Below, one piece after another: positions 1 through 64,000 of a stretch of DNA of 64,000 nucleotides. Source of the stretch: Rhodopseudomonas sp. P2A-2r. GTDB lineage: Bacteria > Pseudomonadota > Alphaproteobacteria > Rhizobiales > Xanthobacteraceae. The DNA lies in the NCBI RefSeq assembly GCF_026015985.1, contig NZ_CP110389.1, forward strand, positions 4,186,001-4,250,000, written 5' to 3'. Position numbers and translations under genes: made by a program. The notes below the pieces were generated by a model, which made no database searches, had not been told where the DNA came from, and saw only the letters and a list, made by a program, of their open reading frames with translations. Each line of letters starts with the position of its first letter. Within the stretch, counting starts at the first letter, position 1.

Positions 1-959
1 TCGTCTCCGACCTGGGTCGAGGTGCCGTGGGCGTTGATGTAGTCGATATCGGACGCAGCGATCCCCGCGCGCTTCATGGCAGCGCTCATGCTGCGAAATG
101 CGCCGTCGCCGTCCGGCGTCGGCGACGTGATGTGGTAGGCGTCGCCCGACATCCCGTAGCCCGTGATCTCGGCATAGATTTTGGCGCCGCGCGCGCGGGC
201 GTGCTCGTATTCCTCGAGCACGACGACGCCGGCGCCCTCGCCCATCACGAACCCGTCGCGGTCCTTGTCGTAGGGGCGCGAGGCCTTCTCCGGATTCTCG
301 TTGAAGCCGGTCGACAGCGCGCGCGATGCGCAGAAGCCGGCCATGGCCAGGCGGCTGATCGGCGATTCCGTGCCGCCGGCCACCATCACGTCCGCGTCGC
401 CAAGCGCGATCAGGCGGCTGGCGTCGCCGATTGCATGCGCACCGGTCGAGCAGGCCGTCACCACCGCATGGTTCGGCCCCTTGAGGCCGTGCTCGATCGA
501 GACGTAGCCGGAAGCCAAGTTGATCAGGCGGCCGGGAATGAAGAATGGCGAGACCTTGCGCGGTCCGCGATCCCTGAGCAGCAGGGCGGTGTCGGCGATG
601 CCCGACAGGCCACCGATGCCCGAGCCGATCATCGTGCCGGTGGCGCAGCGGTCTGTCTCGTTGTCGGGATGCCAGCCGGCGTCGTCGAGCGCCTGCTTGG
701 CTGCACACATGGCGTAAATGATAAAATCGTCGACCTTGCGCTGGTCCTTCGGCTCCATCCACTGATCGGGATTGAAGGTGCCGGCCGTACCGTCGCCGCG
801 GGGAATGATGCAGGCAATCCGGCTTGTGAGGTCCGACACATCGAACATGTCGATCTGCCGGGCACCGCTCTCGCCGTTGAGAATGCGCTTCCAGGTTGGT
901 TCGACGCCGCAGCCGAGCGGTGACACCATGCCCAGCCCCGTGACGACAACCCGTCTCAT
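1..959 (-). CDS. fabF: 3-oxoacyl-ACP synthase II, partial (runs off left edge)
   Basis: Beta-ketoacyl-ACP synthase II condenses malonyl-ACP with acyl-ACP to elongate fatty acids in the cytosol. About the first 319 codons are visible; the C-terminus lies beyond the left edge. The ATG at 959 gives MRRVVVTGLG, the usual first strand of the thiolase fold. The nucleophilic cysteine is Cys170 in VVTACSTGAHA, and the first catalytic histidine, in INAHGTST, is almost the last visible residue; the second histidine is off-window. It is the last visible gene of fabD-fabG-acpP-fabF, about 100 bp after acpP. The motifs leave little doubt about the family; FabF rather than FabB follows from position next to acpP. 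Confidence 0.95.
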   Translation of the reverse strand, partial: MRRVVVTGLGMVSPLGCGVEPTWKRILNGESGARQIDMFDVSDLTSRIACIIPRGDGTAGTFNPDQWMEPKDQRKVDDFIIYAMCAAKQALDDAGWHPDNETDRCATGTMIGSGIGGLSGIADTALLLRDRGPRKVSPFFIPGRLINLASGYVSIEHGLKGPNHAVVTACSTGAHAIGDASRLIALGDADVMVAGGTESPISRLAMAGFCASRALSTGFNENPEKASRPYDKDRDGFVMGEGAGVVVLEEYEHARARGAKIYAEITGYGMSGDAYHITSPTPDGDGAFRSMSAAMKRAGIAASDIDYINAHGTSTQVGD

Positions 960-1057
960 ATCAATCTCCAGCCCGGTCAGTTGCGGTACACAACAAGAAG
1001 CCGGTGGATCGTTGTACGACGATCCGTCCGGCTTCTTACGTGTTCCTTTGAAGAGCG

Positions 1058-1297
1058 TTAGCTCTTCGCGTTCTTTTCAAGAAACTTGGTGGCGTCGCCG
1101 ACGGTGAGGATCGTCTCAGCGGCGTCATCGGGAATTTCGCAGCCGAACTCTTCTTCGAATGCCATCACGAGCTCGACAGTGTCGAGGCTGTCTGCACCGA
1201 GATCATCGATGAAGCTCGCGGCATCGACTACTTTTTCGGGTTCAACACCAAGGTGTTCGACCACGATCTTCTTAACTCGCTCGCCAATCTCGCTCAT
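1058..1297 (-). CDS. acpP: acyl carrier protein
   Basis: Acyl carrier protein of 79 residues, which carries growing acyl chains on a phosphopantetheine arm. The attachment site is Ser37 in [10 protein letters not shown]. The protein is strongly acidic and has the normal length. It lies between fabG and fabF on the minus strand. A 301-bp gap upstream suggests that acpP can have its own promoter in addition to read-through from fabD-fabG, as is common for this abundant protein. Confidence 0.98.
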
Positions 1298-1598
1298 CGT
1301 TCAACCTCGTGCTTGTTTCATTGGACCCGACCGCAGACGATACGAGCCATCGTGGTGCGTTAAATCACATATTCCTGCGCATTGCGCGTCATCTTGATTG
1401 GCCCCGTCGTCCCGGACGAGACCTCGCGAATAACGGCAGGCTCCGCACCGCCAATATACAGGGTTTCAAATTCCTGCAATGGCATTGTTTACCCTGCCGT
1501 TCTTGGTCCGGTTACCATACTTCCCAAGCCCTGACTACAAGGCTCATCAAGCATGCCGGGGATCCAAACGGTTTGCCCTTCCGGGGTTCCCCGCAAGC
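1298..1598 (-). other. fabG-acpP intergenic region
   Basis: This 301-bp spacer holds no convincing gene on either strand. Its length inside an otherwise tight operon suggests a leader and promoter for acpP. On the minus strand a TTGCAG and a TATATT near 1453-1482 lie about 15 bp apart, which is short for a sigma-70 promoter, so no promoter is called. No terminator hairpin with a T-tract was seen. Confidence 0.3.
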
Positions 1599-2336
1599 TC
1601 AGATCATAGCCATTCCGCCATTGACATGGATGGTCTGGCCGGTGACGTAAGCCGCTTCATTTGAGCTCAAATACACCGCCGCCGCAGCGATATCTTCCGG
1701 CGTGCCCAGCCGAGCCGCCGGCACCTTGGCCAGAATCGCTTCGCGCTGCTTGTCGTTCAATGCATCGGTCATCGGCGTCGCGATAAAGCCCGGCGCGATG
1801 CAATTGGCTGTCACATTGCGCTTGGCGTATTCGGCGCCCAGCGTCTTGATCATGCCGATCAGTCCGGCCTTCGCGGCGGTGTAGTTGCCCTGACCGGGAT
1901 TGCCGGTCACGCCGACGATCGAGGTGATGGCGATGATGCGGCCGAAGCGCTTGCGCATCATCAGCTTGGTGGCGGCACGGGCCAGGCGGAATGTCGCGGT
2001 CAGGTTGACCTTGATGACGTCGTCCCAGTCCTCGTCCTTCAGCTGCACGAACAGGTTGTCGCGGGTAATGCCGGCGTTGCTGACGAGAATATCGAGCTGA
2101 CCCATCGCCTTTTCGGCCGAGGGTACCAGTGCCTCGACCTCGGCGTCGTCGGACAGGTTGCACGGCAGCACAAAAGTTCGCTCGCCGAGTTTGGCGGCCA
2201 GCGCCTCCAGCGCGTCGCGCCGGGTCCCGGACAACGCGACGGTTGCCCCCTGCCCGTGCAGAGCGGTCGCAATGGCGCCGCCGATGCCACCCGTGGCGCC
2301 GGTCACCAGCGCGGTTCGGCCAGTCAAATCGAACAT
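1599..2336 (-). CDS. fabG: 3-oxoacyl-ACP reductase
   Basis: NADPH-dependent reductase for the first reduction step of fatty acid elongation. The 245 residues form a classical short-chain dehydrogenase: cofactor loop TGATGGIGG (12-20), NAG at 87-89, and the catalytic set Ser139, Tyr152 and Lys156 in NYTAAKAG. The C-terminus (TGQTIHVNGGMAMI) is the typical FabG end. It starts 18 bp after fabD and precedes acpP. Position and the C-terminal signature separate it from the many other SDR enzymes, including the one at 20.3 kb. Confidence 0.97.
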   Translation of the reverse strand: MFDLTGRTALVTGATGGIGGAIATALHGQGATVALSGTRRDALEALAAKLGERTFVLPCNLSDDAEVEALVPSAEKAMGQLDILVSNAGITRDNLFVQLKDEDWDDVIKVNLTATFRLARAATKLMMRKRFGRIIAITSIVGVTGNPGQGNYTAAKAGLIGMIKTLGAEYAKRNVTANCIAPGFIATPMTDALNDKQREAILAKVPAARLGTPEDIAAAAVYLSSNEAAYVTGQTIHVNGGMAMI

Positions 2337-2354
2337 GTCGTCTCCTTCGTCCGT

Positions 2355-3314
2355 TTACGCCGGACGCGCCGCAGCGAGCGCGTCCTTGACCACGGCAATA
2401 TCATTGGGTCCGCCGACGGCGGTGCCGACGGCTCCTTCGGCGATACGCTTCACCAGGCCGCTCAGCACCTTGCCGGCGCCGACCTCGAAAAACCGCGTGA
2501 CGCCGTGGCCGGCCATATAGACCACCGACTCGCGCCAGCGCACCGTTCCCGTCACCTGCTCCACAAGCCGGCGACGAATTTCGTCCGGATCGGTCAAAGC
2601 GGAGGCCAGCACGTTGGACACCAGCGGCACCGCCGGCGCCTGAATGGTCACCGCGGCCAGCGCCTCAGCCATCACGTCGGCGGCCGGCTGCATCAGGCTG
2701 CAATGAAACGGTGCCGACACCGGCAGCAGCATGGCGCGCTTGGCACCCTTGGTCTTGGCGATCTCCAGGGCGCGCTCCACAGCGGCGACGTCGCCGGACA
2801 CCACCACCTGGCCACCGCCATTGTCGTTGGCGGCCTGACAGACCTGGCCCTGGGCGGCCTCTTCGGCCACCGCGACCGCGGTCTCGAAATCGAGCCCGAG
2901 CAGCGCCGCCATGGCGCCAACCCCGACCGGAACGGCCTTCTGCATGGCCTGGCCGCGGGTGCGCAGCAGCCGCGCGGCATCGCTGATGCTCAGGCTGCCA
3001 GCGGCCGCCAGCGCCGAATATTCGCCGAGCGAATGCCCCGCCACAAACGCCGCGTCCCGCGCCAGCACCAGGCCGGCTTCGGCTTCCAGCACCCGCATGG
3101 TCGCCAGCGACACCGCCATCAGCGCCGGCTGGGCATTTTCCGTCAGTTGCAGGGTCTCGGCGGGTCCGTCCCAGATGATCGCGGTCAGCTTCTGGCCGAG
3201 CGCCGAATCGACCTCGTCGAACACGGCGCGGGCGACCGGAAAGGCGTCGGCCAGCGCCTTGCCCATGCCAACGGCCTGGGACCCCTGCCCCGGAAATGTG
3301 AATGCTGCGGTCAT
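2355..3314 (-). CDS. fabD: malonyl-CoA:ACP transacylase
   Basis: Transfers malonyl from CoA to ACP, supplying the extender unit for fatty acid synthesis. The 319 residues begin MTAAFTFPGQGSQ, the family's oxyanion-loop signature. The acyl-enzyme serine is Ser95 in GHSLGEYS and the partner histidine is His204 in APFHCSLM. It is the promoter-proximal gene of the minus-strand fab operon and is divergent from rpsF across a 352-bp spacer that should hold both promoters. Confidence 0.97.
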   Translation of the reverse strand: MTAAFTFPGQGSQAVGMGKALADAFPVARAVFDEVDSALGQKLTAIIWDGPAETLQLTENAQPALMAVSLATMRVLEAEAGLVLARDAAFVAGHSLGEYSALAAAGSLSISDAARLLRTRGQAMQKAVPVGVGAMAALLGLDFETAVAVAEEAAQGQVCQAANDNGGGQVVVSGDVAAVERALEIAKTKGAKRAMLLPVSAPFHCSLMQPAADVMAEALAAVTIQAPAVPLVSNVLASALTDPDEIRRRLVEQVTGTVRWRESVVYMAGHGVTRFFEVGAGKVLSGLVKRIAEGAVGTAVGGPNDIAVVKDALAAARPA

Positions 3315-3666
3315 CGACGCCCCTGAAAGTCTCTTAACGTGCGCCGTAAGACACTGGCGGGATGTGTTATGTCAAGCCGCCGTCCCGGCGCCCGGGTTCC
3401 CCTACCGCCAGCCAGACCAGCGAAACCAGCGTTGTTTCCCTTGGTTTCCCTTGCCATTCCGCCGGAAATCCGTATAAGGCCCCGATCCGCAGATCCCGGC
3501 CGGGAGCTGAACGGACGGTCTCAGCAATTTCAGCGTTTGAATTGATGTGGCAGGGCCAGTTGGCCCGTCGTCCCGTGCTTCCGCCTTCTGAGCAATATCG
3601 AGTCCTTTCCTAGAGGGTTCGAAGGGCTTGCCGCCGGGGAACGCGCTAACAGTGGAAAGGACACCC
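3315..3666 (+). promoter_or_regulatory. fabD-rpsF divergent promoter region
   Basis: A 352-bp spacer between two divergent housekeeping operons, without a credible gene. On the plus strand TTGCCA (3451-3456) and TATAAG (3473-3478) are 16 bp apart, a reasonable sigma-70-like promoter for the ribosomal operon; this would leave an rpsF leader of about 180 nt, long enough for autoregulation by an S6:S18 complex. That regulation is an inference; I did not resolve the binding structure. Confidence 0.4.
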
Positions 3667-4143
3667 ATGGCTCTCTACGAGCATGTATTTCTGGCGCGCC
3701 AGGACGCGAGCGCCCAGCAGGTCGAGGACCTGACTGCGCAGATGACCGCAATCGTCGAAGGTACCGGCGGCAAGGTCGTAAAGATGGAAAATTGGGGCGT
3801 ACGCTCCCTGACCTATCGCATGAACAAGAATCGCAAGGCGCACTTCGTTCTGATGAACATCGATGCCCCCTCCGCGGCGATCACCGAGATCGAGCGCCAG
3901 GAACGCATCAGCGAAGACGTCATCCGCTACCTGACCATCCGCGTCGAAGAGCACGAGGAAGGCCCGTCGGCGATGATGCGCAAGGCCGATCGCGACCGTG
4001 ATCGCGACGACCGTGGCGGCGGCTTCCGTGGCGACCGCGAAGGCGGTTTCCGTGGTGATCGTGAAGGCGGTGGTTTCCGGGGTGATCGCGGCCCGCGCCG
4101 TCCCCGTGACGACGAAGCCGCAACTGCAGCTGGTGAGGAGTAA
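3667..4143 (+). CDS. rpsF: 30S ribosomal protein S6
   Basis: Small-subunit protein S6, which binds 16S rRNA together with S18. The start at 3667 ([13 protein letters not shown]) is chosen because it matches the conserved beta-1 strand and follows a GGAAAGGA box; an in-frame ATG 39 bp upstream adds an unrelated leader. The protein has 158 residues. After the roughly 100-residue S6 fold comes a disordered tail with repeated units of FRGDREGG type (about residues 110-145), an extension seen in related alphaproteobacteria. Followed after 5 bp by rpsR, the usual partner. Confidence 0.97.
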
Positions 4144-4148
4144 GAATC

Positions 4149-4388
4149 ATGGCTGAAGCTGGTGCACGTCGTCCGTTTTTCCGCCGTCGCAAGACCTGCC
4201 CGTTCACAGGTCCGAACGCGCCGAAGATCGACTACAAGGATTCCAAGCTGCTGATGCGTTACGTTTCCGAGCGCGGCAAGATCGTGCCGAGCCGCATCAC
4301 CGCCGTCTCCGCCAAGAAGCAGCGTGAACTCGCGCGCGCCATCAAGCGCTCGCGTTTCCTCGGCCTGCTGCCCTACGTGATTCGCTAA
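4149..4388 (+). CDS. rpsR: 30S ribosomal protein S18
   Basis: Small-subunit protein S18, the partner of S6 on the 16S rRNA platform. It has 79 residues, the normal length, with the signature [16 protein letters not shown] and the C-terminal [10 protein letters not shown]. It lies 5 bp after rpsF, so the two are cotranscribed and probably translationally coupled. A hairpin at 4401-4426 lies directly after the stop. Confidence 0.98.
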
Positions 4389-4400
4389 GCGAACGCCTTC

Positions 4401-4433
4401 AGCCCGCGGCATCGACGCCGCGGGCTGTTTCTT
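4401..4433 (+). terminator. stem-loop after rpsR
   Basis: A perfect 10-bp stem (AGCCCGCGGC / GCCGCGGGCT) with a 6-base loop, followed by GTTTCTT. It lies 12 bp after the rpsR stop. The T-tract is interrupted, so it may be a partial terminator that lowers read-through into the membrane protein and rplI rather than a full stop. Confidence 0.65.
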
Positions 4434-4513
4434 CTCATAAGGCTTCCGGGTCGTCCGGTCGCCGATGGTTGGGGTCACAGACCTCTAACCGCTCGAAAGG
4501 AGCGGGACAGCTG

Positions 4514-5488
4514 ATGATCATGCCCCTCCTTATCGCGCTTGCTGCAGGCGCTGCCTCGGCGCTGATGTTCGCCTCGATCATTTCGGGCGCGCTGATCTCG
4601 CTGCTGCTGTTCTATCTCGCGCCGCTGCCCCTGATGGTCGCAGGCCTCGGCTGGGGAGCGCTCGGCGCCGCCATTGGCGGCATTGCCGCTGCGACCGGCC
4701 TCGGCCTGATGTTCGGCATGCCCTATCTCGGCGCCTTCGTTGTGACCGTCGCGCTGCCGGCCTGGTGGCTTGGCCACCTCGCGCTGCTCGGCCGCCCGGT
4801 CATCGAAGGCACGCCGGCATCGAACGGCGCCGCTGCCATTGCACCGCAGACGGAATGGTACCCGGTCGGCCGCATCCTGCTGTGGGTCGCCGGCTTCGCC
4901 GCATTGACCACCATGGCCGCCCTGCTCACACTCGGCACCGACGGCGCCAGCATCGTCGGCGCGCTGAAGCGCGGCCTGCTGCGCATCATGGGGCCACGCG
5001 AAGGCAAACCCGCCGATAACGATGTGGACGCGCTGATCGACGCGCTGGTCATGATTGCGCCGGCCGCGGCGGCGCTGGTTGCCATCATGACGCTGACGCT
5101 GAATCTCTGGCTGGCCGCAAAAATCACCGCCACCTCCGGCCGCCTGCATCGCCCGTGGCCGGACCTGAGGAGCGCGGCGCTGCCGCCGATGACCCTGGTG
5201 GCGCTGGCGCTGGCCCTCGCATTGTCCTTCACAGGAGGCGTGCTCGCGATCTTCGGCCAGATCGTGAGTTCGACGCTGCTGATGGCCTATGCGCTGACCG
5301 GCTTTGCCACGCTGCATACGCTGACGCTCGGCCTGAAAAGCCGGGTGCTGTGGCTGAGTTCGGCCTACGCCATCGTGCTGGTGTTCGGCTGGCCGATCCT
5401 CGGAATGGTCGGCCTCGGCCTCGCCGATGCCTTCTTCGGATTCCGCCAACGCTTTCTGCAACGCAGGCTGCCTTCGCAGGTGACCTGA
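4514..5488 (+). CDS. DUF2232 family membrane protein
   Basis: Integral membrane protein of 324 residues with about eight hydrophobic segments, matching the DUF2232 family found between rpsR and rplI in many alphaproteobacteria. Its molecular role is not established; relatives are loosely compared with S-component transporters. The start at 4514 ([12 protein letters not shown]) is preferred over an in-frame ATG at 4469 because AAAGGAGC lies 8-15 bp upstream and the first hydrophobic helix begins at once. The position inside a ribosomal protein operon is conserved and is the main support for the family call. Confidence 0.85.
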
Positions 5489-5541
5489 GAATTCCCTTCA
5501 CCCCAACCCACTTTCGCTGCAACACACAAAGGAGACATACT

Positions 5542-6131
5542 ATGGAAGTCATTTTGCTGGAACGCGTCACCAAGCTCGGCCAGATGGGCGAAGTCGTCCG
5601 CGTCAAGGACGGCTACGCCCGCAACTTCCTGCTGAAGCGTGGCAGGCGCTGCGCGCCACCACCGACAACCGCTCGAAGTTCGAAGGCATGAAGGCCGACC
5701 TCGAGGCGCGTAACCTCGTCGCCAAGGAAGAAGCCACCAAGGTCGCCGAGAAAATCGACGGTCGCAACGTCGTCGTTCTGCGTCAGGCCTCGGAAACCGG
5801 CCAGCTCTTCGGTTCGGTCACCGTGCGCGACATCATCGCGACCTTCGAGAGCGATGGCGTCACCTTCGCGCGCAGCCAGGTGCTGCTCGACGCGCCGATC
5901 AAGACGATCGGCAAGCATAAGATCTCGATCGCCGTGCATCCGGAAGTCGAAGTCAGCGTCAGCGTCACCGTTGCCCGCAGCGAGGCCGAGGCCGAGCGCA
6001 TCAACCGCGGCGAAGACATCAGCACCCGCCAGGAAGACCAGGACGCCGCCGCCGAAGCGCTTGCCGCAGCCGGTGAATTCTTCGATCCGGAAGCTCGTCC
6101 CGGCGACGACGAAGACGGCGACGAGAAGTAA
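5542..6131 (+). CDS. rplI: 50S ribosomal protein L9 (one-base frameshift)
   Basis: L9 binds 23S rRNA and spans two ribosomes in a polysome. The reading starts at 5542 ([14 protein letters not shown]) after AAAGGAG. It leaves frame after LLKRG: at 5641-5646 the bases read GGCAGG where GGCAAGG would continue K-A-L-R-A-T-T. The rest follows in another frame to 6131, including [11 protein letters not shown] and an acidic tail. With one A restored near 5644 the product is 196 residues, normal for L9 of this group. A single-base sequence error is the simplest explanation, since the downstream frame is fully conserved-looking. Confidence 0.9.
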
Positions 6132-6160
6132 GACCTTCCGCTTTGCTGCGATGACGACAA

Positions 6161-6189
6161 AAAAGCCCGGCCAGATTGGCCGGGCTTTT
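6161..6189. terminator. bidirectional terminator between rplI and cytochrome gene
   Basis: A perfect 12-bp inverted repeat (AAAAGCCCGGCC / GGCCGGGCTTTT) with loop AGATT. It has A-runs on one flank and T-runs on the other, so it can act as an intrinsic terminator in both directions. It lies between the convergent rplI and the minus-strand cytochrome gene and touches the latter's stop codon. Confidence 0.9.
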
Positions 6190-7394
6190 CATTGGCTGAT
6201 GGTCGACCACTCGGCAGCAGCCGATGGCTTCGCCCTATTGCGAGATCGGGGGACCGTCGGACCGCCTGACGCAGGCGGCGCGACCGGCGTCGGTGGACGC
6301 GACTCGACGGCCGGAGGTTTCGGACTCGTGTCGGCGGCAGGTGCGCGCGGCTCTGAGGCTGCGGGCGCCGGTGACGCGGCGGCGGGCGCCGACGAAGCCG
6401 GAGCGGCGGGCGACTCTGCCGACGACGCAGGCCGCGACTCGCTCTCCGACGCCTTGGGGGCCGGTGTCACCGGCGGCACCGGATCGGGACGCAACGACGG
6501 GGTTTCGGCCTTTGCGTTGTCAGGCTTGGCCGGCTCAGGCTTGGCTGACTCTGACTTGGCTGGTTCAGTTTTGGCCGGCTCGGTCTTTCCCTCCTCGGCC
6601 GGCTTCGGCGCGACGGGCTTGCTGGCCTCTTCCTTAACAGGCTGCGGCTTCGTCGGCTCCGGCTTGACCGGCTCCGGCTTGGCAATCTCCGGCGCGACCT
6701 TCGGCTGCTCTTCACGGCCGCGGCGCTTGCCCTTCTTGCCTAGCTTCTGCATGGTCGCGGATGGCGCGGCCGCCGCCGACGGTTCGCCTTCGGCGGCGGG
6801 TTTCGCGTCGGCCGGCTTGCCTTCGGCGGCAGGCGTTTCACCGTCAGGCTTTGCTGCATTGGGGGCATCAGCCGCAGGACGTCCGAGCCGTTTGGCGGCA
6901 CGATCGGCGGCCCGCTTCTGCCGCGCTGTCATCGGCGCGGCTTCCGGCTCGGGTCTAGCTTCCGGCGCCGGCTCGGCGGCGCGGCGGCCGAAGCCGAAGA
7001 AGGACGGCGATTCGGCAGGCGCTGGTGCAGCAGCCGCTGGCGCGGCACCTGGCTTCGCCTCCGGGGCCGGTTTCGGCGCGCTACGCGATTCGATGCCCTG
7101 CTTGGTCAGGCCATCGTCATAGCGCTTGTCTGCGGCGCCGTTGGACACAAGGTAAGCACTCAGTGAAGCGGCCATGCCGCTGCTGGTCGTGTAATGCTGA
7201 CGCAGGAATCCGGGCAGCGCACCGGGCGCCACGGTCTTCAACAGCCCGCGCGAGCTCTTGTGACAGGCCGTGCAGGTGCCAGAGAAGATTTGTGAAGGGG
7301 TTTTGCCGGCTTCAAGATTTTGAGCCTGCACCGGGACTGCCGCGAAGCCGATCAAAAGCATCGCCGTCGCTAAACTGAGCGCTCGGCTCAACAT
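6189..7394 (-). CDS. secreted c-type cytochrome-like protein with long Lys/Pro/Glu-rich tail
   Basis: A 401-residue exported protein. The start at 7394 (MLSRALSLATAMLLIGF) gives a clean signal peptide ending near AVPVQAQ; an upstream in-frame start would add a charged leader. One haem-binding motif CTACH occurs at residues 41-45, followed by a short helical domain to about residue 110. The remaining 290 residues are low-complexity, rich in Ala, Pro, Lys and Glu, with repeated K-x-E-P-A-K units (about 6500-6680 on the DNA). No methionine ligand could be assigned with confidence. Periplasmic electron transfer is plausible but not shown; the tail looks like a flexible spacer. Confidence 0.75.
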   Translation of the reverse strand: MLSRALSLATAMLLIGFAAVPVQAQNLEAGKTPSQIFSGTCTACHKSSRGLLKTVAPGALPGFLRQHYTTSSGMAASLSAYLVSNGAADKRYDDGLTKQGIESRSAPKPAPEAKPGAAPAAAAPAPAESPSFFGFGRRAAEPAPEARPEPEAAPMTARQKRAADRAAKRLGRPAADAPNAAKPDGETPAAEGKPADAKPAAEGEPSAAAAPSATMQKLGKKGKRRGREEQPKVAPEIAKPEPVKPEPTKPQPVKEEASKPVAPKPAEEGKTEPAKTEPAKSESAKPEPAKPDNAKAETPSLRPDPVPPVTPAPKASESESRPASSAESPAAPASSAPAAASPAPAASEPRAPAADTSPKPPAVESRPPTPVAPPASGGPTVPRSRNRAKPSAAAEWSTISQ

Positions 7395-7651
7395 TCCATC
7401 CTCCAGACGCGGGAAATTGCCGGGTTTGCGGCGGTCACGTTGTACCGGATTGTTGTCCGAATGGAAGTGGCGAGATCGCGGAACTGCGCGATTGGAACAA
7501 TTTTGTATGGAAGCATTGCGGCCAGTGCATTGGCAAAGCCGAAACCTCGCACTTATCATATTACCCGGTAGCTAGGACGACAGTTATCTGCTGATGCGCG
7601 GACGTCCTACTACCCCGGTTCGTACGTGATTGGGTCATTGGGGTGATTTCC

Positions 7652-8902
7652 ATGGACCGTTTGTTGCGTTGGTTTCTCGGCCAGTACATTCGTCGCGGAT
7701 CGATCACGTTCACCACCGCGAATGGCACGCGCTTCACCTGCGGCGACGGCACCGGAAAGCCTGTCGCAGTCAGGTTCACCACCAGGGCCGCGGCGCGCCG
7801 GCTACTGCTCGACCCGGAAATGGCGCTCGGCGACATCTTCATGGACGGCAGTTTCGTGGTCGAACAGGGCAGCATCGCCGATGTGCTGGCGATCGCGCTG
7901 GACCAGCCGGACCTGTCGCCGCGCTGGGCCGGGGTCCAATGGTGGCTCCGCTACCTGATCCGGCACGTCCAGCAGTTCAATCCGCGCAGCCGGTCGCGCA
8001 ATAACGTCTCCCATCACTACGATCTGGATGGACGGCTGTACTCGCTGTTTCTCGATGCCGACAGGCAATATAGCTGCGCCTATTTCGAGACACCGGACGC
8101 CACGCTCGACGATGCCCAGCTCGCCAAGAAGCGCCACCTCGCCGCCAAGCTGCTGATCAAGCCCGACCAGCGGCTGCTCGATATAGGCTCCGGCTGGGGT
8201 GGCCTTGGACTGTATCTCGCCGAGATGACGGGCGCGGACGTCACGGGCATTACCCTGTCGACCGAGCAGCTCCAGCTTTCCAACGCCCGCGCCGGAGAAA
8301 AGAACCTGGGGCAGTCCGCCCGCTTCGTGCTGCAGGACTATCGCGACATCCCCGGCCCGTTCGACCGTATCGTCTCGGTCGGCATGTTCGAGCACGTCGG
8401 CGTCGACCACTACGACACCTATTTCAAGCGTTGCGCGGAATTGCTAACCGATGACGGCGTGATGGTGCTGCACTCGATCGGCCGCTCCGAGGGCCCCGGC
8501 ATCACCAATCCCTGGATCTCCAAATACATCTTCCCCGGCGGCTACATTCCGGCGCTGTCCGAGGTGCTACCGGCGATCGAGCGCGCCGGCCTGCTGGTCT
8601 GTGACATCGAGATCCTGCGGCTGCATTATGCGGAGACGCTTAAGGCATGGCGCGAGCGCTTCCTGGCTCGGCGCGAGGAAGCGGTGCGGCTCTACGACGA
8701 GCGTTTCGCGAGAATGTGGGAATTTTACCTGGCGGCGTCGGAAATGTCGTTCCGCAAGCAGAACGTGATGAATTTCCAGATCCAACTGACCAAGCGCCAA
8801 GGCGTGGTGCCGATGACCCGCGATTACATCGCCCGGGAGGAAGCGCGGCTACGCAGCGTCGAACACGGACAGGCTCCGCGCCTTCAGATGGCCGGCGAAT
8901 AG
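7652..8902 (+). CDS. cfa: cyclopropane-fatty-acyl-phospholipid synthase family protein
   Basis: SAM-dependent enzyme that adds a methylene bridge to unsaturated acyl chains of membrane phospholipids. The ATG at 7652 (MDRLLRWFLGQY) gives 416 residues; an ATG nine bases upstream is possible. The methyl-donor loop LLDIGSGWGGLG lies at about residues 174-185, followed by GADVTGITLS and the family's VGMFEHVG segment. The N-terminal domain (about 1-120) is the usual CFA lipid-binding part. Relatives include other mycolic-acid-type methyltransferases, but length and motifs fit CFA synthase. Confidence 0.88.
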   Translation: MDRLLRWFLGQYIRRGSITFTTANGTRFTCGDGTGKPVAVRFTTRAAARRLLLDPEMALGDIFMDGSFVVEQGSIADVLAIALDQPDLSPRWAGVQWWLRYLIRHVQQFNPRSRSRNNVSHHYDLDGRLYSLFLDADRQYSCAYFETPDATLDDAQLAKKRHLAAKLLIKPDQRLLDIGSGWGGLGLYLAEMTGADVTGITLSTEQLQLSNARAGEKNLGQSARFVLQDYRDIPGPFDRIVSVGMFEHVGVDHYDTYFKRCAELLTDDGVMVLHSIGRSEGPGITNPWISKYIFPGGYIPALSEVLPAIERAGLLVCDIEILRLHYAETLKAWRERFLARREEAVRLYDERFARMWEFYLAASEMSFRKQNVMNFQIQLTKRQGVVPMTRDYIAREEARLRSVEHGQAPRLQMAGE

Positions 8903-8903
8903 G

Positions 8904-9134
8904 CTAATACTGGGGGTGAAATTGCAGATTTCGGTCGCTCGGCAGCGCCGGGCGGGCCAGACGGGCACGCATCTCTGAAAGCAGCCGATCATCGCAGCGC
9001 ACGTCGCCGAGTTGTTCAGCCTGTTCGAACGTATCGACAAGAGTGGACAGCCATTCGGTCGAACCGTTGACGGGCTGCCATTGTTGCTGCTCGCGCTGCG
9101 TCATTGCCAGGTCATCCTTGTCTAGTCGTCCCAC
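8904..9134 (-). CDS. small hypothetical protein
   Basis: A 76-residue reading frame, or 66 residues from an ATG at 9104 (MTQREQQQWQP). It is hydrophilic and probably helical, with DTFEQAEQLGD and LLSEMRARLARP. No family was recognised. It does not lie opposite another gene: it ends next to the cfa stop on the other strand. Composition looks protein-like rather than random, but there is no independent support. Confidence 0.45.
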   Translation of the reverse strand: MGRLDKDDLAMTQREQQQWQPVNGSTEWLSTLVDTFEQAEQLGDVRCDDRLLSEMRARLARPALPSDRNLQFHPQY

Positions 9135-9249
9135 ATCAACGCCCTATCGCCGACCCAGTTCCGCGGCCCCGCCCAACGTCCACTCAGCCGATCCAGAAGT
9201 GTGACCTGGATCACAGAAGCCCCGGCTCGGCGTGCCCTAAAACGGCAAC

Positions 9250-9369
9250 ATGAAACCGAACGCACCAGACACATCCCCGGAAGCCGACAGCATCCGCGTC
9301 GATTACGTCATGATCGGTATCTGTGCCGCAGCAGGCCTGACCGCCTTGATCTATCTTCTGTTGCTCTAA
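9250..9369 (+). CDS. 39-residue single-pass membrane microprotein
   Basis: ATG at 9250 to TAA at 9369 encodes 39 residues. The N-terminal half is polar and acidic (MKPNAPDTSPEADSIR); the C-terminal half is one hydrophobic helix (about residues 20-39, ending in LIYLLLL), giving a plausible N-in or tail-anchored topology. There is no strong Shine-Dalgarno box. Function unknown. The sharp polar/hydrophobic division supports a real small protein, but conservation would need to be tested. Confidence 0.45.
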   Translation: MKPNAPDTSPEADSIRVDYVMIGICAAAGLTALIYLLLL

Positions 9370-9426
9370 CCCCAAGCGGGTCAAAGCCCGGGCCATACCT
9401 ATAAGTGGCGGAAGTGGCCGCGAGGT

Positions 9427-9651
9427 TCAGTCGCGTGCGCCAATTGTCTGCGGTTCCTTAAACAAGCCTTCATCAGCGGGCCGCGTTTCCGAAGGGATGC
9501 CGTCAAGCGCAATGCGCTCACAGCTCCCGTCATCCACCGGAAAATATCCGAATCGTGCATAATGGATGAACGGGCTTTCGCTCGGCGACCAACTGGCGCT
9601 TAGTCGCCCGCGCACCGCATCCGACAAATTCAAAGAACAATCCAGAGCCAT
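9427..9651 (-). CDS. possible small hypothetical protein, divergent from dnaB
   Basis: A 74-residue frame whose ATG shares the CCATGG palindrome with the proposed dnaB start, so the two starts overlap. It contains an aromatic stretch FIHYARFGYFPVDDG and ends EPQTIGARD. No family recognised. It is not a shadow of dnaB, which it overlaps by only two bases. It may be real, or just an open stretch of the dnaB leader; confidence is low. Confidence 0.28.
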   Translation of the reverse strand: MALDCSLNLSDAVRGRLSASWSPSESPFIHYARFGYFPVDDGSCERIALDGIPSETRPADEGLFKEPQTIGARD

Positions 9652-11147
9652 GGCAACCTTCGATTCTGAACGTTCTCAAACTTCCCGACGCCGGTGCCCC
9701 CGTCTACCGCACGGCACCGCACAATATCGAAGCGGAACAGAGCGTTCTCGGCGCCATCCTGGTCAATAACGACGCCTTCTACCGGGTCTCCGACTTCCTG
9801 AAGCCGGAACATTTCTTCGAACCGATCCACCAGACCGTCTACGAGACCGCCGGCAGCATCATCCGCGCCGGCAAGGTCGCCACACCCGTCACCCTGAAGA
9901 CCTTCCTGCCGGCCGACACCGATCTCGGCGGCATGACGGTGGCGCAGTACATCGCCCGCCTCGCCGCCGAAGCTACCACTATCATCAATGCCCACGATTA
10001 TGGCCGGACCATCTACGAACTGGCGCTGCGCCGCGACCTGATCCGGATCGGCGAGGACATGGTCAATGTGGCCTTCGACGCGCCGGTCGATTTTGCGCCG
10101 CGCGCCCAAATCGAGGACGCCGAGCGCCGGCTCTACGAACTTGCCGAAGCCGGCCGCTATGACGGCGGTTTCCAGAAATTCTCCCAGGCGATGAAGACCG
10201 CCCTCGACATGGCCGCGAACGCCTACCGGCGCGAGGGCAAGCTGTCGGGCATCTCCACCGGCATGAAGGCCCTCGACGCCCGGCTCGGCGGCTTGCAGCA
10301 GTCCGATCTCGTGGTGCTCGCCGGCCGCCCCGGCATGGGCAAGACCGCGCTGGCCACCAACATCGCCTACAATATCGCCCGCGCCTATCAGTCCGAATTG
10401 CAGCCCGACGGCACCAAGAAAACGGTCAACGGCGGCATTGTCGGCTTCTTCTCCTGCGAAATGTCCGCCGAACAGCTGGCCACGCGTATTCTTGCCGAGC
10501 AGACCAACATTTCATCCGCCAGCATCCGACGGGGCGGCATCACCGAGGGCGAATTCGAGAAGATCTGCGACCACACCATCGAGCTGCAGCACCTGCCGCT
10601 CTATGTCGACGAAACCGGCGGCCTGTCGATCTCGCAGCTGACCGCCCGCGCCCGCCGCCTGAAGCGGCAAAAGGGCCTCGACGTCATCATGGTGGACTAC
10701 ATCCAGCTGCTGCAGGGCTCGGGCAAGCGCTCCGATAACCGCGTGCAGGAAGTCACCGAAATCACCACCAGCCTGAAGGCGCTGGCCAAGGAGTTGAACT
10801 GTCCGGTGATCGCGCTGTCGCAGCTGTCGCGTCAGGTTGAAAGCCGCGACGACAAGCGCCCGCAGCTTTCCGACTTGCGTGAATCCGGATCGATCGAGCA
10901 GGACGCCGACGCGGTGATCTTCGTCTACCGCGAGGAATACTACCTGCAGAACAAGGAGCCGCGGCCGGGCACGCCGGAGCACGAAAAGTGGCAGCTCGAC
11001 ATGTCGCTGGTGCACGGCCGCGCCGAAGTCATCATTGCCAAGCAACGCCACGGCCCCACCGGCACCGTCGAACTTCAGTTCGAGGGCCAGTTCACCCGCT
11101 TCAGCGATCTGGTCGGCGAAAGCCATCTGCCCGCGCATCACGAGTAG
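9650..11147 (+). CDS. dnaB: replicative DNA helicase (frameshift near the start)
   Basis: DnaB-type hexameric helicase that unwinds DNA at the replication fork. The N-terminal primase-interacting domain (NIEAEQSVLGAILVNNDAF) is followed by the RecA-like motor with Walker A GRPGMGKT, Walker B-like VIMVDYIQLL and SQLSRQVESRDDKRPQLSDL. The frame upstream of LNVLKLPDAG has no start codon; ATG 9650 (MATFDS) is one base out of phase. Removing one base near 9668 joins MATFDS to NVLKLPDAG and gives 498 residues. As dnaB is normally essential, a sequence error is likelier than loss. Confidence 0.93.
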
Positions 11148-11256
11148 ACGCGCAGCGCGGTTGAACCGCTCCTGCCCCGCGCCTATTGTGCAGTGCAGTT
11201 GATCGGTCCAGCGGCGACGCCGCGATGGCGTCATCTTCGCGCGTCAGGAACGTCCT

Positions 11257-12433
11257 ATGAATGTTGTGTCAGATCCGAAATCCATCGCTGCCAGCCAAGC
11301 CCCTCCGATGAGGCGGCGCTGGCGGCGGCTACCGGCGTGCTGACCATCGATCTCGACGCCATCGTCGCCAACTGGCGCAAGCTGGAAAAGACCGGCGTGC
11401 CGGCCGAGTGCGGCGCCGCCGTCAAGGCCGACGCCTATGGCTGCGGCATTGACCCGGTGGTGCGCGCCCTGGCCTCCGCGGGCTGCAAGACCTTCTTCGT
11501 TGCCACCATCCCCGAGGCGCGGGCCGTGCGCGGCGCGGCGCCGGAAGCAGCGATCTATGTGCTCAACGGCTTTCTCCAGAATTCCGGCGACGCGCTGGCT
11601 GCCATCAATGCGCGGCCGGTGATCGGCGATCTCAACGAACTCGCCGAATGGGACATCTTCTGTCGCCGCACCGGCTGGCGCGGGGCGCCGCCGTCCATGT
11701 CGACACAGGCATGAACCGGCTCGGACTCAGCGTGATCGATGCGCAAAGCCTGGCGCCGCGCATCGCGACCGGCGATCACGGCATCACGCTGGTGATGAGC
11801 CATCTCGCTTGCGCCGAAAACGTGCAGCATCCGCTCAATGCCAGACAGGTCGCGGCGTTTCGCGAGGTCGCACATCTGTTCTTCGGCGTGCCGGCGTCGC
11901 TGGCCAATTCCTCCGGCATTTTCCTCGGCTCGCAGTTCAGCTTTGACCTGACGCGGCCCGGCGCAGCCCTTTACGGCGTCAATCCGACACCGGAAGCCGA
12001 CAACCCGATGCAGCCGGTGGTCGATCTCAAGGCGCGCATCGTGCAGATCCGCGACGTCGCCCGCGGCGACACCGTAGGCTACAGCGCGACCTGGACGGCG
12101 CGGCGGCCGACCCGCATCGCCGTGGTCGCGGCCGGCTATGCCGACGGCTATTTCCGCGCCGCCGGCAGCAATGACGGCACCCGCGGTGCCGAGGTGATCG
12201 TCGCCAGCAAGCGCTGCCCGGTCGCCGGGCGCATCTCGATGGACTTGCTCGCGGTGGATATCACCGACCTCGCCCACAACGCCGCGCGGCGCGGCCAGAT
12301 GGTAACGCTGATCGGCGACGGCATCACGGTGGACGAACTGGCGCATCACTTCGGCACCATCGCCTATGAAGTGCTGACCAGCCTCGGCCGGCGCTATCAC
12401 CGGATCTACAAGGGCGGCGGCGCGACCTTGTAA
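11257..12433 (+). CDS. alr: alanine racemase (two one-base frameshifts)
   Basis: PLP enzyme that makes D-alanine for peptidoglycan. The start at 11257 (MNVVSDPKSIAAS) reads to CCTCC at 11302-11306 and then needs one extra base to continue as DEAALAAATGVLTIDLDAI. The PLP lysine is in VKADAYGCG. A second break lies in the G-run at 11682-11685: one more G joins WRG to AAVHVDTGMNRLG. After this come GYSATW with the likely catalytic Tyr, and RISMDLLAVDIT. Repaired length is 392 residues. Two homopolymer lesions in a gene usually required for the cell wall point to sequence error. Confidence 0.9.
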
Positions 12434-14003
12434 AGAACCGCCGAACCGGTCGTGACCACCGCGACCAGGCCGGGCGGCGGCGTCGTGTCGGCAGGCAGAT
12501 CCGTGAGCAGCACGTAGTCGAACCTGGAACGCCAGTTCGGAAGGTAGCGCGCGTCCTCGAGATTTTCGGCGGTGAAACTGTCCTGCCACAAAATCGGCCA
12601 TACCACCGACTCCGCGAGCGGCTGCGCGATCGCGTCAAATGGCGGCTTCACGATCAACGGCTGCTGGCTGGCGTCGGCGAAAAGCAGCGGCCAGAATGCG
12701 TGGCGTTCGATCAGCAGCAAGGCCGGCAGGTGGCCGTCAAGCCGGTAGAAGGACGGCATTGCGCGCGACGGCCGGCCAACATCGGTGCTGGAACCGAGGC
12801 GGCCCCTCGCTGTCAGCACGCGCGCGCCGGCCGGCACCGGCGCAATGGCGGCGCGAAGATCGGCGACATCGTGCCGGTGATCGACCCACACCCAAGAGAT
12901 ATAGGCGCTGCGCATGCCGATCAGGGCCGCGAACACCGCGGCTGCGACCGTCGCACGACGCCCGGTGATGCGCGGTGCCATGCCGGCAAACAGGATCAGC
13001 GACATCATCAGGCAGAGCCGGGAATCGACGAAGCTGCCCCGGCTCACGGTGATCGGCGCCACCGTATAGAGCAGCAGCAGCGCGACCAAGACCAGTTGCA
13101 TGCCCCGCGCAAACACCAGGTTCTGCCGGTTCAGCACCATCAGGATCAGGACCGCGATGCAGGTCACCATCGTGACCGCCGTGCTGTAGGTCGCGAACGG
13201 CGTCAGCAGCCCCGCCAGCTTGTGGATGCCGCCCCAGTCGCCGAACGCCACGCCCTGGGCGAACGGACTGGCGAGATAGAGCCAGACCAGAGGTGAAAGA
13301 ACGGCAACAGCCAGCGCCGCGGTCTGCAGCAGCTGCGGCGCGCCGAGCCTGCCGGATTTTTCAGGGCGTGAAGCTGCGTGAGTTCGATCGAGGCCAGCAT
13401 CAGCGCGAACAGCACGACGCCGAAGATGTGACTGAAGAATATCACGATGGCCGAGATCGCACCGACGATGGCGGCCATCACCACGCTGCCGCGCCGCCGC
13501 AGCACCAGCCAGGCTGCGGCGGCAACCAGCGCCAGCCCGAGCGACAGCAGGAAGTTCATGAAGCCGAGATGGAAGATGCCGTTATAGGCGATCACCCCCG
13601 ATGCCAGCGGCCAGTACAGGAAGCGGCCGAAGGCAGCGCGGCTGTAGACCACCACGCCAATCACCGGCGCAAACAGGCTCAGGGCCAGCAGCATCCGTCC
13701 ACCGGCATGCACGGAAGTGACATGAAGCAGTGCCGCGCCGAGCACGTCCATCGCCAGGTTGGGCAGAATGCGCCACGCCGGCGCATACATCTGCGAGAGT
13801 GTGGGATCGTCGGGGTGTGCGAGGACGAAATAGCGCGCGAGATGGTTGGGATAATCCTGCACCGGCGGCACGTCGACGAGGAAGAACGGCACCGCCAGCA
13901 CGATCGCAAGTGCCGCCGCGGTCAGCCACCACAATGCTCCGGGTCCCCGCGCTGCTGATCCCCGCAACGGAGCGTCATGGTCAATCTCGGCCGTCGCAGT
14001 CAT
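12406..14003 (-). CDS. multi-pass membrane protein, glycosyltransferase-like (frameshift)
   Basis: Large membrane protein of about 532 residues after repair, with roughly ten hydrophobic helices. The start at 14003 (MTATAEIDHD) precedes TM1. The first periplasmic loop has VPPVQDYPNHLARY, with an acidic residue placed as in GT-C fold lipid-linked sugar transferases; this is a loose resemblance only. The frame breaks at a T-run (13357-13361 on the plus strand, A-run in the gene): six A in place of five joins ALKKSGRLGAPQ to the helix LQTAALAVAVLSPL. It overlaps the end of alr by 28 bp, tail to tail. Function not established. Confidence 0.7.
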
Positions 14004-14136
14004 GCCTCGCCCCGTGTCGGCCGACCATGCCCAGCGGGTGTTATTATCCCGTGAACACGCCTGGAGGCGGCGAAAATAGACAGCGACCTGTTCGTGCCGT
14101 ACTGGGGGAGCCTGATCGGCCCGGCACAGGACGCCT

Positions 14137-15345
14137 TTGATGTCATCCAGATCTATCGAACCGCCGCCTGTCGCTTCCGCAGACGCTGGCATTCCCCGCG
14201 ACGAACTGCTCTACCGCTTGCGGCAGCAGTCCCTGCTCGGCGAGTTTGCCCGCCATGCGCTGCAAAGCCGCGATTTCGGCCAGATCCTGCAGCGCGCCAC
14301 GGAACTCTGTGCGCAAGGTATGCAGACGAAATTCGCCAAGGTGCTTGAGTACATTGCCGAAGACAACCACCTGCTGGTACGCGCCGGTGTCGGCTGGGCG
14401 GCGGGAACGGTCGGCGTGGTGTCGCTCGGCACCGATATCGCGTCGCCGGCCGGTTTCGCCTACCAGACCGGCGAGGCCGTGGTTTCCAACCACCTGGCAG
14501 CCGAGACCCGGTTCCGTACACCAAAGCTGCTGTCCGACCATGGCATCAAGCGCGCCATCAACGTGCTGATCCCCGGCGGCGGCAAGGGCGACACGTCGTT
14601 CGGCGTCCTCGAAGTGGACAGCGCTGACTCCGGCAAGTTCGACGCCGGCGACGCCTCATATCTCGAAGGGTTTGCCGCCCTGCTCGGCATCGCCATTGAG
14701 CGCCAGCAGGCCGATGCGGAGCTGCAGCGCGCGCTGGAACACCAGGCGCTGCTGACCCGCGAGATGAGCCACCGCGTCAAGAACAGCCTGACATCGGTGG
14801 TCGGACTGCTGCGCGTTCAGGCGCGCAGCGCGCTGTCGCAGGACGTCCGCAACGCCCTCGATGACGCCAGCGCCCGCGTCAACACCATCGCCCAGGTTCA
14901 TGATCATATCTGGCGCGGCGCCAGGATCGGCTTCATCGAGCTCACCGATTTCATGTCCGAACTCTGCAAGAACCTGCAGGGCACGGCGCCCCACCATACG
15001 CTGCGCTGCCAGGCCGAAAACCTCACGATCTCCGCGGACCACGCGATCCCGCTCGGCCTGATCATCAACGAACTGGTCACCAACGCCGTGAAATACGCCT
15101 ACCCCGGCAGTCATGGCGTCGTCCATGTGACTGCAGGCGCGATCGACGGCCTGCTACATTTGGAAGTCGCCGACGAGGGCGTCGGCCTGCCCGAAGGCTT
15201 CGACATCGACCTGCCGCGCAGCAGTCTCGGCTTCAAGGTGATCAAGGGCCTGGTGCGCCAGTTGAAGGGGCAGGTCAGGATCGTCACCGCGCCCGCCGGC
15301 GGCGCCCGCTTCGTGCTCGACCTGCCGATCCTGACTCCGGCGTAA
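14137..15345 (+). CDS. soluble sensor histidine kinase, GAF + HisKA_2
   Basis: A 402-residue kinase with no membrane helix. Residues about 25-190 look like a GAF sensor domain (LLEVDSADSGKFDAGDASYLEGFAALLGIAIE is its typical end, quoted in part: ASYLEGFAALLG). The phosphoacceptor is His212 in EMSHRVKN, the HisKA_2 type of alphaproteobacterial kinases, followed by an ATPase domain with IINELVTNAVKYA and ADEGVGLPEG. Such kinases often serve the general stress response (PhyR-type) or light and redox signalling, but no response regulator is adjacent, so the partner is unknown. ATG 14137 and 14140 are equally possible starts. Confidence 0.85.
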   Translation: MMSSRSIEPPPVASADAGIPRDELLYRLRQQSLLGEFARHALQSRDFGQILQRATELCAQGMQTKFAKVLEYIAEDNHLLVRAGVGWAAGTVGVVSLGTDIASPAGFAYQTGEAVVSNHLAAETRFRTPKLLSDHGIKRAINVLIPGGGKGDTSFGVLEVDSADSGKFDAGDASYLEGFAALLGIAIERQQADAELQRALEHQALLTREMSHRVKNSLTSVVGLLRVQARSALSQDVRNALDDASARVNTIAQVHDHIWRGARIGFIELTDFMSELCKNLQGTAPHHTLRCQAENLTISADHAIPLGLIINELVTNAVKYAYPGSHGVVHVTAGAIDGLLHLEVADEGVGLPEGFDIDLPRSSLGFKVIKGLVRQLKGQVRIVTAPAGGARFVLDLPILTPA

Positions 15346-15401
15346 GCGGGGCCACGTGGCAGCTGCGCTACTTCGAAACTTGCTGCACGACTCGCGAGGT
15401 C

Positions 15402-16157
15402 GTGGCTAGGCTGGTCGCAAAGGGGCCTGTCGTGGATTACGGTTTCATCTTTGTCCTTGCGGTCGGCCTGATCGCCGGCACCATTTCGGGCATCGTCGGC
15501 ACAGGCTCGTCGATCATGCTGGTGCCGGTGCTGGTCTATGAATTCGGGCCGAAGCAAGCAGTACCGATCATGGCGGTGGCCGCTGTGATGGCCAACCTGT
15601 CGCGGATTCTGGCGTGGTGGCGCGAGGTCGACTGGCGCGCCTGCGCGGCCTATTCGGTCACCGGTATCCCCGCCGCCGTGCTGGGCGCGCGCACGCTCTT
15701 GGTGTTGCCGTCGCGCGCGGTGGACGTCGCCATCGGCACATTCCTGATCGCCATGGTGCCGATGCGACACTGGCTGGCGCGGCACCAGTTCACGATCACC
15801 CTGTGGCACCTCGCGATGTCAGGCGCCATTATCGGCTACCTCACCGGCATCGTCGTCTCCACCGGCCCGCTCAGCGTGCCGCTGTTTTTGTTTTACGGCC
15901 TGACCAAGGGCGCGTTCCTCGCTACCGAGGCCGCCTCTTCGCTCGGCCTCTATCTGGCAAAATCCGTCACCTTTCAGCAGTTCGGCGCACTGACCTGGGA
16001 AGTGCTTTTCAAAGGCCTGATCGCTGGCTCGTCGCTGATGATCGGCGCGTTTGTCGCCAAGCGCTTTGTGCTGAAGCTCGATCCCGACGTTTTCCGGCTG
16101 GTGATGGACGGCATAATGATCGCGGCGGGGGTAAGCATGTTCTGGAATGCGCTTTGA
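15402..16157 (+). CDS. TauE/SafE family permease
   Basis: Membrane protein of 251 residues with about eight helices. The glycine-rich opening GLIAGTISGIVGTGSSIMLVP and the mid-protein repeat GAIIGYLTGIVVSTGPLSVP are the two halves typical of TauE/SafE exporters, which move sulfite, sulfonates or organic acids. A GTG at 15432 (VDYGFIFVL) is an alternative start that drops ten residues. No neighbouring sulfur gene identifies the substrate. Confidence 0.85.
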   Translation: MARLVAKGPVVDYGFIFVLAVGLIAGTISGIVGTGSSIMLVPVLVYEFGPKQAVPIMAVAAVMANLSRILAWWREVDWRACAAYSVTGIPAAVLGARTLLVLPSRAVDVAIGTFLIAMVPMRHWLARHQFTITLWHLAMSGAIIGYLTGIVVSTGPLSVPLFLFYGLTKGAFLATEAASSLGLYLAKSVTFQQFGALTWEVLFKGLIAGSSLMIGAFVAKRFVLKLDPDVFRLVMDGIMIAAGVSMFWNAL

Positions 16158-16282
16158 AAGCCCGCTCGGAGCGATAACAAACTTGCAAATTGGCAGCGTA
16201 CTCGCATAGATGAAGAGAACAAACCGAAAACGGCCGGATTTGGCCACGCTCGCATCAACGCTCCTCCCGACAGCGGCACGCC

Positions 16283-17746
<1,464 letters not shown>

Positions 17747-17953
17747 AGCGGCGTGACGGACGGGGCCAGCGCCGCTATACCCTGCTCAACGCACCGGCCA
17801 CTGACACACTCCATTAAGCCATCGGAACAATGATGGGATGACGGGGCCGTTAGCTGTTTTCCGGCCTTGCCGGACGTGCCATATGACCGTCACGCTGACC
17901 GGTAGATTCTCGCCGATTCGCGATTTTGACCACCGAGCGGACCTGACCAGCCG

Positions 17954-18590
17954 ATGCCAATAACGATTCTCGACCTTGTCCTGCTCGGGGTAATGCTGAT
18001 CTCCGGCCTGCTCGCGATGGTCCGCGGGTTCATGCGCGAGATTCTCTCCATCGCCGCCTGGGGCGCCGCCGCGCTGGTCACGCTCTACGCTTTCCCGAAG
18101 ATGCTGCCCGCTGCCAAGGGCTATATCGCCAACGACACCATCGCCACCGTCGCGGTGATTGCCGGCCTGTTCATCGGTACGCTGATCGTCGTCTCGATCG
18201 TCACGGTGCGGATCTCCGACATGATCCTGGATCTCGCGCATCGGCGCGCTCGACCGCACCCTCGGTTTCCTGTTCGGCCTCGCCCGCGGCATGCTGATCG
18301 TGGTGGTGGCGTTCCTGTTCTTCAGCTGGCTGGTTCCCGACAAGCAGCGCCCGGACTGGGTCACGGGGGCCAAGTCGCTGACCGTGCTGAAATCCACCGG
18401 CGATTGGCTGATGGCACTCTTGCCGGATGACCCCGAGAACACCATCTTGAAGAAGTTCAAGAAAAACAAGCCCGATGAGGAACAGACTGACACCGAGCCG
18501 GCGGCCCCCGCCGGCGCGGGCGATGGCTATTCCAAACCTGCTCGCGACAGCCTGAAAAAGCTGATCGATGGCAAACCTGCGAAACAGTAG
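17954..18590 (+). CDS. cvpA: CvpA family membrane protein (frameshift)
   Basis: Inner membrane protein of the CvpA family, named for colicin V production and usually found next to purF. It has four hydrophobic helices (starting MPITILDLVLLGVMLISG) and a charged cytosolic tail rich in Lys, Asp and Glu. The frame breaks near 18233: GATCTCGCGC is read where GATTCGCGC would join MILD to SRIGALDRTLGFLFG. After removal of one base the protein has 211 residues. purF starts about 30 bp downstream. Confidence 0.87.
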
Positions 18591-18618
18591 TACCCGGTTT
18601 CTTGCGACCAGAGAGGCG

Positions 18619-20139
18619 ATGACCCCCATGCAAAGCCCTTCCCACGACGCTGCAAAACCGGACCTCGAACCAGACCACCACCACAACCTGCGCGACAGCG
18701 ATGTTGACGGCGACATGCTGCGCGAGAAGTGCGGTGTGTTCGGCATCTTCGGGCACCCAGACGCCGCCGCCATCACCGCGCTCGGGCTACACGCCCTGCA
18801 GCACCGCGGCCAGGAAGCCGCCGGCATCGTCTCCTACGACAACGGCCGATTTCACAGCGAGCGCCGCCTCGGCCTGGTCGGCGACACCTTCTCCCGCCGC
18901 GAAGTGATCGAGCGCCTGCCCGGCACCGCCGCCGTCGGCCACACCCGCTACTCGACCACCGGCGAAACGATCCTTCGCAACGTGCAGCCGCTGTTCGCCG
19001 AGCTCAATGCCGGTGGCTTTGCAGTGGCCCACAACGGCAACCTCACCAACGGCCTGACCCTGCGCCGCGAACTGGTGCGCAACGGCGCCATGATGCAATC
19101 GACCACCGACACCGAGGTGATCCTGCATCTCGTCGCGCATTCCAAGCGCAACCGCTTCATCGACCGTTACATCGAGGCGCTGCGCGCCATCGAGGGCGCC
19201 TATGCGCTGGTCTCGCTTACCAACAAGAAACTGGTCGGTTCACGCGATCCGTTCGGCATCCGCCCGCTGGTGCTGGGCGAACTCGACGGCTCGCCGATCC
19301 TGGCTTCGGAAACCTGCGCGCTCGATATCATCGGCGCCAAGTACATCCGCGACATCGAGCCCGGCGAAGTCATCGTGTTCGACAAGAAGGGCGTACAGAG
19401 CCACAAGCCGTTTGCGCCGGTGCCGCCGCGCCCGTGCATCTTCGAATACATCTATTTCGCGCGACCGGATTCGGTGGTCGGCGGCCGTTCGGTCTACGAC
19501 GTGCGCAAGGCGATGGGCGAGCAGCTCGCCCGCGAAACCCATGTGGAAGCCGATGTGGTGGTGCCGGTGCCGGATTCCGGCGTGCCGGCTGCAATCGGCT
19601 ACAGCCGCGCCTCCGGTGTACCGTTCGAACTCGGCATCATCAGAAACCACTATGTCGGCCGCACCTTCATCCAGCCGACCCAGAGCGTGCGCGAACTGGG
19701 CGTGCGCATGAAGCATTCGGCCAACCGCGCCGCCATCGAGGGCAAGCGCATCGTGCTGATCGACGACAGCCTGGTACGCGGCACAACGTCGAAGAAGATC
19801 GTCAAGATGATGCGTGACGCCGGCGCGAAGGAAGTCCACTTCCGCATCGCCTCGCCGCCGATCACCCATCCCGACTATTACGGCATCGATACGCCCGACC
19901 GGAACGGCCTGCTCGCCGCCACCCACTCGCTCGAGCAGATGCGCGAACTGATCGGCGCCGACTCGCTGGCCTTCGTCTCGGTCGACGGCATCTACCGCGC
20001 CATGGGCGAGCCGGGCCGCGATCCTGCCCATCCGAAATTCAGCGACCACTGCTTCACCGGCGACTACCCCACCCCGCTCACCGACATGAGCGAGATCGAG
20101 GCGCCGCGCCAGCTGTCGCTGCTCGCCGAAGCGAGCTGA
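18619..20139 (+). CDS. purF: amidophosphoribosyltransferase
   Basis: First committed enzyme of purine synthesis: transfers the glutamine amide to PRPP. The catalytic cysteine of the glutaminase domain is in REKCGVFGIFGH, so the N-terminus is kept as a propeptide-like leader; the PRPP loop is IVLIDDSLVRGTTSKK. The start at 18619 follows GAGAGG closely; ATG 18628 is an alternative with better spacing. About 506 residues. No frameshift. It follows cvpA, the classical pairing. Confidence 0.96.
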   Translation: MTPMQSPSHDAAKPDLEPDHHHNLRDSDVDGDMLREKCGVFGIFGHPDAAAITALGLHALQHRGQEAAGIVSYDNGRFHSERRLGLVGDTFSRREVIERLPGTAAVGHTRYSTTGETILRNVQPLFAELNAGGFAVAHNGNLTNGLTLRRELVRNGAMMQSTTDTEVILHLVAHSKRNRFIDRYIEALRAIEGAYALVSLTNKKLVGSRDPFGIRPLVLGELDGSPILASETCALDIIGAKYIRDIEPGEVIVFDKKGVQSHKPFAPVPPRPCIFEYIYFARPDSVVGGRSVYDVRKAMGEQLARETHVEADVVVPVPDSGVPAAIGYSRASGVPFELGIIRNHYVGRTFIQPTQSVRELGVRMKHSANRAAIEGKRIVLIDDSLVRGTTSKKIVKMMRDAGAKEVHFRIASPPITHPDYYGIDTPDRNGLLAATHSLEQMRELIGADSLAFVSVDGIYRAMGEPGRDPAHPKFSDHCFTGDYPTPLTDMSEIEAPRQLSLLAEAS

Positions 20140-20148
20140 GGCCCTTAC

Positions 20149-20312
20149 CTCGCCCCGCTCTTGCGGGGAGAGGTCGACGTTTCGCGCGAAGCGCGACACG
20201 TCGGGTGAGGGGCGCTTCCGCAGGGTTTATTCCTCGGCGCCATTGTGCAATAGCAGCCCCTCACCCGGCCGCGCTGACGCGCGGCCCCCTCTCCCGCAAG
20301 TCCGGGGCGAGG
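20149..20312. repeat. intergenic inverted-repeat element
   Basis: A 164-bp GC-rich element filling most of the purF-SDR gap. The left part (CTCGCCCCGCTCTTGCGGGG, then GGGTGAGGGGC) recurs inverted on the right (GCCCCTCACCC, then TCTCCCGCAAGTCCGGGGCG), so the whole can fold into one long stem with smaller hairpins. This design is typical of dispersed intergenic repeats in Rhizobiales. No coding content. Confidence 0.7.
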
Positions 20313-20329
20313 GAAGATCGAGCCGCATC

Positions 20330-21070
20330 ATGCCCCTTCCTCTCGCCTCCCGTATTGCCCTCGTCACCGGCGCCTCGCGCGGTATCGGCTTTGCCACCGC
20401 CGTCGCCCTGGCCAAAGCTGGCGCCCATATCGTCGCGGTGGCCCGCACCCAGGGCGGCCTCGAAGAACTCGACGATACCATTCGTGCGGAAGGCGGCAGC
20501 GCCACTTTGGTGCCGCTCAACGTCACCGATTCCGACGGCATTGCCCGGCTCGGCGCCGCGCTCAACGAGCGCCATGGCAAACTCGATATCCTCGTCGGCA
20601 ATGCTGGCGTGGCAGGCACGTCCTCGCCGCTCGGCCATACCGAACTGAAACGATGGACCGACAGCATGGCGGTCAACGTCACCGCCAACTTCCAGCTGAT
20701 CCGCTGCATGGAGCCGCTGCTTAAAATGTCCGATGCCGGCCGCGCGGTGTTCATCACCTCCGGCGCCTCCAGTATCGCGCCGGCCTATCTCGGCCCCTAC
20801 GCGGCCTCCAAGGCCGCCCTCGACGCGCTGGCGCGCGTCTGGGCCGCCGAGACCGCCACCACCGCCATCCGCGTCAACCTGTTCAGCCCCGGCCCGGTCC
20901 GCACCCGCATGCGCGCCACCGTGTTTCCCGGCGAGGATCCGGCGACATTGCCGACATCGGACCAGGTCGCGGAATTCATCGTGCCGATGTGCATGGCCTC
21001 GTGGAGCGAAACGGGAAAGCTGTACGACTACAAGTCGCGCAGGGTGATGGATTTTCATCCGCCGGCGTAG
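20330..21070 (+). CDS. SDR family NAD(P)-dependent oxidoreductase
   Basis: Short-chain dehydrogenase of 246 residues. The start at 20330 (MPLPLASRIALVTGASRG) is used because upstream codons lie in the repeat element. Cofactor loop TGASRGIG, NAGVAG, and active-site Tyr and Lys in YAASKAALDALARV are all present, with the serine in ITSGASS. The substrate cannot be told from sequence. It stands alone between two repeats. Confidence 0.88.
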   Translation: MPLPLASRIALVTGASRGIGFATAVALAKAGAHIVAVARTQGGLEELDDTIRAEGGSATLVPLNVTDSDGIARLGAALNERHGKLDILVGNAGVAGTSSPLGHTELKRWTDSMAVNVTANFQLIRCMEPLLKMSDAGRAVFITSGASSIAPAYLGPYAASKAALDALARVWAAETATTAIRVNLFSPGPVRTRMRATVFPGEDPATLPTSDQVAEFIVPMCMASWSETGKLYDYKSRRVMDFHPPA

Positions 21071-21081
21071 GCTCACCATAG

Positions 21082-21160
21082 TCGTCGCCCGGCTTGACCG
21101 GGCGACCCAGTAAACACTGACCTGTGTGTACTGGATCACCCGCTTTCGCGGGTGGTGACA
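21082..21160. repeat. two-hairpin palindromic repeat
   Basis: Hairpin one TCGCCCGG CTTGA CCGGGCGA (21084-21104) and hairpin two ATCACCCGC TTTC GCGGGTGGT (21135-21156) flank a centre bounded by CCAGTA and TACTGG, which are themselves complementary. The same architecture recurs in the array at 32.9-33.5 kb, so it is a dispersed family in this genome. Confidence 0.75.
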
Positions 21161-21270
21161 CCTGCGTGTGCGGTATGCGCACCGCAGCGCAAGATTGACT
21201 TCACGCCACGTCGGTACTTCACTCCCTGCCAAGCGGGATAACCCGCATCGAAAAATCGGGGAGGCTGCCC

Positions 21271-22395
21271 ATGAGGCAGATGTCGAGGCGCGGCTGTTTG
21301 CTCGCAGCGATCGGCGGCACCGCCATCGCATGGCTCGCCATCGTCGGCACCGCCTGGGCCGCCGATATCCCGCGCTTCGAGGTAGAGGCAGCCTGGCCGA
21401 AGCCACTTCCCAACAACTGGATCCTCGGCCAGGTCGGCGGCATCACAGTGGACGCGCAGGGCCATATCTGGGTGATCCACCGGCCGCGTTCGCTGACCGA
21501 CGACGAGAAAGGCGCGGCGCTCACCCCGCCGCGGTCGAAGTGCTGCGTGTCGGCGCCGCCGGTGCTGGAATTCGATACCGACGGCAACCTGCTGCGGTCG
21601 TGGGGTGGCCCGGGTGCAGGCTATGAATGGGTTGGCCGCGAGCACGGCATCGAGGTCGACGAGAAAGGCTTCGTCTGGGTCGGCGGCAATGCTGACAACG
21701 ATAATGCGATCCTGAAGTTCACCCTCGACGGCAAGTTCGTGATGCAGATCGGATCGATCGCGCCGAGCAAGGGCAGCAATGACACGACTCAACTAGGCAA
21801 GCCCGCAGAGACCGCGATCGACAAGGACGCCAACGAGATCTATGTCGCCGACGGCTATGGCAACCGCCGCGTCATCGTGTTCGACGCCACCAGCGGCGCC
21901 TACAAGCGGCACTGGGGCGCCTATGGCAACAAGCCCAACGACGACAAGCAGGCCGCCTACGATCCGGCGGCACCGGCGTCGCAGCAATTCGCCAATCCCG
22001 TGCATTGCGTGAAGATCGCCAATGACGGCCTCGTCTATGTCTGCGACCGCATCAACAACCGCATCCAGGTGTTCAAGAAGGACGGCAGCTTCGTGAAGGA
22101 GTGGTTCTTCGAGAAGAACACGCTGGGCAACGGCGCGGTGTGGGATCTGGCGATCTGGCCCGACCCGAAGCAGACATGGCTGCTGTCGGCCGACGGCGAG
22201 AACAATGAGGTCCGCGTGCTCGACCGCGCCGATGGCAAGGTGGTCGGCAGCTTCGGCCGCAATGGCCGCAACGCCGGCCAGTTTCACTGGATTCACGCCA
22301 TGGCGGTCGACGCCAAAGGCAACGTCTATACCGCCGAGGTCGACACCGGCAAACGCATCCAGAAATTCCGGTTGGTGTCCGACGCCCTGAAGTAG
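21271..22395 (+). CDS. secreted NHL-repeat beta-propeller protein
   Basis: Exported protein of 374 residues with a signal peptide (MRQMSRRGCLLAAIGG ... AWAA). The mature part contains repeated NHL-type strands such as GHIWVIHR, GFVWVGGN, NEIYVADGYGNRRVIVFD, LVYVCDRINNRIQVF and GNVYTAEVDTGKRIQKF, which fit a six-bladed propeller related to peptidyl-glycine alpha-amidating lyase-like proteins. Twin-arginine character (SRR) is weak. A role in binding or hydrolysis outside the cytosol is possible; no catalytic residue was assigned. Confidence 0.82.
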   Translation: MRQMSRRGCLLAAIGGTAIAWLAIVGTAWAADIPRFEVEAAWPKPLPNNWILGQVGGITVDAQGHIWVIHRPRSLTDDEKGAALTPPRSKCCVSAPPVLEFDTDGNLLRSWGGPGAGYEWVGREHGIEVDEKGFVWVGGNADNDNAILKFTLDGKFVMQIGSIAPSKGSNDTTQLGKPAETAIDKDANEIYVADGYGNRRVIVFDATSGAYKRHWGAYGNKPNDDKQAAYDPAAPASQQFANPVHCVKIANDGLVYVCDRINNRIQVFKKDGSFVKEWFFEKNTLGNGAVWDLAIWPDPKQTWLLSADGENNEVRVLDRADGKVVGSFGRNGRNAGQFHWIHAMAVDAKGNVYTAEVDTGKRIQKFRLVSDALK

Positions 22396-22492
22396 GCCGC
22401 ATCCCGGGACGACAACGGCCAGGAGCGGTCAGGAGCGGTCACGATGCCGCCGGTCCGACTCCATTAGCCTAACGAAGCAATGGCCGGCTGCC

Positions 22493-23845
22493 GTGCAACT
22501 GCTATGCTCGATGGGTCACCGGCGCCGAAGACGCCGGGACGGGACAAACGCCAACCAACCGGTGCAGCATCCAGCCGCCCAAGACGGTACGACTGCGCCA
22601 CCAATCGAGGGGAAACTCGCGAGAATTGCTATCTCAGGTCGCGCAGCCGTGGCTGTCGCGGTCGCCGGTCTGGCATGGTCCGCGCAGGCCCAGGCCCAGG
22701 ACAAAACGGTCAAGATCGGCGTGCTCAACGACATGTCGAGCCTGTATGCCGATATCGGCGGCCCCAACTCGGTGATTGCCGCCAAGATGGCGGTCGAGGA
22801 TTCCGGCCTGCTGAAGAAGGGCTGGAAGATCGACGTGCTCAGCGGCGATCACCAGAACAAGCCCGACGTCGGGGTCAACATCGCGCGGCAGTGGATCGAT
22901 GTCGACAAGCTCGATGCGGTGGTCGATACGCCGAACTCCGGCGTCGCCCTCGCGGTCAGCAATCTGGTGAAAGAGAAGAACTCGATCCTGATCAATTCCG
23001 GCGGCGCCAGCGCCGACCTGACCGGCAAGGCCTGCACGCCGAACACCATCTCGGTGACCTATGACACCTACATGCTGGCGCATGGCACCGGCAACGCGCT
23101 GACCAAGGCCGGCGGCAACACCTGGTTCTTCCTCACCGCGGACTATGCATTCGGCGCAGCGCTGGAGCGCGACACCTCGGCCGTGGTGACGGCCGACGGC
23201 GGCAAGGTGGTCGGCGGCGTCAAGCACCCGATCAATACCTCGGACTTCTCCTCGTTCCTGCTGCAGGCACAGGCGTCGAAAGCCAAGGTGGTCGGCCTCG
23301 CCAATGCCGGCGGCGACACCACTAACGCGATCAAGCAGGCCTCTGAATTCGGCATCGTCTCCGGCGGCCAGAAGCTCGCGGCGCTGCTGCTGTTCATCAA
23401 CGACGTGCATTCGCTGGGGCTGAAGACCGCCCAGGGTCTGTCGTTCACGGAGTCCTTCTATTGGGACATGAACGACAACACCCGGGCGTGGTCGAAGCGT
23501 TTTTCGGCACAGACCAAGACCGGCTCGATGCCGTCGATGACGGTGGCCGGCCTGTATTCGGGCATCCTGCATTACCTGAAGACGCTCGAGGCGATGGGCG
23601 GCAATCCGCATGACGGCGCCAAGGTGGTGGCCAAGATGAAGGAACTGCCGACCGACGACCTGCTGTTCGGCAAGAGCACGATCCGCGCCGACGGCCGCAA
23701 GATGCTCACGGCCTATCTCTTCGAGGTGAAGAAGCCCGAGGAATCCAAGTATCCGTGGGACTATTACAAGACCATCGCCACCATCTCGCCCGAGGACGCC
23801 GCACGGCCGCTGTCGCAAAGCGAGTGTCCGCTGATCAAGAAGTAA
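22493..23845 (+). CDS. Liv-type ABC transporter substrate-binding protein (orphan)
   Basis: Periplasmic binding protein of the branched-chain amino acid family (Peripla_BP_6). The mature region starts near DKTVKIGVLNDMSSLYADIGG and carries the subgroup segment SGDHQNKPDVG. It closely resembles the protein at 41871-43091. The hydrophobic leader ARIAISGRAAVAVAVAGLAW ... AQAQ lacks a good ATG; the first in-frame start is 64 residues upstream of the hydrophobic core, so the true start is uncertain (GTG 22649 gives a short leader). No permease or ATPase gene is adjacent, so it may feed a shared Liv permease. Confidence 0.85.
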   Translation: MQLLCSMGHRRRRRRDGTNANQPVQHPAAQDGTTAPPIEGKLARIAISGRAAVAVAVAGLAWSAQAQAQDKTVKIGVLNDMSSLYADIGGPNSVIAAKMAVEDSGLLKKGWKIDVLSGDHQNKPDVGVNIARQWIDVDKLDAVVDTPNSGVALAVSNLVKEKNSILINSGGASADLTGKACTPNTISVTYDTYMLAHGTGNALTKAGGNTWFFLTADYAFGAALERDTSAVVTADGGKVVGGVKHPINTSDFSSFLLQAQASKAKVVGLANAGGDTTNAIKQASEFGIVSGGQKLAALLLFINDVHSLGLKTAQGLSFTESFYWDMNDNTRAWSKRFSAQTKTGSMPSMTVAGLYSGILHYLKTLEAMGGNPHDGAKVVAKMKELPTDDLLFGKSTIRADGRKMLTAYLFEVKKPEESKYPWDYYKTIATISPEDAARPLSQSECPLIKK

Positions 23846-23872
23846 CTGCCGCTGGACCGAGCGGAGCAGTTG

Positions 23873-23907
23873 CGAAAACGGCGCGCTCGATGAGCGCGCC
23901 GTTTTCG
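23873..23907. terminator. bidirectional terminator
   Basis: Perfect 15-bp inverted repeat (CGAAAACGGCGCGCT / AGCGCGCCGTTTTCG) with a 5-base loop, between the convergent binding-protein gene and der. Runs of A and T flank the GC core on opposite sides, suiting termination in both directions. Confidence 0.88.
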
Positions 23908-23943
23908 TATTCGCAGATCCTGTACGGCGACAGCGCGCCCGCG

Positions 23944-25332
23944 TTACCGCGTCGGACGCTTGCGCTTGTGAGCGAAAGGATTGGCCTTCTCGCGCAGCAT
24001 GATGCGGATCGGCGTGCCCGGCAGGTCGAAGAACGTGCGCATCGAGTTGACGAGATAGCGCAGGTAGGATTCCGGCACCGCGTCGGCGCGCGAGCAGAAC
24101 ACGATGAAGCTCGGCGGTCGCGCCTTGGCCTGGGTCACGTAGTTGAGTTTCAGGCGGCGCCCCGACACCGCCGGCGGCGGATTGTTGTCGACGGCCTGCT
24201 CGAACCAGCGGTTCAGCGACGCCGTCGGCACGCGCCTGTTCCATACCGCGTAGGAGTCCTCGATCGCCTTCATCAATTTATCGATGCCCTCGCCCATCAG
24301 GCCGGACACCGCGACGATCGGCACGCCCTTGACCTGCGGCAGCAGGTGATCGACGTCGGTGCGGAGGTCGTTGACCAGATTGGCCTTGCCGCTCATCAGG
24401 TCCCATTTGTTGACAGCGATCACCAGCGCGCGGCCCTCGCGCTCGATCAGGCTGGCGATGCGCAGGTCCTGCTCCTCAAACTTGCTCTGCGATTCCATCA
24501 TCAGCACGACGACTTCGGCAAAGCGGACGGCGCGCAGCGCGTCGGCCACGGAGAGCTTCTCCAGCTTCTCCTCGATGCGCGAGCGGCGGCGCAGGCCGGC
24601 CGTGTCGAAGAAGCGGAATTCGCGGCCCTTGAAGTTGAGCTCGACGGAAATCGAATCCCGAGTGGTACCGGCTTCGTCCGAGGTCAGCAACCGCTCCTCG
24701 CCGAGCAGATGGTTGATCATGGTCGACTTGCCGGCATTGGGCCGGCCGACGATGGCGACACGGATCGGCCGCTTGGCGATGTCCTCCTCGGACTCGATGA
24801 TGTCGTCGTCGTCGAAATCCTCGACGTCGACCGGCGGCTCGGGCATCAGGTCGCGCAGCGCGTCGTAGAGATCGCTGAGGCCCTCGCCGTGCTCGGCGGA
24901 AATCTGGATCGGATCGCCGAGGCCGAGCGCATAGGATTCCATGGCGCCGACCGCGCCGTGCTTGCCCTCGCTCTTGTTGGCCACCAGCACCACCGGCTTG
25001 TCGGCGCGGCGGGCGAAATCGGCGAAGGCGCGGTCGTTGGGCGTCAGACCGGCGCGGGCATCGATGACGAACAGCAGCGCGTCGGCCAGACCGATGGCGG
25101 TCTCGGTCTGCTCCTGCATCCGCGCGGTCAGCGAGCCCTTCGGGCCCTCGTCGAGGCCGGCGGTGTCGATCAGGGTGAATTCGAGGTCGCCGAGCTTGCC
25201 GGCCCCCTCGCGGCGGTCGCGGGTGACCCCGGGGGTGTCATCGACGAGCGCGAGCTTCTGCCCGACCAGACGGTTGAACAGCGTGGATTTGCCGACATTG
25301 GGTCGGCCGATAATGGCAATGGTGAAAGACAT
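23944..25332 (-). CDS. der: ribosome biogenesis GTPase Der (EngA)
   Basis: Essential double-GTPase that acts in 50S subunit assembly. Two G domains in tandem: first with [13 protein letters not shown] and NKSEG (the NKxE variant common in Der), second with [13 protein letters not shown] and NKWD. The C-terminal KH-like domain follows, ending in KRKRPTR. Length 462 residues, normal. It is downstream of a lipoprotein and a YfgM-like gene, matching the yfgM-bamB-der order known in enterobacteria. Confidence 0.97.
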
Positions 25333-25394
25333 GGCTGTTCCGTGCGCCCTTTAAGCAGCGCATGTCAATGAGAGCGGCCCTTTGGGCCGCGTTC

Positions 25395-25922
25395 TCAGCG
25401 CGTAAAGGTGCCCGAAGGCACCGGTGCCGGGAATGGCGTGGTGGCGGGCTCAGCCGCCGGCGGCGCGGACGAATTGTCGGCCGGCGGTGCGGTGGTACGG
25501 CGACGTACGATCTTCTTGCCCTTGGGCGCGGGCGGCGCGCCGGACGTATCCTCGGTCGGCGCGGCATCGGGATCGGCAGGTGCAGCCTCGGGCGCCGGGG
25601 CGCTGCTGCGGACGGCACCGACATTGACCCGGCCCTTGGGCTTGCCACGCGGCTTCGGCTCTTCAACAGGCGGCGCCACGGCGTTCTGCTGCTGCAACTC
25701 GCGCTCGACGTTTTCCTTGTAGAGCTCCTTCGGCACGCCCTGCTGCAGGCCAGGCACGCCTTCGGGGAATACCGGCTTGCGATCGCCCGGCAGCTTCTTC
25801 TTGGTGTCGAGGAAGTCGAGCAAATCCGATGGATCCCATCCGCCCATGCTGCCGCAGCCGGCCAGCGCGCTGGACAGCGCAATCAGGACGGCGGCGGTTA
25901 CGAGGCGTTGCGAAATGCGCAT
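25395..25922 (-). CDS. lipoprotein of unknown function (bamB position)
   Basis: A 175-residue protein with a lipobox LAGC at residues 20-23, so it should be lipidated on Cys23 and anchored in a membrane. The mature part has a short conserved-looking region (WDPSDLLDFLDTKKKLPG, PVFPEGVPGLQQGVPKELY) and then a Pro/Ala-rich tail with a basic patch KGKKIVRRR. It takes the place of bamB between yfgM and der but has no propeller sequence. Function unknown. A GCGGCCC/GGGCCGC hairpin lies just after its stop, before der. Confidence 0.78.
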   Translation of the reverse strand: MRISQRLVTAAVLIALSSALAGCGSMGGWDPSDLLDFLDTKKKLPGDRKPVFPEGVPGLQQGVPKELYKENVERELQQQNAVAPPVEEPKPRGKPKGRVNVGAVRSSAPAPEAAPADPDAAPTEDTSGAPPAPKGKKIVRRRTTAPPADNSSAPPAAEPATTPFPAPVPSGTFTR

Positions 25923-25966
25923 GGGGTTGTCTCACTCAACTCTGGATCTCGAAGGCGGCGGCCGGC

Positions 25967-26620
25967 TCAGCTTTTGGCCGACGGCGGCAGCAGCGCCTGC
26001 AGCGCTTCGGCGCGGGTCCGCAGGCTGGCCGGGGTCTCCGCATCGTTGGCGATGACGTCGAGCCACTTGCGGGTCGCGGTGGTGTCGTTGACGCGCCACG
26101 CGGACAGCGCCAGCAGTTCGCGCACCGAATGGCGATAGGTCCTGGTCGGCGCTGCCGCGGCCTCAAGCCGCGCCAGCATGGCGTCATAAGGGGTGGTTTC
26201 CAGCAACAGGCCGGCGGCGCGAATCCGCGCCAGGTCCTGCTCGGCGGCTCCGACGCCGCGATCGGCGGCAATGTCGTCATACAGCTTCACCGCGGCCTGC
26301 GGATCGCGCGACACGGCCTCGGCGGCGGCACGCAGCCGCGCCAGGGTGCGATAGCCCGCCGGCGCCTCGGTGGCGAGCTTGGCGAAGGCGGCTTCGGCCT
26401 CGGCGTGCTTGCTCTGCTCGGACAGGTCCGCGGCGCGGTCGAAGGCGGCGCCGGCCTCGGCGGCCTTCTTGGCCTCGAGATAGGAATAGCCGCGCCAGCC
26501 GCCGACTCCGGCAATGATCAGAATCGCCGCGGCGATCACCACGATCGAATATTTGTCCCACAGCTTCTTGAGCTGCTCGCGACGCAAGTCTTCGTCGACT
26601 TCATTAAATAATTCAGACAC
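25967..26620 (-). CDS. tetratricopeptide membrane protein, YfgM-like
   Basis: A 217-residue inner-membrane protein: cytosolic N-terminus (SELFNEVDEDLRREQLKKLWDKY, quoted in part: RREQLKKLWDKY), one TM helix at about residues 27-45, and a helical TPR-like periplasmic domain. This is the architecture of YfgM, an accessory of the Sec translocon and periplasmic chaperone network. Synteny with der supports the call. The N-terminal motif and TM position are the strongest sequence evidence. Confidence 0.82.
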   Translation of the reverse strand: MSELFNEVDEDLRREQLKKLWDKYSIVVIAAAILIIAGVGGWRGYSYLEAKKAAEAGAAFDRAADLSEQSKHAEAEAAFAKLATEAPAGYRTLARLRAAAEAVSRDPQAAVKLYDDIAADRGVGAAEQDLARIRAAGLLLETTPYDAMLARLEAAAAPTRTYRHSVRELLALSAWRVNDTTATRKWLDVIANDAETPASLRTRAEALQALLPPSAKS

Positions 26621-26779
26621 TTAAGAGATCCCGTCCCCGATTGACCGCGCCCAACCCCGGCGGCGCCGGGCATCACATCCCCGGCATGGCGGCGGCGATA
26701 CCCTAGCGATATGGCGACCACAAGGCAAAACCAGCGCGATCAAGGTGTTACCACAGCATCCTTAACGCCGCGAACCCGC

Positions 26780-27628
26780 TCACGCCTTCGGCTTGGCGCC
26801 GTAGACATGCTCCGGCCCCGGAAACGCCCGCGACCGCACGTCGGTGGCGTAGCCTTCGATGGCGGCCTCGATCATCGGCCCGAGATTGCCATAGCGCTTG
26901 ACGAATTTTGGCACCCGCGCGGACAGGCCGAGCATGTCCTCCAGCACCAGTACCTGGCCGTCGCAGGCCGCGGAGGCGCCGATGCCGATGGTCGGGATCG
27001 CGATGCTCTCGGTAATCTTGCGCGCCAGCGGCTCGGCCACCGCCTCGATCACCACCGAGAACGCGCCCGCATCGGCCACCGCGCGGGCGTCGGCCTGGAT
27101 CGGGCCGACCGTGTTGTCACCTTGCGCCAGCGCCTCGGACTCGGCGCGGCCCTGCGAGCGGAACGAGCCGAGTGCATTGATCGACTGCGGCGTCAGACCG
27201 ATATGCGCCATGACAGGAATGCCGCGCTCGGTGAGGAAGGCGATGGTCTCCGCCATCCGCACCCCGCCCTCGAGCTTCACCGCGCCGCAGTGCGTCTCCT
27301 TGAGAATGCGCGCGGCGGAATGGAACGCCTGCTCCTTCGAGGCCTCATAGGATCCGAACGGCATGTCGACGACCACCAGCGCCTGCTGCGAGCCGCGCAT
27401 CACCGCATGGCCCTGCAGGATCATCATCTCCAGCGTGACGGGAATGGTGGTCTCGAAGCCGTGCATGACATTGCCGAGGCTGTCGCCGACCAGGATGACG
27501 TCGCAATAGCGATCGACCAGCGACGCCGTATGCGCGTGATACGAGGTCAGCATCACGATCGGTTCGCCGTTCTTGCGCGCGAAGATATCAGGCGCGGTCT
27601 TGCGCTTGATGGCAGACTGAATGGACAT
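26780..27628 (-). CDS. panB: ketopantoate hydroxymethyltransferase
   Basis: First enzyme of the pantothenate branch: adds a hydroxymethyl group from methylene-tetrahydrofolate to ketoisovalerate. The start at 27628 ([16 protein letters not shown]) gives 282 residues. Metal-binding and active-site signatures are present: [30 protein letters not shown] and the catalytic glutamate region VIEAV. It starts 5 bp after the end of the NnrU-like gene, so the two form an operon. Confidence 0.95.
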
Positions 27629-27633
27629 TTTTA

Positions 27634-28203
27634 TCAGGCTCCGAACACCGGCACGCCGATCACGACCGGATGAAATGCAAAACCAAGCGCCAGATAGGCG
27701 ACGATGCCCACCGCGACGGCAAGCACATCGTTGAGCGGGCCGCCCACGGGGATCGGCGGGCCGCCGCCGTCGGTGCGGCGCTTCAGCGAGATGCGGTCGA
27801 ACACCGCCCAGGCCAGGAACGAGCCGAACAGGATGATCGAGCCGAGATCGCCATTGGCGAGCAGATGCGCCAGCGCCCACAGCTTGACGCCGGCCAGCAT
27901 CGGATGTTTCAGCGTGGTGTAGATGCGGCCGCGCAGATAGGCCGCCGCCACCATGATCACCGCCGGCAGCATCAGGCCGACCGCGATGTGGCGCATCGCC
28001 TTGGGCGGCGTCCAGACGTCGATCCAGCCGGTGGCGCGGTAGCTGGCAAAGCCCCAGATGATCAGCGCCAAGCCGACGGCCGCCACCAGCGCATAACCGA
28101 GCTTGTACAGGCTCTCGCCGAAACGGGCGATCAGCTGCGTGCGCAGCGTCCGCCGGGTCGAGACGACGTGAATGCCGAAAAACAGCACCAAGCCGAGGAT
28201 CAT
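27634..28203 (-). CDS. NnrU family membrane protein
   Basis: Integral membrane protein of 189 residues with about five helices, matching the NnrU family by FFGIHVVS near the N-terminus and [22 protein letters not shown] in the middle (quoted here in part: [16 protein letters not shown]). NnrU was first linked to nitric oxide and nitrite reduction and resembles isoprenylcysteine methyltransferase-like proteins. The start at 28203 is chosen because upstream codons encode a charged non-membrane leader; GTG 28218 is possible. Cotranscribed with panB. Confidence 0.82.
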
Positions 28204-28340
28204 GACGCTCAGTCCCACCGCATCCTCCTGTCGATGCAGACGGTTGCCCGCCGCGAAAATCCCACTATGGTCCCGGCCATCGCCGGCAGGCCGGCGCCAT
28301 GGCGCCCGCTGAAGCGGCTCCGGGTATAACTCTTTTGGGG

Positions 28341-29345
28341 ATGCGCGCAATGCTGCGAAACGACACGAGGGCATGCCGGCTGCTGCTGGCGCTGACGCTG
28401 CTGCTGGCCCTGACGCAGGCGGTGCAGGCGCAGACCCCGGCGGAGGTGTGGCCGCCGAAGCTGGTGAAGATCATCGTGCCGTTCGGCCCCGGCGCCTCGC
28501 CTGACATCATCGGCCGGGTGCTCGCCGACAGTCTTCAGGCCCGCCATCCCGGCACGACCTTCGTGATCGAGAACAAGCCCGGCGCCTCCGGCAATATCGG
28601 CACCGACGCCATCGCCAAGGCCGTGCCCGACGGCGGCACCATCGGCATCTCGCTGGGCGGCCCGCTGGCCATCAACACCCTGCTGTTCGCCAAGCTGCCC
28701 TACAATCCCGATACCGATATCGCGCCGATCACCATGCTGACGCAGCTGCCGAGCGTGCTGGCGGTGCCGACCAGCCTCGGCGTCAACACCGTGGCCGAGC
28801 TGCTCGCCAAGGCGAAGGCCGAAAGCAAGGGTCTCGCCTATGGCTCGATCGGCGTCGGCACGCTGTCGCAACTGTGCATGGAGGCGATCGCGCAGAGGGC
28901 CGGCGTGCGCATGGTGCACATCCCCTACCCCTCGTCGCCGGCGGCGACCACCGCGCTGATCCGCGGCGACGTCCAGGTCGGCTGCCTGCCGGCACCCGGC
29001 GTCACGCCGCAGCTCTCCTCCGGCGCAGTGAAGATCCTCGCAGTGTCCACTGCGAAACGCTCACCCTTCCTGCCGGATGTGCCGACCCTGACCGAGAGCG
29101 GCATCGACGTGCAGTCCGACGCCTGGAACGGCCTTGTCGGCCCCGGCGGCCTGTCGAAGGAGATCGTCGCAAAGATCAATGCCGAGGTGGTGCAGTCGCT
29201 GGGCGAGCCGGCAGTGATCGAGAAGCTCAAGGTGCAGCTCATCACCCCGGTGCCGTCGACCCCCGACGAGCTGCGCCGGCGCATGGCCGCCGAGAAGGCG
29301 CTGTGGGCGGACGTGATCAAGGCGGCGAATATCCGGATCGAGTAG
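28341..29345 (+). CDS. tripartite tricarboxylate transporter substrate-binding protein (TctC/Bug)
   Basis: Periplasmic solute receptor of the Bug/TctC family, 334 residues. Signal peptide to about TQAVQAQ, then the family's first strand KIIVPFGPGASPDIIGR and the loop VIENKPGASGNIGTDAIAK. These proteins bind carboxylates or aromatic acids and are often encoded apart from their TctAB permease, as here. ATG 28350 is an alternative start. Ligand unknown. Confidence 0.87.
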   Translation: MRAMLRNDTRACRLLLALTLLLALTQAVQAQTPAEVWPPKLVKIIVPFGPGASPDIIGRVLADSLQARHPGTTFVIENKPGASGNIGTDAIAKAVPDGGTIGISLGGPLAINTLLFAKLPYNPDTDIAPITMLTQLPSVLAVPTSLGVNTVAELLAKAKAESKGLAYGSIGVGTLSQLCMEAIAQRAGVRMVHIPYPSSPAATTALIRGDVQVGCLPAPGVTPQLSSGAVKILAVSTAKRSPFLPDVPTLTESGIDVQSDAWNGLVGPGGLSKEIVAKINAEVVQSLGEPAVIEKLKVQLITPVPSTPDELRRRMAAEKALWADVIKAANIRIE

Positions 29346-29383
29346 TTCACTTTTCATCAGCAACGCGCCGGCGGCAGTGACGT

Positions 29384-29579
29384 CCCTCCCCCGCGTCTTC
29401 CGCGGTGGGGAGGGTCGGCCGAACGAAGCGATGCGCAGCATCGCTGAAGTGGAGGCCGGGGTGGGGGCGCTCCACGTGACGTAGCGTATGCTAAACGCCC
29501 CCACCCGACCCGGCTTCGCCGGGCCACCCCAGCGCGGGCAATCGCCCGCGCGACCCCACCGCGAAGACGCGGGGGAGGG
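29384..29579. repeat. large GC-rich inverted-repeat element
   Basis: Left arm CCCTCCCCCGCGTCTTCCGC and right arm GCGAAGACGCGGGGGAGGG are near-perfect complements 150 bp apart, with inner stems around GGGTGGGGGCG and CGCCCCCACCC. A half copy of the outer arm appears at about 31348-31380. It looks like a dispersed non-coding mobile repeat. Confidence 0.75.
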
Positions 29580-30347
29580 ATAGACCGCGCCCGCTGCGAT
29601 CGGTCGCGCGCCACTGCCGCCGCCGCGAATTTCTATTCGAATGTCAAACAGCCGCGCTTTCGAATTCTCGCGGCGCCCACGGCGTCCGAGGTATGCTGCA
29701 TTCCCCGCCCTCCCCGTGAAGAGGGCGCGCGGAACGCCGGGTGCCCGATGCACCCTTGGGCCTGACGCCAGCCGTAGTCGGCAGGAATGATGCGCCAGGA
29801 CTTTCGGACAACCGGAACAACCGGCGTTCCGCACGCGGCGGGTTTGCGACTTGCTCCGCGACACCCCCTGGTGCCCGGCCAACCTTAGCGCACCATCGAT
29901 GATCCAGGACGAGGATCGGGGCCATCGTGACTTGGGCCGTTCGCGGGGTGCGCAGGATCTGTCGTGGTCCGGATCTCGACGGCGCCGCCGCGCCAGTGAA
30001 GTTCTGGCACCTTGGCTGTGTCCCGACCCGGCGTCGGACCTCCCCGTTGCACCGCGCGACGCCGCATCTCCGGCGTCCACCGCATCCCGCCCCGCAATCG
30101 TGACGATCGCGATCGCCCCTCTCGATGGGGCAGGACAAAACGGACTATAATCTTTGTCGGAAAGCCGTCAAGATGGATAGGAATATATTTTAGACGCGGC
30201 AGGGATCTCAGATCGTCGTTCCCCGGCGCGTCAATTGGCGTGCCGGGGAATGACGATGGCGTCACCGCGCCCGCCGGCATTGAACCTGCCCGGCGTCCGG
30301 ACGCACAGAACGCACAGATCCCGAAAATACCGCGGAAGGAATGCGCG
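29580..30347. repeat. gene-free region with repeat-like sequence
   Basis: A 768-bp stretch without a credible gene. About 29640-30150 is very GC-rich, has many stop codons when read in context and has the look of the long intergenic repeats that I recall from Bradyrhizobium and Rhodopseudomonas genomes (a recollection, not a search). At 30212-30257 there is an imperfect 16-bp palindrome (ATCGTCGTTCCCCGGC against GCCGGGGAATGACGAT). Short open frames exist here on both strands but none has a protein-like sequence. Confidence 0.45.
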
Positions 30348-31315
30348 ATGAAGGCCCTGAAAGCATCGATCTGTATTGCCACCATTGCGCTCGCCCTGAG
30401 CCTGTCGCCCGGCGCGCCATCCCGCGCGGGAGAGAACGAGGCAGGCACGCTCAGCCGCCAGATAAAAGATCTTTATCGGGCCGGGAAATACCTGGAAGCG
30501 CTGCCGCTGGCGCAGAAGTCGCTGGCCCTTCGCGAGAAGAAGTTCGGTCCCGATGACGCGAAGGTCGCGACGCCGCTCAATGACCTTGGCATGATCCACT
30601 ACAATCTCGGTCAATACGCCGTTGCCGAACCGCTGTACAAGCGCTCGCTGGCGATCACCGAGAAGACGCCCGGTCAGGATGATCTGGACGTCGCCGATGT
30701 GCTGAACAATCTGGGCGACCTGTACCGCGCGGAAGGGCGTTATGCCGAAGCGGAGCCGTTCCTCAAGCGGTCGATCGCCCTTTCCGAAAAAGGCGCGGTC
30801 GCGACGATCCGTCGGTGGTGATCGCGCTAAGCAACCTCGCCGCCACGTACAGCAATCAGGGCCGGTACGATAAGTCCGAACCGCTGTTCGAGCGGGGACT
30901 GGCCATCCTCGAAAAGGCGAACGGCCCCGACGATCCGGAAGCCACCGTGTTGATGAGCAACCTGGCGGATGCCTACATGCATCGGCGTCGTTACGGCGAT
31001 GCCGAGCGGATGCTCAAGCGCGCAATCGCAGCGACCGAGAAAGCGTTCGGTACCGATCATCCCGAGGTCGCCTATGCGCTGAACAATCTGGCCATGGTCT
31101 ATTCGCGTCAGGGGCGCAACGCCGAGGCCGAACAGCTTTTGAAACAGTCGGTGACGGCTTTCGAGAAGACGCTCGGTGCGGACCATCCGGATCTCGCGGT
31201 GACGCTGGACAGCCTGGCCGGTGTTTACCGGGATATGGGACGCACCGCCGACGCCAGACAGGTTGTCGCGCGCGCAACGGCCATTCGCGGCAAGACGACG
31301 CCGAAACCGATCTGA
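30348..31315 (+). CDS. secreted tetratricopeptide repeat protein (frameshift)
   Basis: Exported TPR protein of about 322 residues when repaired. The start at 30348 (MKALKASICIATIALAL) gives a signal peptide. Repeats are the 42-residue kinesin-light-chain type, e.g. VADVLNNLGDLYRAEGRYAE and VAYALNNLAMVYSRQGRNAE, about six units. The frame breaks in the A-run 30787-30791; one more A joins SIALSEK to RRGRDDPSVVIALSN. Such proteins mediate protein contacts in the periplasm; no partner is evident. Real inactivation is possible, as the gene is not obviously essential. Confidence 0.8.
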
Positions 31316-31392
31316 ATAAATTAGCGAGACGCGACGACACCGAGGGCCACCCTCCCCGCGAGTTCCGCGGCGGAGAGGGAGAAGCAGGCGCC

Positions 31393-31992
31393 TTACCTCG
31401 CGGTGTTCTGCAAATCGCGATTATCCACATAGCGGATCATGATCGGTCGCCCGGCAATGGCGCCGGCGAGTCCGCCGGTGAACCGCAGCGGCAGGCAACC
31501 ATCAAGCGAGGCGTCGATCGCCTGCAGATAGGTCTGCCGCAGATCCCTCGTGGCGTCCTTGCTCGCAAAGGTCATGCGCGGCGCGGCGATCATCGCGCCG
31601 GACTTGTTGAAGCTGAACATCACCGACATCTGTATCCCGGCTTTCGCACCGTCCTGCGCCGGCGGCGACCAGCACGACCGCAGCATGGCGAACAGGTCGC
31701 CGAGCGTGTCGAGATCATGGTCCGGCCGCTGATATTTTCCCGTGTCGTCCCTGCCCGGCACGCTCAGCACCGTCACCTGCAGGTTCTGCCCGATCGGGTA
31801 GTCGATTTCCGGAATGCACGGCCCATGCTCGAACACGCTGCAGAAAGATGGTGTGCAGGGCGCATTGTCCAGCACGCTGCACGGCGCGTGCGCGAACGGC
31901 GTGGCGTCGACCGGATGTCGCGGTCGTGCTTCAGCAGAACCCGCAGCGGCGAACACAACAAGCGCCAGAACGACCATGAACGCGCGCAGCAT
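31393..31992 (-). CDS. hypothetical secreted protein with Cys-rich N-terminus
   Basis: A 199-residue protein with a signal peptide (MLRAFMVVLALVVFAAAGSA). The mature N-terminus contains repeated P-C motifs (APCSVLDNAPC, EHGPCIPEID), followed by a domain with IQMSVMFSFNKSGAMIAAPRM and ending LQNTAR; the strand pattern resembles the TonB C-terminal-like domain of several uncharacterised rhizobial proteins. No function assigned. Four closely spaced cysteines suggest disulfides in the periplasm. Confidence 0.7.
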   Translation of the reverse strand: MLRAFMVVLALVVFAAAGSAEARPRHPVDATPFAHAPCSVLDNAPCTPSFCSVFEHGPCIPEIDYPIGQNLQVTVLSVPGRDDTGKYQRPDHDLDTLGDLFAMLRSCWSPPAQDGAKAGIQMSVMFSFNKSGAMIAAPRMTFASKDATRDLRQTYLQAIDASLDGCLPLRFTGGLAGAIAGRPIMIRYVDNRDLQNTAR

Positions 31993-32154
31993 GGGATCTC
32001 CCCGACGAGGAAGCTAGCGCGACAACGCGCGCGAACAAGCGACGGTCGCCGCAGGCATCGTAAATTATTCGTCATCGGCGCGCGCCAGGCCGTTGCCCGC
32101 GCCACGATCCGGCGGCAGACTTTGCGCACGCAGATCCAACCCAGGGAGATCCGG

Positions 32155-32841
32155 ATGAGCAGTTCCCCGTTGCGGAGCGATGCGGCAGCCAACACCCCGG
32201 CCGCCCCGGCGCTCGACATGAAGCTCGAGGTCATCGTCATTCCGGTGTCCGACGTCGACCGCGCCAAGGGCTTCTATGCCAGCCTCGGCTGGCGGCTTGA
32301 CGCCGACTTCGCTGGCGGCGACTGGCGCGTCATCCAGTTCACGCCGCCCGGCTCCGGCTGCTCGGTGATCTTCGGCAGCAACGTCACCGCGGCGGCGCCG
32401 GGCTCGGCGCGCGGCCTGTACCTGATCGTCTCCGACATCGAAGCCGCGCGCAAGGAATTGCTCGGCCGCGGCGTCGCGGTCGGCGACGTGTTCCACGGCG
32501 GCGGCGACGTCCATGCCGGGCCGGACGAACCGTTTCTGTCCGGACGGCTCCGGGTCACTGGTACCGATCCCGCGCACTCAAGCTACGGCTCATTCGCCGC
32601 GTTCAGCGATCCCGACGGCAATGGCTGGCTGTTGCAGGAAATCACCGCGCGCCTGCCCGGCCGCATCGACGCAGCCGCAACCAGCTTCGCCTCGTCGACC
32701 GACCTCGCCGCGGCTTTACGCCGCGCCGCCGCTGCGCATGGCGAACACGAGAAGCGCACCGGCGCACATGACGACAACTGGGCGGACTGGTACGCGGACT
32801 ACATGGTGCGTGAGCAGGCAGGAAAGGAGCTGCCGGAGTGA
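32155..32841 (+). CDS. VOC (glyoxalase) family protein
   Basis: Vicinal oxygen chelate protein of 228 residues. The start at 32155 follows CCAGGGAGATC, a good ribosome binding site. The core KLEVIVIPVSDVDRAKGFYASLGW and AAFSDPDGNGWLLQEIT form the paired beta-alpha-beta modules. A C-terminal extension of about 60 residues ends in HDDNWADWYADYMVREQAG, seen in some glyoxalase-like dioxygenases. Substrate unknown. Confidence 0.85.
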   Translation: MSSSPLRSDAAANTPAAPALDMKLEVIVIPVSDVDRAKGFYASLGWRLDADFAGGDWRVIQFTPPGSGCSVIFGSNVTAAAPGSARGLYLIVSDIEAARKELLGRGVAVGDVFHGGGDVHAGPDEPFLSGRLRVTGTDPAHSSYGSFAAFSDPDGNGWLLQEITARLPGRIDAAATSFASSTDLAAALRRAAAAHGEHEKRTGAHDDNWADWYADYMVREQAGKELPE

Positions 32842-32866
32842 GGCGATGCGAGTGGGACGATGCACC

Positions 32867-33465
32867 GCGCCGATGATGCGCAGGGCAGCGCCGCGACCAC
32901 AACTGTCATCGCCCGGCGCCTGTCCTCGACTTGATCGGGGATGACCGGGCGACCGAGTATTCCGCGGCGTCAGTGATGGCGCCGAAATGCCGGCGTTTAC
33001 CCGGTCACCCGCTTTCGCGGGTGACGACAAGCGGAGAGTATCGCTCTACGGCTGCTTGTTCACGTCGTTCTAAGCGGGATGACGCGGGTCGCGACAACTC
33101 GCGCCGATGATGCGCAAGGCAGCGCCGCAACCGCAACTGTCATCGCCCGGCGCCTGTCCTCGACTTGATCGGGGATGACCGGGCGACCGAGTATTCCGCG
33201 GAGTCAGTGATGGCGCCGAAATGCCGGCGTTTACTGGGTCACCCGCTTTCGCGGGTGACGACAAGCGGAGAGTATCGCTCTACGCCTGCTTGTTCACGTC
33301 GTTCTAAGCGGGATGACGTGGGCCGCGACCACAACTGACATCGCCCGGCCAGGCGCGCAATTGCGCGTCAGGACCGGGCGATCCAGTACACTCCGGCATC
33401 AATGATAGCACCGCGACGTTTGTGGTTACTGGATCACCCGCTTTCGCGGGTGATGACAGTGGAGA
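32867..33465. repeat. tandem array of two-hairpin repeats, 234-bp period
   Basis: Two nearly identical 234-bp units begin at 32867 and 33101 (both with GCGCCGATGATGCGC) and a shorter, divergent third follows from about 33322. Each holds the pair of hairpins TCGCCCGG...CCGGGCGA and TCACCCGC TTTC GCGGGTGA, as at 21.08 kb. The two full copies differ at only a handful of positions, so the duplication is recent. No coding content; the array fills the gap between the VOC gene and prfC. Confidence 0.85.
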
Positions 33466-33510
33466 GCGGGCGATATTCCGCGCGCGATCTCTGCCATTAA
33501 CAGCGTCGCC

Positions 33511-35130
33511 TCACGCCTTCTTCTTCACGTCTTTGATATCCGAGAACACTATGCCTTCGGCGCGTTCGCGGGTGTAGTTCAGGTAGAACTCGTTCTTGGC
33601 CAGGAACACCGGATCGCCGTCCACGTCGTCGGCGACGCCCGACGAGTTGTTGCTGACGAACGTATCGAGCTTCTTGCGGTCGTCGGATGAAATCCAGCGC
33701 GCCAGCGAGAATTCGGAAATCTCGAAGTCCACCGGCAACTGATACTCAGCCTGCAATCGCGCCTTCAGCACGTCGAGCTGCAGCATGCCGACCACGCCGA
33801 CCAGGGCCGGCGCGCCGTCGCGCGGGCGGAACACCTGTACCACGCCCTCTTCCGACATCTGCTGCAAGGCTTCTTTCAGCTTCTTGGCTTTCATGGCGTC
33901 GGTGAGCCGGACGCGACGGACGATTTCCGGCGCGAACGAGGGCACGCCGACGAAGGTGAGATCCTCGCCCTCGGTCAGGGTGTCGCCGATCCGCAAGGTA
34001 CCGTGGTTGGGAATGCCGACCACGTCGCCGGCAAAGGCCTCGTCGGCCAGCGCGCGATCCTGCGCGAAGAAGAACTGCGGGCTCGACAGCGACATGTTCT
34101 TGCCGGTGCGCACCAGCTTGGCCTTCATGCCGCGGGTCAGCTTGCCCGAGCAGAGACGTGCAAAGGCGATGCGGTCGCGGTGGTTCGGATCCATGTTGGC
34201 CTGGATCTTGAAAACGAAGGCCGACATGGCGGGCTCGCTGGCTTCCACCTTGCGCAGGTTGGAATCCTGCGCGCGCGGCGGCGGCGCGAACTTGCCGAGG
34301 CCTTCCAGGAGATCGCCGACGCCGAAGTTGCGGAGCGCCGAGCCGAAATACACCGGCGTCATGTGGCCTTCGCGGAAGGATTCGAGATCGAACGCCTTGC
34401 CGGCTTCCTTGACCAGCGACAGTTCCTCGAGGGTCTCGGAGACGTCGAGATTGGGATGGCGCGCGGCGAGGTCGGCCACCGCAATATTCTCCGCCGCACC
34501 GGTCTTGGCGCCGCCGCCTTCCAGCAGGCGGATGCCGCCGGTGGAAATGTCGTAGGTGCCGAGGAAGTCGCGGCCGCGGCCGACCGGCCAGGTCATCGGC
34601 GTGGTGTCGAGCGCCAGCGTCTTCTCGATCTCGTCGAGCAGGTCGAAGGTGTCGCGGCTCTCGCGGTCCATCTTGTTGATGAAGGTGATGATCGGAATGT
34701 CGCGCAGACGGCAGACCTCGATCAGCTTCAGGGTGCGCGCCTCGATGCCCTTGGCGGCGTCGATCACCATGACCGCGGAATCGACCGCCGTCAGGGTCCG
34801 GTAAGTGTCTTCGGAGAAGTCCTCGTGGCCCGGCGTGTCCAGCAGGTTGAACACCAGGTTGTTGAACTCGAAGGTCATCACCGAGGTGACCACGGAGATG
34901 CCGCGGTCGCGTTCGATCTTCATCCAGTCGGACCGGGTCGAGCGGCGCTCGCCCTTGGCGCGGACCTGGCCGGCCAGGTTGATGGCGCCGCCGAACAGCA
35001 GCAGCTTTTCCGTCAGCGTGGTCTTGCCGGCGTCAGGATGGGAGATGATCGCGAAGGTGCGGCGTCGGGCCACTTCCATGGCGAGCTGGGCGCGCGCGGG
35101 CGATTCGGCAGTGAGGGCAATGTCGGACAT
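33511..35130 (-). CDS. prfC: peptide chain release factor 3
   Basis: GTPase that recycles RF1/RF2 from terminated ribosomes. The start at 35130 ([16 protein letters not shown]) gives 539 residues; an upstream in-frame start would add an unrelated leader. G motifs: [23 protein letters not shown] and NKMD. RF3-specific sequence includes [20 protein letters not shown] (20 residues) in switch I. Normal length and no lesion. It diverges from the SMR exporter and its riboswitch. Confidence 0.97.
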
Positions 35131-35226
35131 GGAGTTGCCTGTGGCAGGGAAAGCGGGCGCAATCAAGGGAAAATGCGGGAAAACGGCCGGGTTGCGCGCA
35201 ACGGCGCTGGCCCTCATATAGGCCGG

Positions 35227-35284
35227 GGAAGGACGACCTTCCATTCCTTCATGCGCAGGACGGCCTGCTTGTTCCGGAGGCCGT
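35227..35284 (+). promoter_or_regulatory. guanidine-II (mini-ykkC) riboswitch
   Basis: Two perfect hairpins precede the exporter: GGAAGG-ACGA-CCTTCC (35227-35242) and GCAGG-ACGG-CCTGC (35255-35268), separated by 12 bases. Tandem hairpins with ACGR loops define the guanidine-II riboswitch, which controls guanidine exporters. The ribosome binding site GGAGG is at 35276-35280. ACGGCCT in hairpin two (35260-35266) is exactly complementary to AGGCCGT (35278-35284), which covers part of the Shine-Dalgarno region. Inference: without guanidine this pairing blocks initiation; ligand binding to the loops stabilises the hairpins and frees the site. Confidence 0.9.
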
Positions 35285-35285
35285 C

Positions 35286-35600
35286 ATGGCGTGGTTTCTA
35301 CTGTTGATTGCCGGGTTGCTCGAGGTCGGCTGGGCCGTCGGGCTGAAATACACCGAGGGCTTTACCAGGCTGATCCCCTCGGTGCTGACCCTAACGAGCA
35401 TGACCGCGTCGGTCGGCATGCTGGCGCTGGCGCTGAAAACCCTGCCCATGGGAACCGCCTATGCGGTGTGGACCGGGATCGGCGCTGTCGGCACCGCAAT
35501 CCTCGGCATCGTGCTGTTCGGCGATCCCTCGAGTTTCGCCCGGATCGCCTGCATCGGGCTGATCGTCGCCGGCATCGTCGGCCTCAAGCTGGTGAGCTGA
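35286..35600 (+). CDS. gdx: SMR family guanidinium exporter (Gdx/SugE type)
   Basis: Four-helix small multidrug resistance protein of 104 residues. The conserved membrane glutamate is Glu13 in [15 protein letters not shown], and the Gdx/SugE signature [19 protein letters not shown] lies in helix 3. This subtype exports guanidinium in exchange for protons. The riboswitch directly upstream supports that function independently of the sequence. Formerly annotated sugE. Confidence 0.95.
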
Positions 35601-35608
35601 ACGCTGGA

Positions 35609-35700
35609 TTGTAGGATGGGTAGAGCGCAGCGAAACCCATCAGCAGAAGTTGATGGGTTTCGCTCCGGCGCTTCGCGCCTCCGCTCTACCCATCCTACAA
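35609..35700. repeat. 92-bp inverted repeat between gdx and pit
   Basis: Outer arms TTGTAGGATGGGTAGAGCG and CGCTCTACCCATCCTACAA are perfect 19-bp complements; inner arms GCGAAACCCATCA and TGATGGGTTTCGC extend the stem. The sequence resembles a palindromic intergenic repeat widespread in Proteobacteria. It lies between convergent genes and may also terminate transcription, with AAAAA following. Confidence 0.88.
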
Positions 35701-35706
35701 AAAGCC

Positions 35707-36720
35707 CTAAAACGGCAGATGCACCAGTTGCACGGCCCAATAGGCCAGCGCCGCGACGATCGCCGACGCCGGGATGGTGATCACCCAGGCGTAGACGATG
35801 GAGCTGGCCACGTTCCAGCGCACCGCGGAAACGCGGCGGGCGGCGCCGACGCCGACGATGGCGCCGGTGATGGTGTGGGTGGTCGAGACCGGCACGCCCA
35901 GAAACGTGGCCGCGAACAAAGTCGCGGCGCCGCCGGTTTCGGCGCAAAATCCCTGCATCGGTGTCAGCTTGGTGATGCGCAGGCCCATGGTGCGCACGAT
36001 CCGCCAGCCGCCCATCAGCGTGCCCAGCGCCATGGCGGTCTGGCAGGCCATCACCACCCAGAACGGCACCGAAAATTCGCTGCCGAGATGGCCCTGCGAA
36101 TAGAGCAGCACGGCGATGATGCCCATGGTCTTCTGCGCATCGTTGCCGCCATGACCAAGCGAATACAGCGAGGCCGAGACGAATTGCAGGATGCGAAAGG
36201 CGCGGTCCACCGCGAACGGCGTCGAGCGCACCGAGGCCCACGAGACGATCGCGGTCAGCACCAGCGCCAGCAGGAAGCCGATCACCGGCGACAGCACGAT
36301 GGCCAGCAAAGCCATCGACAGGCCTTCCCATTCGGCCGCGGCAAAGCCGGCCTTGGCGAGGCCGGCCCCCAGCAGGCCGCCGATCAGCGCATGCGAGGAA
36401 CTCGATGGAATCCCCAGCCCCCAGGTGATCACGTTCCAGACGATGGCGCCCATCAGCGCGCCGAAAATCACCGAGGCATCGATCACATGGGGATCGATGA
36501 TTCCGGTGCCGATGGTGTTGGCGACGTGCAGCCCGAACACGGCAAAAGCGACAAAATTGAAGAACGCCGCCCACAGCACGGCGTATTGCGGCCGCAGCAC
36601 CCGGGTCGACACGATGGTGGCGATCGAGTTGGCGGCGTCGTGCAACCCGTTGAGGAAGTCGAACAGCAGTGCGATGGCGATAAGGCCGATCAGCACCGGA
36701 AGGGCGAGCGTGGCATCCAC
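35707..36720 (-). CDS. pit: inorganic phosphate transporter, Pit family
   Basis: Low-affinity phosphate permease with about ten helices, 337 residues from a GTG at 36720 (VDATLALPVLIGL). The two Pit signatures are present: FLNGLHDAANSIATIVSTRV near the N-terminus and GVPVSTTHTITGAIVGVG in the second half, plus SLGHGGNDAQKTMGI. The upstream DUF47 gene ends 14 bp before it, and the pair is a conserved operon. Confidence 0.94.
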   Translation of the reverse strand: MDATLALPVLIGLIAIALLFDFLNGLHDAANSIATIVSTRVLRPQYAVLWAAFFNFVAFAVFGLHVANTIGTGIIDPHVIDASVIFGALMGAIVWNVITWGLGIPSSSSHALIGGLLGAGLAKAGFAAAEWEGLSMALLAIVLSPVIGFLLALVLTAIVSWASVRSTPFAVDRAFRILQFVSASLYSLGHGGNDAQKTMGIIAVLLYSQGHLGSEFSVPFWVVMACQTAMALGTLMGGWRIVRTMGLRITKLTPMQGFCAETGGAATLFAATFLGVPVSTTHTITGAIVGVGAARRVSAVRWNVASSIVYAWVITIPASAIVAALAYWAVQLVHLPF

Positions 36721-36734
36721 TGTGCAGCCCTGCC

Positions 36735-37382
36735 CTAGACCTGTTCGATGACGATGCTGTTGATCTCGTTCGCCACGTCGTCGAAGCGGTCGGCGACCTT
36801 CTCGAGATGCTTGTAGATCTCGGCGCCGACGATGAAATCCATGGTGTTGGCTTCGCGGTGCTTGAGAAACAGCTCCTTGAGGCCGATGTCGTGCAGGTCG
36901 TCGACGCGGCCTTCGAGCTTGCCGAGTTCTTCGGTGATCGCTGTCAGCAATCCGACATTTTCGCCGATGTTCTTCATCAGCGGCAGCGCGCGGCCGACCA
37001 GGTTGGCGCATTCCACCAGCAGCGTGCCGATCTCGCGCATGGGCGGCTCGAACTGCCGCACCTCGAACAGGATCACCGCCTTGGCGGTCTGCTGCATCTG
37101 GTCGATGGCATCGTCCATCGACGTGATCAGGTTCTTGATGTCGACGCGGTCGAACGGGGTAATGAAGGTGCGGCGCACCGCGGTGAGCACCTCGCGGGTG
37201 ATGGCGTCGGCGTCGTTCTCGAACTGGTTGACGCGCTGGCAGAACACCGGCGTTTCGTCGCCGCCACGCAGCATCCCCAGCAGCGCTTCGGCGCCTTGCA
37301 CCACCGTCACCGAATGGCGGGCGAACAGGTCGAAAAACCTCTCTTCACGCGGCAAGAAGCTTCGGAACCAGCGCAGCATCAA
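36735..37382 (-). CDS. DUF47 / PhoU-like Pit accessory protein
   Basis: All-helical cytosolic protein of 215 residues of the DUF47 family, related to PhoU and thought to regulate the Pit transporter. Recognisable segments are FENDADAITREVLTAVRRTF, FITPFDRVDIKNLITSMDD (acidic metal-binding stretches) and KHLEKVADRFDDVANEI. First gene of the operon with pit. Confidence 0.92.
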   Translation of the reverse strand: MMLRWFRSFLPREERFFDLFARHSVTVVQGAEALLGMLRGGDETPVFCQRVNQFENDADAITREVLTAVRRTFITPFDRVDIKNLITSMDDAIDQMQQTAKAVILFEVRQFEPPMREIGTLLVECANLVGRALPLMKNIGENVGLLTAITEELGKLEGRVDDLHDIGLKELFLKHREANTMDFIVGAEIYKHLEKVADRFDDVANEINSIVIEQV

Positions 37383-37825
37383 TCAATCCATTTCGCGTCA
37401 AAATCTGCAGGACGCCGCCTCGGGCGGCACCCCGTCACATGAGCGTCATAAAGCATTTTGAGACACGCCGGGCAATTGGCGGGCGTCATCCACCGCTTTG
37501 TGGCACCAAACGGTGGATGACCGGGCGCATACAATCCCGGGCGGCACGTCGGGTCGGACATGGTCCGGGACCAGCCCCCGCGCCTCGGTCGACACCAACG
37601 CGTCTGCAATCGGCGCTGCCGCGAACGCGCGAGCTGGCCCGGACACGACCGCACACACGCCAAACGCGGCACGCCACGAATGGCATTTTGCAATCAATGT
37701 GACATGCACAAAACGCTGCGCGCCAAAATGAAAATAAACAGTTTGGCGGACCACGATACCTTTACGAATTGATTCAGAAATCGCTGCCTAGAAGCCTCTG
37801 ACATGGTGTCAGAGGACCACTGCAA
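37383..37825. other. intergenic region without recognised gene
   Basis: A 443-bp spacer between the divergent DUF47-pit operon and the chemoreceptor. A hairpin CATCCACCG...CGGTGGATG lies at about 37488-37520. The last 100 bp before the chemoreceptor are AT-richer, as expected of a promoter, and contain the short inverted repeat TCTGACA TGG TGTCAGA (about 37796-37812). The open frames here are not protein-like. Confidence 0.4.
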
Positions 37826-39821
37826 ATGTTCGCACTACACAATCGTCGATCGCTTGCCGGGCTGCTTTCCATCACGCGCATCAGGATTGGCCTGCGCCTG
37901 CAGATCGCCTTGCTCGCCATCACCGGCGTTATCCTGACAGGCGCGATCTGCCTTGCCGGCCTGCATTTCGGCACCGAGGCGCAACGACAGGCCGACAGCA
38001 GCGTGTTGCTGCGCTCCCATGTCACAAGCCTGTCAGATAACTATTCGGAAGCCGGACAGATCGGTGCGGATTTTCTCCGCAAACCAACTGAAAAACTCGT
38101 CGACCGATACGACCACGTGCTGCAGCAGGCCCTGTCCCACCTCGCGGAAACCGAGAAACTGGTGGAGGCGGTGGAGACCGACGCGCCGCAGCAGATTTCA
38201 GCGCTGCGATCGGGCATGAACCTCTATGCCACGCGCTTTCACAACATCATTGCCGCGCAGCGGATCATCGGGTTCAGCGACAAGGACGGGCTGCAGGGCA
38301 AGCTGGGCTCGGCCGCACGCCAGCTGGAGCTGCGATTATCCGAGCTGGACCAGCCGCGGCTGACAATGCTGTTCCTGGCCATGCGCATCAACGAGAAGGA
38401 CTTCGCGCTGCGCGGCGACGACAAGTATTTTGACAGGCTGCGCGAGCGCGTTGCCGAGTTTGAAACCGCCCTCAAGTCGTCAGACCTGAGCGAACAGCAG
38501 AAAGCGGAAACGACAGCGCTGGTTCGTACCTACGAACAGGCCTTCATGGCCTACTCGGTCAGCCAGAGTTCGCTCAATGAGGAAGCCGAGGACTTTGCCA
38601 GCGTTTTCGCGCGCACCCGACCGCCTTTGCTGATCCTCAGCAAATTCGCGACTGATCGCTATGAGGCCGCGGCGCGCCATGCCGACGAAACACGCGACCT
38701 GCTGTCCTCGTCGATCAAATTCGCCATCCTTGGAATCGGATTGCTGGCGCTGATTTTCGGACAGCGGATCGCGAAGTCGATTTCCCGGATGACGCAAGCC
38801 ATGCAGCAGCTCGCCTCGGGCCGATCTCGACCTTGTGCTGCCCGGTCTCGGTCGCAACGACGAAATCGGCGAGATGGCGCGGGCGGTCGAATCCTTCAAG
38901 GTCAAGGCCGCCGAACGTGCCGCCGAGCAGGTTGAGGAGAAAAGCCGGCAGGATCGCATGGCCGACGAACGGCGCAAGGCGGAGACGCATAGGCTCGCGG
39001 ACGCCTTCGAGAGCGCGGTCGGCGACATCATCAACGCGGTGTCTTCGGCCTCGACCGAACTCGAAGCGACGGCCGTGACGCTGAAGGCCACCGCGCATGT
39101 CACCGAAGAACTCTCCCATGACGTGACCCTGGCTTCCCGGGACGCCTCCTCCAGCGTCCATTCGGTCGCATCGGCGGCCGGCGAGATGTCCTCGTCGTTC
39201 AACGAGATCGGGCGGCAGATGACGGAATCCACGCAGATCGCCGGCGCAGCCGTGCGGCAGGCGCAGGAGACCGACGCCAAGGTCAATGCGCTTTCCGAGG
39301 CCGCCGTGAAGATCGGCGACGTCGTCGATCTCATCGCCAAGATCGCCCGGCAGACCAACCTGCTGGCGCTGAATGCGACCATCGAAGCGGCCCGCGCCGG
39401 CGCATCCGGACGGGGCTTCGCGGTGGTCGCCCAGGAAGTCAAAACCCTCGCGGCGCAGACCGCCACCGCCACCGGCGAGATTCGGCAGCAGATCGGCGGC
39501 ATGCAGACGGCGACCGACATTTCGGTGTCGGCCATCAAGGCGATCGGCACCACCATCGACCGGCTGGCGGACATCGCCGGCAGCAGCGCGGTCGCCGTCG
39601 AGAAACAGCACCTCGTCACCGGCGACATTGCCCGCAATGTCGAGCGCGCCTCGGCGGGCGCCAGCGAAGTCACAGCCAAGATCGTGGAAATGAGCCGCGG
39701 CGCCAGCGAGACCGGCGTGGCCTCGTCGCAGGTACTGGCTTCGGCCCAGCAACTGTCCGGCGAAAGCAACCGGCTCAAAATCGAGGTGGAGAAGTTTCTC
39801 GCAACCGTGCGGGTCAATTAA
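37826..39821 (+). CDS. methyl-accepting chemotaxis protein (frameshift)
   Basis: Transmembrane chemoreceptor of about 664 residues after repair. TM1 is at about residues 27-48, a long helical periplasmic sensor follows, and TM2 at about 303-322. HAMP begins with [20 protein letters not shown]. Here the frame breaks: at 38819-38824 GGCCGAT is read where GGCGAT would give [20 protein letters not shown]. The signalling domain has the hairpin tip sequence [20 protein letters not shown] and [18 protein letters not shown]. No CheB/CheR-binding pentapeptide is visible at the end. Ligand unknown. Confidence 0.9.
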
Positions 39822-39958
39822 GGTCGGGAAGTCGCACCGCGGTGAAGCACCTCGATGCGCCCCGCTTCACGGTGCAACGAACGGCCCCGCCATACAGCGC
39901 GGCAGGAACGCGCTTGCGTGGCGCCGAACCAGCCGACGCTGCGCGCGGACGCTGCTGA

Positions 39959-40927
39959 TTACAGCGAGCGCTTGAAGTAGTGCGCGATCTCGCCAATCAC
40001 GCCGCGCCGGAAGGTCAGCACGCAGACCACGAAGATCACGCCCTGGATCACCGTCACCCACTGGCCGAATCCGGCGAGATATTGCTGCATGGCGATGATT
40101 ACGAAGGCGCCGACCACCGGCCCGAAGATGGTGCCGAGGCCGCCGACCAGGGTCATCAGCACGATTTCACCGGACATGGTCCAGTGCACGTCGGTCAATG
40201 AGGCGTTCTGCGCCACGAACACCTTCAGCGAACCGGCAAAGCCCGCCAGCGTGCCCGACAGGATATAGGCCAGCAGCTTGTACTGATCGGTCTTGTAGCC
40301 CAGCGAGATGGCGCGCGGCTCGTTCTCGCGGATCGCCTTCAGCACCTCGCCGAACGGCGAGTTGATGGCGCGGTAGATCACCAGGAAGCCGAGCAGGAAG
40401 CCGGCGAGGATCACGTAATAGAGCGTGGTCGAATTGGCGAGATTGAAGAGGCCGAACAGCTTGCCCTGGGGAATGCCCTGGATGCCGTCCTCGCCGTGGG
40501 TAAACGGCGTCTGCAGATAGACGAAGTACAACAGCTGCGACAGCGCCAGCGTGATCATGGCGAAGTAGATGCCCTGTCGGCGGATGGCGACGAGGCCGGT
40601 GATGACACCGAGCGCCGCGGCGCCCAATGTGCCGACCAGAATACCGAGTTCCGGCGACATGCCCCAGACCTTCAGGGCGTGTGCGGTGAAATAGCCGGCG
40701 GTGCCCAAAAACATCGCGTGACCGAACGACAGCAAGCCGCCATAGCCGATCAGCAGGTTGAAGGCGCAGGCCAGCAGCGCGAAGCACAGAGCCTGCATGA
40801 CGAAGAACGGATAGACCCCGGTCAGCGGCACGACCAGCAGCAGCGCCGTCATGATCACGAAGGCGATCATGGCATCGCTGGTGCCGCGGCGCGGTTCGGG
40901 AATGGCGTTTTCAGTAATGGTGGTCAT
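39959..40927 (-). CDS. livM: branched-chain amino acid ABC transporter permease LivM
   Basis: Inner-membrane permease of 322 residues with about nine helices. LivM-type features are GYGGLLSFGHAMFLGTAGY near the N-terminus and the EAA-like loop IRENEPRAISLGYKTDQYKL. Last gene of the minus-strand operon livG-livF-livK-livH-livM, one base after livH. Substrate range in rhizobia is broad; the name reflects the family rather than a proven substrate. Confidence 0.93.
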   Translation of the reverse strand: MTTITENAIPEPRRGTSDAMIAFVIMTALLLVVPLTGVYPFFVMQALCFALLACAFNLLIGYGGLLSFGHAMFLGTAGYFTAHALKVWGMSPELGILVGTLGAAALGVITGLVAIRRQGIYFAMITLALSQLLYFVYLQTPFTHGEDGIQGIPQGKLFGLFNLANSTTLYYVILAGFLLGFLVIYRAINSPFGEVLKAIRENEPRAISLGYKTDQYKLLAYILSGTLAGFAGSLKVFVAQNASLTDVHWTMSGEIVLMTLVGGLGTIFGPVVGAFVIIAMQQYLAGFGQWVTVIQGVIFVVCVLTFRRGVIGEIAHYFKRSL

Positions 40928-40928
40928 G

Positions 40929-41804
40929 TCAGGCGGCCCGTCCCGTCAGTCCCGATGGCTTGATCAGCAACACCAGAACCATCAGAACGAAGACGACGGT
41001 GTTGGAGGCCTCGGGATAAAAATACTTGGTCAGCCCCTCGACGATGCCGAGTGCAAAACCGGTGATGATGGAGCCCATGATCGAGCCCATGCCGCCGATC
41101 ACCACCACCGCGAACACCACGATGATCAGGTCGGCGCCCATCAGCGGCCGGACCTGGTTGATCGGCGCCGACAGCACGCCGGCGAGCGCGGCGAGACCGA
41201 CGCCGAGCCCGTAGGTCAGCGTGATCATGCGGGGCACGTTGATGCCGAAGGCGCGCACCAGCGTCGGGTTCTCGGTGGCGGCGCGCAGGTTTGCGCCAAG
41301 CCGGGTGCGCTCGATCAGGTACCAGGTCAGCAGGCAGACGATCAGCGAGAACACCACCACCCAGCCGCGATAGATCGGCAGGAACATGAAGCCGAGATTC
41401 ATGCCGCCTTTGAGGATGTCGGGGATCGCATAAGGAAGGCCCGAGGAGCCGAAGTAGTTCTGGAACACGCCCTGGATGATCAGCGCGAGGCCGAAGGTTA
41501 GCAGCAGCCCGTAGAGATGGTCGAGGCCGGAAATCCATTTCAGCATGGTACGTTCGAGGATCATGCCGAAGATGCCGACCACGATGGGCGCCACGATCAG
41601 CGCCGGCCAGTAGCCGATACCCATCACGTTGAGCAGGAAATAAGCGCAGAACGCGCCCATCATGTAGAGCGCGCCATGCGCGAAATTGATGATGTTGAGC
41701 ATGCCGAAGATCACGGCAAGACCCAGTGACAACAGCGCGTAGAACGAGCCGTTGATGAGCCCGACCAGCAATTGCGCGAACAGGGCCTGAAGATTGATCG
41801 ACAT
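40929..41804 (-). CDS. livH: branched-chain amino acid ABC transporter permease LivH
   Basis: Permease of 291 residues, about eight helices, with the LivH N-terminal signature LINGSFYALLSLGLAVIFGM and INFAHGALYM. The cytosolic loop carries ATENPTLVRAFGINVPRM, the ATPase contact. It pairs with livM downstream (gap of one base). Confidence 0.94.
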   Translation of the reverse strand: MSINLQALFAQLLVGLINGSFYALLSLGLAVIFGMLNIINFAHGALYMMGAFCAYFLLNVMGIGYWPALIVAPIVVGIFGMILERTMLKWISGLDHLYGLLLTFGLALIIQGVFQNYFGSSGLPYAIPDILKGGMNLGFMFLPIYRGWVVVFSLIVCLLTWYLIERTRLGANLRAATENPTLVRAFGINVPRMITLTYGLGVGLAALAGVLSAPINQVRPLMGADLIIVVFAVVVIGGMGSIMGSIITGFALGIVEGLTKYFYPEASNTVVFVLMVLVLLIKPSGLTGRAA

Positions 41805-41835
41805 GGTGCTCTCAACTCTAACCTTGGAGAAGCAA

Positions 41836-41864
41836 CGGCCCGGCAGCTCGTGGCTGCCGGGCCG
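41836..41864 (-). promoter_or_regulatory. intercistronic stem-loop between livK and livH
   Basis: A perfect 12-bp stem (CGGCCCGGCAGC / GCTGCCGGGCCG) with loop TCGTG, directly after the binding-protein gene. In the operon's direction no T-tract follows, so it is probably a partial terminator or an mRNA-stabilising element that keeps the binding protein more abundant than the permeases. Confidence 0.65.
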
Positions 41865-41870
41865 CGCGTT

Positions 41871-43091
41871 TTATTTCTTCAGCAGCGGGCACGTGCTCTT
41901 GTCGAGCGGCGTGAAGGCCTGGTCGCCGGGAACAGTTCCGACCAGCTTGTAGAAATCCCACGCCGACTTCGACTCCGAAGGCTTCTTCACTTCGAACAGA
42001 TAGGCGGAGTGGATGGTGCGGCCGTTGGGCTGGATCGCGCCCTTGCCGAACAGCGGATCGTCGGTCGGCATTTCCTTCATCTTGGCGACGACCTTGGCGC
42101 CGTCATGGGGATTACTGCCGAGCGCCTCGAGCGCCTTGAAGTAATGAATCAGTCCGGCATAGACGCCGGCCTGCACCATCGACGGCGGCGCGCCGTTCTT
42201 CATGCGCGCGGCGAACTTCTTGGAGAACGCGCGGGTGTTGTCGTTGAGATCCCAGTAGAAGGTCTCGGTGAAGCTCAAGCCCTGCGCCGTCTCGAGGCCG
42301 ATCGCCTTGACGTCGGTGATGAACAGCAGCAAGGCCGCGAGCTTCTGGCCGCCCTTGGTGATGCCGAATTCGGCAGCCTGCTTGATCGAGTTGGTGGTGT
42401 CGCCGCCGGCATTGGCGAGGCCGATGACCTTGGCCTTGGACGCCTGCGCCTGCAGCAGGAACGACGAGAAGTCCGCGGTGTTGAGCGGGTGCTTGACGCC
42501 GCCGACGATCTTGCCGCCATTGGCCTTGACGACTTCGCTGGTGTCGCGCTCCAGCGCGGCGCCGAACGCATAGTCGGCGGTGAGGAAGAACCAGCTGTCG
42601 CCGCCGGCCTTGACCATCGCCTGCCCGGTCGAATGTGCCAGCATGTAGGTATCGTAGGTCCAGTGCACGGTGTTGGGCGAGCACTGCGCGTTGGTCAGGT
42701 CGGAGGTCGCGGCACCCGAATTGATGTAGACGCCGTTCTTTTCCTTGACGATGGTGTTGACGGCCAGCGCCACGCCGGAATTCGGCACGTCGACGATGGT
42801 GTCGACCTTGTCGACGTCGAACCACTGGCGCGCGATGTTGGAGCCGATGTCCGGCTTGTTCTGGTGATCGCCTGAGATGATGTCGATCTTCCAGCCCTTG
42901 GCCAGCAGGCCGGAATCCTCGGCGGCCATCTGCGCGGCCAGCGTCGAGCCGGGCCCGCCGAGATCGGCATAAAGGCCGGACTGGTCGCTGAGCGAGCCGA
43001 TCTTGACGGTCTTGTCCTGGGCGGACGCCATGCTCGCCGTCGTCAGCGTCAGAGCGGTCCCGAGCAGCAATGCCGCAATCTTTTTCTTCAT
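41871..43091 (-). CDS. livK: branched-chain amino acid-type ABC substrate-binding protein
   Basis: Periplasmic receptor of 406 residues, with signal peptide MKKKIAALLLGTALTLTTAS ending near SMASAQ. The mature protein begins DKTVKIGSLSDQSGLYADLGG and shares ISGDHQNKPDIG and FYWDLNDNTRAFSKKFAAR with the orphan receptors at 22.5 and 57.6 kb. Encoded in the complete liv operon, between livF and livH, so it should serve this permease. Confidence 0.93.
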   Translation of the reverse strand: MKKKIAALLLGTALTLTTASMASAQDKTVKIGSLSDQSGLYADLGGPGSTLAAQMAAEDSGLLAKGWKIDIISGDHQNKPDIGSNIARQWFDVDKVDTIVDVPNSGVALAVNTIVKEKNGVYINSGAATSDLTNAQCSPNTVHWTYDTYMLAHSTGQAMVKAGGDSWFFLTADYAFGAALERDTSEVVKANGGKIVGGVKHPLNTADFSSFLLQAQASKAKVIGLANAGGDTTNSIKQAAEFGITKGGQKLAALLLFITDVKAIGLETAQGLSFTETFYWDLNDNTRAFSKKFAARMKNGAPPSMVQAGVYAGLIHYFKALEALGSNPHDGAKVVAKMKEMPTDDPLFGKGAIQPNGRTIHSAYLFEVKKPSESKSAWDFYKLVGTVPGDQAFTPLDKSTCPLLKK

Positions 43092-43120
43092 TTTATCCTC
43101 CTCCGACAGGTGTGACGTAT

Positions 43121-43867
43121 TCAGACGCCGAGATAGGTGTGCAGCTTTTCCATGTTGGCCGACAACTCGGAATTGGCAAAACCATCGATGATCTTGCCGT
43201 GCTCGACGATGTAGTAGCGATCCGCCACGGTCGCGGCGAAGCGGAAGTTCTGCTCCACCAAGAGAATGGTAAATCCTTCGGATTTCAGCCGGGCGATGGT
43301 GTGCCCGATCTGCTGGATGATCACCGGCGCGAGGCCTTCGGTGGGTTCGTCGAGCATCAGGAAGCGCGCGCCGGTGCGCAGGATCCGCCCGATCGCCAGC
43401 ATCTGCTGCTCGCCGCCGGACAGCTTGGTGCCCTGGCTGTTCAAGCGCTCCTTGAGGTTCGGAAACAGCTCGAAAATCTGATCCAGCGACAACCCGCCCG
43501 GCCGCACGATCGGCGGCAGCAGCAGGTTCTCGCGCACGTCGAGACTCGAGAAGATACCGCGTTCTTCCGGGCAGAACGCGATGCCGAGCCGCGCAATCTT
43601 GTCCGATGTCGCCTTCGAGATGTCGTGGCCGTCGAACTTGATCGAACCGGCGCGCTTGCCGATGATGCCCATGATGGACTTCAGCGTCGTGGTCTTGCCG
43701 GCGCCGTTGCGGCCGAGCAAGGTCACGACCTCACCGGGCTTCACGTTGAAATTGATGCCGTGCAGGATGTGCGACTCGCCATACCACGCCTCAAGATTGT
43801 TGATCTCGAGAATCGGCTTTGCGGACGCCGCGTCGGTCGCGGGGGCGGTCATTGTCATCTCAACCAT
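43121..43867 (-). CDS. livF: branched-chain amino acid ABC transporter ATPase LivF
   Basis: ATP-binding subunit of 248 residues. Walker A LLGRNGAGKTTTLKSI, signature LSGGEQQMLAIGR, Walker B FLMLDEPTEGLAP. The short length and the sequence after Walker B are those of LivF. It overlaps livG by 8 bp. Confidence 0.95.
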   Translation of the reverse strand: MVEMTMTAPATDAASAKPILEINNLEAWYGESHILHGINFNVKPGEVVTLLGRNGAGKTTTLKSIMGIIGKRAGSIKFDGHDISKATSDKIARLGIAFCPEERGIFSSLDVRENLLLPPIVRPGGLSLDQIFELFPNLKERLNSQGTKLSGGEQQMLAIGRILRTGARFLMLDEPTEGLAPVIIQQIGHTIARLKSEGFTILLVEQNFRFAATVADRYYIVEHGKIIDGFANSELSANMEKLHTYLGV

Positions 43868-44630
43868 GCCCGGCTCCCAGATAGGCTTCCTTGACGCGCT
43901 CGTCCTTGGTCAGGTCGGCATAGCTGCCTTCCGCAAGCACCTTGCCGCGCGTCAGCACTGTAATGATGTCGGACAGGTTGGAGACGACGCTGAGGTTATG
44001 CTCGACCATCAGGATGGTGTATTTGGCCGAGATCCGCTTGATCAGCGCCGCGATCTTGTCGATGTCCTCATGGCCCATGCCGGCCATCGGCTCGTCGAGC
44101 AGCATCATCTCCGGATCGAGCGCCAGCGTGGTCGCAATCTCCAGCGCGCGCTTGCGGCCGTAGGGCATTTCCACCGCCGGCGTCGCCGTGAATTCGCTGA
44201 GGCCGACGTCCTCGAGCAGTTCTTCGGCGCGGCGGTTGTACTGGTCGAGCACGGTCTTGGAGCGCCAGAAATCGAACGAGGCGCCGTGCTGGCGCTGCAA
44301 TGCGACCCGGACGTTTTCCAGCGCCGTCAGATGCGGAAACACCGCCGAAATCTGGAACGAACGCACAAGGCCCTGCCGCGCCACGTCGGCTGGCGCCAGC
44401 GTGGTGATATCCCGCCCATTATACAGAATCTGGCCGCTGGACGGCTTCAGAAACTTGGTCAGCAGGTTGAAACACGTGGTCTTGCCGGCCCCGTTGGGAC
44501 CGATCAAGGCGTGGATAGTGCCACGGCGTACCCGGAGATTGACGTCCTGAACCGCGAAGAACCCCGCGAATTCCTTGGTCAATCCGTGGGTTTCAAGAAT
44601 GAACTCATCAGACAAGCAAATTTCCCCCAT
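43860..44630 (-). CDS. livG: branched-chain amino acid ABC transporter ATPase LivG
   Basis: ATP-binding subunit of 256 residues with Walker A GPNGAGKTTCFNLLTKFL and Walker B MMLLDEPMAGM. The signature is degenerate (MPYGRKRALEIA in place of LSYGEQR), a frequent LivG variant. It is the first gene of the operon livG-livF-livK-livH-livM; its promoter should lie in the gap before 45.0 kb. Confidence 0.94.
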   Translation of the reverse strand: MGEICLSDEFILETHGLTKEFAGFFAVQDVNLRVRRGTIHALIGPNGAGKTTCFNLLTKFLKPSSGQILYNGRDITTLAPADVARQGLVRSFQISAVFPHLTALENVRVALQRQHGASFDFWRSKTVLDQYNRRAEELLEDVGLSEFTATPAVEMPYGRKRALEIATTLALDPEMMLLDEPMAGMGHEDIDKIAALIKRISAKYTILMVEHNLSVVSNLSDIITVLTRGKVLAEGSYADLTKDERVKEAYLGAGHG

Positions 44631-45007
44631 CAGCCTTTGCCGCGTGCGTCATCGCGCTGGCCGATTTCTGGCACGTCCTGTTCCTGTGGCGCGTTCGACT
44701 TCGCCACCGACCGGCCGTCTCGCGCGGAATATGCCTTCAACGGCGCAGCGAACGCAAGGAGCAAAGCTGGGCAACGGCGGGACGCTCCGCCGCAGCCCTC
44801 TCGGCCATTAGTCGCATTGAGCCGCCCGAATCCCCGGCGGCGGAAAACCGACGCCGCAGACCGCCGGTGACAGACCGTCAACGCCACAGGAAATCACCCT
44901 TTAATTGCATTTCCAGGGAATGCCCGCTTTCACACTATGTTTCCCAAGCCATCCGATGATACCGTCATTCCGATACTATGCTCGGATGAGCTGCCGGGGA
45001 TCTCGAA
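44631..45007. other. livG-PAS divergent intergenic region
   Basis: A 377-bp spacer between the divergent liv operon and the PAS gene. It must hold both promoters. No clear -35/-10 pair, hairpin or protein-like frame was found; the last 100 bp are AT-richer. Confidence 0.35.
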
Positions 45008-45610
45008 ATGGATTTCGCAAGCGCCAACCCGTCAGTCGTCAAATCGATCCGGCAGCGGGAATTGCTGAACAACTGGCTGCGCCTGTACTCCCGACAGCAG
45101 CAGCTGCCGTGCGTCGCCGAGTATCAGCCCGAGCGGCTCGAAGAGGAAGTTCTCGATCTCGTCTACTACCTCGTCGACAACACCCGCCAGCCGCCACGGC
45201 TGACCATCGACAGCAACGGCACGCGGATGTCGCATGCCTATGGCAACACCGGCAAAGGCCGATTCCTCGACGAATATCTCGGACCAGTCCTCGGTCCGGC
45301 GATCCTGCCGGCCTATTATGCCTGCATCGGCCGCGCTTTGCCGATCTACACCGTGACCCTGGTGGAAGACATCAAGGGCCGCCCGGTCGCCTATGAACGC
45401 ATGCTGATGCCGTTTTCCGACGGTCACGCCGTCAGCCACATCGTGGCATCGCTGAAAACCATCAGCGAGGACGGCAACTTCGAGATCAAGAACCTGCTGC
45501 GCGGCCAGCAGTCGCTGCCGCCACCATGCGTTCGGACGGTGATCGACCGTGACCTGTTTCACCGCCTGCCCGGCCGCAGCACCGCCGGCGACATCATCGA
45601 GTTCGGCTAA
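45008..45610 (+). CDS. PAS-domain protein of the short rhizobial type
   Basis: Cytosolic protein of 200 residues, largely one PAS-like domain: SNGTRMSHAYGNTGKGRFLD, then IGRALPIYTVTLVEDIKGRP and YERMLMPFSDGHAVSHIVAS. Proteins of this kind are numerous in Bradyrhizobium and close relatives and lack an output domain, so they probably act through partners. Ligand and partner unknown. Confidence 0.75.
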   Translation: MDFASANPSVVKSIRQRELLNNWLRLYSRQQQLPCVAEYQPERLEEEVLDLVYYLVDNTRQPPRLTIDSNGTRMSHAYGNTGKGRFLDEYLGPVLGPAILPAYYACIGRALPIYTVTLVEDIKGRPVAYERMLMPFSDGHAVSHIVASLKTISEDGNFEIKNLLRGQQSLPPPCVRTVIDRDLFHRLPGRSTAGDIIEFG

Positions 45611-45632
45611 TGCGACGAGAAAAAGCCGGCCA

Positions 45633-45980
45633 TCAGCCGACCTCCTTCGCATAGATCTCCGGTTTGAAGCCGACCAGCAGGCGGTCGCCGAGATCCAGCA
45701 CCGGACGCTTGATCATCGACGGCTGCGCCAGCATCAGCGTGATGGCCTTGGCCGCGGTGAGATCCTGCCGGTCGGCATCGTCAAGCTTGCGGAAGGTGGT
45801 GCCGGCGCGGTTCAGCAGGGTTTCCCATCCGACCTGCTTCATCCAGCCGGTCAGCCGGGCCTTGTCGATGCCCGCGGCCTTGTAGTCGTGAAAGTCATAG
45901 GCAACGCCGTGGCCATCGAGCCAGGTGCGGGCCTTCTTCATGGTGTCGCAATTCTTGATGCCGTAGATGGTGATCGTCAT
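45633..45980 (-). CDS. ArsC/Spx/YffB family protein
   Basis: Thioredoxin-fold protein of 115 residues. The start at 45980 (MTITIYGIKNCDTMKKARTW) gives the family N-terminus, with one active-site cysteine in IKNCDTM. The phrases GWETLLNRAGTTFRKL and MIKRPVLDLGDRLLVGF match the YffB branch rather than true arsenate reductase. Probably a glutathione-dependent thiol enzyme; the substrate is not known. Divergent from DUF5993-dsbB. Confidence 0.87.
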   Translation of the reverse strand: MTITIYGIKNCDTMKKARTWLDGHGVAYDFHDYKAAGIDKARLTGWMKQVGWETLLNRAGTTFRKLDDADRQDLTAAKAITLMLAQPSMIKRPVLDLGDRLLVGFKPEIYAKEVG

Positions 45981-46069
45981 GTCGGGTGGTTCCGGATTGG
46001 CGCCTATTGGAGACCTAGCAGATCGGCGAATCTGGCATAGGGTTAATCGCAATCTTCATCGGAGCGACA

Positions 46070-46228
46070 ATGGAATTCACCGCACTTTTTCTGGCCGTCG
46101 CCATCGTGATGCTTGCCGCCTGGCGCGGCTCGCGCGGCTGGGCGCTTTCGCTGTTCGCCGCAACCTTCGTGGCCTGCGTCGCCACCTATCTGCACCACGC
46201 CACCGACGTGCTGAAACTGTCGTTCTGA
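46070..46228 (+). CDS. DUF5993 small membrane protein
   Basis: ATG 46070 to TGA 46228, 52 residues, two hydrophobic helices separated by RGSRG. The C-terminal HHATDVLKLSF is the DUF5993 signature. A GGAG box lies upstream. Its stop overlaps the start of dsbB (TGATG), so the two are translationally coupled; the pairing suggests that this protein assists the DsbB-like enzyme. Confidence 0.8.
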   Translation: MEFTALFLAVAIVMLAAWRGSRGWALSLFAATFVACVATYLHHATDVLKLSF

Positions 46229-46785
46229 TGGCCATTCTCACCCCGGCGCGCGCCGTCACCCTCAATGTCCTCGCACTCGGTGCGGTCGCGCTGGTGCTGG
46301 CCGCGGCCTTTGCCGCGCAGCTTGTGCTGCACGAACTGCCCTGCCCGCTGTGCCTGCTGCAGAGGATCATGTTCGCGCTGCTGGCGATTGGCCCCATCCT
46401 GAATATCCGCTTCGGGCCGCGGCCCAGCCAATACGGCCTGTCGCTGCTGGTCGCGGTGGCCGGCGCGGTGGCCTCGACCCGGCAGGTGCTGCTGCACATC
46501 ATGCCCGGCGACCCCGGCTACGGCACGGCCCTACTCGGCTATCACTATTACACTTGGGCGCTGATTGGATTCATTGCGGCCATCGTGCTGATCGCCTTGA
46601 TCCTGCTGTTCGACGAGCAGTTCGCGCCGACGCCGGCGCCTGTGGCCGGCGGCGTTGCGCGGATGGCGGTGTGGCTGGTGATCGGCCTCGTCGCGCTGAA
46701 CGTGCTCTCCACCTGGCTGGAATGCGGCTTTGCCGCGTGCGCCGACAATCCGGTGGTCTATGAACTACTGAAGCACGGGCCGTAA
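46228..46785 (+). CDS. dsbB: disulfide bond formation protein B (DsbB family)
   Basis: Membrane oxidoreductase of 185 residues that passes electrons from periplasmic thiols to quinone. The first cysteine pair is the CPLC motif in HELPCPLCLLQR after TM1. A second pair, ECGFAAC, lies at the C-terminus after a fifth hydrophobic segment, instead of in the loop between TM3 and TM4 as in E. coli DsbB. With an N-terminus inside, five helices place both pairs in the periplasm. Coupled to DUF5993 upstream. Confidence 0.88.
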   Translation: MAILTPARAVTLNVLALGAVALVLAAAFAAQLVLHELPCPLCLLQRIMFALLAIGPILNIRFGPRPSQYGLSLLVAVAGAVASTRQVLLHIMPGDPGYGTALLGYHYYTWALIGFIAAIVLIALILLFDEQFAPTPAPVAGGVARMAVWLVIGLVALNVLSTWLECGFAACADNPVVYELLKHGP

Positions 46786-47052
46786 ACCGCCCGCTCAACC
46801 GCAGGCCCTGACGAAGCAGACCAGCGTCGTCGCCGCTGCCACCGGCACGATCACGAGGCGAACCACCGCCGACGACCATGAAACACGGCGCGGCGACGCC
46901 ATTGGCCGCGCTGACCAGCGGGGTGCGCCGCGCGTTGAGCGCCTTGACGTCGGTGCCGTCCGGGCCGCCGCCCGTCTGCACAACGGATTTCAGCGCGCTG
47001 TCGGGGCATGCCCGGCTGTTCGTGGAGGAGTTGGACCGGCAGGCGAAGGCCG

Positions 47053-47778
47053 CTAACGCCTGGCAAGATCGCGGGGCCGGTGTCCGACTGCCCTGCGGCC
47101 GCGGAACCATAACGCCAGCTGCAGCACCGCCGCCGGAAACGTCACCAGCCACAGCGCGCCGACATAGATCAGCCGTGGATAGGCTAGCTGCAGAAACAGG
47201 AACGGCGCGAGCGCGCCGTTGGCCAGCAGCCACAGCCGGATCGCTCGGCTGCCCGAAAACACCGGCGCGGCACACAGCAGCGACAAGCTCATCAAAGTGT
47301 AGCCGACAAGGTCGATGCCGGCCATCAGCTGGTTCTGACCGCAGCAGGCCAGCAAGGCGTAGCGCGCACCGTCGCCACGCAGATCATGCGGGATGACGAC
47401 GCCGAGTTACGTGGCATAGACGATGCAGGCCATCACACCATACATGATGGCGAGTGCCAGCGCCGCGAGGCTGTACGTCTGGCGTTCCGCCGGAGCCGTC
47501 CCGTGAACCGCGACCATGGTGAGAACGAAGGCCGGGGCCAGCGCCAGCGACGGCGCAAAGATCAGGATCCGGTCCCACGGATCCACCAGCACGCCGGCGA
47601 CCTGCAGCAGCTGCGGGCCCCCATAGCACACGCTTGCGACCAGCGCCGCCGACGCAGCCCACATGCCGAACCGATGTTGCAACGATGCAGTCCCCGCGTG
47701 ACGCTCTGACACTGCGGCTTGATACCGCGTCTGCGTCGCGCGATCCTTGACACCGATCAACCCACGCGCGTCATGCAT
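47053..47778 (-). pseudogene. membrane protein gene interrupted by in-frame TAA
   Basis: From ATG 47778 (MHDARGLIGVKDRAT) one frame runs to 47053, interrupted only by a TAA at 47407-47409. Before the stop are three helices (ending MYGVMACIVYAT), after it LGVVIPHDLRGD and further helices (LMAGIDLVGYTLMSLSLLCA, FPAAVLQLALWF). Continuity of the frame suggests one C-to-T change of a CAA codon rather than two genes. Intact length would be 241 residues. Function unknown. The 267 bp downstream, towards dsbB, hold nothing recognisable. Confidence 0.65.
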
Positions 47779-47828
47779 GGGGCATTCCCGATGCGGCAGC
47801 CAGTTGCCGGTTGCACGGAAAGCACAGC

Positions 47829-50411
47829 ATGCCGAATGCGTCGAACCCACCGTCTCGCCTTGATGGTCTCAGCGTAGCGGAAGCCGGCGCGCGCCTGGCG
47901 CGCGACGGATATAACGAGCTGCCGCGCTCGGCGCGACGCACGCCGTTCCGCATCGTGCTGGAGGTGATCCGCGAGCCAATGCTGGCGCTGCTGATCGGCG
48001 GCGGCGCTGTCTACCTGCTTTTGGGCGACCTGACGGAGGCGGTGATCCTGATCGCCTTTGCCGGCCTGTCGGTGGTTATCACCGTGGTTCAGGAAACCCG
48101 CACGGAACGCGTGCTGGATGCACTGCGCGACCTGACCAGCCCGCGTGCGCTGGTGATCCGCGATGGCGAGCGCCAGCGCATCGCCGGTCGCGAGGTGGTG
48201 CGCGGCGATCTGATCGTGCTCGGCGAGGGCGACCGCGTTCCGGCCGACGCGCAGTTTATCGAGGGGCAGGACCTGCAGGCCGACGAATCCCTGCTGACTG
48301 GCGAATCCGTGCCGGTGCGCAAGGCGCCGGACCCCACCCTGTCCCCGCAGCGGCAGCGACCGGGCGGCGACGATCTGCCCACCGCCTTCTCCGGCACCTT
48401 GATCGTGCGCGGCGCGGGCATTGCCGAAGTGGTCGCCACCGGCGCCACCAGCGAGATCGGCAGGATCGGCAAGACCCTCGGCACCCTCGATACGGCGGCG
48501 CCACATCTGCAGACCCAGACCCGCAGGATCGTCGGCATCTTTGCGCTGGTCGGCGGCGCCATCAGCGCGCTGGTGGTGGTCCTCTACGGCACCTTGCGCG
48601 GCGGCTGGCTCGACGCGGTGCTGGCCGGCATTGCCGTGGGCATGTCGATGCTGCCCGAGGAATTCCCGGTGGTGCTGACGGTGTTCATGGCGATGGGCGC
48701 CTGGCGCATCTCGCAGGTCCGCGTCCTCACCCGCCGCGCCACCGCCATCGAGACGCTGGGATCGGCCACGGTGCTGTGCACCGACAAGACCGGCACGCTG
48801 ACGGAAAACCGCATGACCATTTCCGAACTTCGCCTGACCGACGGCGCGTCGTGCGTGGTCGATGCCGGCAAGCCGCTGGCGGAGCCGTTTCGGGAACTGG
48901 TCAGGTCCGGCGTCAAGGCCAGCGCCGTCCAGCCGTTCGATCCGATGGAGAAGGCGTTTCACATAGTGGCGGCTTCCAACGCTCAGGCAACGACGGCCGC
49001 CGATGGCCGTCTGGTCAGGACCTATGCGCTGCGTCCGGATCTGCTCGCCATGTCCAACGTCTGGCAGCCCGCCGCAGATGGCGCATTGCTGGTCGCGGCC
49101 AAGGGCGCACCGGAAGCGGTCGCCGATCTCTGCCGCCTCGCGCCGGCACAACGCGAAGCCGTCACCACGGCCGTGGACCAGATGGCGGCGGCCGGGTTGC
49201 GCGTGCTCGGCGTGGCCCGTGCGTCGTTCACCGGATCGGCGCTTCCGGATGCGCAGCCCGATTTCGACTTTGAGTTTGCAGGGCTGGTCGGGCTCGCCGA
49301 TCCGCTGCGGCCAAGCGTGCCGGCGGCAGTGGCCGAGTGCCGCTCCGCCGGCATCCGCGTTATCATGATCACCGGCGACTATCCGGCCACGGCGCGCGAG
49401 GTGGCGCGCCAGGCCGGACTCGGCGACAGCGACCCGATCAGCGGCGACGAACTGGAAACGTTGAGCGACGCGGAACTGATCGTGCGGATCAGGACAACAT
49501 CGGTATTCGCTCGCATCATGCCTGAACAGAAGCTGCGCATCGTCCAGGCGCTGAAGGCCGACGGCGAGATCGTCGCGATGACCGGCGACGGCGTCAACGA
49601 TGCGCCCTCGCTGAAGGCCGCGCATATCGGCGTCGCCATGGGCGGCCGCGGCACCGATGTGGCCCGCGAGGCGTCATCGATCGTGCTGCTCGACGACGAT
49701 TTCGGCTCGATCGTAACCACGGTCCGGCTCGGCCGCCGCATCTTCGACAATCTGCGCAAGGCCATGAGCTTCATCTTCGCGGTACACGTGCCGATCGCCG
49801 GCCTCGCTTTGCTGCCGCTGATCTTCGGCCTGCCGATCCTGTTCGGTCCGATGCACATCGCCTTCCTCGAAATGGTCATCGACCCCGTCTGCTCGCTGGT
49901 GTTCGAGGCCGAAACCGAGGAAGATGACCTGATGCGGCGGCCGCCGCGCGATCCCGCCGAGCCGCTGTTTTCGATGTCGATGATCCTGTGGAGCTTGCTG
50001 CAGGGCGTCCTCGCCTTCGCGGTGGTGGCGGCGATCTTCGTCATCGCGCTCCAGCGCGGCATGCCGGAAAACGAGGTGCGGGCGCTGACCTTCTTCTCGC
50101 TGGTCATCAGCATCGTCGCGCTGATCATTCTCAACCGGTCCGCCAGCACCTCGCTGCTGAAAGCGATCCGCCGTCCCAACCGCGCGCTGGCGCTGGTGGT
50201 CTGCGGAGTTGCGGCGATGCTGGCGCTGACCCTGCTATGGCCGTTCGCACGCCACCTGTTCCGCTTCGGGCCCCTGCATGCGGACGACATCACCCTGACC
50301 ATCGGCGCCGGAATCGTCATTCTTGTGGTTCTGGAACTGCTTAAACCGCTATGGCGCAGGATATTTTCCGCCGCCGCGCGAAACAGCCCAATCGCGCCAC
50401 AGCCGCTATGA
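47829..50411 (+). CDS. cation-translocating P-type ATPase (P2-like)
   Basis: Membrane pump of 860 residues. The start at 47829 follows GGAAAG. Features in order: TGES in the actuator domain (LLTGESVPV), PEEFP in TM4, the phosphorylated DKTGTLT, and TGDGVNDAPSLK in the hinge. The PEEFP sequence and six C-terminal helices place it with Ca/Mn/H-type P2/P3 ATPases rather than heavy-metal P1B pumps; the N-terminus has no CxxC metal site. Ion not identified. Convergent with the VOC gene, 15 bp apart. Confidence 0.92.
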   Translation: MPNASNPPSRLDGLSVAEAGARLARDGYNELPRSARRTPFRIVLEVIREPMLALLIGGGAVYLLLGDLTEAVILIAFAGLSVVITVVQETRTERVLDALRDLTSPRALVIRDGERQRIAGREVVRGDLIVLGEGDRVPADAQFIEGQDLQADESLLTGESVPVRKAPDPTLSPQRQRPGGDDLPTAFSGTLIVRGAGIAEVVATGATSEIGRIGKTLGTLDTAAPHLQTQTRRIVGIFALVGGAISALVVVLYGTLRGGWLDAVLAGIAVGMSMLPEEFPVVLTVFMAMGAWRISQVRVLTRRATAIETLGSATVLCTDKTGTLTENRMTISELRLTDGASCVVDAGKPLAEPFRELVRSGVKASAVQPFDPMEKAFHIVAASNAQATTAADGRLVRTYALRPDLLAMSNVWQPAADGALLVAAKGAPEAVADLCRLAPAQREAVTTAVDQMAAAGLRVLGVARASFTGSALPDAQPDFDFEFAGLVGLADPLRPSVPAAVAECRSAGIRVIMITGDYPATAREVARQAGLGDSDPISGDELETLSDAELIVRIRTTSVFARIMPEQKLRIVQALKADGEIVAMTGDGVNDAPSLKAAHIGVAMGGRGTDVAREASSIVLLDDDFGSIVTTVRLGRRIFDNLRKAMSFIFAVHVPIAGLALLPLIFGLPILFGPMHIAFLEMVIDPVCSLVFEAETEEDDLMRRPPRDPAEPLFSMSMILWSLLQGVLAFAVVAAIFVIALQRGMPENEVRALTFFSLVISIVALIILNRSASTSLLKAIRRPNRALALVVCGVAAMLALTLLWPFARHLFRFGPLHADDITLTIGAGIVILVVLELLKPLWRRIFSAAARNSPIAPQPL

Positions 50412-50426
50412 CCTCTCGCCGTTCGG

Positions 50427-50882
50427 TCAGGATGGCTTCCTGGTCCGGTGCTTCTCCCTCAAGGCGCGACGTTTCTGCTTTTCCAGAAAGTGCATCACTT
50501 CCAGCTTCAGCCCGTCCGGATCGAGGAAGTACACCGCATAATAGCCCTCGCCATAGCTGGGATAGTCGGCGGGCGCGTCGACGATCTCGACCTGCTCGGC
50601 CAGCAGAAAGGCGTAGAGCGCATCGACCTCCTCGCGCACGCCGAGCTCAAACGCATAATGATGGTAGCCGATGTCGCCGGTGTGGTGCTTGTGACGCTTG
50701 CCCGCGGCATCCGCCTCGGTGATCCAGAACAAGGTCTCGCCATTGTCCCAGCCGACCACCTTGTCGAACTCCCACTCCAGGGTGAAGCCCATGAAGCCGA
50801 GCACCTTGTCGTAGAATTGCCTGGAGCGCGCGAGATCGCTGACGCGGATGGCGAGATGGTCGATTCCGATGACCTTGACCAT
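50427..50882 (-). CDS. VOC family protein
   Basis: Glyoxalase/bleomycin-resistance-fold protein of 151 residues. The start at 50882 (MVKVIGIDHLAIRVSDLARS) begins the first module; metal ligands are probably His9 in GIDHLAI, His in GYHHYAF and Glu in DGLKLEVMH. This set resembles lactoylglutathione lyase or extradiol-type proteins. Substrate unknown. Confidence 0.87.
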   Translation of the reverse strand: MVKVIGIDHLAIRVSDLARSRQFYDKVLGFMGFTLEWEFDKVVGWDNGETLFWITEADAAGKRHKHHTGDIGYHHYAFELGVREEVDALYAFLLAEQVEIVDAPADYPSYGEGYYAVYFLDPDGLKLEVMHFLEKQKRRALREKHRTRKPS

Positions 50883-51017
50883 GGTCGTTCTCTCCGGCCG
50901 CTGCCCGCGGTGACATCGGCTGCAACGATCATCAACACGCGGCCCTGCGAGAATGCAAGACCCGCTCAACGGCGGCGTCTGCGGGTCATCGAGATGTCCG
51001 CGGTCTGGCGCGGCCGT

Positions 51018-51614
51018 TCACGGAGCCGTTGGGGCGACACGCGGCACCGGGGTTATATCGGTCGGCGGAGCAATGGTCGTCGGAGCCACGGGCGGCGCTT
51101 CTGTCGCGACGGCCGGTTCGTCGGCAACAGCTCCCGGGGGAGCGATCGGCGCGGGCGGCGCCGGCGCAACCTGGGCCGCGGGCGTGGCGACGTTAGCGGT
51201 CGGTGCGCACAACGTCATGCCGGCTGCGGCTGCGGCGCCGATCAAGGTGGCCAGCGACTTCAATTCAGGCGACTGACGGGGATCCCGCACAATCGCGCCG
51301 GCCTCGTCGACCAGCCGCGCGTTGCAGGCGCAGCTCTGAATCCCGCCGGAGGGCGTGCAGGCATCGTGGTGCATGCATGCCACGTCCAGGGCATCGATCG
51401 GGTCGGCGCCCGCGCGATTGCCGACACCGCAATAATTGCCATGGAATACCAGTTCGCCGTGCTTGACGGCGGCGGGCGTGTCGGCTGCAGCCGCCAGCTT
51501 GTCGTCGCGCTCGCCGGCCTGCGCACCGGTCATGAATGCGAGCGAGGCCGCACACAACATGAAAGCAGCAACGCTGCGCCGCAGCCGCGGGAAGAGGCTC
51601 TTGGACGTGGTCAT
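51018..51614 (-). CDS. secreted phospholipase A2-like protein
   Basis: A 198-residue exported protein. The start at 51614 (MTTSKSLFPRLRRSVAAF) gives a signal peptide ending near TGAQA (33). The mature domain has the calcium loop YCGVGNRAG (61-69) and the catalytic helix DALDVACMHHDAC (74-86), with His83-Asp84 in the place of the PLA2 His-Asp pair, flanked by Cys80 and Cys86; CACN at 95-98 adds more disulfide cysteines. The last 70 residues are Pro/Ala/Val-rich. Secretory PLA2 hydrolyses the sn-2 ester of phospholipids; activity here is inferred. It could also be a non-enzymatic relative. Confidence 0.8.
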   Translation of the reverse strand: MTTSKSLFPRLRRSVAAFMLCAASLAFMTGAQAGERDDKLAAAADTPAAVKHGELVFHGNYCGVGNRAGADPIDALDVACMHHDACTPSGGIQSCACNARLVDEAGAIVRDPRQSPELKSLATLIGAAAAAGMTLCAPTANVATPAAQVAPAPPAPIAPPGAVADEPAVATEAPPVAPTTIAPPTDITPVPRVAPTAP

Positions 51615-51809
51615 GACAGGGAGGCGTTCCGATGATGCTGGCCGACCGGCAGATCCGGTCCGCAAGAAGACGCCCGACACGCCCATCGGTTCCCTCGGGA
51701 GGTTGTCGCTCCCGGCGATCTGCACAGGTCTCAGGCAGTCGCCCTACCGTGGAGGATGCGCTCAATCGGCCACTAATGCGTTGGCAACCCCGTCGTGCGA
51801 TAGTGCGCC

Positions 51810-52307
51810 ATGACCATCCGCACCATTGTCCGCTATCCCGATCCGCGCCTGACGCTGCCCGCACAACCCGTCACCGTGTTCGACGACGCGCTGCGCGACC
51901 TGGCGCGCGACCTGCTGGACACCATGCACGCCGCGCCGGGCATCGGCATCACCGCGCCGCATATCGGCCTGTCGCTGCGGCTGGTGGTGCTCGACCTCGA
52001 CCCGGTCGATGGCGCACGCATCTATGTCAATCCGGACATCACCTGGGCCTCCCCTGAGACGATCATGCACCAGGAGGGCAGCGTCTCGATGCCCGGCGTC
52101 AATGACGACATCCAGCGCCATGCGCGGATCCGCATCAGCTACCAGGATCTCGACGGCACCCCACAGACCGAGGAGTCGGCAGGCCTGCGCGCGGTCTGTC
52201 ACCAGCACGAAATCGACCAGCTCAACGGCATGTTCTGGCTGCAGCGGTTGTCCCGCCTCAAGCGCGAGCGGCTGATCAAGCGCTTCGAGAAGATGTCACG
52301 CGGTTGA
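51810..52307 (+). CDS. peptide deformylase-like protein, probably inactive
   Basis: A 165-residue member of the deformylase fold. Motif 1 is GIGITAPHIG (44-53), close to GxGLAAxQ; motif 2 reads EGSVSMP (89-95) in place of EGCLS; motif 3 reads HEIDQ (133-137) in place of HExDH. So the metal-binding Cys and the second metal-binding His are replaced by Ser and Gln. Without these ligands normal iron-dependent deformylation is unlikely. Such divergent copies occur beside the true def gene, which is presumably elsewhere. Confidence 0.85.
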   Translation: MTIRTIVRYPDPRLTLPAQPVTVFDDALRDLARDLLDTMHAAPGIGITAPHIGLSLRLVVLDLDPVDGARIYVNPDITWASPETIMHQEGSVSMPGVNDDIQRHARIRISYQDLDGTPQTEESAGLRAVCHQHEIDQLNGMFWLQRLSRLKRERLIKRFEKMSRG

Positions 52308-52313
52308 ACGCCC

Positions 52314-52820
52314 TCAGGGGGCCCACCGCGTGAAGACGTAGTCATGGCCTTTGACGCGCGCTTCGTGGCACGCGAAGCAGGTCCGGTGCTGCGCCTCGTC
52401 GACGGGCTTGCCTGCGACAAACCTGCCAAATCCCCAGCCGCCGGTTGCCGCATATTTCCGGGAGTCCTTGACCATGATCTGGACCGTGGTCGCCGCACCG
52501 GGAACGGAGGCCGGCTCGAACTCGGGCGAGGTCACGTGCTTCCAGGCAAGCTTCGCGAGAACGGTGCCGTCCGGAAACGGCAGCGCGCCGTCGGCATAGG
52601 CCTTGATTGCCACGGCATTGCCGAGCACGGCGCGAAGCTCGTTCAGTGGCTCGGCTTCCTGCGCCGGCGCAATCAGCTGCCACTGCCGATAACCCTGCGG
52701 AATGGTGACGCCATAGATCGGCGAGGCATCGCCATTGCCGACGTTGGTTTCCGCGGCGAGCGCCGCGGCCGCCGCACATGATGCGATGGCCATGCCAATG
52801 GCGAGGTGCCTCACGCTCAT
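52314..52820 (-). CDS. cytochrome P460 family protein
   Basis: Periplasmic haem protein of 168 residues. Signal peptide to about ALAAE, then the P460 features IYGVTIPQGYRQWQLI, KHVTSPEFEPA and the C-terminal haem motif CFACH. P460 proteins oxidise hydroxylamine or NO, though many relatives have unknown roles. ATG 52820 is used; a GTG at 52829 would overlap the upstream hydrolase stop. It follows the hydrolase by about 5 bp, so they are one operon. Confidence 0.85.
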   Translation of the reverse strand: MSVRHLAIGMAIASCAAAAALAAETNVGNGDASPIYGVTIPQGYRQWQLIAPAQEAEPLNELRAVLGNAVAIKAYADGALPFPDGTVLAKLAWKHVTSPEFEPASVPGAATTVQIMVKDSRKYAATGGWGFGRFVAGKPVDEAQHRTCFACHEARVKGHDYVFTRWAP

Positions 52821-52825
52821 GTCCC

Positions 52826-53905
52826 TCACCCCCGCCCGGATGCCATGCGGTCGGCGTCGATCACTGCCTCGGCGAAGGCGCGCGGCGCCTCCTGTGGCAG
52901 ATTGTGCCCGATGCCGCCGGTGATCGCGCGATGCTCATACTTGCCCGTGAACTTCTTCGCATAGGCGCTGGCCTCCGGATGAGGCGCACCATTGGCGTCG
53001 CCTTCCATGGTGATGGTCGGCACCGCGATATCGGGCGCCTGAGCGAGGCGTTTTTCCAGATCGTCATATCTCGCTTCGCCCTCGGCCAGGCCAAGACGCC
53101 AGCGATAGTTGTGGATCGAGATCGCGACATGATCCGGATTGTTCAGCGACGCCGCGCTGCGATCGAAGGTGGCGTCGTCGAAATTCCATTTCGGCGAGGC
53201 GATCTGCCAGATCAGTTTCGCAAAATCGTGCCGATACTTGTCGTAACCCGCACGGCCGCGCTCGGTCGCGAAATAGTATTGATACCACCACTGCAGCTCG
53301 GCCTTCGGTGGCAGCGGCATCTCGTTGGCCTTCTGGCTGCCGATCAGGTAGCCGCTGACAGAGACCATGGCCTTGACGCGCTCCGGCCAGATCGCCGCGA
53401 TGATGTTCACCGTCCGCGCGCCCCAGTCGCAGCCGCCGAGGGTCGCCTTGTCGATCTTGAGCGCATCCATCAGGGCAATGATATCAATGGCCAGCGCGGC
53501 CTGCTGTCCATTGCGCGGCGTTGCCGCCGACCGGAAGCGCGTGGCGCCGTAGCCGCGCAGCGAGGGGACGATCACGCGGTAGCCAGTTGCAGCCAGCAAC
53601 GGCGCCACATCCACATAGGTGTGGATGTCATAGGGCCAGCCGTGCACCAGAATGACGACCGGCCCATCAGCGGGACCGTCCTCGGCATAGCTGACACTCA
53701 AATCGCCGGCATCGACCTGCTTCATCGCGCGGAACGAGGCATTGGCTGGGGCAGAGCCGGCAGGCAGCGTCTTTGGCACTGGCCCGGTCTGGCCGCGGGC
53801 TGAAACCGTCAGCCCGAACTGGGCGGCTGCCATGCCCAGGACGGCCGTGCCCAGGAAACGACGGCGATGGGGGTTGATATCGTCAGGCGTCCTGATGATG
53901 CTCAT
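52826..53905 (-). CDS. Tat-exported alpha/beta hydrolase, epoxide hydrolase-like
   Basis: A 359-residue hydrolase. The start at 53905 (MSIIRTPDDINPHRRRFLGT) gives a twin-arginine signal (RRRFLGTAVLGMAAAQFG). The oxyanion motif is HGWPYD, the nucleophile is Asp in GGCDWGA, and the final His lies in GGIGHNLPQEAP, a set typical of epoxide hydrolases and haloalkane dehalogenases. Export to the periplasm together with a cytochrome P460 is notable. Substrate not known. Divergent from the regulator at 53982. Confidence 0.88.
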   Translation of the reverse strand: MSIIRTPDDINPHRRRFLGTAVLGMAAAQFGLTVSARGQTGPVPKTLPAGSAPANASFRAMKQVDAGDLSVSYAEDGPADGPVVILVHGWPYDIHTYVDVAPLLAATGYRVIVPSLRGYGATRFRSAATPRNGQQAALAIDIIALMDALKIDKATLGGCDWGARTVNIIAAIWPERVKAMVSVSGYLIGSQKANEMPLPPKAELQWWYQYYFATERGRAGYDKYRHDFAKLIWQIASPKWNFDDATFDRSAASLNNPDHVAISIHNYRWRLGLAEGEARYDDLEKRLAQAPDIAVPTITMEGDANGAPHPEASAYAKKFTGKYEHRAITGGIGHNLPQEAPRAFAEAVIDADRMASGRG

Positions 53906-53981
53906 GGTGATCTCCTTGAATCCCGGCGGGAACTTTGCCGTTGTTCCCACGATGCCCGAATGATCGGACGGCCGCTTTCAG

Positions 53982-55646
53982 GTGAAAAGGATTTTCGCTT
54001 CAGACGGCGATGATTTTTCCGTTAGAACGGTTTCGCCCGCCGGGGGCAACCGCAGCGAGATCCTCATTTTGCGCTACCTTTTCGACGTTTTTGCCCTCGA
54101 CCCCAGCCGCCGGGAATTGCGCCGCGGCGAAGACCATATCGCGATCGAACCACAGGTCTTCGACGTGCTGGAGTTCCTTGTCCGATCGCGTGACCGAGTG
54201 GTCAGCCGTGACGATCTGCTCGCCGCGGTGTGGCACGGGCGCATCGTCTCGGAAGCGACGCTGAGCAGCCGCATCAATTCGGCGCGCGCCGCCATTGGCG
54301 ACAGCGGCGAGGAGCAGCGGCTGATCCGCACCCTGCCGCGCAAGGGCCTGCGTTTCGTGGGCGATGTCAGGGAGGAGGAGGCCTCCTCGGAGCCGGTCGT
54401 TAAAACAATTCCGGACAGCGAGGCGCCGGGCATCGCGGACCCGGACGGCCCGTCGATTGCGGTGCTGCCGTTCACCAATATGAGCGGCGATCCCGAGGAG
54501 GACTACTTTGCCGACGGCATCGCGGAGGAGATCATCACCGCGCTGTCCCGCTGCAGCGGACTGTTCGTGATCGCGCGCAATTCCTCGTTCACCTACAAGG
54601 GTGAAGCGATCGATATCCGCCGGGTCGGCCAGGAACTCGGCGTCAGCTATGTGCTCGAGGGTAGCGTCCGCCGCGGCGGCGAGCGGCTTCGTATCATCGG
54701 CCAGTTGATCGACGCACGGTCCGGCAATCATCTGTGGGCCGACCGCTTCGACGGCGACCGGGGCGACGTCTTCGACCTGCAGGACCGCATCACCGAGCAC
54801 GTCGTGGCGGCCATCGAGCCCACCTTGCGGCTGGCCGAGATCGAACGCCGCAAGCACAACCGTCCCGGCAAGCTCGACGCCTATGACCTGCTGCTGCGGG
54901 CCTACGCGCTGGAACATGAATTCACTGCGGACAGCCTGACCGAAGCGCTGGCCTGCCTCGACCAGGCCCTGGCCGTCGAGCCAAACTACGCGCCGGCCAT
55001 GGCCGCGGCGGCCTATTGTCATGCGCAGCGCCACTTTCAGGGATGGGTGGCGGCCGACGGAACGCATCGCGCCACGGGCATGGAGCTGGCCTGGTGCGCC
55101 ATCGAGCTCGCGCCGAGCGACCCGCAAGTGCTGTGGATGACGGCATTTGCGATCTGGAATCTCGCCGACACGCAGACCGCAAAGGATGCGGCCGTCGAAC
55201 TGTTCGGCCGTTCGCTGGCGATCAACCCGAACTCCGCGATGGCACTGTCGCTGGGCGGCTGGATCGAAACCATGCGCGGCAACCAGGGCACTGGTCGCGA
55301 GATGCTGCAGCGCGCCGCCCGGCTCAGCCCGCTCGATCCGCGCGGCTGGTTCGTCTCGGGCGCCATGGCCATCGCCGCGATCATCGACGAGAATTATCCG
55401 GAGGCTGTGGCGTGGGCGGAAAAGGCCCTGGTGCAGAACCGGCGCTACGCGGTAGCGCTGCGTGCGCTGGCTGTGGCACTGGTGAAGATCGGGCAGCGCG
55501 AGCGCGCCGCCCAAGTGGTACGGGAATTATTGAGCATCGCGCCGGATCTGACGATCGCCAAGTTCTTCGCGCGCATCCCCGTCCCTCTTGCATCGATGGC
55601 CAAGAATTACAGGGAAGCGCTCAAGGCTGCAGGCCTGCCGGAGTAA
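53982..55646 (+). CDS. CadC-like winged-helix regulator with TolB-like and TPR domains
   Basis: Soluble regulator of up to 554 residues. An OmpR-type winged helix lies at about residues 30-125 (EPQVFDVLEFLVRSRDRVVS, TLPRKGLRFVGDV), followed by the TolB-N-like segment SIAVLPFTNMSGDPEEDYFA and SYVLEGSVRR, then TPR-type repeats. Many rhizobial relatives are annotated as adenylate cyclase-like, but no cyclase domain is present. A TTG at 54069 (LRYLFDVFAL) may be the true start, as relatives begin there. Divergent from the hydrolase-P460 operon, which it may control. Confidence 0.87.
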   Translation: MKRIFASDGDDFSVRTVSPAGGNRSEILILRYLFDVFALDPSRRELRRGEDHIAIEPQVFDVLEFLVRSRDRVVSRDDLLAAVWHGRIVSEATLSSRINSARAAIGDSGEEQRLIRTLPRKGLRFVGDVREEEASSEPVVKTIPDSEAPGIADPDGPSIAVLPFTNMSGDPEEDYFADGIAEEIITALSRCSGLFVIARNSSFTYKGEAIDIRRVGQELGVSYVLEGSVRRGGERLRIIGQLIDARSGNHLWADRFDGDRGDVFDLQDRITEHVVAAIEPTLRLAEIERRKHNRPGKLDAYDLLLRAYALEHEFTADSLTEALACLDQALAVEPNYAPAMAAAAYCHAQRHFQGWVAADGTHRATGMELAWCAIELAPSDPQVLWMTAFAIWNLADTQTAKDAAVELFGRSLAINPNSAMALSLGGWIETMRGNQGTGREMLQRAARLSPLDPRGWFVSGAMAIAAIIDENYPEAVAWAEKALVQNRRYAVALRALAVALVKIGQRERAAQVVRELLSIAPDLTIAKFFARIPVPLASMAKNYREALKAAGLPE

Positions 55647-55856
55647 GCCATCTTCATGCCGCGCCGCAGCGCAGTCGCTGGTTTTCAGACGACGTCCATT
55701 TCAGTCTCGCCTCTCCAGTACAAAGTGTTACCATCGCAGCGCGACAGGATCGACCAACCGACAAGGTGAAATCGCCCGTCGGTCGTTTCGCTGCAACGCA
55801 GCGAAGCGCGGATAAGCGCGCCACAAGGCTCCGTCTGCACATGGGAGGACATGGGC

Positions 55857-56045
55857 ATGCTCGACAAGGCACCCAACGGAAACGTCACGGCGCTACTGTC
55901 CACGCTGGACAGCGCGTTGACTGCCGGCGACATTGCGCTCGCCGTTGATGCGGCTTGCGTGCCGGCAACGATCGCAAGGAGCGATCGACGCCCCGCCGTC
56001 GTCGCGCAAAGCGCGATGCTCCAGGAGAATTCATGTTCGATCTGA
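55857..56045 (+). pseudogene. remnant of flavin monooxygenase N-terminus
   Basis: A 62-codon frame starting MLDKAPNGNVTALLSTLDSA and continuing LTAGDIALAVD resembles the start of rhizobial FAD-dependent monooxygenases, which have an NTF2-like domain before the flavin domain and are about 600 residues long. After residue 33 the similarity stops and the frame runs into the next gene's leader. A GGGAGG box at 55843 shows an intact start region. Probably a deletion remnant. The family call rests on memory of related proteins. Confidence 0.42.
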
Positions 56046-56682
56046 CACTCAGCTTTGACAATGGACCGGAGCCCGACGTCACCCCCGGCGTGCTCGACCT
56101 CCTCGCCCGGCGCGGGATCAGCACAACTTTTTCGTCATCGGCGAAAAGATCGCGGACCCCGCGCGCCGGACGCTCGCCGAACGCGCGCAGGCCGAAGGCC
56201 ATTGGATCGGCAATCACACCTACACCCATTCGCTGCCGCTCGGGCGGCAGCCCGATGCCGCAATGGCCGAGAGCGAGATTACGCGCACGCAGGCCGTGCT
56301 GGGCGACCTGGCACGTCCCGAGCGCCTGTTCCGGCCGTTCGGCGGTGGCGGCCAGCTGAATGACGGCCTGTTCCGACCGTCGGTCGTGAAACACCTCGAA
56401 CAGGAGCGCTACACCTGCGTGCTCTGGAACGCGATCCCGCGCGACTGGAACGATCCCGAAAACTGGGTCGAGCGCGCGCTTGACCAATGCCGGACCCAGG
56501 CATGGACGCTGATGGTGCTGCATGATCTGCCGACCGGCGCCATGCGGCACCTGCCGCGTTTTCTCGATGCGGCAGCGGAAGCCGGCGCGCGCTTTCGCCA
56601 GGATTTTCCGCCGGACTGCGTGCCGATCCGGCGGGGCGAGGTGATATTGCCCATGACGGACTACGTTTCCAATCTGGACTGA
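56033..56682 (+). CDS. polysaccharide deacetylase family protein (frameshift)
   Basis: NodB-homology protein of about 216 residues after repair. The start at 56033 (MFDLTLSFDNGPEPDVTPG) follows CAGGAG. The frame breaks in the T-run 56128-56132; one more T gives ISTTFFVIGEKIADPARRT. Motif 1 reads SFDNGP, with Asn in place of the metal-binding Asp of TFDDGP; motif 2 is NHTYTHSLPL with the two metal histidines. The Asn change is known in relatives and may shift the substrate to small amides. First gene of a likely operon with the dioxygenase. Confidence 0.82.
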
Positions 56683-56720
56683 CAATCGCAACCAACAAAA
56701 ATACCAAAGGGAGACTAACG

Positions 56721-57629
56721 ATGCGGGACCTGACCACCGAGAGCGTCACCGACGCCGTTCTGGAGCAGATGGGCGAAACTCAAGATCCGCGGCTCAAGCA
56801 GGTGATGGAAAGCCTGGTGCGCCACATGCACGCCTTCGCCCGCGATGTCAGCCTGACGCCTGATGAATGGCTGAGGGCGATCGGCTTTCTCACCAAGGTC
56901 GGCCAAACCTGCACCCCCGCCCGCCAGGAATTCATCCTGCTGTCCGACGTTCTCGGGCTCAGTGCGCTGGTCAACCTGCTGCATGACAAGACGGCGATCG
57001 AACTGGGGACGGAAAGCAGCTTGCTCGGCCCGTTCTACCAGCAGAACGCGCCTTCGTTCGCTCTCGGCGACTCGATCGCCGCCAAGGCCGACGAAGCGCC
57101 GGAGCTGCTGCTGTATGGCCAGGTCACCGACAAGGAAGGCAAACCGTTGCCGCATGCCCAGATCCAGGTCTGGCAGACCGATGCCAAGGGCGAATACGAC
57201 CTGCAGAAATACCGTGGCGAGCACATGGACATGCGCGGCAACTTCCGCGCCGATGCCGACGGGCGCTTCCATTTCCGCACCGTCATGCCGCTCGGCTACT
57301 ACATTCCCATGGACGGGCCGGTGGGCGCGCTGATCCGCGCCCAGCAGCGCCACGGCTGCCGGCCGGCGCATATCCACTTCCTGATCGGCGCCGACGGCTA
57401 CCGCGAGCTGGTCACGGCGATCTACCTGTCGAACGATCCGCATATCGATTCCGATACGGTGTTCGGCGTGTCGAGCTCGCTGGTGGTGACGCCGCGCGAC
57501 AACGATGCGGACGCGCCGGTCAAGGGCTTGCCGGCCATCCGCTACGACTTCCGCCTTGGCGTGGCCTCGGACGACGAGACCGGCCGCGTCGGCGCCGACC
57601 CGTCGCAAATCCTCGCGATGGCGGGGTAA
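56721..57629 (+). CDS. intradiol ring-cleavage dioxygenase (hydroxyquinol/catechol 1,2-type)
   Basis: Iron(III) enzyme that opens catechol-type rings between the hydroxyls. 302 residues: N-terminal dimerisation domain (about 1-100, with EWLRAIGFLTKVGQ) and catalytic domain. Expected iron ligands are Tyr in GEYDLQKY, Tyr in LGYYIPMDGP, and the two His in RPAHIHFL. The long N-terminal domain suits catechol or hydroxyquinol 1,2-dioxygenases rather than protocatechuate 3,4-dioxygenase. A good GGGAG box precedes it. Five bp before the binding-protein gene. Confidence 0.9.
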   Translation: MRDLTTESVTDAVLEQMGETQDPRLKQVMESLVRHMHAFARDVSLTPDEWLRAIGFLTKVGQTCTPARQEFILLSDVLGLSALVNLLHDKTAIELGTESSLLGPFYQQNAPSFALGDSIAAKADEAPELLLYGQVTDKEGKPLPHAQIQVWQTDAKGEYDLQKYRGEHMDMRGNFRADADGRFHFRTVMPLGYYIPMDGPVGALIRAQQRHGCRPAHIHFLIGADGYRELVTAIYLSNDPHIDSDTVFGVSSSLVVTPRDNDADAPVKGLPAIRYDFRLGVASDDETGRVGADPSQILAMAG

Positions 57630-57634
57630 GCGTC

Positions 57635-58849
57635 ATGAAACGCCTGCTCTCCGGACTGGCCCTCACGGGCCTGCTCACAAGCGCGACCATCGCCAGCGTC
57701 CACGCCGCGCCGCCGTCCAATCCGGTGAAGCTCGGCGTCATCACCGACATGACCGGCAGCCTGTCCGCGCAAAGCGGGCGCGGCTCGGTGATTGCCGCAC
57801 AAATGGCGATCGACGACTGCCTCGCCAAGGAATGCGCGGGGATGAAAGTCGAGCTGCTGTCCGCCGATCACCAGAACAAGCCGGACATCGCCGTCAACAT
57901 CGTCCGCAAATGGATCGACGTCGATGGCGTCGATGCGGTGACCGACATCATCCAGGCCGGTGTCCAGCTCGCGATTCAGAACCTGATGAAGGAAAAGAAC
58001 CGCATCGCTTTGTTCCCCGGCGGCACGGCACGGCTTGCCAATGAGGACTGCGCGCCCAAGACCAGCGTGCTGTGGATGTGGGACACCTATGGCCAGGCCG
58101 TCGGCATCACCCGCCCGCTGGCGAAGCCCGACAGCTCCTGGTACTTCGTCGCCGCCGACTATGCCTTCGGCAATTCGCTGATCGCCGATGCCACCGGTCT
58201 GGTGCAGCGCGCCGGCGGCAAGGTGGTCGGTTCGGTCAAGCACCCGTTCAACGCCACCGGCGATTTTGCGTCCTACCTGCTGCAGGCGCAATCCTCGGGC
58301 GCCGGCATCGTCGCCATCGGCTCGACCGGCGGCGATCTCATCAACATGCTCAAGCAGGCGCGGGAATTCGGGCTCGGCAAGGACAAGCAGAAGGTCGCCA
58401 GCTTCGTGCTCACTCTGCCCGACGTCGCGGCCCTCGGCCTCGACATCACCCAGGGCATCACCGTCAACGAGGCCTTCTACTGGAATCTGGACGCGCAAAG
58501 CCGCGCCTTCGGCAAGCGCTTCTTCGAACGCTACCAGGGCATGCCATCGACCATCCAGGCCGGCGTCTATTCCGTGACGCTGCACTATCTGAAGTCCGTC
58601 GCCGCCGCCGGCACCACCGACACCGCGGCGGTGATGGCCAAGATGCATGAACTCCCGATCTCCGATGCCACCGTGCGCAACGCCACCTTGCGCGTCGACG
58701 GCAGGATGGAGCACGACTCCTATCTGTTCCGGGTCAAAACACCCGCCGAGAGCAAGGAGCCTTTCGACTTCTACGAGTTGCAGGCGACGATTCCGGCCAA
58801 GGAGGCGTTCCGGCCGTTGACGGAGAGTGTTTGTCCGGCGTTGAAGTAA
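57635..58849 (+). CDS. Liv-type ABC substrate-binding protein in catabolic cluster
   Basis: Periplasmic receptor of 404 residues with signal peptide MKRLLSGLALTGLLTSATIA ending near VHAA. Shares SADHQNKPDIAVNIVRKW with the receptors at 22.5 and 42 kb but differs in the binding cleft. It begins 5 bp after the dioxygenase, so it likely binds an aromatic or related compound degraded by this cluster. No permease is adjacent. Confidence 0.9.
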   Translation: MKRLLSGLALTGLLTSATIASVHAAPPSNPVKLGVITDMTGSLSAQSGRGSVIAAQMAIDDCLAKECAGMKVELLSADHQNKPDIAVNIVRKWIDVDGVDAVTDIIQAGVQLAIQNLMKEKNRIALFPGGTARLANEDCAPKTSVLWMWDTYGQAVGITRPLAKPDSSWYFVAADYAFGNSLIADATGLVQRAGGKVVGSVKHPFNATGDFASYLLQAQSSGAGIVAIGSTGGDLINMLKQAREFGLGKDKQKVASFVLTLPDVAALGLDITQGITVNEAFYWNLDAQSRAFGKRFFERYQGMPSTIQAGVYSVTLHYLKSVAAAGTTDTAAVMAKMHELPISDATVRNATLRVDGRMEHDSYLFRVKTPAESKEPFDFYELQATIPAKEAFRPLTESVCPALK

Positions 58850-58913
58850 GCGAAGCGGTGCGATATTGCGGGAGCAATCGTCGCACCGCTGCTGCCGGCG
58901 TGGAGGATCAATC

Positions 58914-59606
58914 TTGCTGGAAAAACTCGGTGACGAGATTTGGACGGCCGAGGGATCCGACGTCGTGGCTATGCTCGGCTTTCACTACCCGACCCGCATG
59001 GCGGTCATCAGACTGGCCGGCAGCGAACTCTTTGTCTGGTCGCCCATCGCGCCGACAGACGGCCTGCGGGCGGAGGTCGAAGCGCTCGGGAACGTCGGCT
59101 ATCTGATCGCGCCCAATGCGCTGCATCATCTGTTCATCGCCGACTGGAAGCGCAGCTATCCGGATGCACGCATCTATGCCGCGCCCGGATTGCGCGAGAA
59201 GCGCAGAGATATCGCTTTCGACGGCGAGCTCGGCGACACGTCCGTTCCCGAATGGTCCGGGGACATCGAACATGTGGTCGTGAAGGGTAACGCCATCACC
59301 AGCGAGGCGGTGTTCTTTCATCGCACCAACCGCACCGTGATCTTCACCGATCTCATTCAGCAGCTTCCCGCCAACTGGTTTTCCGGCTGGCGCGCCGTCG
59401 TTGCCAAATGGGACCTGATGCTTGGCCCCGAGCCGTCGGTGCCGCGAAAATTTCGAGCCGCCTTTACCGATCGCCGGGCGGCACGCGCCTCCGTTGAACG
59501 CATCCTGGCGTGGCCCGCTGAAAAGGTGCTGATGGCTCATGGAACGCCGGTGAACGCGAACGGCCAGGCATTCCTGCGGCGGGCATTCGGATGGCTGATC
59601 CGATGA
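58914..59606 (+). CDS. DUF4336 family protein (metallo-hydrolase-like)
   Basis: A 230-residue cytosolic protein. The TTG at 58914 (LLEKLGDEIWTAEGS) is chosen because GGAGG lies 8-12 bp upstream and relatives begin near this point. The pattern GYLIAPNALHHLFIADWKRS and YAAPGLREKRRD, then VFFHRTNRTVIFTDLIQQL, matches DUF4336, distantly like the metallo-beta-lactamase fold. Function unknown. Last gene of the likely catabolic operon. Confidence 0.82.
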   Translation: MLEKLGDEIWTAEGSDVVAMLGFHYPTRMAVIRLAGSELFVWSPIAPTDGLRAEVEALGNVGYLIAPNALHHLFIADWKRSYPDARIYAAPGLREKRRDIAFDGELGDTSVPEWSGDIEHVVVKGNAITSEAVFFHRTNRTVIFTDLIQQLPANWFSGWRAVVAKWDLMLGPEPSVPRKFRAAFTDRRAARASVERILAWPAEKVLMAHGTPVNANGQAFLRRAFGWLIR

Positions 59607-59757
59607 TCGCCATCAAGCGCGGACCTGCACCGACAAACGCGCTGCCCTGCCCTGCCGCACCGTTGCAGGACGTCGGATGTCTCAAAGAAGATCTTTGGCA
59701 TCCGTCATCGCAACATCGCTCGCCCGGACGCACATAGCGACCGCTGCGCGAACTCGA

Positions 59758-60117
59758 TCAGCCGTCGGTCACCGTCACGCCGGTCACCTTGGCCGGTCTC
59801 ACACCTGAGCAGGCGGCGCTCAGCAAGGTTCGGCGGACCTCGGCGTTGGTGTATTCATGGCCGTTCACCGCCGGCACTTCGACATCCCAGGGCCCTGCGG
59901 AGTCGCCGGGATCGCCTCCGAAGGTCCAGGTGCCCGCCGGCAGGCATCCCAGAATGTAGTTCTTCATGGTCGCCACCGACGGGTTACGCCCACGGCCGCC
60001 GAAGGTGAACTGCAACTGATGGTCGGTGGCGGCAAAGGCGGGCTCGGCAAGGACCATGGTCAGCACGACCGCGGCGAGTACGGCTCGGAAAAGACATTGG
60101 GGGCACCCTGCTCTCAT
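59758..60117 (-). CDS. small secreted hypothetical protein
   Basis: A 119-residue protein from ATG 60117 (MRAGCPQCLFRAVLAAVVLT) with signal peptide ending near PAFAA. The mature part has ATDHQLQFTFGGRGRNPS, a Gly/Trp-rich middle (GTWTFGGDPGDSAGPWDVEV) and the end KVTGVTVTDG. No family recognised. It sits alone, in the opposite direction to the catabolic operon. The signal peptide and composition support a real gene. Confidence 0.6.
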   Translation of the reverse strand: MRAGCPQCLFRAVLAAVVLTMVLAEPAFAATDHQLQFTFGGRGRNPSVATMKNYILGCLPAGTWTFGGDPGDSAGPWDVEVPAVNGHEYTNAEVRRTLLSAACSGVRPAKVTGVTVTDG

Positions 60118-60321
60118 GGGACACCCGACACGCAATGCAATTACTGCGATTACTTTTAATTTAATACAACCAAATGTCAAGCCGGTCGTCATGCTTCGAA
60201 CCGCTGAATACGCCAGACACTGGCGCGGGTCCCAAACGACACGCTGCTCGCGCCCCCGCAGCAAGTGCCAAGATTGCATAGGTCGGTTCGGCTGTGAGGC
60301 AGGCGCCCCCGACCATGCAGG

Positions 60322-60993
60322 TCAGCGCGGAAGCATTTCCGGGCCAAGTCCCATCTGCCAGAAATCTGCCTCCAGACGCGACGCCTGGCCGAACAGCGCG
60401 GCCAGTTCGTTGAAGCGTCGCCCGGTCATCGCCCGTGCCGCCAGATCGTCGAGATGTCGGCGCGCCTTGATGGCGACGTCCTGATAGGCGTCGCCGGCGT
60501 ATTCGCCGATCCATTCCCGATAGGGATGATCGCCGAGCGCCTCGGCGCCGTGCGGCGCGAGCCTGCGGCCGATCTCGGCGTAGCCGATGACACAGGGCGC
60601 CAGCGCCACATGCAGCTCGAGCAGATCGCCGGCCGCGCCGCAGTCCAGCACGAAGCGCGTATAGGCGACGGTGGCCTGATGTTCGGGCGCCGCCTCGATC
60701 TCGGCGGGCGACAGCCCCCAGCGCCCGCACAGCCGGACGTGCAGCGCCATCTCGTCGAGGATCGCGGCCAGTCCCGCCTGCGCCGTCTTCATGTCGTCGA
60801 GCGTGCGGCTCTTGTAGGTCGCCAGCGCATAGGCCCGCGCGAACTGGATCAGGAACAGATAGTCCTGCACCAGATAGGTGCGAAACGCCGCCTCCGGCAG
60901 CGTGCCTGCCCCAAGCTGCCGGACGAAGTCGTGATCGACATAAGCGGCCCAGTCGTCCGCCGCCGCGGCTTTCAACCGATCGAAGATATCCAT
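60322..60993 (-). CDS. tenA: TenA family aminopyrimidine aminohydrolase (thiaminase II)
   Basis: Helical enzyme of 223 residues that salvages thiamin pyrimidine breakdown products. The start at 60993 (MDIFDRLKAAAADDWAAYVD) is typical. The active-site cysteine is in LAPCVIGYAEIG; FRTYLVQDYLFLIQFARAYA lines the pocket and EWIGEYAGDAYQ is conserved. No thiamin riboswitch was seen upstream. Follows the Lin0512 gene by 22 bp. Confidence 0.9.
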   Translation of the reverse strand: MDIFDRLKAAAADDWAAYVDHDFVRQLGAGTLPEAAFRTYLVQDYLFLIQFARAYALATYKSRTLDDMKTAQAGLAAILDEMALHVRLCGRWGLSPAEIEAAPEHQATVAYTRFVLDCGAAGDLLELHVALAPCVIGYAEIGRRLAPHGAEALGDHPYREWIGEYAGDAYQDVAIKARRHLDDLAARAMTGRRFNELAALFGQASRLEADFWQMGLGPEMLPR

Positions 60994-61015
60994 CGCTACA
61001 GCCCCAGGCGCGACG

Positions 61016-61360
61016 TCACTTGCCATCATCGAGGCTCACCAGCACGGCCGCATTGGCAATGAGAATGCCGTCGCCGCCGCTCTCGGCCGGAATGTCCAGG
61101 CCGCCCTTGACCGCCGTGACGGTCACCGTGCCGTAGGGAAGTTCCTTCGCCACGGCCGCTGTATCGACGTCCTCGGGATTGGGCACCGCAATGGTGACGT
61201 CGACGAGCATGTCATGCGGCGTCTTGCCGAGCAGCCGGAAGAACCCGACGCTGGAATGGCGGATCGCATCAGAGACCGCGCGCTTCGCCGCCTTGGTGGC
61301 ATCGCGGCCATGGACGTCGACGCCCATGCCCATCTCGGTAATACAACGCACCCGTGCCAT
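61016..61360 (-). CDS. Lin0512 family protein
   Basis: Small protein of 114 residues, family Lin0512 (TIGR02058), with ITEMGMGVDVHGRDATKAAK and NAAVLVSLDDG. Structures show a ring-shaped oligomer; function unknown. It lies just upstream of tenA on the same strand, which hints at a link with thiamin salvage, but that is only a neighbourhood argument. Confidence 0.85.
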   Translation of the reverse strand: MARVRCITEMGMGVDVHGRDATKAAKRAVSDAIRHSSVGFFRLLGKTPHDMLVDVTIAVPNPEDVDTAAVAKELPYGTVTVTAVKGGLDIPAESGGDGILIANAAVLVSLDDGK

Positions 61361-61528
61361 TCGTGTCGTCTCCGTTGGCCTCTAAAACTATCGGAAAACC
61401 CAAAGCCAATCATCACAGATGGTCACAGCGCACAAGTGCGCAGCGTACCGCGCGACCCAACAGCGAGACGGCGAAATACGCTGCGCTATTCCGCCCTACG
61501 GCCCTGCGTACTATTGATGTTGAAAGCA

Positions 61529-61930
61529 TCACGCAACGCAATCCAGCATCCATTGCACGCCGAACCGGTCGGTGAGTTTGCCGAAGTAGCTCCCCCAAGG
61601 TTGATCTGCGAGCGGCGTAGTTATCCGGCCGCCATCAGCCAAACAGACAAACAGCCTATCGGTGCTGTCGCGATCATCCACGATCAGCATATGAGCAGAA
61701 CCTCGCATTGGCTCGGCATCGTGATTGTCCGAAGCGAAAAACAGTATACCCGGCCCTTCGAAGCGCGCATGCATCACCTTGCCCTGCATGACGTCGGTGA
61801 CGACGGGTATACCATGAGCGCCGTGGCGCATTAGTTCGGTGACTTGGCCGAGCCCACATTCCGTATAGAAGGCAAGCGCTTCTTCGCATTGCGTAGTGAA
61901 GAACAGATAATTGGCAAGCCGCATGTTCAA
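61529..61930 (-). CDS. VOC family (PhnB-like) protein
   Basis: A 133-residue glyoxalase-fold protein of the PhnB-like type (LANYLFFTTQCEEALAFYTE; ending GKLTDRFGVQWMLDCV). Metal ligands are incomplete, as usual in this group. Its ATG overlaps the tautomerase stop by 4 bp, so the two are translationally coupled under the TetR regulator. Confidence 0.87.
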   Translation of the reverse strand: MNMRLANYLFFTTQCEEALAFYTECGLGQVTELMRHGAHGIPVVTDVMQGKVMHARFEGPGILFFASDNHDAEPMRGSAHMLIVDDRDSTDRLFVCLADGGRITTPLADQPWGSYFGKLTDRFGVQWMLDCVA

Positions 61931-62358
61931 CTCCGTTGCGCGGATGTGCCTGTGATGGCCCCAATGAGATCGGCATTGCTGTAGCTTCGCCCGGCGATAC
62001 CCCAGGCCCCGTCCGGGGCATAGACGATGTTTGACCAGATGTGCTCGCGTTTGAGCCGTCCTCCGGCGGCCTTTTCGACGATATCTGTCGCCTTTTCGAT
62101 GAAGGCCTTCTTCGCCTCGGGCGTTACCAGCGCGATCTCTGGCAGCTTGAGTTCGACAAACGCCGCCGCAATTGGCTTTCCAGCGGCACGCACATGTTCC
62201 TTCGGGAGGACGTTGATCGAGCCGATGACGTTCGGAGTCATGAAAGCATTGCCGGTCAGGCCGGAGACCTCCAGAAGGGCATCCGTCAGTCCGTCAAAGG
62301 CGCGTGTCTGCTCCTCGGATGAAAGCAGGCCCACGGGCACTGTGAGCGTGATGGGCAT
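61927..62358 (-). CDS. tautomerase family protein
   Basis: A 143-residue protein whose start at 62358 exposes Pro2 after Met removal (MPITLTVPVGLLS), the catalytic base of the 4-oxalocrotonate tautomerase superfamily. Two beta-alpha-beta units are present, the second with REHIWSNIVYAPDGAWGIAG. The length suits a fused-subunit type. First gene of the operon with the VOC gene, divergent from tetR. Confidence 0.85.
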   Translation of the reverse strand: MPITLTVPVGLLSSEEQTRAFDGLTDALLEVSGLTGNAFMTPNVIGSINVLPKEHVRAAGKPIAAAFVELKLPEIALVTPEAKKAFIEKATDIVEKAAGGRLKREHIWSNIVYAPDGAWGIAGRSYSNADLIGAITGTSAQRS

Positions 62359-62406
62359 GGGTCTCTCCTTGTTTGAATCGCGACGGCGGCTCATATACGT
62401 TGGTCA

Positions 62407-62453
62407 CTCTTTATCAATACACATCGCTCACTCTCTTAGCAAGAGATAAAGAG
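62407..62453. promoter_or_regulatory. candidate TetR operator region
   Basis: In the 107-bp divergent gap there are two nested palindromes: TCTCTT AGC AAGAGA (62432-62446) and the wider pair CTCTTTATC (62407-62415) / GATAAAGAG (62445-62453). Both are close to the tetR start and suit autoregulation and control of the tautomerase-VOC operon. The region is clearly AT-richer than its surroundings. Confidence 0.6.
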
Positions 62454-62465
62454 CGAATACTCTCT

Positions 62466-63086
62466 ATGGAAATGACCATGCGTTACAGCACCGAACACAA
62501 ACAGGAGACCCGTGCGCGCGTCGTCGCAGCCGCCGGACAGGTTTTTCGAGAGGAAGGCTATGGAGGCGCCAGTATCGATGCGCTGACGAAGGCGGCTGGG
62601 GTTACCAACGGCGCTTTCTACGGACACTTCAAGTCCAAGAGCGACGCCTTCCGCACCGCCGTCCTGTCGGGGCTGGAAGAGCTGCGACTGGGGATCGCGG
62701 CACTCAAGGCGGATCGGCCAGGAGATTGGCTGAAGGCTTTCGTCGGCTATTACCTCGGCTACAAGCGAACCTGCGAACTTGGCGAGAGCTGTGCCTTGCC
62801 GAGCCTGTCCCCCGACGTGATGCGCGCTGACAACGAAACGCGAGGCGCCTATACCGCGGAATTGAAGCGCCTCATCGAGGAAGTCGCCGCCGGCCTGCCG
62901 GAGAATGAAGCGCCGGGCCGAGCCGACACCTCACGAGAGGACCAAGCGATCCTGCTTCTTGCCATGCTTAGTGGCGGCGTCACGCTATCCCGCGCCGTAT
63001 CCGATGCAGCGCTGTCCGCACGCATCGCAAATCTTGTCGCGCAGGCCGCCCTTTCTGGACCGCAGCAGGGTAAGAAGCGGGCTTGA
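62466..63086 (+). CDS. TetR family transcriptional regulator
   Basis: A 206-residue repressor. The helix-turn-helix is at about residues 15-55 (ASIDALTKAAGVTNGAFYGH), preceded by RARVVAAAGQVFREEGYGG. The ligand-binding domain ends near RIANLVAQAALSG. Three ATGs (62466, 62472, 62478) are possible starts. Divergent from the tautomerase-VOC pair, its likely target. Confidence 0.9.
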   Translation: MEMTMRYSTEHKQETRARVVAAAGQVFREEGYGGASIDALTKAAGVTNGAFYGHFKSKSDAFRTAVLSGLEELRLGIAALKADRPGDWLKAFVGYYLGYKRTCELGESCALPSLSPDVMRADNETRGAYTAELKRLIEEVAAGLPENEAPGRADTSREDQAILLLAMLSGGVTLSRAVSDAALSARIANLVAQAALSGPQQGKKRA

Positions 63087-63232
63087 ACTTGGGCCGTCAC
63101 ACTTCGACGATAAGAACGTTGAAGCTGAGATAAGAGTTCTAAGTGTAACGAAACTCATTCTGTTCGGCGACAACGCCTATCACGGCAAAGCTAGCCTGAC
63201 CGGCCTTGTATCTGTATCCATCACGACGCTCC

Positions 63233-64000
63233 TCACTCCCACTCAATCGTCCCCGGCGGCTTCGACGTGATGTCATACACCACGCGGTTGACGCCCTTGA
63301 CCTCGTTGATGATGCGCGTTGCGGTCTCGCCGAGGAACTTCATCTCGAACGGATAGAAGTCGGCGGTCATGCCGTCGGTGGAGGTGACGGCGCGCAGGCC
63401 GACGACGAATTCGTAGGTGCGGCCGTCGCCCATCACGCCGACGGTCTTGACCGGCAGCAGCACGGCAAAAGCCTGCCAGATAGTGTCGTACAGGCCGGCC
63501 TTGCGGATCTGGTCGATATAGACCGCGTCGGCGTTGCGCAGGATGTCGAGCTTGTCGGCGGTGATCTCGCCGGGGCAGCGGATGGCGAGGCCCGGCCCGG
63601 GGAACGGATGGCGGCCGACAAAGATGTCCGGCAGGCCGAGTTCGCGCCCCAATACGCGGACCTCGTCCTTGAACAGTTCGCGCAGCGGCTCGACCAGCTT
63701 CATCTTCATAAAGTCCGGCAGGCCGCCGACATTGTGGTGCGACTTGATGGTCACCGAGGGGCCGCCAGTGAACGACACGCTCTCGATCACGTCGGGATAC
63801 AGCGTGCCCTGCGCGAGGAAGTCCGCGCCGCCGATCTTCTTGGCCTCGGCATCGAACACGTCGATGAACAGCCCGCCGATAATCTTGCGCTTCTGCTCGG
63901 GGTCGGTAACGCCCTTGAGCTTGCCGAGGAACAGCTCTTCCGCCTGCACATGGACCAGCGGGATGTTGTAGTGGCCGCGGAACAGGTCGACGACGGTCTT
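63233..64000 (-). CDS. guaA: GMP synthase (glutamine-hydrolysing), C-terminal part
   Basis: C-terminal 255 residues of GMP synthase, which aminates XMP; the N-terminal glutaminase and the P-loop lie beyond the right edge. Visible signatures are [43 protein letters not shown] and the terminal PPGTIEWE, the usual last residues. No lesion in the visible part. Confidence 0.96.

Follow-up and report, generated by a model that had tools for sequence, protein, structure and literature searches.

A guanidine-II riboswitch ahead of a Gdx-type exporter gene and its P2 hairpin as a candidate anti-Shine-Dalgarno strand

Guanidine-II switches are among the smallest riboswitches, and the portions of the literature available to us differ on the route that leads from the kissing of their two loops to the ribosome-binding site: it may run through the linker, through a P0 helix or through the P2 stem. 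For Escherichia coli, the available excerpts place the strand that pairs with the Shine-Dalgarno sequence (the anti-SD) in the linker (PMC9300104, PMC9094411), and an anti-SD is drawn in the figure legend of PMC7544219. For Pseudomonas aeruginosa, a switch reported as thermodynamic, the excerpt of PMC9561414 describes a P0 helix made of the 5' and 3' flanks, and mutating four cytosines of this putative P0 locked the switch ON. In Gloeobacter violaceus, according to the part of Huang 2017 at hand, a stem that overlaps both P2 and the ribosome site is possible and would be mutually exclusive with the aptamer (PMC5486947), and the excerpt of a 2024 review has the ribosome site incorporated in the apo aptamer and freed by the ligand (PMC10907184). 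The further guanidine-II literature examined, of which our coverage is partial, leaves the anti-SD strand unnamed, and earlier statements of a P2 model are possible.

Here we describe a guanidine-II leader in a window of 64 kb (the window being the whole stretch of DNA that was analysed, 64,000 nucleotides), whose features are collected in Table 1. One loop purine and one base flanking the Shine-Dalgarno sequence (SD) of this leader could help to discriminate between the anti-SD models, and comparative tests favour P2 in many genera, with contrary results that are given below.

Table 1. Positions of the leader, promoter-like and coding features in the window
Feature	Position	Strand	Remarks
Putative -35 element TTGCGC	35192..35197	+	read by eye
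Putative -10 element CATATA	35215..35220	+	17 nt past the -35 element; P1 starts 7 nt further
P1 hairpin GGAAGG-ACGA-CCTTCC	35227..35242	+	6 bp, perfect stem, ACGA loop; guanidine-binding by class membership
Linker	35243..35254	+	12 nt between P1 and P2
P2 hairpin GCAGG-ACGG-CCTGC	35255..35268	+	5 bp, perfect stem, ACGG loop; guanidine-binding by class membership
Candidate anti-SD strand GACGGCCU	35259..35266	+	last base of the P2 5' arm, entire P2 loop, 3 bases of the P2 3' arm
Shine-Dalgarno GGAGG	35276..35280	+	5 nt ahead of ATG (35286)
Complement AGGCCGUC	35278..35285	+	complementary to P2 loop and 3' arm; overlaps the SD
gdx/sugE-type SMR exporter gene	35286..35600	+	104 aa; NF008512 and PF00893

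The initial annotation of this DNA had recognized two perfect hairpins with ACGA and ACGG loops, 12 bases apart, and had assigned them to the guanidine-II class. Both stems and the linker are present as described, and the covariance-model search that it had proposed as a check agrees with the assignment, only narrowly above the cut-off: family RF01068 (Guanidine-II) of Rfam covers 35225-35268 (+) with 33.8 bits against a gathering threshold of 32, and its alignment leaves 4 model positions unfilled. This match has an E-value of 0.0051 when the 64 kb are searched and of 4.8e-5 in a 601-nt stretch; Guanidine-II is the sole Rfam family above cut-off in the window, and a single RF01068 match was found across the whole genome. 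Two ACGR-capped hairpins stand together with an SMR/SugE start codon 17 nt past P2. The linker misses the usual length of 13 nt or more, which is usual and not required, as the great majority of guanidine-II linkers, not all of them, reach it according to the accessible part of PMC5486947. Among dinucleotide shuffles (n=200 each), 3/200 fold as stably as 35227-35268, 1/200 as 35227-35285 and 0/200 as 35227-35306.

The same annotation had named a Gdx/SugE-type gene downstream, and the protein confirms it, matching the SugE equivalog NF008512 with 155.4 bits (cut-off 126) and PF00893 as well. Its best solved relative by sequence is PDB 6wk5, which we take to be Gdx-Clo, a guanidinium exporter. 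The available part of PMC9574504 bears out the name Gdx-Clo for this structure and gives a central Glu, a W16/S42/W62 stack and Y59 as the guanidinium-binding residues of Gdx. The window's exporter is identical to Gdx-Clo at 57/103 residues and keeps E13, W16, S42, Y59 and W62, that is, all residues characteristic of the Gdx subtype, of which the central Glu and the Tyr are common to other SMR subtypes as well. Because of the Rfam match, the SugE/Gdx gene type and the Gdx-Clo relative, the element is almost certainly a genuine, ordinary guanidine-II (mini-ykkC) riboswitch ahead of a Gdx exporter, with guanidine binding predicted from its class.

Since a promoter-like pair of elements lies 7 nt before P1 and the motif CATAT recurs in the host family (at most 50 nt upstream of P1 in 32/38 SMR leaders of five host-family genera and in 42/68 of all host-family SMR leaders), transcription probably begins at the aptamer, with a start at or beside P1. 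A sigma-70 consensus scan gave no site. Just before P1, AGGCCG at 35220-35225 is a second copy of the sequence complementary to P2 at the SD; in a transcript that included it, it would compete with P2. It overlaps the putative -10 element and is probably absent from the RNA. The divergent gene upstream of the riboswitch is prfC (release factor 3), whose frame at 33511-35244 (-) is open to an ATG at 35244 and would overlap the riboswitch on the opposite strand. A prfC start at 35130 seems likelier than one at 35244, because the matches to release-factor profiles begin at residue 15-17 of the 35130 version.

Directly 3' of gdx lies a 90-nt long inverted repeat (TGTAGGATGGGTAGAGC ... GCTCTACCCATCCTACA) at 35608-35702. 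It looks REP- or MITE-like, because the genome holds scattered relatives of it (22 matches, several of them being the two strands of one place), and it could serve as the end of the gdx transcript. A scan for intrinsic terminators yielded no convincing candidate, the one match (35276-35299) spanning the SD and the start codon with 3 G-C pairs. Names of miRNA families that Rfam returned around 35420-35700 were rejected as far under their cut-offs, most of them sitting on the long inverted repeat.

Within the leader, P2 is complementary to the SD region. The initial annotation had read ACGGCCT (35260-35266) as fully complementary to AGGCCGT (35278-35284), which we confirm, and an additional pair G35259-C35285 lengthens the helix to 8 bp. 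GACGGCCU and AGGCCGUC are thereby joined by 8 Watson-Crick pairs, the SD side running from the AGG of the SD to the last base before the start codon. The duplex energy is -14.5 kcal/mol when just the 8 bp are counted and -18.4 kcal/mol for longer segments. When the SD core is kept fixed, flanks that pair as well with the P2 arm arise by chance in 79/20000 shuffles of the native flanks and in 10/20000 random flanks of 62% G+C. The mutual exclusion of binding and blocking that had been claimed also holds, as the whole P2 loop is used in the SD-blocking helix; the loop is shared by aptamer and SD helix, and thus the same bases would serve either ligand binding or repression.

The folding model places the P2-SD helix in the minimum-free-energy structures of both 35227-35285 and 35227-35306. 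For a transcript growing from 35227, it predicts that the two-hairpin form stays lowest in energy up to 35276, that the linker pairs with the SD at 35280 and that the P2-SD helix prevails from 35284 on. With the transcript end at 35306, the free ensemble has -36.1 kcal/mol and the aptamer-forced one -26.7 kcal/mol, and for ends from 35289 to 35346 the OFF fold is predicted to be more stable than the aptamer fold by about 6 to 11 kcal/mol. This gap is large for an equilibrium switch and may reflect either model error, the missing kissing and ligand energies, or kinetic control. In this model, which is free of ligand and kissing energies, the window's SD is not released when P1 and P2 are forced (0.91 paired when forced vs 0.81 free), and its partners under the forced aptamer are mainly the linker (0.25-0.58 for ends from 35285 on) and the early coding sequence.

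We propose, with a probability of roughly 0.6, that the leader acts as a translational ON switch for the Gdx-type exporter in which P2 is the main anti-SD. Transcription would probably begin at P1, and P1 and P2 would fold before other structures. In the presence of guanidine, both ACGR loops would bind the ligand and kiss, so that P2 would stay closed and the SD free. When guanidine is absent, P2 would open, and its loop and 3' arm (35259-35266) would pair with 35278-35285 and block the ribosome. The support for P2 as the anti-SD in the window is moderate. The initial annotation had offered its switching model as an inference from complementarity, and this model now gains comparative support from flank shuffles, loop-purine covariation, structural ensembles and riboswitch-less controls; cross-genus swaps, counts of contiguous helices and the forced aptamer speak against it.

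The comparison draws on whole-genome searches in which RF01068 matched 90/198 genomes of a family draw, 75/297 of an order draw, 84/398 of a phylum draw and 39/385 of a class draw, these draws being overlapping sets. From 275 fetched loci, 262 were parsed, and the 13 that the hairpin finder left unparsed enter no count. SMR-type genes, assigned from their first residues (M, then A/P/S/T/C/E, then W/Y) and not by profile, follow 143 of the parsed loci; 124 of these have P2 at most 35 nt from the start, and the 122 distinct ones represent 53 genera and 27 families. Four genomes each carry a pair of guanidine-II matches on one strand, spaced by about 0.8-1.0 kb (L203/L221 in G155, L096/L240 in G189, L111/L242 in G180, and L117 with a second, unfetched match in G393), which suggests operons with one switch ahead of each of two genes. 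The linker of several non-SMR leaders of the host family (L084, L086-L088, L091) reads AGGAGCATGA or GGGAGCATGA, with an ATG whose frame continues through P2 and, in L084, coincides with that of the main gene. This ATG may have no significance, because GGAG is only 1 nt from it; a leader peptide was dropped as an explanation, an SD-like start occurring in the linker in only 4/119 non-SMR leaders.

Across the 122 distinct SMR leaders, with the SD core fixed and the flanks shuffled, the P2-SD duplex is stabler than its shuffles in 39/53 genera (p=3.6e-6) and, within the host family, in 11/13 (p=0.0081). P2 thus pairs beyond the SD core and above flank shuffles, as P2-type sequestration would predict. 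P1, whose sequence is nearly the same, gives a weaker version of the P2 signal (34/53 genera, p=0.0017). Family means lie below the shuffles in 19/27 families for P2 (p=0.00016) and for P1 (p=0.0011), and pairing the two by family gives p=0.081. A repeat that included the 5' flank found 41/53 genera for P2 and 29/53 for the 5' flank (p=0.81); by family, the P2 excess appears in 11/13 genera of the host family and 6/6 of f92, and there is none in the 13 leaders of f87 (1/3 genera). The 99 non-SMR leaders carry no P2-SD signal in the same test (24/55 genera, p=0.37). In full structural ensembles, the mean SD share held by P2 is 0.31 for native and 0.13 for shuffled leaders (p=0.0019), being higher in only 29/53 genera, and that of P1 is 0.03 native vs 0.02 shuffled (higher in 9/53 genera).

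The purine of the P2 loop varies (62 A and 60 G among the 122 loci), and we found that it tends to covary with the SD flank. In an energy-based flip test, the natural purine pairs with its own SD flank better than the alternative in 75 loci, worse in 45 and equally in 2. Label permutation, a statistic that is not tree-based, gives a median p of 0.005 with one locus per genus, 0.030 for the 13 genera of the host family and 0.120 per family (27); the P1 purine as control gives 0.765, 0.833 and 0.415, respectively. Exceptions occur, for example in L243, where an ACGA loop faces GGGCCGC. The flip test replaced a count, by register, of the partners facing the loop purine, which was abandoned for its mixed registers and non-purine matches no better than swapped ones.

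A third line of evidence comes from gdx genes that lack the riboswitch. Among 80 related gdx loci, 49 carry two hairpins by pattern; the other 31, together with L064, a doubtful pattern match, were scanned with Rfam, whereupon 4/32 (L036, L064, L068, L079) reached the cut-off and the remaining 28 formed the control set. Control loci with an SD (26/28) have a mean best-of-two excess of -1.10 kcal/mol, with 14/26 below zero. After trimming, which removed five loci whose match does not begin at a start codon and the five in which degenerate hairpins are visible (L003, L005, L021, L033, L052), the 17 with an SD have a mean of -0.33 kcal/mol, with 10 below zero. The 52 mini-ykkC gdx loci, comprising the 49 pattern-positive ones and L036, L068 and L079 (an earlier run used 46/49, without L010, L012 and L064), reach a mean of -5.03 kcal/mol with 43 below zero (p=2e-4 vs either control version). 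The strongest values in the control set belong to three degenerate-hairpin loci, L021, L033 and L052. By eye, the leaders of all five such loci show degenerate ACGR hairpins below the Rfam cut-off, and these three retain the P2 complement at the SD; the five are possibly decaying or diverged switches.

The complementarity itself, like the sequence and the Rfam match, is shown here together with its comparative enrichment and covariation, and several results run contrary to the proposed role of P2. Native P2-SD pairs show no significant advantage over cross-genus swaps, whether across the 53 genera (p=0.52), the 27 families (p=0.26) or the host family (6/13 genera, p=1), and the covariation claim therefore rests on the loop purine. 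Contiguous helices with the SD, counted with G-U allowed and at least 3 SD bases covered, reach 8 bp or more in the host family in 14/56 leaders for P1, 9/56 for P2 and 2/56 for the linker; in other families, 6 bp or more are reached in 1/66 for P2, 8/66 for P1 and 11/66 for the linker. Contiguous P2-SD helices are thus few outside the host family, and the P2 excess there must therefore rest on interrupted or short pairing. Neither these counts nor the native-versus-swapped duplexes tell P2 apart from either P1 or shared motifs. In the folding model, forcing the aptamer alters the mean SD pairing little (0.82 to 0.73 in the host family, 0.74 to 0.69 in f87 and 0.70 to 0.78 in f92).

Among the alternatives, the linker as anti-SD survives best, although we consider it unlikely. 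The linker segment CCUUC (35246-35250) would pair with GGAGG (35276-35280) around a closed P2 in the OFF state, and kissing would withdraw it. This weak second candidate for SD blocking, with 5 pairs including one G-U, had gone unmentioned in the initial annotation, and it is the type of pairing favoured by the E. coli papers in the parts available to us (PMC9300104, PMC9094411). The ON-locking mutations that back a P0 flank helix in P. aeruginosa count against P2 and argue for the linker as well, two of the four mutated bases lying in the linker by our reading of the numbering in the excerpt of PMC9561414. In the window, a linker-SD helix is the lowest-energy fold of the transcript ending at 35280, and the linker is one of the main holders of the SD when both hairpins are forced; outside the host family, moreover, its contiguous helices outnumber those of P2. 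Against this stand a far weaker duplex in the window (-6.1 vs -18.4 kcal/mol) and comparative results in the opposite direction: the linker-SD duplex is stabler than shuffles in just 12/53 genera (p=0.001), the mean SD share of the linker in full ensembles is 0.12 native vs 0.22 shuffled (p=4.6e-5; higher in 9/53 genera), and linker-SD pairing falls below cross-genus swaps (p=0.015). For the chromosomal sugE leader of E. coli itself (L357), the folding model gives the SD, according to the stretch folded, a pairing share of 0.47-0.62 with the P2 3' arm and of no more than 0.02 with the linker, and duplexes of -7.9 kcal/mol for P2 vs -3.5 kcal/mol for the linker. This result is not decisive, because the predicted minimum is the aptamer form, in which the SD pairs downstream, once 15 nt of 5' flank and 40 nt of coding sequence are included.

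Somewhat less probable again is a kinetic switch that would use both strands in turn, in which the linker helix would block the emerging SD and the P2 helix would then lock the OFF state; the ligand would therefore have to act within a short transcriptional window. The order of minimum-free-energy structures as the transcript lengthens and the big energy gap once 35285 has been made point in this direction, both of them outputs of the folding model, whereas the available part of PMC9561414 reports the P. aeruginosa switch as thermodynamic. Least probable of all is that the aptamer is real and the P2-SD complementarity a roleless by-product of having a G-rich SD close to a C-rich arm, for although swapped leaders pair almost equally well, P1 gives a similar, weaker signal and the SD is not released under a forced aptamer in the folding model, P2-SD pairing exceeds shuffles that keep the SD, the loop purine covaries with the SD flank, P1 serving as negative control, and the signal is much weaker at riboswitch-less gdx genes.

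P2 as the main anti-SD, the reading that we prefer for the window, may extend further. We tentatively suggest, at less than even odds, that in many gdx-linked guanidine-II switches, perhaps including that of E. coli, P2 is the anti-SD, that complementarity to the SD region is maintained in its loop and 3' arm and the linker is prevented from pairing with the SD, and that the loop purine and the SD flank coevolve. If true, this would revise the linker model of current papers and would make guanidine-II a direct-competition switch, one set of loop bases serving either to bind the ligand or to block the ribosome.

The window's riboswitch is an additional member of the known guanidine-II class. 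It shares with RF01068 the two ACGR-loop hairpins, the short linker and the SugE/Gdx SMR gene downstream, and differs from it in a linker of 12 nt and in the 4 unfilled model positions. Its exporter resembles Gdx-Clo in sequence identity (57/103) and in the retained residues E13, W16, S42, Y59 and W62, and guanidinium transport is predicted for it. A P2/SD switch is, in the literature available to us, already suggested for one species, G. violaceus, and departs from the linker model of several papers. In the excerpt of PMC5486947, an aptamer-exclusive stem over P2 and the ribosome site is suggested as it is here, there for one sequence and here with comparative and covariation evidence across genera. 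Like the E. coli and P. aeruginosa switches, which the excerpts describe as translational ON switches for SMR exporters, the window's leader is expected to turn translation on; unlike them, with an anti-SD placed in the linker and in the flanking P0, respectively, it has its strongest anti-SD in P2 itself.
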